Shown one piece after another: positions 1 through 41,079 of a DNA stretch of 41,079 nt; within the stretch, counting starts at the first letter, position 1; each line of letters starts with the position of its first letter. The notes below the pieces were generated by a model. The model did not search any database and was not told the DNA's origin. It was given only the letters and a program-made list of their open reading frames with translations. The DNA lies in contig NZ_KB910963.1 in the NCBI RefSeq assembly GCF_000383235.1, positions 1-41,079 of the forward strand, in the 5' to 3' direction. Made by a program: the position numbers and the translations under genes. This DNA comes from Bacillus sp. 123MFChir2. Its GTDB lineage: Bacteria > Bacillota > Bacilli > Bacillales > Bacillaceae_G.

Positions 1-104
1 AGCGAAAAGCAATCATCGCCATTGCGCATAAAGTAATTAAGGTGATATACCATATATTGAAACAACGAACAGCATTTATTGAATACTCAAAATTACTAGC
101 ATAG
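1..104 (+). mobile_element. IS110-family transposase, C-terminal end (cut by window)
   Basis: An open frame runs in from the left edge and stops with TAG at 102-104. Its roughly 33 residues include the stretch KAIIAIAHKVIKVIYHILK, which resembles the conserved C-terminus of IS110/IS116/IS902 transposases (DEDD recombinases; their ends often read KKAII-A-A-K-...-IYH-LK). Only the tail is visible, so whether the element is intact cannot be judged. The non-coding stretch after the stop carries two hairpins and may belong to the element's right end. The family call rests on remembered resemblance over a short segment. Confidence 0.6.
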
Positions 105-129
105 ACCAGTTTCCGATTTCATATACACA

Positions 130-202
130 ACTACTGAAAAAATATCTAAAGAACAGTAGTCTTCTTTCTTATTGTCTTTTTGCGTGTTTCACACGCAAAA
201 AG
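130..202. other. Two hairpins downstream of the IS110-type transposase
   Basis: ACTACTG/CAGTAGT arms (130-136 and 154-160) enclose an A-rich loop. A perfect 12-bp stem follows, CTTTTTGCGTGT (176-187) pairing with 191-202 across a 3-nt loop. The second stem could act as a terminator, or both may be structure in the non-coding end of the insertion sequence. The remaining bases up to 365 show nothing recognisable beyond A+T-rich sequence. Confidence 0.5.
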
Positions 203-365
203 AAGATCTAGATTTATTGTTAAAAAGTTAAATTGTGCTCTGAATCAAGTTATTTTCACAGAAATGAAATGTGTGTCAGAGTAATACGAAAGTAAGAGTT
301 ACATAAATATAAAATAATAGTATTAATAATTTATAACGAATTGAAAATAGTAAGGGAGAGAGACA

Positions 366-617
366 ATGAGAAGAAGGAACACCCAAGCGTTCACGTTTTT
401 AGCATGGACATCTTTCGTTTGTGCGCTTTCTGGCATGTTAATTGGTATTTATACGTTAGAGGAACCGCTCAGTGTAAAAGGCTATTATTTAATTGGTACA
501 TTATTTTTAACAATGTCTAGTTTTGTACTGCAAAAAACAATTCGTGATAATGAAGAGGATAATGCAAATAACATTCATACTGAACCAGTTTCTAAAAAAG
601 AAACAATTGAGAAGTAA
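366..617 (+). CDS. Small membrane protein, YiaA/YiaB two-helix type
   Basis: An 83-aa protein with two hydrophobic helices (about residues 9-28 and 38-55) joined by a short polar turn and followed by an acidic hydrophilic tail (EEDNANN...). This matches the layout of the yiaAB two-helix domain family, whose function is not known. The start is supported by a GGGAGAG ribosome site ending shortly before the ATG. It stands alone: an R1 repeat and a terminator separate it from gatC. Family assignment is by pattern, not by a search. Confidence 0.65.
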   Translation: MRRRNTQAFTFLAWTSFVCALSGMLIGIYTLEEPLSVKGYYLIGTLFLTMSSFVLQKTIRDNEEDNANNIHTEPVSKKETIEK

Positions 618-657
618 GAATGGACTCTATTAAATGGAATTGTATGGTGAGTAAAAG

Positions 658-814
658 GACATAAAACCTTCTTTTTTTAGGTTGGCGAGAGCAACTGGCC
701 GTGTGTAGAAGCGGTCGGTTCCTTTTTTTCACGTTCCATGTTAAAACAGAGGGAGCAAACGAATACAGCTTATGTTGTATCCTGCATAGCAGAGGCTTAT
801 ACGTTGAAAAATAA
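658..814 (+). repeat. R1 repeat copy a (bcr1-like)
   Basis: Shares with the other R1 copies the ordered blocks CATAAAACC, a T-run, a GAGAGCAACTGGCCGTG block, a GCGGTC block, GTTAAAACA and a tail ending near ACGTTGAAAAAT. It is degenerate in the middle (CGGTTCC instead of CAGGGCC). The size and B. cereus-group context fit the published bcr1 repeat, but I assign that name from memory only. Confidence 0.7.
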
Positions 815-837
815 AAATGGACTTATATAAAGTGGAT

Positions 838-866
838 AAGGAAGGCAGAGGCCTTTCTTTTTTTGT
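838..866 (+). terminator. Rho-independent terminator before gatC
   Basis: GGAAGGC and GCCTTTC pair (one G-T) around an AGAG loop and are followed by a T-run. This closes transcription from the left before the gatCAB promoter. Confidence 0.65.
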
Positions 867-896
867 CCAAAAATGAGTGAAGTATGCTGTGTTGAC

Positions 897-926
897 TTGC
901 TTGAACTACTGAAAATTTGGTATCAT
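897..926 (+). promoter_or_regulatory. Putative sigma-A promoter of gatCAB
   Basis: TTGCTT (897-902), an 18-nt spacer and TATCAT (921-926) lie about 45 nt upstream of gatC and just after a terminator. The match is moderate; an alternative TTGACT at 893 is too far from the -10. Confidence 0.4.
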
Positions 927-972
927 CAATAGTATTGTAGATTGTACGATATATTATGGAGGTGGCCTAGCC

Positions 973-1263
973 GTGTCAAGAATTTCCGTTGAGAATGTAA
1001 AGCACGTTGCACATTTAGCGCGTCTTGCAATTACTGATCAAGAAGCAGAAAAATTTCAAAAACAACTCGATGCAATTGTTACATTTGCTGAGCAGTTAAA
1101 TGAATTAGATACAACAAATGTAAAACCAACAACTCATGTATTAGATATGAAGAATATTATGCGTGAAGATGTACCTGAAAAAGGTTTACCAGTTGAAGAA
1201 GTATTAAAAAATGCACCGGATCACAAAGAGAATCAAATCCGTGTTCCAGCAGTATTAGAGTAG
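973..1263 (+). CDS. gatC: Asp-tRNA(Asn)/Glu-tRNA(Gln) amidotransferase subunit C
   Basis: A 96-aa protein, the usual GatC size, with the family N-terminus ([16 protein letters not shown]) and the VRPTxH-like segment [10 protein letters not shown] that wraps around GatA. GatC stabilises GatA within the GatCAB complex, which converts Glu-tRNA(Gln) and Asp-tRNA(Asn) to the amidated forms in bacteria lacking GlnRS or AsnRS. It begins with GTG, supported by GGAGGTGG seven bases upstream. It is the first gene of the gatC-gatA-gatB operon, with 15 nt to gatA. Confidence 0.97.
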
Positions 1264-1278
1264 AGGAGGGGAATTTCG

Positions 1279-2736
1279 ATGTCATTATTTGATCATTCTG
1301 TATCAGAATTACATAAAAAGTTACATAGCAAAGAAATTTCCGTTACAGATTTAGTAGAGGAATCTTACAAACGTATTGCGGATGTTGAAGATAATGTAAA
1401 AGCTTTTCTTACATTAGATGAAGAAAATGCACGTGCAAAAGCGAAAGAATTAGATGCGAAGTTAGGTGCTGAAGATAACGGTTTACTATTTGGCATGCCA
1501 GTCGGTGTGAAAGATAACATCGTAACAAAAGGTCTTCGTACAACATGTGCGAGCAAAATTTTAGCAAATTTTGACCCAATTTATGATGCAACAGTTGTGC
1601 AAAAGCTAAACGCTGCTGACACAATTACAATCGGTAAATTAAACATGGACGAGTTTGCAATGGGTTCTTCTAACGAAAACTCTGGTTTTTATGCAACAAA
1701 GAATCCATGGAATTTAGAGTATGTTCCAGGCGGATCTAGTGGTGGTTCTGCAGCAGCAGTAGCGGCAGGAGAAGTATTATTCTCTCTAGGTTCTGATACA
1801 GGTGGTTCGATTCGTCAACCAGCTGCATATTGCGGCGTTGTTGGTTTAAAACCAACATATGGTCGTGTATCTCGCTACGGTTTAGTTGCATTTGCATCTT
1901 CTCTTGACCAAATTGGACCGATTACGCGTACAGTAGAAGACAATGCATACTTACTACAAGCTATTTCTGGTGTGGACCGTATGGATACAACTTCTGCAAA
2001 CATTGAAGTTGGCAATTACTTAGCTGGTTTAACTGGCGACGTAAAAGGTTTACGCATTGCTGTGCCAAAAGAATACTTAGGTGAAGGTGTTGGCGAAGAA
2101 GCTCGTGAATCTGTACTAGCTGCGTTAAAAGTATTAGAAGGAATGGGTGCAACTTGGGAAGAAGTTTCGCTTCCGCACTCTAAATACGCATTAGCAACAT
2201 ATTACTTAATCTCTTCTTCTGAAGCGTCTGCAAACCTTTCACGCTTTGACGGCGTACGTTACGGCGTTCGTTCTGATAATGTGAATAACTTAATGGACCT
2301 TTATAAGAATACGCGTAGCGAAGGCTTCGGTGACGAAGTAAAACGTCGTATTATGCTTGGTACATTTGCACTTAGCTCTGGTTACTATGATGCATATTAC
2401 AAAAAAGCACAACAAGTACGTACATTAATTAAAAATGATTTTGAAAATGTATTTGCAAACTATGATGTTATTATTGGACCAACAACGCCAACTCCAGCGT
2501 TTAAAGTAGGCGAAAAAGTCGACGATCCAATGACAATGTATGCAAATGACATTTTAACAATTCCAGTAAACTTAGCAGGTGTTCCAGCAATTTCTGTTCC
2601 ATGTGGATTCGGTGCAAACAACATGCCACTTGGACTGCAAATTATCGGTAAACACTTCGATGAAGCAACAATTTATCGCGTTGCACATGCGTTTGAGCAA
2701 GCAACAGATTATCATACAAAAAAAGCAAGTCTGTAA
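1279..2736 (+). CDS. gatA: Glutamyl-tRNA(Gln) amidotransferase subunit A
   Basis: A 485-aa amidase-signature enzyme that releases ammonia from glutamine for GatB. The Ser-cisSer-Lys triad is visible: the lysine of VGVKDNI (about residue 78), the cis-serine in [12 protein letters not shown] (about 153) and the nucleophilic serine in [11 protein letters not shown] (about 177). The length is that of the family. GAGGAGGGG precedes the ATG. It sits between gatC and gatB in one transcription unit, 14 nt before gatB. Confidence 0.98.
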
Positions 2737-2750
2737 GGAGGCGAGCATAG

Positions 2751-4181
2751 ATGAATTTAGAAACAATTATCGGTTTAGAGGTTCACGTTGAGTTAAAAAC
2801 GAATTCGAAAATTTTCTCTGCGAGTCCAACAGAATTCGGAGCGGATCCAAATACACAAACAAGTGTAATTGACTTAGGATATCCTGGGGTGCTTCCAACT
2901 CTAAATAAAGAAGCAGTTAACTTTGCAATGAAAGCTGCAATGGCGTTAAACTGTGAAATCGCAACAGAAACAAAATTTGACCGTAAAAACTATTTCTATC
3001 CAGATAACCCGAAAGCGTACCAAATTTCTCAATATGATAAACCAATTGGGGAAAATGGTTGGATTGAAATTGAAGTAGACGGCAAAAAGAAACGTATCGG
3101 TATTACACGTCTTCATTTAGAAGAAGATGCAGGTAAATCAACGCATACAAGCGAAGGTTACTCACTAGTTGATTACAACCGTCAAGGTATGCCGTTAATC
3201 GAAATCGTATCTGAGCCAGATATGCGTACACCAGAAGAAGCGTATGCATATTTAGAAAAATTAAAATCAATCATTCAATATACAGGCGTATCTGATTGTA
3301 AGATGGAAGAGGGTTCCCTTCGTTGTGATGCGAACATTTCCCTTCGTCCAGTTGGACAAGAAAAGTTCGGTACAAAAGCAGAACTGAAAAACTTAAACTC
3401 TTTCACTTACGTTCAAAAAGGTCTTGAGTTTGAACAAGTGCGTCAAGAAAAAGAGCTATTATCTGGCGGTATCATTCAACAAGAAACACGCCGCTATGAT
3501 GAAGCAACGAAGAAAACAATCTTAATGCGTGTGAAAGAAGGATCTGACGATTACCGTTACTTCCCAGAGCCAGATTTAGTAGAGCTTTACATCGACGATG
3601 AGTGGAAAGAGCGCGTTCGTGCTTCTATTCCTGAGCTTCCAGATGCTCGTAAAGTACGTTATGTTGAAGAGCTTGGCTTACCAGCTTACGATGCACACGT
3701 ATTAACATTAACGAAAGAGATGTCTGATTTCTTCGAAGCAACAGTTACAGACGGTGCAGACGCGAAATTAACATCAAACTGGTTAATGGGTGAAGTATTA
3801 GCATACTTAAACAAACAACAAAAAGAATTACAAGACGTAGCACTAACACCAGCTGGTTTATCTAAAATGATTCAATTAATTGAAAAAGGTACAATTTCGT
3901 CTAAAATTGCGAAAAAAGTATTTAACGAATTAATTGAAAAAGGTGGAGACCCAGAAGAAATCGTAAAAGCAAAAGGTCTTGTTCAAATTTCTGACGAAGG
4001 AGCGCTTCGCAAAGTCGTAACAGAAATTCTTGATAATAACGAACAATCTATTGAAGACTTTAAAAACGGTAAAGACCGTGCAATTGGCTTCTTAGTTGGT
4101 CAAATTATGAAAGCAACAAAAGGACAAGCAAATCCGCCGCTTGTTAATAAAATCTTACTTGAAGAGATTAACAAGCGATAA
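2751..4181 (+). CDS. gatB: Aspartyl/glutamyl-tRNA amidotransferase subunit B
   Basis: A 476-aa kinase-type subunit that activates the tRNA-bound Glu/Asp with ATP and transfers ammonia from GatA. Visible are the N-terminal [12 protein letters not shown] motif, the ...[15 protein letters not shown] block and the C-terminal YqeY-like tail domain ending in [14 protein letters not shown], all standard for GatB. The start has AAGGAGG at good distance. It is the last gene of gatCAB; downstream lie R2 and R1 repeats and then a palindromic terminator. Confidence 0.98.
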
Positions 4182-4195
4182 TAACGAAAAGCGGA

Positions 4196-4304
4196 GGTGG
4201 CTCGATCAGAATAGGAGGGCATTGGAACTTTTGACAGAGAGGCGTTCTTTGCCTCGGAGGAAGAAGTGAAATGACCGAGTATTCTAGCCACCGGAGCTAG
4301 ACAT
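4196..4304 (+). repeat. R2 repeat, copy 1
   Basis: Begins GGTGGCTCGATCAGAA and ends TTCTAGCCACCGGAGCTAGAC. The same frame of words recurs at 4506-4615. The outer GGTGGCT/AGCCACC ends pair, so the unit can fold into a long hairpin. It lies directly behind gatB. Confidence 0.75.
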
Positions 4305-4336
4305 AACGAAAAGTTGAGCTAGACATATAAATCCAA

Positions 4337-4506
4337 ATTGAAAAACTAACATAAAACCACCTTTTTTAAGTGGTCGAGAGCATCTGGCCATGCATAGTAG
4401 CGGTCAGGGCCCTTTTCTGCCACGGACGATGTTAAAACAAAGTAAGCAAACAAGTAGCTTGTCACCTTTTGTTTTGCATAGCATTAGGGTGGCTGTTGAA
4501 AAATCA
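4337..4506 (+). repeat. R1 repeat copy b (bcr1-like)
   Basis: Contains the R1 blocks ACATAAAACCACC, GAGAGCATCTGGCCATGC, GCGGTCAGGGCCC, TTTTCTGCCACG, GTTAAAACAAAG and a TTGTTTTGCATAGCA-type tail. It lies between the two R2 copies, so that R2-R1-R2 are stacked behind gatB. Confidence 0.8.
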
Positions 4507-4615
4507 AGGTGGCTTGATTAGAACGGGAAGGCGTTGGAGCTTTCGACAGAGAAGCGTTTTTTGCTTCGTCGGAGGAGGCGAAACGACTGACTGTTCTAGC
4601 CACCGGAGCTAGACA
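4506..4615 (+). repeat. R2 repeat, copy 2
   Basis: Matches copy 1: GGTGGCTTGATTAGAACGGG, then GGCGTTGGAGCTTTCGACAG, then GGAGGAGGCGAAACGAC and finally TTCTAGCCACCGGAGCTAGA. Same orientation as copy 1. Confidence 0.75.
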
Positions 4616-4635
4616 GTAACAGCAACGATTAATCA

Positions 4636-4663
4636 GAAAAACACCCATATATGGGTGTTTTTC
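4636..4663. terminator. 28-bp palindromic bidirectional terminator
   Basis: A perfect palindrome centred on CCCATATATGGG, with an A-run on one side and a T-run on the other. It can serve as a terminator in both directions and is the likely end of the gatCAB transcript. Confidence 0.75.
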
Positions 4664-4666
4664 TAG

Positions 4667-4720
4667 GTTAATCAAACGTTTGTTTAAATGGCATTTCGTT
4701 TAAACAAACGTTTGATTAAC
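4667..4720. promoter_or_regulatory. 22-bp perfect inverted repeat, candidate operator
   Basis: Arms 4667-4688 and 4699-4720 are perfectly complementary around a 10-nt spacer, and each arm carries the sub-palindrome CAAACGTTTG. There is no T-run, so it is less like a terminator than like paired operator half-sites, of the kind bound by TetR-type repressors. No regulator gene is adjacent. dagK is the nearest downstream gene. Function inferred only. Confidence 0.5.
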
Positions 4721-4905
4721 TGACAAATATAAGGAAAATGCTGTCATGTTAAGTATGGTAAGATAGTTGCAAAAAACTTGTAATAATGATAAATCTAAAT
4801 TTAGAGAGAATTTTTTCATCGCATGAAATAAATAGTGCCTTAATGTGAAAAATGAAGTTATATGACTTCGTGAAAGTGAAAAATGGAAGGAGGGTATGCA
4901 TAGGA

Positions 4906-5004
4906 ATGCTAAGTGAGTACTTAGCGGCTATTCCTTTCCCTTTTTTGATGAATGAGGGTTTTCCTGTGCTAATGCTATATGAAACGTGCAAGAATTATTT
5001 ATAA
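4906..5004 (+). CDS. Possible 32-codon upstream ORF overlapping dagK start
   Basis: ATG at 4906 is preceded by a strong AAGGAGGG (4887-4894) at 11 nt. The frame (begins MLSEYLAAIPFPF, ends ETCKNYL) stops at 5002-5004, 24 nt inside dagK. dagK itself has no visible ribosome site next to its ATG, while this frame has one, so the short frame may deliver ribosomes to dagK by translational coupling. A hairpin (GCTAAGT/ACTTAGC extended by AGGAAT/ATTCCT, about 4902-4936) lies in its first codons. No homologue is recognised. It could also be chance. Confidence 0.4.
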   Translation: MLSEYLAAIPFPFLMNEGFPVLMLYETCKNYL

Positions 5005-5881
5005 TCCGACTTCTGGTCGGGAGTTATTTAAGAAAAACTTACCAGAAGTACTACAAAAATTAGAACAAGCAGGGTATGAAGCATCATGTCATGCGACGAC
5101 GGGTCCTGGAGATGCGACTGTAGCGGCGAGGCAAGCGGCAGAGCGTAAGTTTGACGTTGTAATCGCAGCAGGCGGCGACGGTACATTAAATGAAGTTGTG
5201 AATGGGTTAGTTGGAAATGAACATCGTCCAAAGTTCGGAATTATTCCAGTTGGCACAACAAATGACTTTGCTAGGGCGATTGGTGTACCTCGTTCAATTG
5301 AAGAAGCTGTTGATATCATTTGTGCCGGCCAAACGGTACCTCTTGATCTTGGAAGAGCAAATGATACATATTTTATTAATATTGCAGGCGGTGGCCGCAT
5401 AACTGAATTAACATACGAAGTACCAAGTAAATTAAAAACAGTACTTGGACAACTTGCGTATTATTTAAAAGGGATTGAAATGTTACCATCCTTACATCCA
5501 ACATATGTAGAAATTGAATATGATGGAAAAATATTACGAGAAGAAATTACAATGTTTTTGATTACAAATACACGCTCAGTCGGCGGCTTTGAAAAAGTAG
5601 CGCCATATGCTTCTATTAATGATGGTTTATTTGATTTATTAATATTGAAAAAAGGATCAATTGCCGACTTAATTAAAGCAGCGACACAAGCGCAGCGCGG
5701 TGAGCATATCAATAATCCAAAAGTGTTATACACACAAGCAAATCGAATCAAAGTACATTCAACAGAAAAATTAATGATTAATTTAGATGGTGAATACGGC
5801 GGTGATGCACCGATGGAATTTGAAAATGTGTATCACTGTTTGGAGTTATTTATTCCAGAACATAAAGAAACTACCTTGTAA
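4979..5881 (+). CDS. dagK: Diacylglycerol kinase (DgkB type)
   Basis: A 300-aa soluble diacylglycerol kinase of the DAGK catalytic family; it phosphorylates diacylglycerol, a by-product of lipoteichoic acid synthesis, back to phosphatidate. The N-terminal ARIIYNPTSG, the nucleotide-binding GGDGTLNEVVNGL (about 65-77) and PVGTTNDFAR (about 93-102) are all present, and the length is normal. The N-terminus MKRARIIYNPTSGRE matches that of the B. subtilis protein as I remember it, and an in-frame stop lies 7 nt upstream, so this start is firm despite the missing ribosome site. See the overlapping upstream frame. Confidence 0.95.
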   Translation: MKRARIIYNPTSGRELFKKNLPEVLQKLEQAGYEASCHATTGPGDATVAARQAAERKFDVVIAAGGDGTLNEVVNGLVGNEHRPKFGIIPVGTTNDFARAIGVPRSIEEAVDIICAGQTVPLDLGRANDTYFINIAGGGRITELTYEVPSKLKTVLGQLAYYLKGIEMLPSLHPTYVEIEYDGKILREEITMFLITNTRSVGGFEKVAPYASINDGLFDLLILKKGSIADLIKAATQAQRGEHINNPKVLYTQANRIKVHSTEKLMINLDGEYGGDAPMEFENVYHCLELFIPEHKETTL

Positions 5882-5895
5882 GAGGTAGTTTTTTT
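5868..5895 (+). terminator. Terminator of dagK
   Basis: AAACTACCT pairs with AGGTAGTTT around the stop codon and is followed by a T-run. Confidence 0.85.
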
Positions 5896-5917
5896 GTGAA
5901 GATGGGAAAACTTTTTA

Positions 5918-6206
5918 GAGGGTGAAAGCAGGTCATATTTTGTTCTGTCTAGCAGTGGTTCATATAGAGAGGGGAAGTACCACATGTCCATCAAGTTAAG
6001 GTTTTGAAATATCCTCAAGCAAAAAATTTATATCTCTACAGTTATTTATGAGAATTTAGCTCGGTTTTTTCGTTTCGGGGAAGAATGTATTTTTTAACTT
6101 GATTTCGATGAGTTCTTATCAACTAAATGATATAAAAACCACGCTAAGACATTAACCGCTTCTCTGAACGCTAAGCATAAAATTAGTTAAATAATTTACT
6201 GATAAC
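5918..6206. other. Gene-poor stretch with a faint R1 tail
   Basis: Bases 5918-5962 (GAAAGCAGGTCATATTTTGTTCTG...) resemble the tail of R1 repeats. The remainder up to 6206 shows only short frames on both strands and no clear promoter or hairpin that I can support. Confidence 0.35.
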
Positions 6207-6365
6207 CTAAGAATAGCATTGGTTACTTTTTGCTTTTCCAATACCATCAATTTTGTTCTTTGTAAAATGAATTCCTTTAACTAATTCATTTCCGAGCGAA
6301 TCAAGTGTATCCTGTAGCCCGAAAAAATTATTTTCATATGTAAGATCTAATAATATACTTACTAC
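6207..6365 (-). pseudogene. Gene remnant without a start
   Basis: On the minus strand an open frame of about 52 codons (includes NNFFGLQDTLDSLGNELVKG, ends SNQCYS) has natural-looking composition but no start codon with a ribosome site. It is probably the decayed end of a gene. I do not recognise the family. Confidence 0.3.
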
Positions 6366-6405
6366 TTATGGTTTCTACACATTACGAGTCTTATCTCTTT
6401 TTTGT

Positions 6406-7551
6406 TTAAAAGCGATGTTTTTTTGCCATCGGTTCTATACATGTATTTAGTATCCAAGTTAATACTTTCCATACCTTTTGTTGATTAGGTGGCAAATGAG
6501 CGTGATACATATAATTGTATTCAATCTGCTGTTTTGCACCACGATTTCGTTTGAACTCACCAGCCCCAGCACTACAATGACAAATTAAATCTTTTTCGAT
6601 AGAATCCATTGTAATAAGGAGGGAAAGAATACGGTATAAGCCTTGTTGCTGATCAGAGTTTGTATTATAGCCAAGGATAGGAGTTGTCATAACTCCATCC
6701 CTAATAAAATAAGCAATGACACCATCTATTGTATCTCCTTTTTTTATGGCCTTTATCTCAAATAAATGATGCTGAAGAGCATTCCATAAATAAGCGGGTG
6801 TAAACATTGGATTATAACCGGAATATTTTTCAATATATAGTTGGTTGTATAACTTGGAAATTTGTAAAATATCTTCTTTTGTAAATCCTTCATTCGTAAT
6901 TATTTCATAATTGCTTTTCTCTAATAAACTTTTATCGTTTAATAAGTCTTTTCGTTTTTTTCGATTCATTTCTTTATAGTGCTTTGGATCAAATAAGTAT
7001 ATAGAACGAGACATAATTTTATTGTAACCTACTGTAGATAATGCTTGTGTAATTGTGGGATATAATTCGTTATTTAAAGAGCGAAATAGAATTGTATGCT
7101 CTGGAAATTTCTCAACAAATAAATTCGTAATCTGTTCGATTTGTTGTTTGTTGATAGAATGATAAAGATTTGTTGAAAGCATCCAATTATTTACGACAAT
7201 TACTTTATTAATATTCGTTCGTCGTAGCCAACTTCCCATAAGATGAATCGGATAGGTTAGTAGCTTCTCTAGCCATGGTTTTTTTAACTCCCATAACTCT
7301 TCTAATGCATAGGATATGTAATGTGTATAAGGGGAACATACATATGAATTTTCGAACTCCGCGTTATTAATAGTAACTGGCAAGATGAGATCATCAATTT
7401 CTAATAGAAATAGATGAGTGTTAACATTTTTAATAAATGCTGTAACGCCCTTTTGAAAGAGAGGCAGGAAGCTGTCTCGTACATATGCTCCATCTTTTTT
7501 TGAGGCCCAGTCAATGCTATGCAAGGAATGAATATTATGTAGCTTAATCAT
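6406..7551 (-). CDS. GNAT/FemAB-like acyltransferase, last gene of biosynthetic operon
   Basis: A 381-aa protein without signal peptide. Its C-terminal half (about 190-340) has the look of the duplicated GNAT fold found in FemAB and BioF2-like acyltransferases: basic NRKKRKDLLN, then ISKLYNQLYIEKYSGYNPMF, a DGVIAYFIRDGVMTTPILGYN beta-sheet pair, and GAGEFKRNRGAKQQIEYNYMY near the end, where family members place the aromatic substrate-binding residues. It likely attaches an acyl or aminoacyl group in the pathway of its five upstream neighbours. Its ATG overlaps the preceding stop (ATGA). Family call is moderate, substrate unknown. Confidence 0.6.
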   Translation of the reverse strand: MIKLHNIHSLHSIDWASKKDGAYVRDSFLPLFQKGVTAFIKNVNTHLFLLEIDDLILPVTINNAEFENSYVCSPYTHYISYALEELWELKKPWLEKLLTYPIHLMGSWLRRTNINKVIVVNNWMLSTNLYHSINKQQIEQITNLFVEKFPEHTILFRSLNNELYPTITQALSTVGYNKIMSRSIYLFDPKHYKEMNRKKRKDLLNDKSLLEKSNYEIITNEGFTKEDILQISKLYNQLYIEKYSGYNPMFTPAYLWNALQHHLFEIKAIKKGDTIDGVIAYFIRDGVMTTPILGYNTNSDQQQGLYRILSLLITMDSIEKDLICHCSAGAGEFKRNRGAKQQIEYNYMYHAHLPPNQQKVWKVLTWILNTCIEPMAKKHRF

Positions 7552-8885
7552 ATATGTTCACCATGCTTTACAAGGCTTTCTATTCTTTTTAATTTTTTAT
7601 CATATAATTGAATATCGTAATGTGAAAAGAAAAAATATGGTATAGCACACTTTTTAGTAGACCACAGTGTATGTAACTCTTGTATTACATTTAATTTACA
7701 TGATTTGAGATGTTTAGGTGGTACTTTAAGTTTAATTTCAACTTTGTCTATGCTGTGCTGCACTACTTTAAATTCTTGAATTTCATTGGATGCAAACAAA
7801 ATTGCTCTTCGAATGAAGTCAGGAAAAATAGATATCTCACTATTATCCAATTCACTTATTCCAATAAATATATCATCGCATCGACCATCAATTCGTTCTA
7901 AGGCTAAGAAGGGAGAACCACAGATGCACGCCGTTTTTTTCTCAATTAATATGTCATTGAGACGGTAGCGTATTATAGGCTGTGTTTTCCTCATGAAATC
8001 AGTAATAATGGGAACGAATATCCCGTTTTCCTGATCTAAGTATTCTTTTTCAATATGAACGAGATCTTCATTGATGTGTAATGTACCCTGTCTGCAGGTG
8101 GTAGCAAGAAAACCTTCTGTACATTGGTAAATTTGGTGTACTGTCTGTTGGAAAGTTGCACGAATAAACTCTCTATCAATATCTTCAAGCACTTCTGCTA
8201 CAGAGATAATTTTTTGGGGACAAATCATAATAAGTCCTTCTTGTTGCCAGTAAGCGATTTTTCGTAACATAGACGGAGGTGCAATTAAAATAGATGGATT
8301 TACTTCATTTAATCGAGTGATATGCTGATGAAACGAATCTAGTAAATCAAAAAAATGAAATGAGATTCGCTTATTTTTTGTTGCTTCGTATAAATTGCTA
8401 TTTGCACGTAAGAAAAAAGCAATCGTGTGTTTATGTAGAATGCTAGAAGGAAGCACCTTTCCAATAATCGAGCCAGCCCACAACGTTTGTTCTTTCTCGG
8501 AAACGAGAAAAACCCCACGATTTCCACTAGTGCCTGATGATAACCCGACAGTTATATCACGAATTGTTGGAGAGAAATTTCGAGTCTTTTCTGCTTCAAA
8601 TGCTACACGAAATGCTTCTTCCTTTGAAATATCAACTGTATTTAATATATCAAAATGTTCCATCATTACTTCTTTATCAATGATAGGGAGTGCAGTAAAA
8701 TTTCCCTTTTGAATTTCTTTTAAAAAAGGAGTATATAACTGGCGATAGAAGGGAGACGTCTCTATAGTAAACAAAAGTTGTTTTTTTATTTGTTGTTTAT
8801 GAAACAGTTCCAATTGTTTGCGATCTGAAAATCGAAAACAATATTTTGTTTTCAAGTATTGCTGGAGAATCCGTAATTTATTCAT
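7548..8885 (-). CDS. PaaK/F390-synthetase-like adenylate-forming enzyme
   Basis: About 445 aa from the chosen ATG, which has AGGGGTG 7 nt upstream and overlaps the preceding stop by 8 nt; a longer frame exists upstream but lacks a ribosome site. Motifs are those of the phenylacetate-CoA ligase/coenzyme-F390 synthetase branch of the ANL superfamily: the P-loop-like VGLSSGTSGNRG (about 125-136), QCTEGFLATTC near 260, IIRYRLNDIL near 315 and the hinge region LERIDGRCDDIF. It should activate a carboxylate as an acyl-adenylate, then as a thioester or amide. The substrate cannot be read from sequence. Confidence 0.8.
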   Translation of the reverse strand: MNKLRILQQYLKTKYCFRFSDRKQLELFHKQQIKKQLLFTIETSPFYRQLYTPFLKEIQKGNFTALPIIDKEVMMEHFDILNTVDISKEEAFRVAFEAEKTRNFSPTIRDITVGLSSGTSGNRGVFLVSEKEQTLWAGSIIGKVLPSSILHKHTIAFFLRANSNLYEATKNKRISFHFFDLLDSFHQHITRLNEVNPSILIAPPSMLRKIAYWQQEGLIMICPQKIISVAEVLEDIDREFIRATFQQTVHQIYQCTEGFLATTCRQGTLHINEDLVHIEKEYLDQENGIFVPIITDFMRKTQPIIRYRLNDILIEKKTACICGSPFLALERIDGRCDDIFIGISELDNSEISIFPDFIRRAILFASNEIQEFKVVQHSIDKVEIKLKVPPKHLKSCKLNVIQELHTLWSTKKCAIPYFFFSHYDIQLYDKKLKRIESLVKHGEHI

Positions 8886-9729
8886 AGTACACCCCTGTTT
8901 TAATTTTATTCCATGTGTGTTCACAGTGAGTTGGTAGAATTTCAATCTCAGGTGATATTTGCGATAAATGGTGTAACTTCTCAATATTCTTTCGGTAAGA
9001 TTTTGGATCGCTAGTTAAAAGGTTGGCAACCTTACTAGGAAATACAAGGTTTTTATAAGTTTTACTTAGCCACACTGCGTCTGCACAAAGAAAGACAATT
9101 TTATTACTATGTAAATGGACGAATAGACCAAATTGTCCAGTTGCATGTCCTGTTAAGTCAACAGCAAGTAAGGAGCCATCATCAAATACATCGTAGCCTT
9201 CTTCAAATTTTCCATATGTAGGGGGGAAGTTAAGGGATGGAGTTCGATCAATGAATGTCATCCTTTGCTCTAAATCAATCGGCAGTGTATCTTTTAGGCA
9301 CCCTTTTAATAGAGCTCCAAATTTACTTCTCTGTTTTATATCCTCATAAGCTTTGGCGAAGGTTAGTATTTTGGCTTTTGGAAAGTCGGGCAGACCAGCT
9401 GTATGATCGCCATGAAAATGAGAAAGAATAATATATTTAATTTCTTCTGGCTGAATACCATCAAGAAGCAGTTGCTGTTTAATAGATTGCTCTTCCGTAA
9501 AATGAACAGGGGTAAGTTTTGCATACACAGAGTAAGGGAATTTTTTTGTTGCTTCTTTAAAGTGTCCAGCATATCCAGTATCAAATAAAATATACCCTAA
9601 GATTGGATGCTGAAGTAATCCTACTGTAGCTGGAAAACGGATTTGTTTCCAACTGCCCTTGGAGTATGCAATTTTTTCTGGATGTGTGCAATAGCCTGTA
9701 TCATATAGCTTTAAAGATTTGATTTTCAT
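8878..9729 (-). CDS. Metallo-beta-lactamase-fold hydrolase
   Basis: A 283-aa protein with the dizinc motif HFHGDHTAG (HxHxDH, near residue 104), a later GHATGQFGLF histidine, an aspartate in FLCADAVW and a C-terminal LPTHCEH. This is the arrangement of the AHL-lactonase/glyoxalase-II type of MBL enzymes, which open lactones or cleave thioesters. In this operon a thioesterase, lactonase or cyclase step on the pathway intermediate is plausible. The start is the ATG overlapping the epimerase stop (ATGA) with GGTGG upstream; a start four codons earlier is less likely. Confidence 0.85.
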   Translation of the reverse strand: MKIKSLKLYDTGYCTHPEKIAYSKGSWKQIRFPATVGLLQHPILGYILFDTGYAGHFKEATKKFPYSVYAKLTPVHFTEEQSIKQQLLLDGIQPEEIKYIILSHFHGDHTAGLPDFPKAKILTFAKAYEDIKQRSKFGALLKGCLKDTLPIDLEQRMTFIDRTPSLNFPPTYGKFEEGYDVFDDGSLLAVDLTGHATGQFGLFVHLHSNKIVFLCADAVWLSKTYKNLVFPSKVANLLTSDPKSYRKNIEKLHHLSQISPEIEILPTHCEHTWNKIKTGVYYE

Positions 9730-10712
9730 TGTATTTTCCACCAGTCTACAAATTTTGTAATTCCTTCTTCTATACTGATCTTTGGAGCATATCCTAGTTC
9801 TTTTTTAGCTTTATCAATACTTAATGTCTGACTTTTTGAAAGGACACTAACAGTATATTTTGTGAGAATAGGTTCTTTTCCGAATAAAATAGTTTTTGAA
9901 ATTTCTTCTAGTATAGTAGCTAGTGTAAAAGCAGTTTTGTAGGAAATTTTTTTATATTGTATCTCCTTATCAAGGCGTTTCATTACATTTTCAATGACCT
10001 CATATAAATTTACACGTTCGTCATTTGTTATATTATATTTTTGTCCTAATGTATGTATTGGGGAATGCATACAAAGAAGTAAGGCATCTACAACATTCTC
10101 GACATATGTAATATCAACAAGAACATTTTCTGTACCAATTCTCGGTAGGGCACCTTTTTCGCATACTTTAATAAGACGTGGAAGAATAGCGTTATCTCCT
10201 GGACCGAATAAAGCGCGTGGGCGTATCGTGATAACTGGTAAACCATGAGTGAAAGCTTGATCAACAGCTTGTTCAGCGATGTACTTCGTTTTTGCATAAT
10301 GATTTACAAATGTATTAGGAAGTTTCGCGTTTTCTACTACATCTTGTCGTTCATCATAATAGAAATAAATACTTGGTGTTGATACATGGATAAGGCGTTT
10401 TATACCGGACTTTTGACTTCCCTCAATAATATGTTTTGTTCCTAACACATTCGCATTGTAAAAATCTTTATATTTGCCCCAAGGGGAAGAAAGGGCGCCG
10501 CTATGAAAGATATAATCTTTATCTTTACAAACTTGTAGAACACGATTCCTGTCTTCAAGAGGACAATGTACAAACTCAATTCCATTTTGTTCTAATAATT
10601 TCCCGATTGTTTTATTTCTCCCAATTGCCGTTACTTCATAGCCCATATTCATCAATCGAAAGGCGAGTTTTTGTCCTAGAAAGCCCGTTCCGCCAGTTAC
10701 TAGCATTTTCAT
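9726..10712 (-). CDS. NAD-dependent epimerase/dehydratase (extended SDR)
   Basis: A 328-aa extended short-chain dehydrogenase with the N-terminal NAD-binding motif VTGGTGFLGQKLA, the SGALSS region, and the catalytic YAKTK (YxxxK, about residue 138) preceded by the usual serine in VSTPSIYF. It resembles the 3-beta-hydroxysteroid dehydrogenase/OleD side of the family as much as sugar epimerases. Next to a condensing enzyme, reduction of a beta-keto acyl product is a reasonable role. The ATG overlaps the ATP-grasp stop (ATGA) with GGTGAA upstream. Confidence 0.85.
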   Translation of the reverse strand: MKMLVTGGTGFLGQKLAFRLMNMGYEVTAIGRNKTIGKLLEQNGIEFVHCPLEDRNRVLQVCKDKDYIFHSGALSSPWGKYKDFYNANVLGTKHIIEGSQKSGIKRLIHVSTPSIYFYYDERQDVVENAKLPNTFVNHYAKTKYIAEQAVDQAFTHGLPVITIRPRALFGPGDNAILPRLIKVCEKGALPRIGTENVLVDITYVENVVDALLLCMHSPIHTLGQKYNITNDERVNLYEVIENVMKRLDKEIQYKKISYKTAFTLATILEEISKTILFGKEPILTKYTVSVLSKSQTLSIDKAKKELGYAPKISIEEGITKFVDWWKIQ

Positions 10713-11872
10713 AAATTTTCACCATCCCATGATATGTCATATGTTGTTTGCTCTAAAATAGTCCGTTCATGTTTATAACTTTCACGCCATAATTTATACA
10801 TGCTAAAAAATTGATAAAAAAATGATTTCCTATCAGTGTGACTATAAATGATATCTGGATAGGAGCATAGAACTTTTAACCATCGCTTACGTTTTTGTTT
10901 ACTTTTTAAGTAGGGGAGGCCATATAAAAGCATTGCTAACCGAATTGCACACTCAGAATTTAGTTTTGGAATTAGTGTATTGTTTACTTTTGTATTAAAA
11001 AAAGCGGATAATATTTCCTCATCGAATAAATGTAATCCACTTGTGGTACGTGGATTACATTCAATTGGAATAGCCTCTCCATTCTCTGTAATGATAAAAT
11101 CAAAGGCAATTTGTCCAGAGAAATCTAGCTCTTTTACAATATGCCTAACAAACTGTTCAATTTTAGGATGATTAATATGTTTAAATGCAATGGTAGCGCC
11201 TAGGCCTGCCGTGAATTCCGTTTTATAGGTAGAGTGAGCTAACACTTTCCCAGATTGTGCGATACTGTAGGAGCAATGCTGTGTTCCCTGTATAAACTCT
11301 TGAATGATATAATCTGACTTGTCTACCATGATTTCTTTTATAACAGCCTCTTTTGTAATAAATTCCACTTTATCAGAAAAACGAGAGAAAATCGGCTTTA
11401 GCACAAAAGGAGTAGTGGCTGGTCTTTGGTGAATCATTGACCTTATGGCTTGTTCATTATTTATTCTATACGTTGCAGGAACTTGCCAACCTAAATCCGC
11501 CACTAATTGAATAAATTCCCACTTGTTATGGAGTAATGAAAGTTTGTTAAAATCATCTACTAATACATGACAAAATGGACTTAATTTTTCTTTATGTCTA
11601 GATATATAAAATATTTCTTCACAAGTAGGAATAAGTAAATCCACATTGTGGCGTTGAATAATTGATAGCAGCGCATGGATACTTTCATTTGTTTTCCACT
11701 TTGGAGAAGGAATTTCATAAAAGTAATCAGTACTTGTTGAAACTTTGCTTAATGGATAAGGAATACTATCTGCAATAATAACGGTATGTCCGGTGTTATT
11801 AAACAGTCTGCATAAATGTAAAGCCGCTGGTGCACGTGCCCCTGTAATTAATACTGTTTTCTTAGTACTCAA
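10709..11872 (-). CDS. ATP-grasp ligase (carbamoyl-phosphate-synthase-like)
   Basis: A 387-aa ATP-grasp protein: an N-terminal Rossmann-like lobe (VLITGARAPAALHL), a central domain with the ATP-binding lysine in PFVLKPIFSRFSDK, YIIQEFIQG, and the metal-binding AFDFIITENGEAIPIECNPRT (given here as FDFIITENGE...IECNPR). These enzymes join a carboxylate to an amine or thiol through an acyl phosphate. Start is TTG, 11 nt inside the upstream gene, with GGGGG ahead; no other start precedes the beta-strand. It probably ligates an amino acid or other amine in the pathway. Confidence 0.85.
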   Translation of the reverse strand: MSTKKTVLITGARAPAALHLCRLFNNTGHTVIIADSIPYPLSKVSTSTDYFYEIPSPKWKTNESIHALLSIIQRHNVDLLIPTCEEIFYISRHKEKLSPFCHVLVDDFNKLSLLHNKWEFIQLVADLGWQVPATYRINNEQAIRSMIHQRPATTPFVLKPIFSRFSDKVEFITKEAVIKEIMVDKSDYIIQEFIQGTQHCSYSIAQSGKVLAHSTYKTEFTAGLGATIAFKHINHPKIEQFVRHIVKELDFSGQIAFDFIITENGEAIPIECNPRTTSGLHLFDEEILSAFFNTKVNNTLIPKLNSECAIRLAMLLYGLPYLKSKQKRKRWLKVLCSYPDIIYSHTDRKSFFYQFFSMYKLWRESYKHERTILEQTTYDISWDGENL

Positions 11873-12851
11873 GAAGGATGCCCCCGATAGAAAGTCCTGC
11901 AGAAGTACCTAGCAATAATATTTTATCTCCGCGTTGCACTTTCTTTTGTTTAATCGCTTCGAAAAGGGCGACTGGAATAGATGCGGAAATCATATTACCG
12001 TAGTCTTCAAAAATGGTCATAAAGCGCTCTTCATCAACTCCTAATTTTTTACGAATCAGTCTCATAGCTGGTCCACTTGCTTGGTGAGGAACAATTAAAT
12101 CAATATCATCTAGGGAATAACCAGTATGCATAAGTAGTTTTTCGATAAAATTCAACATATATTTAGAAGATAGTTTAAAAATAGCTCTGCCATTCATATC
12201 GAACAGGAAGTCTTCTTTTCGCTCTTCGCTATATTCTCTAGGATGAATCATCGTTCCACCGCCACGAATTTCTGATAGATGCGCACCAGAGCTATATGTT
12301 TCCATATGGGAAGCTATAATGGAAGATGTATGATCGCTTTTTGTTATCACAACAGCTGCCGCACCGTCACCGAATAAAATGCTGCTTTCATTTTGTCCCC
12401 AATTTAATCCCACAGAAGAAATTTCAGAAGAAATGATAACAACATTTTTGTATCTCCCGCATTCAATTGCGTAAGAAATTGTATCAAGTGCTGTTATGAA
12501 ACTTAGGCATGTTGAGTTGATATCAAAACATGGAATACCAGAGTGCTGTAGTCCGAGCTGTTCTTGAATAAGTGATGCAGTAGAAGGGATTGCTTGTTGA
12601 ATCGTTCCGCTTCCGCAGATGATACAATCGATATCAGCCCATGTTAACTTAGCATCTTCTACAGCTTTTTTTGCAGCTTCAGCACCCATATAAGAAGATG
12701 TTTCACCATCAGCAAAGTATCGTGTTTTTACCCCGGATTTTTTTAATGTCCAGCCTTCTGGTACATCTAGCATGCGATCTATTTCAAAAGAATCTACTTT
12801 TCGTTTTGGAAAATATGTGCCAATTCCTTTTATTCTAATATATCTTTTCAT
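11862..12851 (-). CDS. KASIII-like beta-ketoacyl synthase (FabH family), first gene of operon
   Basis: A 329-aa thiolase-fold synthase. The catalytic triad is intact: cysteine in DINSTCLSF (about 115), histidine in VPHQASG (about 255) and asparagine in DYGNMISAS (about 289). The C-terminus has GTSAGLSIGGILL. Housekeeping FabH normally has a HQAN motif; here it is HQAS, and the gene sits in a six-gene operon rather than with fab genes, so a specialised condensation (secondary metabolite or Ole-type head-to-head condensation) is more likely. AGAGGCG precedes the ATG. Confidence 0.88.
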   Translation of the reverse strand: MKRYIRIKGIGTYFPKRKVDSFEIDRMLDVPEGWTLKKSGVKTRYFADGETSSYMGAEAAKKAVEDAKLTWADIDCIICGSGTIQQAIPSTASLIQEQLGLQHSGIPCFDINSTCLSFITALDTISYAIECGRYKNVVIISSEISSVGLNWGQNESSILFGDGAAAVVITKSDHTSSIIASHMETYSSGAHLSEIRGGGTMIHPREYSEERKEDFLFDMNGRAIFKLSSKYMLNFIEKLLMHTGYSLDDIDLIVPHQASGPAMRLIRKKLGVDEERFMTIFEDYGNMISASIPVALFEAIKQKKVQRGDKILLLGTSAGLSIGGILLEY

Positions 12852-12885
12852 TCTTTATCGCCTCTTAATCTTTTTGTAAATTTTA

Positions 12886-12898
12886 AAATTATATTATA
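12886..12898 (-). promoter_or_regulatory. Possible proximal -10 of the biosynthetic operon
   Basis: On the minus strand two overlapping TATAAT hexamers lie about 40 nt before the KASIII ATG, without a convincing -35. Confidence 0.25.
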
Positions 12899-12982
12899 TC
12901 TATATATTTTTACGAAGGGATGTGGGGAGTTTTTTGTGAAATTTGGGTACTCCCTTAGGGCCTTCTGGTAATGTTTCTCTGC

Positions 12983-13020
12983 AAAAAAGAGCAAGTTCTC
13001 AAGTAGAGAATTTGCTCTTT
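12983..13020. terminator. Terminator-like hairpin in the operon leader
   Basis: AAAAGAGCAA-GTTCTC pairs with GAGAAT-TTGCTCTTTT around AAGTA and has A/T runs on both sides, so it can terminate in either direction. It stands between two divergent transcription units, where no ordinary 3' end is expected. If the operon starts from the distal promoter near 13080, this would be an attenuator in its leader. Confidence 0.7.
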
Positions 13021-13079
13021 TTGCATGAGAGTTCTTCAAATATATAATCTAGAAAAAACTCTTATATCAGTCTAATTAT

Positions 13080-13107
13080 ATTATAACAATTATATGAAAA
13101 TGTTTAA
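13080..13107 (-). promoter_or_regulatory. Possible distal sigma-A promoter of the biosynthetic operon
   Basis: On the minus strand TTAAAC, a 16-nt spacer and TATAAT are seen, about 225 nt upstream of the KASIII start. The -35 is weak. Confidence 0.35.
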
Positions 13108-13140
13108 TAGTATTTTTTCATAAATTAAAGTAAATATGTG

Positions 13141-13347
13141 CAATGATAGAATAGAAAACGAAGTACGAGCTTAGGTGAGATGATATTTTACTGGCCAGCG
13201 AATATAAACACATGGAATGAACTCGTAAAAACTCATACAAACTTTGATTTGATAAATTAGGGTTTTTCGCTTTGTTTGTTCTTGGGCTATCGTCACATGC
13301 CCATCGAGTTAAAATCTCATACCACCCCCAGAGAGAAACCTTTCGGA
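13141..13347 (+). other. Structured non-coding stretch upstream of gabT, unexplained
   Basis: No coding frame is convincing. ACGAGCTT (13164-13171) can pair with AACTCGT (13220-13226), and TGGGC pairs with GCCCA (13284-13288 and 13299-13303). A -10-like TAGAAT at about 13147 precedes it and a strong terminator follows. It may be a small RNA, the enhancer region for the sigma-54 activator, or the relic of a mobile element end. Confidence 0.4.
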
Positions 13348-13392
13348 TAAGTCATTAAAGACTTGTAACAAGTCTTTAATGACTTGTTTTTT
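13348..13392 (+). terminator. Strong terminator upstream of the gabT promoter
   Basis: AAGTCATTAAAGACTTG pairs perfectly with CAAGTCTTTAATGACTT around TAA and is followed by seven T. There is no annotated gene in front of it on this strand, which implies a non-coding transcript or insulation of the sigma-54 promoter. Confidence 0.85.
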
Positions 13393-13437
13393 TATGTCGA
13401 AACGTCTGGAAACATGAGGGATCGTGCATTTATAAGT

Positions 13438-13452
13438 TGGCACACATTTTGC
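13438..13452 (+). promoter_or_regulatory. Sigma-54 (-24/-12) promoter of gabT
   Basis: TGGCAC, five bases, TTGC: an exact match to the sigma-54 consensus, 40 nt before the gabT ATG. It fits the activator with a sigma-54 interaction domain encoded two genes downstream. Confidence 0.88.
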
Positions 13453-13491
13453 ATTATAAAAGGCAAATGACTAAAAGAGGTGGAGAATATC

Positions 13492-14853
13492 ATGAAAACA
13501 AATTTTGCGAAAGTTAATGAAAATATTCCGGGTTCAAAGGCAGCTTCTTTATTTGAACGCCGTCAAAATATTGTACCAAGAGGAGTAAGTAATGGAATTC
13601 AAACATTTGTACAATCGGCTCAAGGAGCGCTTGTGACAGATGTAGATGGAAATCAGTTTATCGACTTTGCGGGGGCAATCGGTACAATTAACGTCGGACA
13701 TTGTCATCCGGCCGTTACGGAAGCTCTTCATAAGCAAATCGATCAATATATTCATACAGGTTTTAACGTAATGATGTATGAGTCGTATATAGAATTGGCA
13801 GAAAAGCTAGCTACGCTTGCACCAGGTAATTTTGATAAGCAAGTTTTATTTTTAAATAGTGGAGCGGAAGCGGTTGAAAATGCAGTGAAAATTGCTCGTA
13901 AGTATACGAAACGAACAGGGATTATTGCCTTTACAAAAGGGTTTCACGGCCGCACATTAATGACGATGACAATGACAAGTAAAGTAAAGCCATATAAAAA
14001 CGGATTTGGTCCATTTGCACCAGAAGTGTATAAAGCACCGTTTCCTTATGAATATCGCCGACCAGATGGATTAACAGAAGAGCAATATGAAGATTTCATT
14101 ATTGAAGAGTTTAAAAATTTCTTAATCACAGAAGTTGCACCAGAAAGTATTGCTGCTGTTGTGATGGAGCCAGTACAAGGAGAAGGCGGCTTTATTGTTC
14201 CGGGTAAAAAGTTTGTGAAAGAAGTACACCGTTTATGTGCTGAACATGGCATTTTGTTCGTTGCTGACGAAATTCAAACAGGATTTGGCCGTACAGGGAA
14301 ATATTTTGCGATTGACCATTACGATGTTGTACCAGATTTAATTACGGTATCGAAATCGCTAGGGGCAGGCGTGCCAATTAGCGGTGTAATTGGCCGAAAA
14401 GAAGTAATGAATGAGGCTGCGCCGGGTGAATTAGGCGGAACGTATGCTGGAAGCCCATTAGGATGCAGCGCTGCATTAGCTGTTCTTGATGTAATGGAGA
14501 AAGAAAATTTAAATGAAAGAGCTGTGCATATTGGAAAAGTAGTGATGGATCGTTTTCATCAAATGGCTGGAAAATGTGAATGCATTGGTGATGTTCGCGG
14601 ATTAGGAGCGATGTGTGCCTTTGAATTAGTGAAAGATAAAATGACGAAAGAACCGAATAAGGAACTAGCTGGTAAGCTTATTGCAGAAACAAATAAGAGA
14701 GGCTTGTTGCTATTAACGGCAGGTACGTACGGAAATGTCGTGCGTGTTTTAATGCCGCTTGTAATTACGGATGAGCAGCTTGAAGAAGGGCTTATGATTC
14801 TAGAAGAGTCGCTGCAATCTTGTTATGGAAAAGTAGATAAAGCGCACGTGTAA
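13492..14853 (+). CDS. gabT: 4-aminobutyrate aminotransferase
   Basis: About 453 aa, class-III PLP aminotransferase that converts GABA and 2-oxoglutarate to succinate semialdehyde and glutamate. Visible are NVGHCHPAV, NSGAEAVENAVKIAR, FHGRT, the PLP-pocket aspartate in VADEIQTGFGRTG and the Schiff-base lysine in TVSKSLGAGVPISG. ATG with AGAGGTGG upstream is preferred to an in-frame GTG four codons earlier. It is driven by a sigma-54 promoter and followed by gabR and gabD, so GABA catabolism is the assigned role. Confidence 0.95.
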   Translation: MKTNFAKVNENIPGSKAASLFERRQNIVPRGVSNGIQTFVQSAQGALVTDVDGNQFIDFAGAIGTINVGHCHPAVTEALHKQIDQYIHTGFNVMMYESYIELAEKLATLAPGNFDKQVLFLNSGAEAVENAVKIARKYTKRTGIIAFTKGFHGRTLMTMTMTSKVKPYKNGFGPFAPEVYKAPFPYEYRRPDGLTEEQYEDFIIEEFKNFLITEVAPESIAAVVMEPVQGEGGFIVPGKKFVKEVHRLCAEHGILFVADEIQTGFGRTGKYFAIDHYDVVPDLITVSKSLGAGVPISGVIGRKEVMNEAAPGELGGTYAGSPLGCSAALAVLDVMEKENLNERAVHIGKVVMDRFHQMAGKCECIGDVRGLGAMCAFELVKDKMTKEPNKELAGKLIAETNKRGLLLLTAGTYGNVVRVLMPLVITDEQLEEGLMILEESLQSCYGKVDKAHV

Positions 14854-14854
14854 G

Positions 14855-15011
14855 ATATAAAAACTCTCTTTTTTTAGATGGACGAGAGCAGCTGGCCGTG
14901 CGTAGAGGCGGTCAAGGCCCTTTTCTGCCACATGCTAAGTTTAAAACAAAAGGAGAAAGTGAGAGCGGGTCTTGTTGTGTTCTACGTGGCCGTTATTTGT
15001 GTATTGAAAAA
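14855..15011 (+). repeat. R1 repeat copy c (bcr1-like)
   Basis: ATAAAAACTCTC, GAGAGCAGCTGGCCGTGCG, GGCGGTC, GGCCCTTTTCTGCCACATG, TTTAAAACAAAAGG and a TTGTTGTGTTCTACGTGGCCG tail follow in the normal R1 order. It starts two bases after the gabT stop. Confidence 0.8.
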
Positions 15012-15012
15012 A

Positions 15013-15067
15013 AGGCATAAAACCCTCTTTTCTTTTTAAGAGCATCTAGCCGTGCTTGAAGCTGTAT
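15013..15067 (+). repeat. Partial R1 repeat (head only)
   Basis: GGCATAAAACCCTC, a T-run, GAGCATCTAGCCGTGC and GAAGC repeat the first third of R1; the rest is missing. It lies directly behind copy c. Confidence 0.6.
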
Positions 15068-15244
15068 TAAATCTATATTTTAAAAACTTGTTTGCCACTG
15101 TTTCCAGGCTCCCTGTTATATAATGATAAGATAGCATTATATAAATTGGACGTGTTTGAATATCATATATTTTCTAAGAGAAACTCTGTGATATTTCAGG
15201 GTTATGAAACTTTTAAACTATTTAAACCTCAGGGAGTGACTGGG

Positions 15245-16621
15245 ATGGTGGCGGAAAAGGAACGAGCGTTTATGGATTTGAAAGATGTATTTGAATACGC
15301 TTTTGATGAAATTTTTGTAACAGATGAGAAAGGGATTGTCGTTCGTGTAAATAGCATGTGTGAAAGGCATTACCAGTTACCCGCTGAACAATTAGTTGGT
15401 AAGAGTGTAAAAGAGCTGCAAAAGGACGGGATTTTTTATCCGTCGGCAACTCTTGAAGTGATTGAAAAAAAGAAGCCGATTGAACTTGTACAAACGACAA
15501 AATCGGGAGAGTACTTACATGTTCGAACGCGGCCAGTTTTTGATGGCCAAGGCAATTTACGGAGGGTCATTAGCTACTCGCGTGATTTAACAGAGCTCTA
15601 TCAACTGCGTCAACAGGTAGAGACAATGACTGATCAATTAAAAACGTATAAAAAAGAATTACGAGAAACATATGAGCATGAAGGACTCATTTTTAAAAGT
15701 GCAGCGATGGAGAGAATCGTTGGAACAATAAAAAAGGTATCTGTAGTCGATAGTACAGTTCTTGTTTTAGGAGAGACCGGAGTCGGGAAAAGCCGACTAG
15801 TACGCCATTTACATGAACTGAGCCATCGGAAAAATGAAATGTTTTATGAAATCAATTGTGCCGCTTTGCCAACGAATTTAATTGAATCTGAACTGTTTGG
15901 ATATGCAGGCGGTTCTTTTACAGGTGCGCATCGCGAAGGGAAAAAAGGGATTTTAGAACTGGCTCATAAAGGAACGCTCTTTTTAGATGAAATTGGCGAA
16001 ATGCCTCTTGAAATTCAAGCGAAGCTTTTACAAGTTTTACAGGAAAAAACGTTTCGTGCAGTAGGAGGCAGAGAATTAAAAAAAGTAGACGTTCGCATTG
16101 TAGCTGCAACAAATAGAAATTTGCAAGAGATGGTGAAACAGGGAACGTTTCGAAAGGATTTATATTATCGTCTTAACGTTATCCCCATTCATATTCCTCC
16201 TTTACGTGAGAGGCAGGAAGACATTTTACCGCTCGTTTCGTATTACTTACACCATTTTAATGAGAAGTATGCACGCAGTGTGAGGTTATCCCCGCATGTG
16301 TTGCATGCATTTTTAGAATATCCGTGGGAAGGAAACAACCGCGAAATAGAAAATGTAATGGAACGTGTTGTCATTACTACAGATGAGCTTGTTACAATGG
16401 ACGATTTACCGTTATCTATGCAAAAGTCGACGATTGAGCAATCGGGGAAAAGTTTGTATGAAATGTTAGAAGAAGTAGAGCGTAGTCTTATTTTAAAGGC
16501 GTATAAAGTACATGGATCAAGCTATAAGGTAGCGGAAGCGCTAAAGATTAGTCAGTCGGCGGCAACGCGGAAAATTAAAAAGTTTATTGAAGAGGAAGAA
16601 ATATCGGTAAATACGAATTGA
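15245..16621 (+). CDS. gabR: Sigma-54-dependent activator of GABA catabolism
   Basis: About 458 aa from the ATG following GGGAG; a longer upstream frame has no support. Domains in order: PAS (about 10-120, DEIFVTDEKGIVVRVN), AAA+ sigma-54 interaction domain with Walker A GETGVGKS, GSFTGA loop, Walker B GTLFLDEIGEMP and the R-finger region, and a C-terminal Fis-like helix-turn-helix (SYKVAEALKISQSAATRKI). It should sense a GABA-related signal and activate the -24/-12 promoter of gabT. The contact loop is GSFTGA rather than the common GAFTGA. The symbol follows the B. thuringiensis gab literature from memory. Confidence 0.88.
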   Translation: MVAEKERAFMDLKDVFEYAFDEIFVTDEKGIVVRVNSMCERHYQLPAEQLVGKSVKELQKDGIFYPSATLEVIEKKKPIELVQTTKSGEYLHVRTRPVFDGQGNLRRVISYSRDLTELYQLRQQVETMTDQLKTYKKELRETYEHEGLIFKSAAMERIVGTIKKVSVVDSTVLVLGETGVGKSRLVRHLHELSHRKNEMFYEINCAALPTNLIESELFGYAGGSFTGAHREGKKGILELAHKGTLFLDEIGEMPLEIQAKLLQVLQEKTFRAVGGRELKKVDVRIVAATNRNLQEMVKQGTFRKDLYYRLNVIPIHIPPLRERQEDILPLVSYYLHHFNEKYARSVRLSPHVLHAFLEYPWEGNNREIENVMERVVITTDELVTMDDLPLSMQKSTIEQSGKSLYEMLEEVERSLILKAYKVHGSSYKVAEALKISQSAATRKIKKFIEEEEISVNTN

Positions 16622-16629
16622 GAAAATCC

Positions 16630-16703
16630 AACATAAAAAAACCTTTCTTTTTTGGGAGGGGTGAGAGCGGGTCCTGTTGTGTTTTGCGAGGCCTGTGAGC
16701 ATC
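16630..16703 (+). repeat. R1 repeat copy d with internal deletion
   Basis: The head (ACATAAAAAAACC, T-run, GGGAGGGG) is joined directly to the tail (GTGAGAGCGGGTCCTGTTGTGTTTTGCG), skipping the central GGCCGTG-GCGGTC-GCCAC blocks. The tail is closest to copy c. Confidence 0.6.
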
Positions 16704-16765
16704 TCGTTTTTTATGTTACTTAAAAAGGTATATCATAATAGTAAATATAAAGGAGGACGAATAAA

Positions 16766-18208
16766 TTGGATAAAAAGGCAATGTTAGATAAGAAAGCGAT
16801 GTACATAAATGGAGAGTGGATTCATTTGCATGAGCAAATTGAAATTAACAATCCTGCTACGCAATATGTGTTTGCTACTGTACCGAAAGGCGGAGTAACA
16901 GAGGCGAAGCAAGCGGTGGATGCGGCGCATGATGCATTTAAGACTTGGTCGAAGTTAACAGCAGCAGAGCGTGCGAACAAATTGAAAAAGTGGTTTGCAT
17001 TAATTGATGAGCATAAAGAAGAAATCGCGGCTATTATGACAAAGGAACAAGGAAAACCGTTTGCGGAAGCGCTTGGTGAAGTAAACTATGCAAATAGTTT
17101 TGTAGAATGGTATGCGGAAGAAGGTAAGCGTGTATATGGAGACATGATTCCAGCTTCTCATCCGAATAAGCGAATTCTTGTATCGAAGCAACCTGTTGGT
17201 GTCATAGCAGCAATTACGCCGTGGAACTTCCCGGCAGCGATGATTACAAGAAAAGTAGCACCTGCATTAGCAGCTGGTTGTACGGCAGTTGTGAAACCAG
17301 CAAGTCAAACGCCATTAACAGCATTAAAATTAGCTGAGCTAGCGCATGAAGCAGACATTCCTAAAGGTGTTTTAAATATTGTAACAGGAAGCGCGAAAGC
17401 AATTGCTGATACATGGATGAATGATGGACGTGTGAGAAAGGTATCATTCACGGGATCGACGGAAATTGGTAAAGAATTAATGCGCGGTGCTGCAGAAACA
17501 GTGAAAAAAGTTTCTCTAGAATTAGGTGGTCATGCACCGTTTATTGTGATGAATGATGCGGATTTAGATAAAGCTGTCGAAGCGGTAATCGGTTCGAAAT
17601 TCCGTAATGCTGGCCAAACGTGTATTTGTACGAATCGCGTGTTTGTTCAAGAAGATGTATATGAGAACTTCGTAGAGAAGTTCCAAAAAGCTGTCGGAGA
17701 ATTAAAAGTAGGTGACGGTTTTGCAGAAGGTACAACTGTCGGACCACTTATTGATCAATTTGCTGTTGAGAAGGTGCAAGAACATATAGAAGATGCCATT
17801 CAAAAAGGCGGAAAAGTACTGAACGGAGGCCAAAAGGTTGCAGAATTAGATGGTCACTTTGTTCAGCCAACTGTAATCGGCGAAGCGAATGATGAGATGT
17901 TATGTATGACAGAAGAAACATTTGGGCCACTTGCACCTGTTGCGAAATTTAAAACAGCTGAAGAAGTAATTGAGCGTGCTAATAACACACCATATGGCCT
18001 AGCAGCGTATGTCTTCACAACAAATATTAGTCAAGCATTCCAAATTAGTGAGGCATTAGAATACGGAATTATCGGTTTAAATGATGGTCTACCATCGGTT
18101 GCGCAGGCGCCATTTGGTGGATTTAAAGAAAGTGGTATCGGCCGTGAAGGTGGGTATTTTGGAATTGAAGAGTATTTAGAAATTAAATATATTTCATTAG
18201 GATTATAA
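16766..18208 (+). CDS. gabD: Succinate-semialdehyde dehydrogenase
   Basis: A 480-aa NAD(P)-dependent aldehyde dehydrogenase oxidising succinate semialdehyde from GabT to succinate. Family motifs: TPWNFPAAMITRK, FTGSTEIGKELM, the general base glutamate in SLELGGHAPF and the catalytic cysteine in RNAGQTCICTNR. It begins with TTG, strongly supported by AAGGAGG nine bases upstream; two later ATGs (residues 6 and 12) have weaker spacing. Last gene of the gab locus; an R1 remnant separates it from gabR. Confidence 0.95.
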   Translation: MDKKAMLDKKAMYINGEWIHLHEQIEINNPATQYVFATVPKGGVTEAKQAVDAAHDAFKTWSKLTAAERANKLKKWFALIDEHKEEIAAIMTKEQGKPFAEALGEVNYANSFVEWYAEEGKRVYGDMIPASHPNKRILVSKQPVGVIAAITPWNFPAAMITRKVAPALAAGCTAVVKPASQTPLTALKLAELAHEADIPKGVLNIVTGSAKAIADTWMNDGRVRKVSFTGSTEIGKELMRGAAETVKKVSLELGGHAPFIVMNDADLDKAVEAVIGSKFRNAGQTCICTNRVFVQEDVYENFVEKFQKAVGELKVGDGFAEGTTVGPLIDQFAVEKVQEHIEDAIQKGGKVLNGGQKVAELDGHFVQPTVIGEANDEMLCMTEETFGPLAPVAKFKTAEEVIERANNTPYGLAAYVFTTNISQAFQISEALEYGIIGLNDGLPSVAQAPFGGFKESGIGREGGYFGIEEYLEIKYISLGL

Positions 18209-18209
18209 A

Positions 18210-18345
18210 GTGAAACTGGGGGTATCCCCACTGACGGTTAGTTGAACCAATCGGGCATTTAAAACGCAGAACAATGTCGAGGCGTCTTTATTTCGTGTCG
18301 AAGGGCCGATATATCGAAAAAGTCGCCGATATATCAGTGAACATA
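18210..18345. repeat. R3 repeat-like intergenic element
   Basis: Begins with the hairpin TGGGGGTATCCCCA and contains GACGGTTAGTTGAACC and two direct copies of GCCGATATATC 21 nt apart. I recall the opening block as frequent behind genes in B. cereus genomes; only one copy is in this window. Confidence 0.45.
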
Positions 18346-18347
18346 TA

Positions 18348-18401
18348 AGAAGGGAGCAGAATCAAAAGACATCTATATCTCTTTTGATTCTGCTCCCTTC
18401 T
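18348..18401. terminator. Bidirectional terminator between gabD and the aminopeptidase
   Basis: A 22-bp perfect stem (starts AGAAGGGAGCAGAATC) around a 10-nt loop, placed between two convergent genes. Confidence 0.92.
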
Positions 18402-18410
18402 TTATTTTTA

Positions 18411-19640
18411 TTAAAGAGCCCAATTCCCTTTACGGAAAATTGGCTCATGAGTACCATCTGCTGTAATACCATCAATATCTAGTTCGCCGGAGCCAATCAT
18501 AAAGTCTACGTGTGTAATACTAGAGTTTGCACCGTTTTCTGCAAGTTCTTCTTTTGACATTGTTTTACCGCCGTCTAAGTTAAAGGCATAGGCATTACCG
18601 ATTGCTAAATGGCAAGATGCATTTTCGTCAAATAGTGTATTGTAGAACAAAATGTTTGTATTTGAAATAGGTGAATCATGCGGTACTAATGCAACTTCTC
18701 CTAAGAAGTGAGAACCTTCATCTGTTTCGACTAAGTGTTTTAATGTTTCTTCGCCAACTTCAGCTTTAGCGTCTACAATGCGCCCATTTTCAAATGTAAG
18801 TGTGAATTTATCAATCACATTTCCGGCATAAACTAATGGCTTTTTACTTGTTACATAGCCATTTACGCCTGTTTTTAAAGGCATTGTAAATACTTCTTCA
18901 GTTGGAATGTTTGCCATGAATGGTACATTCTTTTCGTTAACGCTGCCAGCACCAACCCATAAATGCTTTTCAGGAAGCTCGATTGTTAAATCTGTGCCTG
19001 GTCCTTTGTAGGATAGCGCTTTGTAATGTTTATCGTTTAAATAGTGTACTTTCGTATGTAAGTTATCGTTATGTTCGTTCCATGCTTCAACAGGGTTTTC
19101 TAAATTCGCACGAGTAGCTTGGAAAATCGCATCCCATAATTTTGCTACTTGCTCTTCTTTCGGTACATCTGGGAATACTTTTGCTGCCCATTCTACTGTT
19201 GGAACAGAAATTACACACCAGCTTACTTTATCAGCTTGCATATATTCGCGAACTTTTTTCATTGCTTCCCCAGCTGCTCGGTTTGCGCTTGCAATACGTT
19301 TTGGATCTACACCTTTTAATAAATCAGGATTTTCGGCGTAAATAGACATAAATGCTGCGCCTTCTTCTGCTAGTTCTTCACGTGCGCGTGCTTTCCAAGC
19401 AGGGAATTCAGCAAACGCTTCTTCTGGTGCTAAATCAAATTTTAAGCGTGATAATTGCTCATCTACAAAGTCAACGTATACATGCTTTGCTCCGGATTCA
19501 TAAGCTTTTTTTGTAACAAGACGAACGAACGGGGCAGCTTCAATTGGTGCACCAATACTTAACGTTTGTCCCGGTTGAATATTAACTCCGATATTTACTG
19601 CTAGTGAAGCATATTTTTCTAACGTTTGCTCAAATGACAT
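18411..19640 (-). CDS. Aminopeptidase, family M29 (AmpS/PepS/aminopeptidase II)
   Basis: A 409-aa cytoplasmic metallopeptidase that removes N-terminal residues from peptides. It begins FEQTLEKYASLAVNIGVNIQPGQ, as M29 enzymes do, and the metal-ligand region is visible in EVALVPHDSPIS, CHLAIGNAY and THVDFMIGSGELDIDG, with the expected length. AAAGGAG precedes the ATG by seven bases. It is monocistronic, convergent with gabD across a bidirectional terminator. Confidence 0.93.
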   Translation of the reverse strand: MSFEQTLEKYASLAVNIGVNIQPGQTLSIGAPIEAAPFVRLVTKKAYESGAKHVYVDFVDEQLSRLKFDLAPEEAFAEFPAWKARAREELAEEGAAFMSIYAENPDLLKGVDPKRIASANRAAGEAMKKVREYMQADKVSWCVISVPTVEWAAKVFPDVPKEEQVAKLWDAIFQATRANLENPVEAWNEHNDNLHTKVHYLNDKHYKALSYKGPGTDLTIELPEKHLWVGAGSVNEKNVPFMANIPTEEVFTMPLKTGVNGYVTSKKPLVYAGNVIDKFTLTFENGRIVDAKAEVGEETLKHLVETDEGSHFLGEVALVPHDSPISNTNILFYNTLFDENASCHLAIGNAYAFNLDGGKTMSKEELAENGANSSITHVDFMIGSGELDIDGITADGTHEPIFRKGNWAL

Positions 19641-19701
19641 ATGTATTCTCCTTTGTTTAAATATTTCTTATATCTATAATACAGGAAAATTCTGAATTTA
19701 T

Positions 19702-19734
19702 AAACAGACCCCGATTACTATCGGGGTCTGTTTT
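19702..19734. terminator. Terminator of the first deacetylase lipoprotein gene
   Basis: CAGACCCCGAT pairs perfectly with ATCGGGGTCTG around TACT. It has T-rich flanks on both strands and lies at the 3' end of the minus-strand deacetylase gene. Confidence 0.85.
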
Positions 19735-19735
19735 C

Positions 19736-20827
19736 TTATTTAATTGCTAAACTAAACTGTTCTACAGTCGTGTTGTTATGAATGCGGACACGTTTCATGC
19801 GTAATAACTCATCTGCTTCACCTTTTGTAATGAATTGTCCAGGTTTCGTTGTTGTCGCAAATTGATAATACTTTTTCGTTTCGGCAACAACTTGGTCATT
19901 TACATGGCCAAATGGATAAGCAATCGCAATAACAGGTTTTCCAGTAACTTTTTCCAGTTTCTCCTTCGAACCTTTTAGCTCAGCTTCATAGTTTGTGGTT
20001 TTTGGTAAATCTGCATGTGTTGCTGTATGAGATTGAACAGAGAATATGCCGGAGTTTACCATTTCTTTTATATCAGCTGTAGATAGAGAACCTTCTGTAT
20101 CGATAGAATCAGTAATCATATACTCCGTTGCAGTTGGTTTAAATTTGTCATCTTTCAGCTTTTGTAAAATATGAAACGCATTTAGATTATTTTTCATCCC
20201 ATCATCAAATGTAACGAAAATTGGCTTGTTCACTTTGTTAATGTCGTTCCAACGTTCAAAAGTTAGAAGTGTATAGCCGTTATCTTTTAAATACTTCATT
20301 TGCGCTTCAAAGTTGGCGGGGGAGACAAATAGGTCTTTAATACCGTCGCCTTCTTTATAATCATCGATCGCATGATACATGAGAATCGGTACATGCTGTT
20401 GAAACACAATTGCTGATTTTGTAAGTGGAATCGTTTTTCCGTCTTCTTTTACACCACTTGCTTCAATTTGATATTCCCCGTGCTTACCTTCAAACTCTTT
20501 CAGATCAAACGGTAAAGAAAAATGATTTTCTTTTTCTTTAGAAGAAAATGTTTTTATACTTTCTTTTCCATCAGCGGTGCGCCAAATTTTATATTGCACT
20601 TCTAGCAGGGGATCTTTTACATCTTTTGTATAGATAACAGTATTTGTTGATTCATGTGTAAGTGGATTCCACGAAATGGATCCTTGCGGCTGTACTTTCT
20701 CTTCTGTTTTCTTAGCTGTCTGCTGTTTAGAGGCTGTCGCTTCTTTTTTCGGTTCTGTTTGCGTCGAATTACTACAACCAGCGATGAACATAGTAGAGAG
20801 TAGTATAGTAGAAATATATTTTTTCAT
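19736..20827 (-). CDS. Polysaccharide deacetylase lipoprotein (first of a tandem pair)
   Basis: A 363-aa lipoprotein: signal peptide with lipobox FIAGC (Cys18), a Thr/Lys/Glu-rich linker, a beta-domain (about 50-145, LLEVQYKIWRTADGKES...) resembling the GBS Bsp-like repeat, and a NodB deacetylase domain from VPILMYHAID. The catalytic aspartate pair (FVTFDDG) and metal histidines (QSHTATH) are present, so it should be active on cell-wall polysaccharide outside the membrane. It matches what I recall of B. anthracis BA0330, linked to salt stress and envelope stability. Confidence 0.88.
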   Translation of the reverse strand: MKKYISTILLSTMFIAGCSNSTQTEPKKEATASKQQTAKKTEEKVQPQGSISWNPLTHESTNTVIYTKDVKDPLLEVQYKIWRTADGKESIKTFSSKEKENHFSLPFDLKEFEGKHGEYQIEASGVKEDGKTIPLTKSAIVFQQHVPILMYHAIDDYKEGDGIKDLFVSPANFEAQMKYLKDNGYTLLTFERWNDINKVNKPIFVTFDDGMKNNLNAFHILQKLKDDKFKPTATEYMITDSIDTEGSLSTADIKEMVNSGIFSVQSHTATHADLPKTTNYEAELKGSKEKLEKVTGKPVIAIAYPFGHVNDQVVAETKKYYQFATTTKPGQFITKGEADELLRMKRVRIHNNTTVEQFSLAIK

Positions 20828-20910
20828 AGTATAAGCATCCTTTAATCAAAGTATAAGAAGAGGCTGCTTTGTTCATAAAAACAGCCTTACAATATATAAA
20901 TTCATTTTTC

Positions 20911-21140
20911 CACATATAAGTCGTTGTTATGCGGTAGGAACTTGTATTTATATGAATACAAGTTGACTTTCCAATACAAAGGTCGCCGCCATGCCAAACA
21001 AAAAGTAATCTGATACTTTCTTCTTCTCTTTGTTTGAACATCGCATGTGGCAGAAAAAGGCCCTGACTGCTTCTACGCATGGCCAGTTGCTCTCGCCCAG
21101 CTAAAAGGAAGAGGGTTTTATGTAAGGTTTCTAAGTTGAA
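20911..21140 (-). repeat. R1 repeat copy e (bcr1-like, reverse orientation)
   Basis: Read on the minus strand it carries ACATAAAACCCTC, GAGAGCAACTGGCCATGCG, GCAGTCAGGGCC and TTTTCTGCCACATG, then a GGCATGGCGGCGACC tail. It ends in a palindromic junction, AACTTGTATT/AATACAAGTT (20939-20964), followed by a short extra R1 tail. The whole gap between the two deacetylase genes is filled by it. Confidence 0.75.
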
Positions 21141-21151
21141 TGTATATATCG

Positions 21152-22273
21152 TTAATTGCGCTCTCTTACCAATGCTTTAAATTCGCCCATTGTTGTTTTA
21201 GGTCCGACAAAATGGCGTTTAATTAAATATTGCTCGTTCGGTAAACCTTTTGTCAGATGATTGCCATGATCTGTTGTTACGGCAAATTCGTAATATTTTT
21301 TTGTTTCTGCAACAGCTTGATCGTTATAAGAACCTACTGGATACGCAAGAGCAATGATCTTCTGACCAGTAAGACTTTGGATTTTCTCTTTTGAAACTCG
21401 TAACTCTTCATCATAATTGTTTGAAAAAGCCATCATCGCATGAGTAGATGTGTGCGATTGGATAGAGAAAATACCGGAATTCGCCATCTCTTTAATTTCA
21501 TCTTTTGAAAGACGATTTTGTGCATCGATGTCATTGGCAACGATAAACTCTGTCGCTGCTGGTTGGAATTTATCATCCTTTAAACCTTGTAAAATTCTAA
21601 GGGCATTCATATTATTTTTGCGCCCGTCATCTAGCGTAATAAAGACAGGTTTATTAACACGATTGATATCACCCCAACGTTCAAAAGTCAGCAATGTATA
21701 CCCGTTATCTTTTAAGTATTTCATATGTGATTCAAACTGTTCTGGCGGTACATACAACCCTAACTCACCGTCACCTGGTCCAGAGTATTTTTCAATTGCA
21801 TGATACATTAGAATTGGTACAGATTGTTGGAATGTAATTGTAGATTTCGCAAGAGGTACTTGTGTGCCATCTTCTTTTAATCCTGTTGTTTCAATTTGAT
21901 ATTCTCCGCGTTTCAAATTGAAAGATTTTAAGTGGAATGGGAAAGCAAAGTTATGTTCTTTTTCCTTTGAGGAAAATGTTTGTTTGCTTTCAGGGCCATC
22001 AGCAGTGCGCCAAACGTGGTATTGTACTTCTGTAAACGCATCCTTTAAATTGTTCATATAGAGCACAGTGTTTTTTGCATCAGGTGCAAAGGGCTCCCAT
22101 GTTACATTCCCTTGTGTTAAAGGAACGGCTACTGTTTTCGCTTCCGCTTTTTTCGTCTCTTTTTGCTTCTCGGTAGCTGCCTCTTTTTTTTGTTTATCAC
22201 TAGTTACACTAGTGTTGCAGCCTACGAGAATAGTAGAAGAAAGTAAAGCCAATAGTGCGTATTTCTTCATCAT
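21152..22273 (-). CDS. Polysaccharide deacetylase lipoprotein (second of a tandem pair)
   Basis: About 373 aa from the ATG six bases after AAGG; one further ATG follows immediately, and a longer frame upstream is unlikely since the signal peptide begins here. Lipobox LVGC, Lys/Glu-rich linker, Bsp-like domain and NodB domain (VPILMYHAIE, ITLDDG, QSHTSTH) match the neighbouring gene along the full length, so the two are paralogues. The first motif reads TLDDG instead of TFDDG; catalytic residues are kept. It matches what I recall of BA0331, implicated in cell shape. Confidence 0.88.
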   Translation of the reverse strand: MMKKYALLALLSSTILVGCNTSVTSDKQKKEAATEKQKETKKAEAKTVAVPLTQGNVTWEPFAPDAKNTVLYMNNLKDAFTEVQYHVWRTADGPESKQTFSSKEKEHNFAFPFHLKSFNLKRGEYQIETTGLKEDGTQVPLAKSTITFQQSVPILMYHAIEKYSGPGDGELGLYVPPEQFESHMKYLKDNGYTLLTFERWGDINRVNKPVFITLDDGRKNNMNALRILQGLKDDKFQPAATEFIVANDIDAQNRLSKDEIKEMANSGIFSIQSHTSTHAMMAFSNNYDEELRVSKEKIQSLTGQKIIALAYPVGSYNDQAVAETKKYYEFAVTTDHGNHLTKGLPNEQYLIKRHFVGPKTTMGEFKALVRERN

Positions 22274-22406
22274 ATCCATCCTTCTATTGTGTATTATATC
22301 CTTGTTAATCATATCACTCTCGAATGAAGAGGGGAATATCCTTTTTTGGTTAATTACGGCAAGGATACTGAATTTTTGTGATTTATTAGGCGGATGTTTT
22401 TATATC

Positions 22407-22500
22407 AGTTAAAAAATAACATAAAAGCTTCTTTCTGTTTAAGGGGGCAGCTGCTCTACATAGCAGTAACTATATGTAGAAAAAATGAAAACAAAGTTTC
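22407..22500 (+). repeat. Degenerate R1-like fragment
   Basis: GTTAAAAAATAACATAAAAGC, a T-rich block, GGGGCAGCTG and later AAACAAAG echo the R1 order with heavy decay. Weak. Confidence 0.3.
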
Positions 22501-22565
22501 TCTGTTTGCCATCCCGTTAATTACATAAGAAGATCAGCAAACGTCATTGTTATGAATTTGGAGTT

Positions 22566-22805
22566 TTATTCATATATTGCATACAATATAAACCCAATAT
22601 AGTAACTTAAATTAAACATTGTAAGTATAACGTGTTGATAAGTCTTACTAGCCCCAGCTGCAAATATAGCCCCTGCAAGCGGTGCAAATATCCCGATTTT
22701 CCAAAAAATATTTGCTGAGCCACCTATTTCTAATGTAACTTCATTCCATACAGTTAGAAGAGCGAAAGGTACACATGATAGAGATAATATAACCCATTTG
22801 TTCAA
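22566..22805 (-). CDS. Small hydrophobic membrane protein, unknown function
   Basis: From the TTG following AGAGGTGG this is 79 aa (begins MNKWVILSLSCVPFALL); a GTG nine codons earlier would place the ribosome site inside the gene. Three hydrophobic segments (about 4-18, 25-43, 53-75) predict a membrane protein with little outside it. I recognise no family. It is alone between a decayed R1 fragment and a hairpin-rich gap. Confidence 0.6.
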   Translation of the reverse strand: MNKWVILSLSCVPFALLTVWNEVTLEIGGSANIFWKIGIFAPLAGAIFAAGASKTYQHVILTMFNLSYYIGFILYAIYE

Positions 22806-23034
22806 AGTGCCACCTCTTTTCAATTTTTTCACATAAATAGAATGTTAGTTATATCTATAAAGTTATTATATATACCAAAGATTTGTTTGGGGAATTTTTC
22901 TAGACAAATGCTGATCGGTTCTATTGCAAAGTTTTATCACAAAAGAACATCGCAGCGTTGTCATTATTATTTTAAACAAGTAAACGAGGAGTCCATGAGA
23001 GGGGAAATTCTTCGTTCTGTTCGCCCATAGTAAA

Positions 23035-23074
23035 GAACTCCACGGTTTGCGCTATGCGCGATACCGTGGAGTTC
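23035..23074. other. Hairpin in gene-poor gap
   Basis: GAACTCCACGGT pairs with ACCGTGGAGTTC around TTGCGCTATGCGCGAT, itself able to fold. Followed on the plus strand by an A-run, so on the minus strand it looks like a terminator approached from the right. Confidence 0.6.
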
Positions 23075-23212
23075 AAAAAGTTAAAACACAAGTTTTAATG
23101 ACGGCCATCATACAAAACTTAAAAAATGGACCAAACTTCGCTCACTTAAGCGAGTTGGTTTACATCTAACACATCAAATTATAGAAAAAACTACTTTATA
23201 AAACAAATACAA

Positions 23213-23252
23213 ATCAACGAAAGTGCCAAAAAAATTTGGCATTTTCGTTGAT
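23213..23252. terminator. Hairpin, likely terminator
   Basis: ATCAACGAAAGTGCCAAA pairs with TTTGGCATTTTCGTTGAT around a few A, one mismatch allowed, with a T-run (CTTTTTT) ten bases downstream on the plus strand. Confidence 0.6.
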
Positions 23253-23271
23253 ATAATCTTTTTTAACAAAG

Positions 23272-23298
23272 TGAGACCAAATGTTCATCTGGTCTCTT
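23272..23298 (-). terminator. Terminator of the sigma/anti-sigma operon
   Basis: GAGACCA pairs with TGGTCTC around AATGTTCATC, immediately behind the anti-sigma gene. The T-run on the minus strand is poor. Confidence 0.55.
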
Positions 23299-23303
23299 GC
23301 TTA

Positions 23304-24215
23304 TTATTTCTTTGGTTTAATATAAGGAACGATTTGTGCAGTAGCCCCTACAGAAGCACCACGAATGAAACCTTGATTTTCTAAGGATTTAAAATTTTGT
23401 GTTTGACCAGTCAACATTACTCCTAAAATTTTTACCTCATCGAACTGTTTATTTTTATTTGATTTTAAAAACTTCTGGATTGTTTCGTCACTACTATCTG
23501 TATCATATTTTTTTAATGCATCAATAAAGCTATCGTATGCCTTTTTCGGTGAATCAGATGGATTGAATCCATAAACAGGCATACCCATAGGGCCTTTGCT
23601 TTCATCTACAATTTTTGATGTCATATACAACCATACGATGTTTAAATTATCGGGAATTTTTGCTTGGATTTCTTGTAATGTATAAGGCTGATCGAAAGAA
23701 ATTGCAACTTCCGCAACGTGATTTTCCATTTGTGAAATTTCACCTAGTTCATTTTGTACACCATCATAGTACTTTTTAATAGATGGATGATAAAATGTCG
23801 CAACTTTCTTCTTTGTTTGTTTATCATACTCGTAGAACTCTGTATCAGACCAATAAAATCCTGGTATTAACTCGTTGTGATCGATATTAACGCGAAGCCA
23901 ATCATACGAACTTGTAAGTGTGCTCCATTGTACTAAATAACCATTAATATTTTTAGAACGATTCGTTACAATGTTACCACCAAACATGGAGGAGTTACTT
24001 GTAACTTGAGAGTTGATTTTGACATTAGGTTCGGCAATTTCATTATGTAAAAAGAGTTGTTTGTGAAGTCTTGTAGAACTTTTCGCCGCAAAGTAATTTC
24101 CAGTTTTATAAAAGATTAGTAATAGAATAGGCACAACAATAATTGAAGTAATGATGATTTTTAGTAATTGTTTTCGTTTAGCTTTTTTTAAAGCATCTTT
24201 TAACGAAGTGTCCAT
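23304..24215 (-). CDS. Membrane anti-sigma factor (Sigma_reg N/C type)
   Basis: A 303-aa protein with a short basic cytoplasmic N-terminus (DALKKAKRKQLLK), one membrane helix (about 20-40, IIITSIIVVPILLLIF) and a long external domain. This is the plan of the sigma-factor-regulator N/C family that pairs with ECF sigma factors in Bacillus. Its start overlaps the sigma stop (TAATG), so the two are translated together. It would hold the sigma factor at the membrane until an envelope signal is received; the signal is unknown. Confidence 0.8.
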   Translation of the reverse strand: MDTSLKDALKKAKRKQLLKIIITSIIVVPILLLIFYKTGNYFAAKSSTRLHKQLFLHNEIAEPNVKINSQVTSNSSMFGGNIVTNRSKNINGYLVQWSTLTSSYDWLRVNIDHNELIPGFYWSDTEFYEYDKQTKKKVATFYHPSIKKYYDGVQNELGEISQMENHVAEVAISFDQPYTLQEIQAKIPDNLNIVWLYMTSKIVDESKGPMGMPVYGFNPSDSPKKAYDSFIDALKKYDTDSSDETIQKFLKSNKNKQFDEVKILGVMLTGQTQNFKSLENQGFIRGASVGATAQIVPYIKPKK

Positions 24216-24709
24216 TAATGTTTTCCTCCTATTTTTGAGTGAATAGATTTACGGGCACGATATAATTTTTGCTTTATACTGTTTACTTTAACGTCCAAAA
24301 TAATTGCAATTTCTTCATATGAAAAATCATAGTAATACTTTAAAAAGAAAGCTTCTTTGTAGTCTTTTTTGATGTCTTTTAATAAATAGAAAATCTCATC
24401 TTTATTTAAAATGGCGTCAAATTCGCTGTCTGTATATTGGAGCTTTACATAAATTTCTTCGGTTAAGTAGATGTTCTGCTGCTCCTTTTTTCTTTTTGAG
24501 TCAATATATTCATTGAGTGCGACTCTAAAAAACCACGGACGTATATTGCTCACTGTTAGATCATCTAACAGTGTATATACTTTGTAAAAAGTGTTTTGAA
24601 TTATATCTTCAGCATCTTCTTTTTTGGCTCCTTTCGCTAGTAATAGATTGAACACTTCCTCTCCTAAACTGATAAGGTAGGAGGCGAGTATATCTTCTTT
24701 TTTCATCAT
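24215..24709 (-). CDS. ECF RNA polymerase sigma factor
   Basis: A 164-aa two-domain sigma factor: region 2 (about 10-75; EDAEDIIQNTFYKVYTLLDDL, then IRPWFFRVALNEYIDSKRKK) and region 4 helix-turn-helix (about 105-160; FSYEEIAIILDVKVNSIKQKLYRARK). GGGAGG lies just upstream; the second of two adjacent ATGs (24706) has the better spacing. It is followed by its likely anti-sigma factor. Target promoters cannot be told from the window, though autoregulation is usual. Confidence 0.92.
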   Translation of the reverse strand: MMKKEDILASYLISLGEEVFNLLLAKGAKKEDAEDIIQNTFYKVYTLLDDLTVSNIRPWFFRVALNEYIDSKRKKEQQNIYLTEEIYVKLQYTDSEFDAILNKDEIFYLLKDIKKDYKEAFFLKYYYDFSYEEIAIILDVKVNSIKQKLYRARKSIHSKIGGKH

Positions 24710-24769
24710 TTGTCCTCCCTATACTTATACAACGAATAAGAGATAATAAATGTATACACTTAAATGAAT

Positions 24770-24975
24770 CAATTATATTGAAAAATCGACATAAAAACCC
24801 TCTTTCTTTTTTTATGCGAGGATGAGAGCACCTGGCCGTGCATAGAAACGGTCAGGGACTTTTTCTGCCACGTGCGACGTTTAAAACAAAAAGGAGAAGG
24901 CAAGTAGTGGTCATGGTGTATTTTGCATGGCAGCAATGCAGCAACCAGGGGAGATCTTGTAATTCTGAAAAAGAG
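24770..24975 (+). repeat. R1 repeat copy f (bcr1-like)
   Basis: TTGAAAAATCGACATAAAAACC, GAGAGCACCTGGCCGTGC, GAAACGGTCAGGGAC, TTTTTCTGCCACGTGC, GTTTAAAACAAAAAGG and the GGTCATGGTGTATTTTGCATG tail are all present. It shares the AAACGGTCAGGGAC variant with copy g, which suggests the two are recent relatives. Confidence 0.85.
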
Positions 24976-25070
24976 AAACAAGCAACAATAAAAAAGTAAA
25001 TATATTATTATGTTGCTTCTAATATGAAAAAACATTATTATCTTTAACTAAAAGTAAAGGGAATGTTGTT

Positions 25071-25361
25071 ATGAATTCTATATATGATTCAAAATATCAT
25101 TTGCATTTAGGTTATTACGAACAAGGATATGATTTTGAAGCAATTGCATATAAAAAAAATCAAACGAATACTTGGGACGTATTTTTTGATTTTGAAAGTT
25201 ACAATTTAAAAATTCCTAAAAAGTATAAAGAGCAATATTATGAAAAATATGGCGTTAAAATTTTTTCACTTCATACAAATGATTTAGATTATGAATTAGG
25301 TTCAATTGAATTTAAAAAATGGTTAATACAACAAAAAATTATAGAAGTTAATAATTTTTAA
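25071..25361 (+). CDS. 96-aa A+T-rich orphan protein
   Basis: A soluble acidic and aromatic-rich protein (many Tyr, Phe, Asp, Lys; begins MNSIYDSKYHLHLGYY, ends QQKIIEVNNF) with no signal peptide. AAAGGGA lies nine bases before the ATG. I do not recognise the family; small Tyr/Asp-rich proteins of this type include contact-toxin immunity proteins, but that is only a guess. It is bracketed by two same-orientation R1 repeats and is visibly richer in A+T than its neighbours, as expected for acquired DNA. Confidence 0.6.
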   Translation: MNSIYDSKYHLHLGYYEQGYDFEAIAYKKNQTNTWDVFFDFESYNLKIPKKYKEQYYEKYGVKIFSLHTNDLDYELGSIEFKKWLIQQKIIEVNNF

Positions 25362-25376
25362 TAGAAATCACTTATC

Positions 25377-25579
25377 TATATAAATACAAATTGAAAAAAT
25401 GACATAAAAACCACCTTTTTTAGGGAAGGAGACCAGAGAAACTGGCCGTGCGTAGAAACGGTCAGGGACTTTTTCTGCCACGTGCAAAGTTTAAAACAAA
25501 GGTAGAAAGCAAGTAGCGGCCATGTTTTGTTCTGCATATCAGCGACTTATATGTTAAAAAATCAACTTGTATTTATATA
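25377..25579 (+). repeat. R1 repeat copy g (bcr1-like), with terminal inverted repeats
   Basis: The best-preserved copy. Its outer ends TATAAATACAAATTGA and TCAACTTGTATTTATA are inverted repeats, enclosing all R1 blocks. This gives a unit of about 200 bp with the ends of a non-autonomous transposable element. Confidence 0.85.
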
Positions 25580-25582
25580 ATA

Positions 25583-25614
25583 GAGGCAAGCTATCCTTTG
25601 GTGTAGTTTGCCTC
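25583..25614. terminator. Hairpin between R1 copy g and nupC
   Basis: GAGGCAAGCTA pairs with TAGTTTGCCTC (one G-T) around a 10-nt loop. Weak T-tract on the plus strand. Confidence 0.5.
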
Positions 25615-25630
25615 TGTTTGTATGTAAAAG

Positions 25631-25666
25631 AGATGGCTTCCTACTTTTGGGAATAGGAAGCCGTCT
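25631..25666 (-). terminator. Terminator of nupC
   Basis: AGATGGCTTCCTA pairs with TAGGAAGCCGTCT just behind the nupC stop, followed on the minus strand by CTTTT. Confidence 0.75.
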
Positions 25667-25672
25667 GTATAG

Positions 25673-26869
25673 TTAAATGAATAATCCCGCAATTGTCGCA
25701 GATAAAATAGAAGCTAATGTGGAAGCGCAAAGGAGTTTCCAACCAAAGCGTGATACAACGCTCCCTTGTTTTTCAGATAGAGCACGAATTGTACCAACGA
25801 TTGCGCCGATTTGGCTAATGCTTGCAAAGCTAATTAAGAATACTGTCACAATCCCAACTGTGCGCGGGGATAATGTTGTCATGATTTTCTTTAAATCTAA
25901 AATCGCAACGAATTCGTTTAATGCAATCTTTGTTCCCATAATACCACCAGCAGAAATAACATCATGTGCTGGAATTCCCATTAAGAAAGCAAATGGTGAA
26001 AGAATGTAGCCGAAGATTTGTTGTAATGTAATTCTATGACCAATTGCACCTGAAGCAGAAGAAATTACGAAGTTTACAACTTCCATGACACCGATAAAAG
26101 CAATCATTAATGCTGCAACAATTCCAGCTACTTTTAAACCGTCTAATGCACCGTTAATCATTGCATCGATTAAGCTGTTGCCAAACATATTTTTATCGAA
26201 CTTTTGGAGCTTTTCATCCTCTTGTGCTGTATCAACTGGTGTTAATAATGAACAAACGATAAGACTAGAGAATAAGTTTAGCGGCAAGGCTACTAATACG
26301 TATTTTGTATCTAACATCATCACATAAGATGCTGTGACAGAAGCTGATACAGAACTCATTGCCGAACAGCAAATGATAAACATACGGTTTGCATTAAAAT
26401 GCTGCAGGTCATTTTTAATAACAAGTAAAGCTTCACTTGATCCAAAGAAGACCGAGTTTACAGCGTGGAACGATTCCACACGCGGCAAACCTGTAATCTT
26501 TGAAATCGCACCGCCGAAAGCGCGAACGATAAAAGGTAAAATGCCGAGATAACTAAAAATAGAAAGTAGTGCAGAGAAAAAGACGATAATTAATAATACA
26601 TTAAAGAAAAAGACAAAATCTTTATGAATGCCGTTAAATAAGAAATCCACGCCTGTCGTACCAAGTTTAATTAATCTATTGAAGACTTGACCGATAAAAA
26701 CGATGATTTGCTGACCAGCCTTTGTTCCAAATACAAACCAACCAATTAAAATTTGGAAAACAAGCATAATAATAATAGCGCGGAAATTCACTTTTGCTCT
26801 GTTGGTAGAGAAAGCGAAACAAATTCCTAATACGGCAAGGATGCCGATAATACTCATTACATAGTGCAC
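25673..26869 (-). CDS. nupC: Concentrative nucleoside transporter (CNT/NupC family)
   Basis: A 398-aa polytopic membrane protein with about ten hydrophobic segments. CNT hallmarks are visible: FFGSSEALLVIKN, the pore region MGIPAHDVISAGGIMGTKIALNEFVA and a C-terminal SFASISQIGAIVGTI. It imports nucleosides by ion symport. The GTG start is backed by AAAGGAG eight bases upstream; an ATG four codons later is too far. Expression is governed by the purine riboswitch and terminator in front of it, which fits purine nucleoside uptake. Confidence 0.93.
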   Translation of the reverse strand: MHYVMSIIGILAVLGICFAFSTNRAKVNFRAIIIMLVFQILIGWFVFGTKAGQQIIVFIGQVFNRLIKLGTTGVDFLFNGIHKDFVFFFNVLLIIVFFSALLSIFSYLGILPFIVRAFGGAISKITGLPRVESFHAVNSVFFGSSEALLVIKNDLQHFNANRMFIICCSAMSSVSASVTASYVMMLDTKYVLVALPLNLFSSLIVCSLLTPVDTAQEDEKLQKFDKNMFGNSLIDAMINGALDGLKVAGIVAALMIAFIGVMEVVNFVISSASGAIGHRITLQQIFGYILSPFAFLMGIPAHDVISAGGIMGTKIALNEFVAILDLKKIMTTLSPRTVGIVTVFLISFASISQIGAIVGTIRALSEKQGSVVSRFGWKLLCASTLASILSATIAGLFI

Positions 26870-26965
26870 AAAATTTGCTCCTTTCAGATGCTGTTAAGTA
26901 AATAGAGGTGGTACCCTCAAAGATTTTAAGTCATACGTATGATGTCTGACCTTTAAAATAAAAAT

Positions 26966-27027
26966 AAAAAAAGACCCATAAAGATCGGCTTCCTTCTATG
27001 CGAGAAAGCTAATCAATATGAGTCTTT
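26966..27027 (-). terminator. Riboswitch expression-platform terminator
   Basis: On the minus strand AAAGACTCATA pairs with TTATGGGTCTTT (G-T pairs) and a T-run follows. It lies directly behind the purine aptamer and before nupC, so ligand binding should favour it. Confidence 0.8.
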
Positions 27028-27060
27028 ATATATACAAAAAAAGCTAATATTCATTAGTTT

Positions 27061-27130
27061 CCCCCATAGTCCAGCAATTTCCGGTTGCCAGGTAGAGACT
27101 CTCGATCCATATCATCAAGTATATATGAGG
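27061..27130 (-). ncRNA. Purine riboswitch aptamer (guanine type)
   Basis: On the minus strand the purine-aptamer core is clear: CCTCATATA (P1 side), GATATGG, GTCTCTACC, a P3 hairpin, then GGACTATGGGGG. The J3/1 position that sets specificity is C (GACTATG), as in guanine-sensing aptamers, not U as in adenine ones. It precedes a terminator and nupC. Repression of nucleoside uptake by guanine or hypoxanthine is inferred from the family. Confidence 0.93.
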
Positions 27131-27157
27131 TAACACCATCCGTATGCAATTAGTAGT

Positions 27158-27187
27158 AGCGTATCATTTATAAAGAATTGTCGTCAA
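27158..27187 (-). promoter_or_regulatory. Putative promoter of the riboswitch-nupC transcript
   Basis: On the minus strand TTGACG, an 18-nt spacer and TACGCT, placed just upstream of the aptamer. The -10 is weak. Confidence 0.45.
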
Positions 27188-27269
27188 TAGATTTTTTCTT
27201 CCAATGGCTAAAGAGCGAGGGAATATGGTAAAATGTAACGCAGTGTTATGAAAAAAGAGAGGTCGAAAA

Positions 27270-28646
27270 ATGGTTAACATAATGACGCCACCAGTTGAAA
27301 AAAACGAGTTTATAGATGTAGTATTTGAAGATTTAACACATGACGGTGCCGGTGTTGCGAAAGTAGAAGGCTATCCTATTTTTGTCAAAAACGGATTACC
27401 AGGTGAAGAAGCGCAAATTAAAATTATTAAAGTGAAAAAGAATTTTGCCTTTGGTCGTTTAATGAAGATTCGTAAAGAAAGTCCATATCGTAAAGACGCA
27501 GAATGTCCAGTATATAACCATTGCGGAGGTTGTCAGCTGCAGCATTTAACATATGAAGGACAACTACAAGCAAAAGAAAAACAAGTGCAGGGCGTAATGC
27601 AGCGCATTGGCGGACTACATGATGTGTCGGTTCATCCTGTCCTTGGTATGGAAAATCCATGGGTATATCGAAACAAAGCGCAAGTACCAATTGGCGAACG
27701 TGAAGGCGGACTTGTCGCTGGTTTTTATCGCCAAGGAACGCATGACATCATTAACATGGAAACATGCTTAATCCAAGCAGAAGAAAACGATACATTAATT
27801 CAAGAAGTAAAACGCATTTGTGAAAAGCACGGCATAACAGCGTACAACGAAGAACGCCACAAAGGCACACTTCGTCACGTTATGGCTCGCTACGGACAAG
27901 TCACAGGGGAAATCATGCTAGTCTTTATTACACGTACGGCAGAACTTCCAAACAAACAGGCAATCATCGAAGAAATTACAGCGAAGTTCCCAAGCGTAAA
28001 ATCGATCGTCCAAAACGTTAACAACAAACGGACAAACGTCATTTTCGGCAACGCAACAACAGTCCTATACGGATCAGAATATATTTATGACTTTATTGGT
28101 GATATTAAATTTGCCATTTCAGCACGTTCTTTCTATCAAGTAAACCCGGCGCAAACGAAAGTGCTCTATGACAAAGCACTAGAGTACGCAAAACTAGATG
28201 GAAACGAAACGGTCATCGACGCCTATTGCGGCATCGGAACAATCTCTTTATTCCTAGCGCAAAAAGCAAAAAAAGTATACGGCGTTGAAATCGTCCCAGA
28301 AGCAATCGAAGACGCAAACCGAAACGCAGAATTAAACAACATGACAAACGTCGAATTCGGCGTAGGAGAAGCGGAAGTAGTCATCCCAAACTGGTACAAA
28401 CAAGGTATCATTGCCGACACGATTGTAGTGGACCCGCCTCGTAAAGGCTGCGATGAAGCACTATTAAACACAATCATCGACATGAAGCCAAAACGTGTTG
28501 TGTATGTATCATGTAACCCGGCGACACTTGCTCGTGATTTGAAGGTGCTTGAAGAAGGTGGATATAAGACGCAGGAGGTTCAGCCTGTGGATATGTTCCC
28601 GCATACTACGCATGTGGAGTGTGTGGCTTGGCTTAAGTTGGTATAA
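27270..28646 (+). CDS. rlmCD: 23S rRNA (uracil-5-)-methyltransferase RlmCD
   Basis: A 458-aa SAM-dependent RNA m5U methyltransferase. Order: TRAM domain (about 8-66), the 4Fe-4S cysteines of [23 protein letters not shown], the SAM motif [22 protein letters not shown] and the nucleophilic cysteine of [11 protein letters not shown]. In Bacillus one such enzyme methylates both U747 and U1939 of 23S rRNA (RlmCD). AGAGAGGTC precedes the ATG. The last third uses visibly more C-ending codons than the first third. Confidence 0.92.
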
Positions 28647-28692
28647 TAAAAGAGCAGTTGATGTAGAAAAAATCTATACCATCTGCTTTTTT
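28647..28692 (+). terminator. Terminator of rlmCD
   Basis: GCAG...GTAGA and TCTA...CTGC arms pair imperfectly around A-rich sequence; TTTTTTG follows. Confidence 0.7.
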
Positions 28693-28772
28693 GTTTATAA
28701 AATACCATTCAAGGCTGATTTTAGTTAAAATAAACATTGCCGATTTTCACAACGAGAGGATTTGAGTTTGAA

Positions 28773-29762
28773 ATGATAGATAATTTTTGGCGTGATTTAC
28801 CACGACCATTTTTTGTACTTGCACCAATGGAAGATGTGACAGATGTTGTTTTTCGTCACGTAGTAAGTGAAGCTGGTCGACCGGATGTATTTTTCACAGA
28901 GTTTACAAACTCGGATAGCTATTGTCATCCAGAGGGTATAAAAAGTGTGCGTGGCCGTTTGGTTTTTACAGAAGATGAACAGCCACTGGTGGCACATATT
29001 TGGGGGGACAATCCCGAATATTTCCGTCAAATGAGTATAGGCATGGCAGAGCTAGGATTTAAAGGTATCGATATTAATATGGGCTGCCCTGTACCGAATG
29101 TGGCATCGAGAGGGAAAGGTAGTGGCCTTATTCTGCGTCCAGACGTTGCGGCAGAACTTATTCAAGCAGCAAAAGCGGGTGGACTACCTGTCAGTGTGAA
29201 AACACGACTTGGCTTTAAAGAGTTAAATGAGTGGGAGGATTGGTTAACGCATATTTTAAAACAGGATATTGCGAACCTTTCTATTCATTTACGTACAAGA
29301 GAGGAAATGAGCCAAGTAGATGCACATTGGGAGCTAATTCCGGAGATCAAAAAATTACGTGATCGCACTGCACCAAATACGCTACTAACAATCAATGGAG
29401 ACATCCCTGATCGTCAAACTGGAATGGAACTTGCTGAAAAGTACGGTATTGATGGCGTTATGATCGGACGAGGTATCTTTAAAAATCCGTTTGCTTTTGA
29501 AAAAGAGCCGAGAGAGCATAGCAGTAAAGAACACCTTGACCTTTTAAGACTACAGCTTGATCTTCAAGATCAATATGCGGAAGTACTGCCACGTTCAATC
29601 ACAGGGCTTCATCGCTTTTTCAAAATTTATGTTAAAGGATTCCATGGAGCTGCTGAATTAAGAAATCAATTGATGAACACGAAATCAACAGATGAAGTGC
29701 GTGCATTGCTTGATAAGTTTGAAGAGAGTGTTGATGAGGCTGGGGATAGTGAAACAGTGTAA
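28773..29762 (+). CDS. tRNA-dihydrouridine synthase
   Basis: About 329 aa of FMN-dependent TIM-barrel Dus. Motifs: [17 protein letters not shown] at the N-terminus, [22 protein letters not shown] with the catalytic cysteine, [21 protein letters not shown] (position of the usual HxR) and [13 protein letters not shown]. It reduces uridine in tRNA. The ATG at residue 13 of the longer frame is chosen because the upstream start is TTG without a ribosome site; GAGAGG is 12 bases ahead, slightly far. It follows rlmCD, separated by a terminator. Confidence 0.9.
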
Positions 29763-29853
29763 CCCTTAAAGAGTTAGATGGGAAATGAATTGCATCAATG
29801 TATGTGTAGTGTGTGATTTGGTTGAGTTTAAAATAAGCGTAAAGCTGAAAAAG

Positions 29854-29890
29854 AACAGTGTATTTGAGAAATCAAAGCACTGTTTTTTCT
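29854..29890 (+). terminator. Terminator of the dus gene
   Basis: AACAGTG pairs with CACTGTT around a loop holding a small TGA/TCA stem; TTTTTTCTTTT follows. The other bases between dus and the next gene (up to 30084) hold nothing else I can support. Confidence 0.75.
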
Positions 29891-30084
29891 TTTAGTTAAT
29901 GTTACGAGGGAAATCTTTTTATAGGCATACAACAAACACGTAAGCGATCCATAGATACAATGATGGAGAAAAGGTCGGATAAGACTATAAAACCTACCTC
30001 TAAAATGTTAAAGTATTAATTTAACGACATTAATTTATACATGCTAAAAGCATTACTATATTTAACATTCCAGGAGGACTAACA

Positions 30085-30615
30085 ATGGCAATGAGCAACA
30101 ACGATATATTAAAAAGAGTAAGATATGCTATGGATATAAAAGATATAGATATGGTGGAAATCTTTAAACTTGGTGGCATGGAAGTAACAAAAGAAGAAGT
30201 AGTTGATATGCTTACAAAAGTAAAGAAAAGTCCACAACATGAAGCTGAAAATGCTGATGTAGTCGAAGATGATTACGTATTAACATGCGATATGATGATG
30301 TTAGAGTCATTTTTAAATGGATTTATTACTTTAAAAAGAGGAAAGCAAGATCCGAAACCAGGGCAACCAGCTGGACAGGCGATGCCTTTACAGAGTAATG
30401 AGAGTGCTAATAACCTTCTTCTAAAGAAAATGAAAATAGCACTTTCATTAACGAGTGAAGATGTACTTGATATATTAGACAGCGTAGGAGTTAAGGTGAC
30501 AAAAGGAGAGTTAGGCGCTCTATTAAGAAAGAAAGGCCATAAGAATTACAAAGAGTGCGGCGATAGATACGCAAGGAATTTCGTAAAGGGATTAGCTGTA
30601 AAGTATAGAGGTTAA
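30085..30615 (+). CDS. DUF1456 family protein (YehS-like)
   Basis: A 176-aa protein made of two copies of a short helical module: MSNNDILKRVRYAMDIKDID and LLLKKMKIALSLTSEDVLDI begin each repeat, with LDSVGVKVTKGELGALLRKKGHKNYKECGDR in the second. The same two-repeat layout and C-terminal HKNxxECGDRxxRNFxxGL are found in E. coli YehS. Function unknown. AGGAGG lies seven bases before the ATG. It is monocistronic. Confidence 0.88.
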   Translation: MAMSNNDILKRVRYAMDIKDIDMVEIFKLGGMEVTKEEVVDMLTKVKKSPQHEAENADVVEDDYVLTCDMMMLESFLNGFITLKRGKQDPKPGQPAGQAMPLQSNESANNLLLKKMKIALSLTSEDVLDILDSVGVKVTKGELGALLRKKGHKNYKECGDRYARNFVKGLAVKYRG

Positions 30616-30664
30616 GGAATAAGCGTTGTAACATTTATGTTGAAGCAGTAAATGATATAATAGA

Positions 30665-30700
30665 TAGAGTAGGATGTTTTGTAGCCTACTCTTTTTTATT
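30665..30700 (+). terminator. Terminator of the DUF1456 gene
   Basis: AGTAGG pairs with CCTACT around ATGTTTTGTAG; a T-run follows. Confidence 0.75.
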
Positions 30701-30737
30701 TATAAAATAATTATGAACAAATACGCTAGGTGATGAA

Positions 30738-31445
30738 ATGATACATGCATATTTAGGTGAGACAATTAATTTTCATATAACTTATAAGAAGAAAAAATCA
30801 GTACGTCTTTATGTAGATTCTTACGGGAATGTGGAAGTGCAAGCTCCGAAAGGGACACCTGTGGAATACATAATCCAATTGTTAGAGGAAAAGTGGGATT
30901 GGATCCAGAAAACACGTAAGGAAATGCAGGAGAGAATGCTTGGCCCTCAGGAAAAGGCTTATGATCAAGGAGAGGGATTTCTGTATTTAGGAAGCACGTA
31001 TCCGATACAGATTTCTCAAGATGCAAGTATTGAGCAAGACAATGCAGTTTTTGAAGGAGATAAGCTACATATTTATGTGAAAGAGCTAAAGGATGAGAAA
31101 ATCCAGCAAGCTTTAAAAAGATTTTACTATAAGCAGTGCAAGGCATTAGTAGAGAAGAGTATTAAAGCGCATCAAAGTAACTTTAAAACAAAACCGCGTT
31201 CCATTCGTATTTCAGATAGTAATCGTACATGGGGTACTTGTGATTCAAATCTACAGCTAACGTTTAATTGGAAGCTAGCAATGGCACCGCCAAGGGTAAT
31301 TGATTATGTAGTTGTTCATGAAATGTGTCATATGGTTCATTTAAATCATGATCGATCTTTTTGGCGTCTTGTTGGGAAGATAATGCCTGATTATAAGGAA
31401 ATGGAGAACTGGTTAGCATTATCAAGTTGGAAAATGACTGTTTAG
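30738..31445 (+). CDS. YgjP-type zinc metallopeptidase-like protein (DUF45)
   Basis: A 235-aa protein of the YgjP/SprT-related M48-like group. The zinc motif HEMCHMVHLNHDRSFW (HExxH plus a downstream histidine) sits near residue 194, preceded by the family block WGTCDSNLQLTFNWKLAMAP. The N-terminal half (RLYVDSYGNVEVQAPKGTP...) is also typical. Substrate unknown. AGGTGATGA lies before the ATG. It ends 50 bases before the MarR gene and may be co-transcribed with it only by read-through. Confidence 0.88.
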   Translation: MIHAYLGETINFHITYKKKKSVRLYVDSYGNVEVQAPKGTPVEYIIQLLEEKWDWIQKTRKEMQERMLGPQEKAYDQGEGFLYLGSTYPIQISQDASIEQDNAVFEGDKLHIYVKELKDEKIQQALKRFYYKQCKALVEKSIKAHQSNFKTKPRSIRISDSNRTWGTCDSNLQLTFNWKLAMAPPRVIDYVVVHEMCHMVHLNHDRSFWRLVGKIMPDYKEMENWLALSSWKMTV

Positions 31446-31464
31446 CATGTTATGTTATTATCAT

Positions 31465-31486
31465 TTTAAACAATATAATGTCTAAG
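31465..31486. promoter_or_regulatory. Candidate MarR operator at the marR promoter
   Basis: TTTAAACA, six bases, TGTCTAAG: an imperfect palindrome sharing the TTTARACA-N6-TGTCTAA pattern with the operator before the ABC genes. A TATAAT -10 (31474-31479) lies inside, so binding would block its own gene. Confidence 0.65.
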
Positions 31487-31498
31487 AAGAAAGGAAAT

Positions 31499-32062
31499 AT
31501 GATGGACACTTATAGAGAGCTATTTTTAATGCAGCAAACTTATGGAACACTTTTTTCTCTTGCAAATAAGCTTCAGGTACAAGGCGATAAATACTATGAC
31601 AAATTAACATCACGACAGTATATGACAATGATCGCAATAGCTCATTTGCCGGAAGATGAAACAACAATCAACAATATTGCTAAAAAGTTAGGTACCACGA
31701 AACAGAGTGTGAAACAGCTGATAACGATTATAGAAAATAAAGGATATGTTACGACTGTGCCAAGTCAAAAGGATAAACGGGCTGTTAATGTTAAAATTAC
31801 GGAAGCTGGAAAACAAGTAGCAGTGGAATGTGCTGAAGGTGGAATTAACTTTTTTCTAGATCTTTTTGAAGATTTCACAACTGAAGAAATGGAAATATTG
31901 TGGAGGTTATTGAAGAGGCTGTATTCCTTTGACGGTGAGGAGCAAGATGGCTTTGAAGAAGAAGTTGAATTAGAAATGAATGAAGATGTGAAGGACGTAG
32001 AGGCGAGACTATTAAAGGAATTTGAAAGACGAAGAAGCCATTCTAGAAATGAGAAAAGATAG
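31499..32062 (+). CDS. MarR-family transcriptional regulator
   Basis: About 187 aa. A winged helix-turn-helix occupies about 45-110: QYMTMIAIAHLPEDETTINNIAKKLGTTKQSVKQLITIIENKGYV, then the wing with SQKDKRAVNVKITEAGKQ (the DxR motif DKRA). The C-terminus is acidic then basic, longer than average. AAGAAAGG stands before two adjacent ATGs; the second (31502) has the better spacing. Matching operators at its own promoter and at that of the downstream ABC exporter indicate it represses both. Confidence 0.9.
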   Translation: MMDTYRELFLMQQTYGTLFSLANKLQVQGDKYYDKLTSRQYMTMIAIAHLPEDETTINNIAKKLGTTKQSVKQLITIIENKGYVTTVPSQKDKRAVNVKITEAGKQVAVECAEGGINFFLDLFEDFTTEEMEILWRLLKRLYSFDGEEQDGFEEEVELEMNEDVKDVEARLLKEFERRRSHSRNEKR

Positions 32063-32083
32063 AAATATAGTAAAGAAACGAAG

Positions 32084-32112
32084 AAGTCATAATTAAGTTT
32101 ATGACTTTTTAA
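32084..32112 (+). terminator. Terminator of the marR gene
   Basis: AAGTCATAA pairs with TTTATGACTT around TTAAG; T-run follows. Confidence 0.8.
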
Positions 32113-32251
32113 TTTTGTTAAATTTAAGTGCGTTTTGATTTTCCTACATGTAACTCCTGCTATTTGCTGGTGGTAATGCTCCCTCCTAAAACGAGTCGGC
32201 TGTTGGTTTTCCAATTGGTATTTATAATAGGTGACGGCATCCAGGTTAAAA

Positions 32252-32318
32252 TAGACAGTATATTGACCAATTGAAATTATTGTGATATTGTTCATTTAGA
32301 CATTATATTGTCTAAATG
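32252..32318 (+). promoter_or_regulatory. Promoter and MarR operators of the ABC exporter operon
   Basis: TTGACC (32263-32268), 17-nt spacer and TATTGT (32286-32291) form a sigma-A promoter. Just after the -10, CATTTAGACA, six bases, TGTCTAAATG (32293-32318) is a perfect 10-bp-arm palindrome. A second, decayed copy (TAGACA, six bases, TGACCA; 32252-32269) overlaps the -35. Same motif as in front of the marR gene. Confidence 0.75.
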
Positions 32319-32332
32319 AGAGGGATGAAAAA

Positions 32333-33271
32333 ATGAACAGTATTGTTACGGTCGAAAAACTAGAAAAAAATTATCATGAAAAAAAAGCTGTTGATGGAAT
32401 CAATTTTGTAGTTAATAAGGGGGAAATCCTTGGATTATTAGGTCCGAATGGGGCAGGGAAAAGTACAACTATAAATATTTTGGCTACTGTATTAGCAGCT
32501 GATAATGGCGAAATAACGATTTTGGGGCATGATTTAAGAAAAGATGTAAAACCGATAAAACAGGGGATTGGAATTGTTCCTCAGGATTTAGCAATTTATG
32601 AAGAAATTTCTGCCGAGAAAAATGTACGTTTTTTTGCAAGTCTTTATAAAGTAAAAGGAAAACAACTAGAGAGTATGGTCAAGGAGGCTTTGGAACTAGT
32701 AGGGCTTTATGAAAAAAAAGACGATAAGCCCAAGACCTTTTCAGGCGGTATGAAACGACGATTAAATATTGCTTGTGCAATTGCCCATCAGCCACAACTT
32801 ATTATCATGGATGAGCCGACAGTGGGTATTGATCCTCAATCAAGAAATCATATTTTAGAATCAATTAAAACATTGAAAAATAGAGGCGCAACGGTTATCT
32901 ATTCCACACACTACATGGAAGAAGTGGAAGCAATTTGTGATCGAATTATTATTATGAACGAGGGAAAGATTATTGCAGAGGGGACAAAAGAAGAATTAAA
33001 CCAACAAGTGAGTGATGAAATTACTTATTATTTTTGTGTTAAAGATTTAAATAGATTAAATGAACAGCAGTTGTATGAAATGAATGGGATAACGAAGGTT
33101 AAATTACTTGAGAATATGCTTGAGATAACTGCTGGGAAATCCAATGATAATCTAAATGGCATTATATCTTTAATGTTAGCGAGTGGTTGTGAAATTGAAA
33201 GCATGAGCAGTAAAGAGGCATCTTTAGAAACTACTTTTTTAGAATTGACAGGAAGAAGTTTAAGGGATTAG
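32333..33271 (+). CDS. ABC exporter ATP-binding protein (DrrA/CcmA type)
   Basis: A 312-aa ATPase: Walker A GLLGPNGAGKST (about 38-49), Q-loop VPQDLAIYEE, signature FSGGMKRRLN, Walker B LIIMDEPTVGID and the H-loop STHYMEE, followed by a C-terminal domain of the DUF4162 type. It energises the two ABC-2 permeases encoded behind it; drug or peptide export is typical of the family. GAGAGGGA precedes the ATG. Confidence 0.93.
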   Translation: MNSIVTVEKLEKNYHEKKAVDGINFVVNKGEILGLLGPNGAGKSTTINILATVLAADNGEITILGHDLRKDVKPIKQGIGIVPQDLAIYEEISAEKNVRFFASLYKVKGKQLESMVKEALELVGLYEKKDDKPKTFSGGMKRRLNIACAIAHQPQLIIMDEPTVGIDPQSRNHILESIKTLKNRGATVIYSTHYMEEVEAICDRIIIMNEGKIIAEGTKEELNQQVSDEITYYFCVKDLNRLNEQQLYEMNGITKVKLLENMLEITAGKSNDNLNGIISLMLASGCEIESMSSKEASLETTFLELTGRSLRD

Positions 33272-33284
33272 GGGGGATACATAG

Positions 33285-34028
33285 ATGAACTTTATAAAAA
33301 TAATAAAATTTGATTTTATGAATATCCTTAGAAATCCAGCATTGCTAATTACCAATACGATATTCCCATTTATACTCATAGGAGTTATGGGGTTCGCAGC
33401 AAAAGGTGGCTATGGTTCAGGGCCGATAAGTTCCTATGATTATTACGGAGTCACGATGATGATTTTTACCGCATTATTGATTGCCATGACAGCTACGAAT
33501 ACGTTTATGGAAGAAAAGGTTAAGATGGGGAATACCCGCATTACATATGCACCAGTTTCTAAAACAGAAATATATTTATCCAAATTAATCTCTACTTACA
33601 TGTTAGGCACTATTTCATACAGTGTCATATTGTTTGTAGGTCAATATCTCCTTCACATTAATTTTGGGCAGGGAAACCTTCTATACATCATGCTGTTAAT
33701 GAATATGCTAACACTATTTGGCTGTTCTCTCGGCACAATGTTCTGTAGTATTTTCAAAAATGAAGGAGTTGCAAATTCAGTCATGCAAATTCCAATATTA
33801 GTGTTTGTCTTTTTTGGTGGCAGCTTTTTCCCTATAGCAAGTCTCGGGAAAATCATAGAGAAAATATCCTATATATCGCCAATAAAGTGGGTTACAGAAT
33901 GTGCCTTTAAGGTTATTTATGACCATGACTTCAGCACGTATATACCTACTCTTTCCTTTTTGCTGTTTGCTTCGATCGTTTGCATGATAGTATGTCAAAT
34001 AACTTTTAAGCCGGAGGAGTATGTATGA
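33285..34028 (+). CDS. ABC-2 type permease, subunit 1
   Basis: A 247-aa membrane protein with six hydrophobic segments in the ABC-2 arrangement: a first helix after MNFIKIIKFDFMNILRNPAL, a cytoplasmic loop with MEEKVKMGNTRITYAPVSKTEIYLSKL, and the conserved PILVFVFFGGSFFPIASL near the end. A GGGG-rich ribosome site lies 13 nt behind the ATPase stop. It should pair with the next permease to form the channel. Confidence 0.88.
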   Translation: MNFIKIIKFDFMNILRNPALLITNTIFPFILIGVMGFAAKGGYGSGPISSYDYYGVTMMIFTALLIAMTATNTFMEEKVKMGNTRITYAPVSKTEIYLSKLISTYMLGTISYSVILFVGQYLLHINFGQGNLLYIMLLMNMLTLFGCSLGTMFCSIFKNEGVANSVMQIPILVFVFFGGSFFPIASLGKIIEKISYISPIKWVTECAFKVIYDHDFSTYIPTLSFLLFASIVCMIVCQITFKPEEYV

Positions 34029-35011
34029 TGAATGTAATTCACATATTTAAAAATAATTTTAATAGGATTTTAGCCCAGAAAGTGGTGATCATAGTGGCGT
34101 TTATAGTTGTTCCAATTATGATTGGACTTGCGGTATTTTTTACGGGAAAAACAGATATAAAGGGCAACATAGCTTTTATTTCAAATAATGAACAGAGCAT
34201 TCCAAAAGATAATAGGATTAAAATTGATGTAATCAATAAAAAACCAGCCATTTCAGAGCTTCTTTCGGGAAAGTATATTGCCATTGTGGAAGAGAAAACT
34301 AATGGCAACTATGATATAACAACTTTAAAAAACAAAAATGATGAAAAAATTCTAGAAAACTTCTTTAAAACAGGTAAGATTTCAGAAAGTAAGCAAGTAG
34401 AAAAAGAAAAAAGAGGTGTTGGAACAAACGTTTTAGGATTTATTTTAATGATCCTTTTCATGCAAGGTGTTGCATTGATAACCCTTTATACAGAGGACAG
34501 GGATAAAAAAATCTTCAAACGTGTATTAACGGCGCCGGTAAGTGAAAGGCAATATATTTTTGCACATGGGATTTTTACATTCTTATGGCTTTATATACCG
34601 TCATATTTAGCGCTCGTTATCACAAAGGTTGTTTTTAATGTAGACATCGGATTTAGTTATGGAATGTTGGCGATATTAATTGGAATTCTTTGTGCCCTCG
34701 CAACGGCATTAGCTTTATTCATTGCAACAATTATTGAACATAACTACTCTGTAGTGGCCAGTGGAATTTATGTTATAACTTGTATATTATCAGGCTGCTA
34801 TATTTCTTTTACAGGGGAAAATACAATTTTAAATAAGATTTGTAACGTTTTACCACAAAAATCATACATGACGCTGGTTCAAGGAATAGAAAAGGGACAT
34901 GACCTATTAGAATTTAAAGGTCAGTTTATATATTTACTTACTTGGATTGTTGTACTTTGGTTCTTAGGGAGTATGATTACTAAAAGGAAAATGAAGCAGG
35001 GGATGTATTAA
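34025..35011 (+). CDS. ABC-2 type permease, subunit 2
   Basis: A 328-aa ABC-2 permease with one N-terminal helix, a long extracytoplasmic loop (about 45-130) and five to six C-terminal helices (ILMILFMQGVALITLYTEDRDKKIFKRVLTAPVSERQYIFAH between the first two). GGAGG is seven bases before the ATG, which overlaps the previous stop. Last complete gene of the exporter operon. Confidence 0.88.
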   Translation: MMNVIHIFKNNFNRILAQKVVIIVAFIVVPIMIGLAVFFTGKTDIKGNIAFISNNEQSIPKDNRIKIDVINKKPAISELLSGKYIAIVEEKTNGNYDITTLKNKNDEKILENFFKTGKISESKQVEKEKRGVGTNVLGFILMILFMQGVALITLYTEDRDKKIFKRVLTAPVSERQYIFAHGIFTFLWLYIPSYLALVITKVVFNVDIGFSYGMLAILIGILCALATALALFIATIIEHNYSVVASGIYVITCILSGCYISFTGENTILNKICNVLPQKSYMTLVQGIEKGHDLLEFKGQFIYLLTWIVVLWFLGSMITKRKMKQGMY

Positions 35012-35017
35012 GGTTGA

Positions 35018-35497
35018 ACAATTCATAAGTTAATAGTAACGCTTGTCATGACCACGATGGGGCTGATTGTTCTTGGACCACTTATGTGCGTCGCTCAATC
35101 CGTCGATATGAAATATATGGGGATTGTGTCATCGGTTGTGGGGTTCTGGAGAAGTATTGGTGGTGTGATGGAGGCTGCCATTACAGCAACTATTGTGAAC
35201 AATGATTTAAAAGAAAAGATGGTGGATTTTGCAACATCCTCTAGAATACCGGCTGATCAGATTGAGAAATTAGCAAAACCAGAAATCTTGATGCAAAATC
35301 ATACACAGATTCCTCCTCAGTTAGTAGAATTCCTGAGAGGGGCATTAGAAACAGCGTTGCACCGCGGCGTTATATTGGCAATAATAGCTGGTATCATTGG
35401 GCTTCTTGTTTCCTTATTTGTAGGTGGAGATCGTTATAAGGTAGAGCAAAAGGAGAGTAATGAAAAGGCTGGAGCAGGGGGATTTGTTAGAAGTTAA
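35018..35497 (+). pseudogene. C-terminal remnant of an MFS drug exporter (DHA2/EmrB type)
   Basis: About 150 codons from an in-frame stop, with the first ATG at 35048. The pattern GIVSSVVGFWRSIGGVMEAAI followed by a loop and a last membrane helix (GVILAIIAGIIGLLVSLFVGGDRY) is the C-terminal end of 14-helix MFS exporters, which are about 480-520 aa; the first two-thirds are missing. No ribosome site supports the ATG. It lies 36 nt behind the ABC permease, so a deletion that removed the 5' part of an exporter gene is likely. Confidence 0.7.
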
Positions 35498-35507
35498 TAA
35501 ATAAATT

Positions 35508-35537
35508 AAAAGTGCCCCTTTACGAAGGGGCACTTTT
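35508..35537 (+). terminator. Terminator of the exporter operon
   Basis: AAAAGTGCCCCTT pairs perfectly with AAGGGGCACTTTT around TACG. Confidence 0.9.
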
Positions 35538-35628
35538 GACTTTAGTGGTTGGAGAAGCAAACACCGCTCGGAAGATTATATTCTGGGTGGTGTTTATGTT
35601 ATGAATATAAATAAAGGAGATGAGGTAC

Positions 35629-36498
35629 ATGAGCAGATTAATTGAGAAAGCGATGCAGTTTGCTGCTATTAAGCACGAAGGCCAAATGCGCAAGGGTACT
35701 AATATTCCGTACATTATCCATCCATTTGGAGTAGCACTCATTTTACAGCAGGCAAAGCAGCGTGATGAAGTGATTGCTGCGGGGGTATTACACGACACTT
35801 TAGAAGATACGAATACAACTGAGATTGAGCTGTGCGAGCATTTTGGCGAAGAAGTGTTGAAGATGGTTCAGGTGGCTTCAGAGCCAGATAAATCATTGTC
35901 ATGGGAAGAACGAAAAAAACATACTATCCAATCTCTTTCATACCGTTCGAATGAAGAGATTACTTTAATCATCGCAGATAAATTACATAACTTACGGTCT
36001 ATTCAAGAAGATGTAGAAAGAGAAGACGATCAAGTATGGTCGCGTTTTAAGCGTGGAAAACGTGACCAATCATGGTATTACATGAGTATTTTGCATGCTT
36101 TGAAGGAAAAAAAGGAGGACATTCCAATTATTCGGGTGTTTGAAAAAGAAACACAAAATTTATTTATTGGAAAAGAAACACTTACGTTGAAGGACATCGA
36201 TGTATTATTCAGCAGTGCGTATGGCATTTATGAATCACAAAAAGCGAAATTGCATGAAAGAGGTCTATTAAAATTTGCGAAGGAAGTTTCTATTGCTGGT
36301 GAGGAAATTTATCGTAGTGGAAATATGGAAATGATCACTCTGTTAGCAAATGATCTGCAAGAAAGAGGAGTTTCTTTTGAGCTCAATTCAGATGGTCCCT
36401 TTATTCTATTAGCATATTTAACTGAGCTAAAGCATCGAATGGGTTGGTCCGATGAATTATTTTATCAGTATTATTTAAGAAACTGTTCGAAGTTATAG
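35629..36498 (+). CDS. HD-domain phosphohydrolase (SpoT/RelA-hydrolase-like)
   Basis: About 289 aa from the ATG nine bases after AAGGAG. An HD_4-type domain covers about 1-170: QFAAIKHEGQMRKGTNIPYIIHPFGVA, VLHDTLEDT (the HD pair), and ADKLHNLRSIQ. These features are those of the (p)ppGpp hydrolase half of RelA/SpoT; the synthetase half is absent, so a small alarmone hydrolase or other nucleotide hydrolase is plausible. The C-terminal third has no recognised domain. Confidence 0.82.
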   Translation: MSRLIEKAMQFAAIKHEGQMRKGTNIPYIIHPFGVALILQQAKQRDEVIAAGVLHDTLEDTNTTEIELCEHFGEEVLKMVQVASEPDKSLSWEERKKHTIQSLSYRSNEEITLIIADKLHNLRSIQEDVEREDDQVWSRFKRGKRDQSWYYMSILHALKEKKEDIPIIRVFEKETQNLFIGKETLTLKDIDVLFSSAYGIYESQKAKLHERGLLKFAKEVSIAGEEIYRSGNMEMITLLANDLQERGVSFELNSDGPFILLAYLTELKHRMGWSDELFYQYYLRNCSKL

Positions 36499-36652
36499 AA
36501 AGGAGGGAGCGAAATGGCTCTCTTTTTTCTTTTGGCTGTTTTCTAAAAGATTGTTGCTTTTTAAATAATTATTTGTAGATATTATACCTTCTGATACTAT
36601 GGGAATATAAGGTGTTTTGATTATTCTAAAGTTACAAGAAAGAAGGTAAGAT

Positions 36653-37261
36653 ATGAAAAATATGAAAGACAAAACCAAGAAACCAAAAAAAGATTTCAAC
36701 CCCAAAGACGCTGTTTTAGTATTCTCTTCCTTTACATTCATTTGCGTGGCTGTCATTTTTATTCTTATGGTTAATGATGTACTCACAATTCAAAATTTCT
36801 TATCATTCGATAAACCGATCAGAATGATAATGAATATATGTATTGCTTCGTTTGCTCTACTTTTGTATGGTGTAATTTTAACGCTTTACATTCCCTCGAA
36901 ATACATTGACGATACAAACAAGAGTTATCAAAATTATTCACTGTTAAGTATTTTTGCCTTTATGTTTTTAGGAGCGTTATTTGAAGAACTTTTATTTAGA
37001 GGAATTATTCAAAATTTGCTTTTCATATTTATAGAGAACCAATGGATTGTAATTATAACAACTACTTTATTATTCTTAGGTTTTCATATTCAATACTTCA
37101 AAAAGCCTATAATGCTAATAAATATAAGCGTTCCAAGTTTGACTTTTGGTTGGATATATTTTGAAACAAACAATATTTTAGTACCATTTGTTGTGCATTT
37201 TCTAATGAACTTAGGAATAACACTATTATTCAAATACAATTTAATAAGGGCTAAAAAATGA
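36653..37261 (+). CDS. CPBP-family intramembrane metalloprotease (CAAX/Abi-like)
   Basis: A 202-aa membrane protein with a basic N-terminus and about six helices. The three CPBP motifs are present: EELLFRGI (EExxxR, about residue 113), FLGFHIQYF (FxxxH) and VVHFLMN (HxxxN). Bacterial members include immunity proteins for peptide bacteriocins and prenyl-protein proteases; the actual substrate is unknown. AGAAGG precedes the ATG. Confidence 0.85.
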   Translation: MKNMKDKTKKPKKDFNPKDAVLVFSSFTFICVAVIFILMVNDVLTIQNFLSFDKPIRMIMNICIASFALLLYGVILTLYIPSKYIDDTNKSYQNYSLLSIFAFMFLGALFEELLFRGIIQNLLFIFIENQWIVIITTTLLFLGFHIQYFKKPIMLINISVPSLTFGWIYFETNNILVPFVVHFLMNLGITLLFKYNLIRAKK

Positions 37262-37280
37262 CTTAGTTTACTAATATTTC

Positions 37281-37313
37281 GACCTCAATCGACTCTTAGT
37301 TGAGGTCTTTTTT
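37281..37313 (+). terminator. Terminator of the CPBP gene
   Basis: GACCTCAAT pairs with GTTGAGGTC across CGACTCTTA; a T-run follows. Confidence 0.88.
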
Positions 37314-37452
37314 ATGCGCTTTTCAACATCTCAACTGTTGTACAGTTTGATTTCTGACAAGCTGAAATAAGTATTTGTTCTACTCGTTTATCAAATGCTA
37401 AATTCTTCCCTAATTCAAGCCAAATGAACAAAATTGCAAAATTAGTCAAGTA
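37312..37452 (-). pseudogene. Gene remnant on the minus strand
   Basis: An open frame of about 46 codons ends at TAA (37312-37314) and reads ELGKNLAFDKRVEQILISAC near its middle. It has no start codon with a ribosome site. It looks like the C-terminus of a lost gene; family not recognised. Confidence 0.3.
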
Positions 37453-37474
37453 TCAGGAAGTAGTAACTATTGCC

Positions 37475-38170
37475 CTACTTCCCAAACCAAACCCAATACT
37501 CCTCGCCACGAAACTCCATCTCGTACCCACGATACCCTTCTGCCAGCAACCGTTTCTGCCCACCAATATCACCCATAAGAAGCTTTTCTACATTCACCCA
37601 TTCTTTTTCCCTCTCACTCTGCAACTCTTTCACAAACACATAACGCAATCGATCGCTATACTTCTCCTTCAGCGCAGCAATCTCCATCCCTTGCGCAAAC
37701 TTATCTTTTAAACTAGGAATATTAAACGGTGCAACGGTGCAGCAAACATACTCATATTTGTGATCAGACTGTTTTAATTGCTCCATAATCACTTTCGCCA
37801 ATGTTTTTTGAAGTCCGTTTCCTTGATAATCTGGATGAACATTTGAAACTTCTTGATAGATAACACGTTCTAATTCCTCACCCGTTAATCCAATATCCAA
37901 TCCTAAATGATCTTCATCAAGCGGCGGAACTAAGAGTGCGCGAAAGGCGATGAGTTGTTCGTCTACGAATGCACCAATCATCAAACCATTTCCGCTTAGT
38001 ATGTTTTCAAATTCTTCTAATGTAAGAGGCTTTAAGTTTTCTTTGTTTTCTAGCGCTTCAATGACGTCGTTTTGTACGGATAAGAGTTGCTCGGTGTGAT
38101 GCAAAGATAATAGTGCAACTTTGAATGGTTGCTCCGTTTGTTTCAACGTTCCTTCATATAGAATGTTCAT
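37475..38170 (-). CDS. GNAT-family N-acetyltransferase
   Basis: About 231 aa from the ATG with AGGAGG seven bases upstream (a longer frame begins inside the epimerase gene). The acetyl-CoA binding motif is VSNVHPDYQGNGLQKTLAKVIMEQL (Q/RxxGxG/A form QGNGLQ, about 118-128), preceded by the LIAFRALLVPP strand. The substrate is unknown. It starts 14 nt behind the dipeptide epimerase gene and is probably in its operon, which suggests a role with amino acids or peptides. Confidence 0.85.
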   Translation of the reverse strand: MNILYEGTLKQTEQPFKVALLSLHHTEQLLSVQNDVIEALENKENLKPLTLEEFENILSGNGLMIGAFVDEQLIAFRALLVPPLDEDHLGLDIGLTGEELERVIYQEVSNVHPDYQGNGLQKTLAKVIMEQLKQSDHKYEYVCCTVAPFNIPSLKDKFAQGMEIAALKEKYSDRLRYVFVKELQSEREKEWVNVEKLLMGDIGGQKRLLAEGYRGYEMEFRGEEYWVWFGK

Positions 38171-38183
38171 GCTGTGGCCTCCT

Positions 38184-39293
38184 TTAGCGAACAATATCTT
38201 GAAAAACAGTTAATTCGTTGAGTACATTCTCATCGATATCAACGCCTAGTCCAGGTTTTTCTGTTAAGCGAATAAATGGTACATCATAAGAGAGGTTTCC
38301 GATATCTTTTGTGAATTTTAGTGGTCCTGTTAGTTCGACGCTTGTGATAATTTTTTTCGAGAAAGCGACGTGGAATCCAGCGGAAGAGGCAACGGATGAT
38401 TCGACCATGGAACCAATTTGACACTCTATTCCAGCTAGTTCTGCTTGATGGGCTAGTTTGACAGCTGGATAGATTCCGCCGCACTTCATTAGTTTAATGT
38501 TTACTTTATCAGCTGCTTGTTTTTGAATAATTTGGTGCATTTCACGTGGCCCTTTTAATCCTTCGTCTATCATAAGGGGAAGATCCGTTTTGGAGCGAAT
38601 GTAAGCCATTGCGTCTATGTCGTCGGCGATAACAGGCTGTTCAATCCAGTCGATGTCTAAATATTTTAGAGAACGTAAGGCAGTTAATGTTGTCGCACTG
38701 TTTTTCCAGCCTTGGTTTACGTCAACGCGAATCGCGATCTCATTTCCGACTCGTTCACGTACAGCTTCAATTCTTTCCACATCTCTTTTGACATCTGTGC
38801 CGACTTTCATTTTGAAGGATTGGTATCCTTTATTTATCATAGAAGCCGCTTCTTTTACCATGTTTTCTGGAGAATCAATGCTTAATACATGGGTAATTGG
38901 GAATTCTTCATGGTAGCGACCGCCGATGAGTTGATACACAGGTTGGCCAAGTTTTTTGCCCATTATGTCAAAGCAAGCAATATCAAGCGCAGCTTTGGCA
39001 GTAGGTACGCCGTAAATGGTTTGATTCATGATGTCATGTGTTTTCTCGATATTCATTGGATTCTTTCTTAATAAAGCAGGAGCTAATGTGTGTTTTATAA
39101 TATGAAAGGTGCTTTCCCACGTTTCGCCTGTAACATGTTCGTCAGCTACGCCTTCTCCGTAACCGACAATGCCTTCATCCGTTTCGAGTTTGACAATAAT
39201 AGAAGGCATATCAGGATACGTGCCGTAGCTTACAATAAACGGATTTTGCAGTGGCAAACGAATGGCATAAAGATGAATCGCTGTAATTTTCAA
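38184..39293 (-). CDS. Dipeptide epimerase-like enzyme (enolase superfamily)
   Basis: A 369-aa muconate-lactonizing-subgroup enolase. Catalytic residues visible: the KxK in SFKMKVG (about 160-166), metal ligands in IRVDVNQGW, WIEQPV and LMIDEG, and the opposite-face lysine in VNIKLMKCGG. This pattern fits L-Ala-D/L-Glu epimerases (YkfB/YcjG) that recycle murein peptides; N-succinylamino acid racemase or o-succinylbenzoate synthase are alternatives. It is divergent from an M20 amidohydrolase. Confidence 0.82.
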   Translation of the reverse strand: MKITAIHLYAIRLPLQNPFIVSYGTYPDMPSIIVKLETDEGIVGYGEGVADEHVTGETWESTFHIIKHTLAPALLRKNPMNIEKTHDIMNQTIYGVPTAKAALDIACFDIMGKKLGQPVYQLIGGRYHEEFPITHVLSIDSPENMVKEAASMINKGYQSFKMKVGTDVKRDVERIEAVRERVGNEIAIRVDVNQGWKNSATTLTALRSLKYLDIDWIEQPVIADDIDAMAYIRSKTDLPLMIDEGLKGPREMHQIIQKQAADKVNIKLMKCGGIYPAVKLAHQAELAGIECQIGSMVESSVASSAGFHVAFSKKIITSVELTGPLKFTKDIGNLSYDVPFIRLTEKPGLGVDIDENVLNELTVFQDIVR

Positions 39294-39515
39294 TGAAAAG
39301 ACCCCTTTCTGTTTACAATGCTTTTGTGAATATGAGATAGCTGAGGTGATTTTCTCTTCCGTTGTTTTCTCATATTATATTTCAAAAATAAGTGTGAGGA
39401 CAATTGTGAATTATCAGTGTTTATTTCTTGACATTTAAAAGAATATTGAATATGTTTTGGGGAAACATGATTGTTATGAATAAATGGTTGCGATGCGAGA
39501 AGGGAGAGCAGAGCG

Positions 39516-40622
39516 GTGAAAAAAATGGATTTGCAGGATCGGTTAAGCGAGATTTTTCAACATTTACATGAGAATCCTGAAGTGAGCTGGAAAGAGTATA
39601 ATACGACTGCTTATATTACGAAGTTTTTAGAGGCAGAAGGCATTTCTTATAAAACATTTGATGATTGTCCTGGTGTAATCGCAGAAATGGGGAGCGGGAA
39701 ACCGGTTGTTGCGGTTCGAGGTGATATGGACGCATTATGGCAAGAAGTGGATGGAGAGTTTAAAGCAAATCATTCATGCGGTCATGATGCGCATATGACA
39801 ATTGTGATGGGACTCCTTTTACAGTTAAAACAAGCGAATTGGCAAACAGGAACCGTTCGATTTATTTTCCAGCCTGCAGAAGAAAAGGGTAGCGGCGCTC
39901 TGAAGATGGTGGAGAAAGGCGTTGTGGATGACGTCGATTTCTTATTTGGCATTCACTTGCGACCAATAGAGGAATTATCATTGAAGCAAGCAGCTCCATC
40001 TATTCGGCACGGAGCAGCTGACTTTTTAGAAGCTCACATCGTTGGAACTGACGCTCACGGTGCACGGCCACATCAAGGTACAAACGCAATTGATGTCATT
40101 ACGATGATTAATATGGGATTAAAAAATATATGGTTTTCGCCGCAATCTTCTTATTCTGTTAAAATGACGAGATGCCAAGCAGGCGGTGAAAGTTTAAATA
40201 TCATCCCTGGGAACGCACATTTTGCTTTAGATGTGCGAGCAGAAAACAATGGATTGTTGGAAGAGTTAAAGAAAAAGATCGAACGCGTTATTCAATCAGC
40301 CGAATCAATGGGTGTAAAGATCTCGTATGATTGGGTCGACTATGTACCTGGAGCGGTGGTATCAGAAGAAGCGGAACAGTTCCTTCGTAAGGGGATTCTG
40401 CAAACATATGGAGCAGAGGGCTGCACCCCGCCGCTTCGCACAGCTGGAAGTGATGATTTTCATTATTATACGGTGAAAAAGCCTCATTTAAAGGCAGTTA
40501 TGCTAGGGCTAGGTGCGAATTTAAAACCAGGATTACACCATCCCCACATGACGTTTGATCGATCTTGTATATTAGACGGTGTACAAATCTTGAAGAACAC
40601 GGTATTGGAAGTTTTGAAATAG
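39516..40622 (+). CDS. M20-family N-acyl-amino acid amidohydrolase
   Basis: A 368-aa dimetal hydrolase: HENPEVSWKEYNT, VAVRGDMDALWQE, the metal cysteine and histidine in NHSCGHDAHMT, FQPAEEKGSGA with the catalytic glutamates, a dimerisation lid (about 170-280) and GSDDFHYY. These are the hippurate hydrolase/aminoacylase features. GTG start with GGGAG nine bases upstream; an ATG three codons later is too far. It faces the epimerase across about 220 bases and probably shares its pathway of peptide or acyl-amino acid use. Confidence 0.9.
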   Translation: MKKMDLQDRLSEIFQHLHENPEVSWKEYNTTAYITKFLEAEGISYKTFDDCPGVIAEMGSGKPVVAVRGDMDALWQEVDGEFKANHSCGHDAHMTIVMGLLLQLKQANWQTGTVRFIFQPAEEKGSGALKMVEKGVVDDVDFLFGIHLRPIEELSLKQAAPSIRHGAADFLEAHIVGTDAHGARPHQGTNAIDVITMINMGLKNIWFSPQSSYSVKMTRCQAGGESLNIIPGNAHFALDVRAENNGLLEELKKKIERVIQSAESMGVKISYDWVDYVPGAVVSEEAEQFLRKGILQTYGAEGCTPPLRTAGSDDFHYYTVKKPHLKAVMLGLGANLKPGLHHPHMTFDRSCILDGVQILKNTVLEVLK

Positions 40623-40881
40623 TATTGTTTTTATTTTTTATATTTATGTTAAGGTTTTGAAGTCTTTGTTTATCTTTTTCGAACAAAGAGATCTAATTGT
40701 TAAAGGTCTTGAGTGCAGCAACTGATTTACATTTATGCAAAAACGTAAAAATACTTTTTTCTATACAAAATCATCATTTTTTCTCTGGTTACAGCAACAC
40801 TGGTACTAACCATTAGCATGTTTTGTTTCAAAATACTGGTGATACCTTTCTATGAACGCATAAAAAAAGAAGAGAATTTAA

Positions 40882-40921
40882 AACACATTTTAATATGCAA
40901 TATTGCATATTAAAATGTGTT
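40882..40921. promoter_or_regulatory. 40-bp perfect palindrome containing a PlcR box
   Basis: A perfect 20+20 palindrome with no loop. Its core, 40893-40910, fits the PlcR-box consensus WTATGNAWWWWTNCATAW at every position. It ends on the -35 hexamer of the next promoter. The flanks lack a proper T-run, so a regulatory site is more likely than a terminator. Bases 40623-40860 hold no other feature I can support. Confidence 0.75.
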
Positions 40922-40948
40922 GATAAAAATGTAAACGCTTACTATAAT
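40920..40948 (+). promoter_or_regulatory. Sigma-A promoter with CcpA cre-like site
   Basis: TTGATA, a 17-nt spacer and a consensus TATAAT. In the spacer TGTAAACGCTTACT (40930-40943) matches the cre consensus TGWAANCGNTNWCA at 13 of 14 positions, so binding of CcpA would block the promoter. Confidence 0.82.
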
Positions 40949-40999
40949 GTGAGTATAAAGAATAACACATCTTAATATTCAAAAAGAGGAGGAAATCAT

Positions 41000-41079
41000 A
41001 TGGAAATCGCAATGGCAGTTTTAAAATTTATAGGTGGAATACTTCCATTCGTAGAAGAGCTTTTAAAAGCAGTAATGTA
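41000..41079 (+). CDS. Small hydrophobic/amphipathic peptide gene, cut by window edge
   Basis: ATG with AGAGGAGG seven bases upstream opens a frame that runs off the right end after 26 codons (begins MEIAMAVLKFIGGILPF). It alternates hydrophobic residues with a few charges (VEELLKAV), with no classic signal peptide; this is the look of leaderless bacteriocins, phenol-soluble-modulin-like peptides or small membrane peptides. No family is certain. The promoter carries a PlcR box and a cre site, pointing to quorum and catabolite control. Confidence 0.6.
   Translation, partial: MEIAMAVLKFIGGILPFVEELLKAVM

Follow-up and report, generated by a model that had tools for sequence, protein, structure and literature searches.

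A horizontally moving six-gene operon of Bacillus sp. 123MFChir2 with a ketosynthase core module and a predicted amino-acid tailoring module

What might be made by six tightly packed genes that combine a ketosynthase with two ATP-dependent activating enzymes, and do these genes belong to the stable neighborhood in which they are found? The question is raised by an operon in the window analyzed here, i.e., the whole stretch of 41,079 nt of Bacillus sp. 123MFChir2 (contig NZ_KB910963.1). A sequence-only reading had described the genes as a single accessory biosynthetic set, a description that is upheld below. Its overall interpretation is partly supported, and is sharpened by the division of the set into two modules and by more precise candidate roles for two of the enzymes.

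Operon organization and transfer between lineages

An ORF check found all six genes to be intact, tightly packed and overlapping at every junction, as had been proposed, in the order K-G-S-M-F-N on the minus strand. The ketosynthase gene K (11862..12851) opens the operon and is followed by the ATP-grasp gene G (10709..11872), the extended SDR gene S (9726..10712), the MBL-fold hydrolase gene M (PF00753), the gene F (7548..8885, ATG start), whose product was assigned by NCBIfam to the PaaK/F390-like family TIGR02304, and the terminal tandem-GNAT gene N (6406..7551), assigned by an AlphaFold model and Foldseek. M covers 8878..9741 with a GTG start at 9741 or 8878..9729 with an ATG start at 9729, and its overlap with S is 16 nt in the former and 4 nt in the latter case. 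With the ATG start, the junctions overlap by 11 (K-G), 4 (G-S), 4 (S-M), 8 (M-F) and 4 nt (F-N). Gene spacing is identical in the two closest Paenibacillus copies, where M was counted from the GTG start. Simple longest-ORF gene calls for the window and its relatives gave 57 adjacent K-G pairs, 35 of which share an overlap of exactly 11 nt; G and S overlap by exactly 4 nt in 32 out of 53 cases. Comparison of the window with the two Paenibacillus copies gave dN/dS values of 0.10-0.29 across the six genes. Searches of Pfam and NCBIfam agreed with the earlier observation that no carrier protein, exporter or regulator is found among the six operon products. No regulatory RNA was detected at the operon at the Rfam gathering threshold, the sole match in the window being a purine riboswitch elsewhere, and scans for promoters (31 sites versus 33.2 in shuffled sequences) and terminators (4 versus 3.9) showed no excess.

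The operon is 83-95% identical to the two Paenibacillus copies, whereas DagK there is only 55-56% identical, and it has therefore moved recently between lineages. The closest DagK among the 299 genomes searched is 89% identical, which suggests that the B. cereus group was not represented in this sample. The dagK and gabT genes had been regarded as core flanks, which does not hold: the gab side is not a core neighbor, and in two relatives rlmD follows dagK, either directly or one gene later. The operon is a horizontally moving, mobile cassette. Close plasmid or phage copies were rejected: a megablast search with window positions 5800-14000 against 72,556 plasmid records yielded no match, and a phage collection contained two weak relatives of F (about 25% identity).

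A 19-nt direct repeat lies to the left (TTAACTTGATGGACATGTG, 5981..5999, minus strand) and to the right (TTAACTCGATGGGCATGTG, 13294..13312, minus strand) of the operon. Its two copies in the window compare with 0.02 expected for a pattern that was chosen after both had been seen. Four Peribacillus/Priestia plasmids carry similar stretches, which in two cases adjoin IS4-family transposase genes. IMG/VR contained no exact match, and a 17-nt form was absent from 135 loci. A cassette with inverted IS ends was rejected, because both repeats share one orientation.

Core and add-on modules

Among 88 F-bearing loci including the window, a sample chosen by similarity of F, 68 retain the gene order KGSMF(N), of which 48 read KGSMFN and 20 KGSMF, and 79 contain the complete set of K, S, M and F. 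The same four genes were found in eight of ten scanned loci, all but L007 of which had been fetched for F or a KSMF stretch; the exceptions are L007 and L129. G accompanies N in 52 of 54 N-bearing rows, and a 19-kb stretch of a Deinococcus plasmid carries both but lacks K, M and F. In the Rhizobium locus L132, a DUF3419 protein, which we take to be BtaA-like, is located in the place of G before N. KSMF is the core module of the operon, and G and N form a separate add-on module. Partners in the E. coli loci are of the lipid type (PAP2, fatty-acid hydroxylase, desaturase), and sulfotransferases and desaturases are found elsewhere.

Of 198 genomes searched from the Paenibacillus order, 80 carry F, as do 6 of the 299 from the Ectobacillus order. 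In E. coli, 672 of the 5,426 complete genomes, or about one in eight, gave matches to K, S, M and part of F. Relatives of the core occur in many soil bacteria, and chlamydial assemblies were found to contain a KGSMF relative and cyanobacterial ones at least SMF.

Core enzymes and the chemistry they suggest

K is a thiolase-fold ketosynthase of the KASIII type (652.9 bits against NF005541/PRK07204, cut-off 402) that retains Cys115, His256 and Asn286 in 28/28 sequences. The active sites of the synthase, the SDR, the MBL-fold hydrolase and the ATP-grasp ligase had all been described as intact, and their residues are indeed kept among homologs. The closest solved relatives of K are MxnB (4v2p) and CorB (4yuc), the α-pyrone ketosynthases of myxopyronin and corallopyronin, with profile E values of 4e-104 and 1e-100 versus 3e-84 for the nearest FabH. 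In a single tree build, K is sister to MxnB and CorB and apart from housekeeping FabH (support 99/99), with a long-branch warning from the program that concerns the MxnB/CorB and FabH rows of this build. K shares with MxnB and CorB the Cys-His-Asn triad, the lack of the OleA/PpyS Glu and an EIRGGGT region that is deleted at that place in aligned FabH. MxnB is reported to fuse two β-ketoacyl chains and to have Thr322 near the point where its two tunnels meet, and MxnB and CorB to join PKS-made, carrier-bound chains (PMC5724707). In our own alignment reading, Thr322 corresponds to Thr316 of K, present in 26/28 sequences. The K operon differs in that no PKS or carrier-protein partner was found among its six products or among 18 further window ORFs scanned, out of 40 of at least 100 aa, and S, M and F are extra enzymes relative to MxnB/CorB. 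Tree and profile grouping suggest that K would most likely join chains as do enzymes of the MxnB/CorB type, which fuse two β-ketoacyl chains to an α-pyrone.

Since K is only a sister of MxnB and CorB and exceeds the general FabH-subfamily model NF006829 (262 versus 249 bits), ordinary malonyl extension by K is a possible alternative; its score for the fabH model TIGR00747 is below the cut-off (250.5 versus 292.1 bits). In a pathway resembling that of PQS, which we regard as fairly unlikely, F would load an aromatic or fatty acid on CoA, K would add one malonyl unit in the manner of FabH/PqsD, S would reduce the β-ketone, M would serve as a thioesterase in the role of PqsE, and G and N would attach amino acids to the β-hydroxy acid. 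The pqsABCDE genes likewise combine a KASIII-type enzyme (PqsD), a ligase (PqsA) and an MBL hydrolase (PqsE), and the pathway uses an MBL thioesterase, which argues for this scheme together with the PaaK type of F and the FabH triad and NF006829 score of K. However, the K profile matches MxnB and CorB far better than PqsD (3h76, E 4e-48), and pqs is not known to include counterparts of the SDR, G or N. Furthermore, M is nearer to lactonases: these are the best of the 34 PDB sequences that match it at E ≤ 1e-5, none of which bears the name PqsE, and a PqsE-like M was rejected as PqsE is not among its close solved relatives.

M is an MBL-fold hydrolase of a lactonase-like kind, and its nearest solved relatives are N-acylhomoserine lactonases. 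The dinuclear metal ligands are conserved (HxHxDH, His199 and Asp221 in 32/32, His272 in 31/32 sequences). M has Trp224 in 32/32 sequences where the lactonase GcL has Tyr, a position that presumably corresponds to the active-site Tyr194 of AiiA; M thus departs from the Tyr signature of AHL lactonases, and it scores 93.7 bits against the AttM model (cut-off 390). S is an extended SDR, an OleD/3β-HSD-like ketoreductase with Ser111, Tyr139 and Lys143 in 29/29 sequences, and its nearest solved structure, 6jkg, is a sterol-4-alpha-carboxylate 3-dehydrogenase. Two OleD-type models top its list with 239 and 225 bits, the best NCBIfam match, OleD, lying far below its equivalog cut-off of 580. F scores 710 bits against TIGR02304 (F390 synthetase-related; cut-off 251.9), carries the motif SSGTSG in the window's protein and has an invariant C-terminal Lys (430 of the aligned sequence, 8/8). 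PaaK (4r1l) is its nearest solved structure; the earlier naming of F as PaaK/F390-like is thereby confirmed, and that of N as FemAB-like agrees with its fold neighbors (see below).

OleABCD/β-lactone operons resemble the present one in uniting a ketosynthase, an OleD-like SDR, an ATP-dependent adenylating enzyme and a hydrolase. The OleA/OleD/OleC parallel drawn in the sequence-only reading stands for the SDR only, by its best, sub-cut-off match. At the position of the OleA/PpyS catalytic Glu, K has Ile (23/28) or Leu (5/28), followed by Pro in 28/28, whereas OleA, as described in two papers, has the catalytic Glu117 followed by Pro (PMC7064751, PMC4578411). K was accordingly rejected as a member of OleA, and F, which matches TIGR02304 and PaaK instead of an OleC model, was rejected as OleC. 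No α/β-hydrolase (OleB) or OleC model matched any of the six proteins in Pfam and NCBIfam at E ≤ 0.001 (for K and S, among the best 25 NCBIfam matches). It is therefore improbable that K forms a 2-alkyl-3-keto acid that S would reduce, F would convert into a β-lactone in place of OleC and the MBL-fold M would open or process in place of OleB, even though the four core activities parallel OleABCD, M is lactonase-like and OleD-type models match S best.

Predicted amino-acid tailoring and product

G scores 566.7 bits against NF005315/PRK06849 (cut-off 406) and keeps Lys117, Lys159, Asp258, Glu271, Asn273 and Arg275 in 27/27 sequences. With its AlphaFold model (pLDDT 91.3), Foldseek ranked PylC first (18-19% identity in the structural alignment), 2pn1 second, RizA fifth, a B. 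licheniformis L-amino-acid ligase ninth and BacD eleventh, with PurK entries from the sixth and carbamoyl-phosphate synthetase from the twelfth rank. PylC, RizA and BacD share with G the ATP-grasp fold and conserved ATP/Mg-type residues, and a role as amino-acid (amide) ligase is probable for G, as predicted from its model.

N matched neither Pfam nor NCBIfam, and its profile gave a sole match among PDB sequences, at E 0.064. Its AlphaFold model (pLDDT 95.1) adopts a tandem-GNAT fold, for which Foldseek (best E 2.8e-9, prob 1.00) returned Sba18/Sbb17, MprF and L-PGS at the top, FemX lower down, a GNAT of unknown function at rank 5 and plain GNATs from rank 21. MprF, FemX and Sba18 are aminoacyl-tRNA-dependent transferases with the same tandem-GNAT fold; the N profile found no related PDB sequence, and TM-scores (TMq) to aminoacyl-tRNA-dependent enzymes are low (0.41-0.53). 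The motif G-[L/F/V]-Y-R is found at the presumed GNAT CoA-loop place, and [QR]xxGx[GA] elsewhere in 21/33 sequences. N is probably FemX/MprF-like, with aminoacyl-tRNA as the predicted donor. An ordinary acetyltransferase was rejected: N has no family match, its best fold neighbors are tRNA-dependent, and plain GNATs come after these. Because the neighbors of N are mostly aminoacyl-tRNA-dependent transferases and the best of G is PylC, both proteins may add amino acids. Alternatively, the operon could serve ordinary membrane-lipid modification: K would do no more than prime an unusual fatty acid, and the product would be a hydroxy fatty acid capped with an amino acid, similar in type to ornithine lipids. 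The FemX/MprF-like N, the ligase-like G, the DUF3419 neighbor in L132 and the sulfotransferases and desaturases elsewhere fit this view, which is nevertheless improbable, since a housekeeping lipid would not usually show a patchy distribution, transfer between lineages and a need for two activating enzymes that consume ATP.

We tentatively favor, at slightly less than even confidence, a mobile, self-contained two-module operon in which KSMF would build a hydroxy-acyl core, either fused or extended, that G and N would tailor with amino acids; the reactions, their order, the substrates and the product given here are predictions. F would convert a carboxylic acid with ATP into an acyl-AMP, followed by thioester formation or another acyl transfer. 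K would then form a Claisen C-C bond, most likely joining two acyl or β-ketoacyl thioester chains as in MxnB/CorB and without an OleA-type Glu, and S would reduce the resulting β-ketone to an alcohol. M may hydrolyze a thioester or lactone intermediate and release a hydroxy acid, G may link a carboxylate to an amino acid through an amide bond, and N may transfer another (amino)acyl unit, with aminoacyl-tRNA as its probable donor. Such a pathway would likely yield an amino-acid-bearing lipid or small polyketide.

A broader proposal, which is possible but rather doubtful, is a new natural-product class, in which head-to-head chain-fused acyl cores would be made by KSMF in the absence of a dedicated PKS or carrier protein, furnished with swappable caps and spread horizontally. 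The caps would comprise G and N, DUF3419 and N, a sulfotransferase, or a hydroxylase/desaturase. The spread would cover Bacillota, Pseudomonadota (including E. coli) and Fusobacteriota, with chlamydial and cyanobacterial relatives.

The NCBIfam families of F, K and G are curated without a function, and the model names of K and G carry no pathway. No paper on the operon or its product was found in an open-access library without preprints and with few subscription journals, so that a description may have been published elsewhere. Identification of the product would provide a function for a widely spread gene set, and the two modules with their likely chemistry make this product directly testable.

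Layout and distribution of the operon

Six overlapping genes of unknown product had been proposed by the sequence-only reading, and all six ORFs were recovered on the minus strand at window positions 6406..12851, with an overlap at each of the five junctions. In gene order they encode a ketosynthase (K), an ATP-grasp protein (G), an extended SDR (S), an MBL-fold protein (M), a PaaK/F390-like protein (F) and a tandem GNAT (N), and gene orders are written here with one letter per gene (KGSMFN). The overlaps measure 11, 4, 4, 8 and 4 nt, the third being 16 nt if M begins at an upstream GTG, and the start codon of F is the ATG at 8885. An NCBIfam search assigned K, G and F to PRK07204, PRK06849 and TIGR02304, respectively, all well over cut-off and all curated families without a pathway; the best matches of S (OleD) and M (AHL lactonase) were far under cut-off, and searches of Pfam and NCBIfam returned no match for N. 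About 130 nt upstream of the K start, a 17-nt inverted repeat (12984-13022, 94% complementary) may act as a terminator or attenuator.

When 84,980 species genomes were scanned with an alignment of F, at least 592 stretches were found, at least 583 of which were confirmed, and the best 80 loci were taken. Adding eight plasmid loci and the window gave 89 sequences, in which all six families were looked for; a plasmid locus that had been fetched for its N and is without F (L007) was left out, so that 88 were counted. In this sample, picked by F similarity and rich in Paenibacillus, the gene order was KGSMFN in 48 loci, KGSMF in 20 and KSMF in 7, with other or cut-off sets in 13, and K, S, M and F were all present in 79. 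Where F had 6 kb or more on both sides (74 rows), the counts were 41, 18 and 6 for these three orders, and nine rows had others. The six-gene operon is a conserved cassette. At one locus of Paenibacillus woosongensis (L020, 8767-9980), M is preceded by no more than a short fragment of K, and neither G nor S was found; this operon looks deleted or misassembled.

Taxonomy-drawn samples, each of which includes in its count a centre genome already known to carry F, showed F over cut-off in 80 of 198 genomes from the order to which the Paenibacillus genome G002 belongs, in 6 of 299 from that containing the Ectobacillus genome G001, and in 6 of 299 phylum-wide. The E. coli version was used as a megablast query (K, S, M and part of F) and had a match in 672 of 5,426 complete genomes; of the 673 matching places, 671 were chromosomal. 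The set of ABU 83972 sits between narI and tRNA-Tyr genes.

Enzyme features and proposed pathway

The solved structures closest to K are MxnB and CorB, followed by FabH. In a tree of 51 sequences, which carries a long-branch warning, K, MxnB and CorB form one group (99/99) apart from the FabH-type copies of six carrier genomes. OleA and PpyS use a catalytic Glu (PMC4578411, PMC7064751); MxnB and CorB instead have Val at this position, and K is likewise without the Glu, having Ile or Leu there in all 28 sequences. MxnB joins two beta-ketoacyl chains, employs Cys121 and has Thr322 near the point where its two tunnels meet (PMC5724707). In our reading of the alignment, K Thr316, kept in 26 of 28 sequences, would correspond to MxnB Thr322.

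The metal ligands of M are kept, and a Trp is found where the lactonase GcL has Tyr. For F, the nearest solved structure is PaaK. The predicted model of G (pLDDT 91.3) has PylC as its nearest neighbour, followed by a CPS-like protein, RizA and BacD, with PurK and CPS interspersed. That of N (pLDDT 95.1) is nearest to Sba18/Sbb17 and MprF, and FemX ranks lower, the TM-scores to all of these being 0.41-0.53; the fifth-ranked match is a GNAT of unknown function, and from rank 21 onwards plain GNATs are among the matches. Secondary structure was used to place the GNAT CoA loop; at this site N reads Gly-Leu-Tyr-Arg, and all 33 sequences keep the Tyr and the Arg. This is weak evidence on N because a [QR]xxGx[GA] match lies elsewhere in 21 of the 33.

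From folds, residues and context we infer the steps and substrates of a probable pathway, in which F would activate an acid, K would form a carbon-carbon bond, most likely by fusing two acyl chains, S would reduce the ketone, M would hydrolyse a thioester or lactone, G would join an amino acid in amide linkage and N would add a further aminoacyl or acyl group. The main rivals to this pathway are a pqs-like malonyl extension, a shadow Ole route and the synthesis of a membrane lipid resembling ornithine lipids. The enzyme families of all six proteins are already known, and novelty is limited by the existence of chain-fusing ketosynthases and amino-acid-capped lipids; searches of an open-access library found no description of the combination of K, S, M and F, of its modular partners or of its spread.

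Mobility and genomic surroundings

The operon proteins of the window share 83-95% identity with their counterparts in Paenibacillus sp. SC116 and P. arenosi, whose DagK proteins are only 55-56% identical to that of the window. Ectobacillus shows the reverse, with a DagK 89% identical and operon proteins only 50-73% identical; this DagK identity fits a Bacillus-type host. When 32 window proteins were searched, only the six operon proteins matched the SC116 locus. The operon moves between lineages. In the comparison of the window with the two Paenibacillus copies, dN/dS is 0.10-0.29. Pairwise distances of the six proteins at 24 loci with clean calls for all six correlate at 0.74-0.86, as would be expected of genes that move as a unit, with a further contribution from the common ancestry of their hosts.

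Two relatives without F (DagK about 86%) have gatA-gatB-dagK followed by rlmD, with a dagK-rlmD interval of about 0.2-0.9 kb that is a gap of about 170 nt in one and holds one deacetylase-like gene in the other. The window interval spans 21 kb (5882-27269) and contains the operon, gabT, a sigma-54 regulator gene, gabD, genes for an M29 peptidase, two polysaccharide deacetylases and an ECF sigma/anti-sigma pair, and nupC; the entire interval looks like an accessory zone. A purine riboswitch (27047-27148, minus strand, 76.1 bits) lies upstream of the NupC-type nucleoside transporter gene.

The operon is flanked by two 19-nt direct repeats (5981-5999 and 13294-13312; 17 of 19 positions identical), which we take to be possible IS231-like end remnants. 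With the right-hand repeat as query, similar stretches of 29-55 nt were found on four Peribacillus/Priestia plasmids. On the two Priestia plasmids some 75 nt separate them from IS4-family transposase genes; on the two Peribacillus plasmids they are not directly beside such genes.

Core and partner genes

N is accompanied by G in 52 of the 54 rows that bear it, and G occurs without N in 21 rows. The Deinococcus plasmid locus L007 carries an overlapping G-N pair (7745-10092) with no K, M or F within its 19-kb stretch, and F and G occur without K, S and M in a stretch of a Pseudomonas plasmid (L129). A Rhizobium plasmid stretch that has no G carries KSMF and, after it, a DUF3419 protein and N. 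Other partners of KSMF are a sulfotransferase and a TetR regulator in Paracoccus and Ketogulonicigenium, N together with a Rieske protein and a G on the opposite strand in Shinella, Rhizobium and Roseateles, and PAP2, a fatty-acid hydroxylase and a desaturase in E. coli. The E. coli version has seven genes (K, S, M, F, PAP2, hydroxylase, desaturase; L003/L127) and lies directly after narI in the two records whose neighbourhood was read; the megablast count refers to its K-S-M-part-of-F stretch.

In Paenibacillus castaneae (L074), a second G, 32% identical to that of the window, lies between F and N (11314-12474), and a Rieske protein follows N. One flanking-protein cluster, obtained by single-linkage BLAST, covers 32 loci with 27 entries directly downstream; its member at locus L018 is a classical SDR, as are downstream genes scanned at L050 and L075. 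From these patterns of co-occurrence it is concluded that KSMF is the core and that the remaining genes are tailoring genes, often of lipid or oxidative type.
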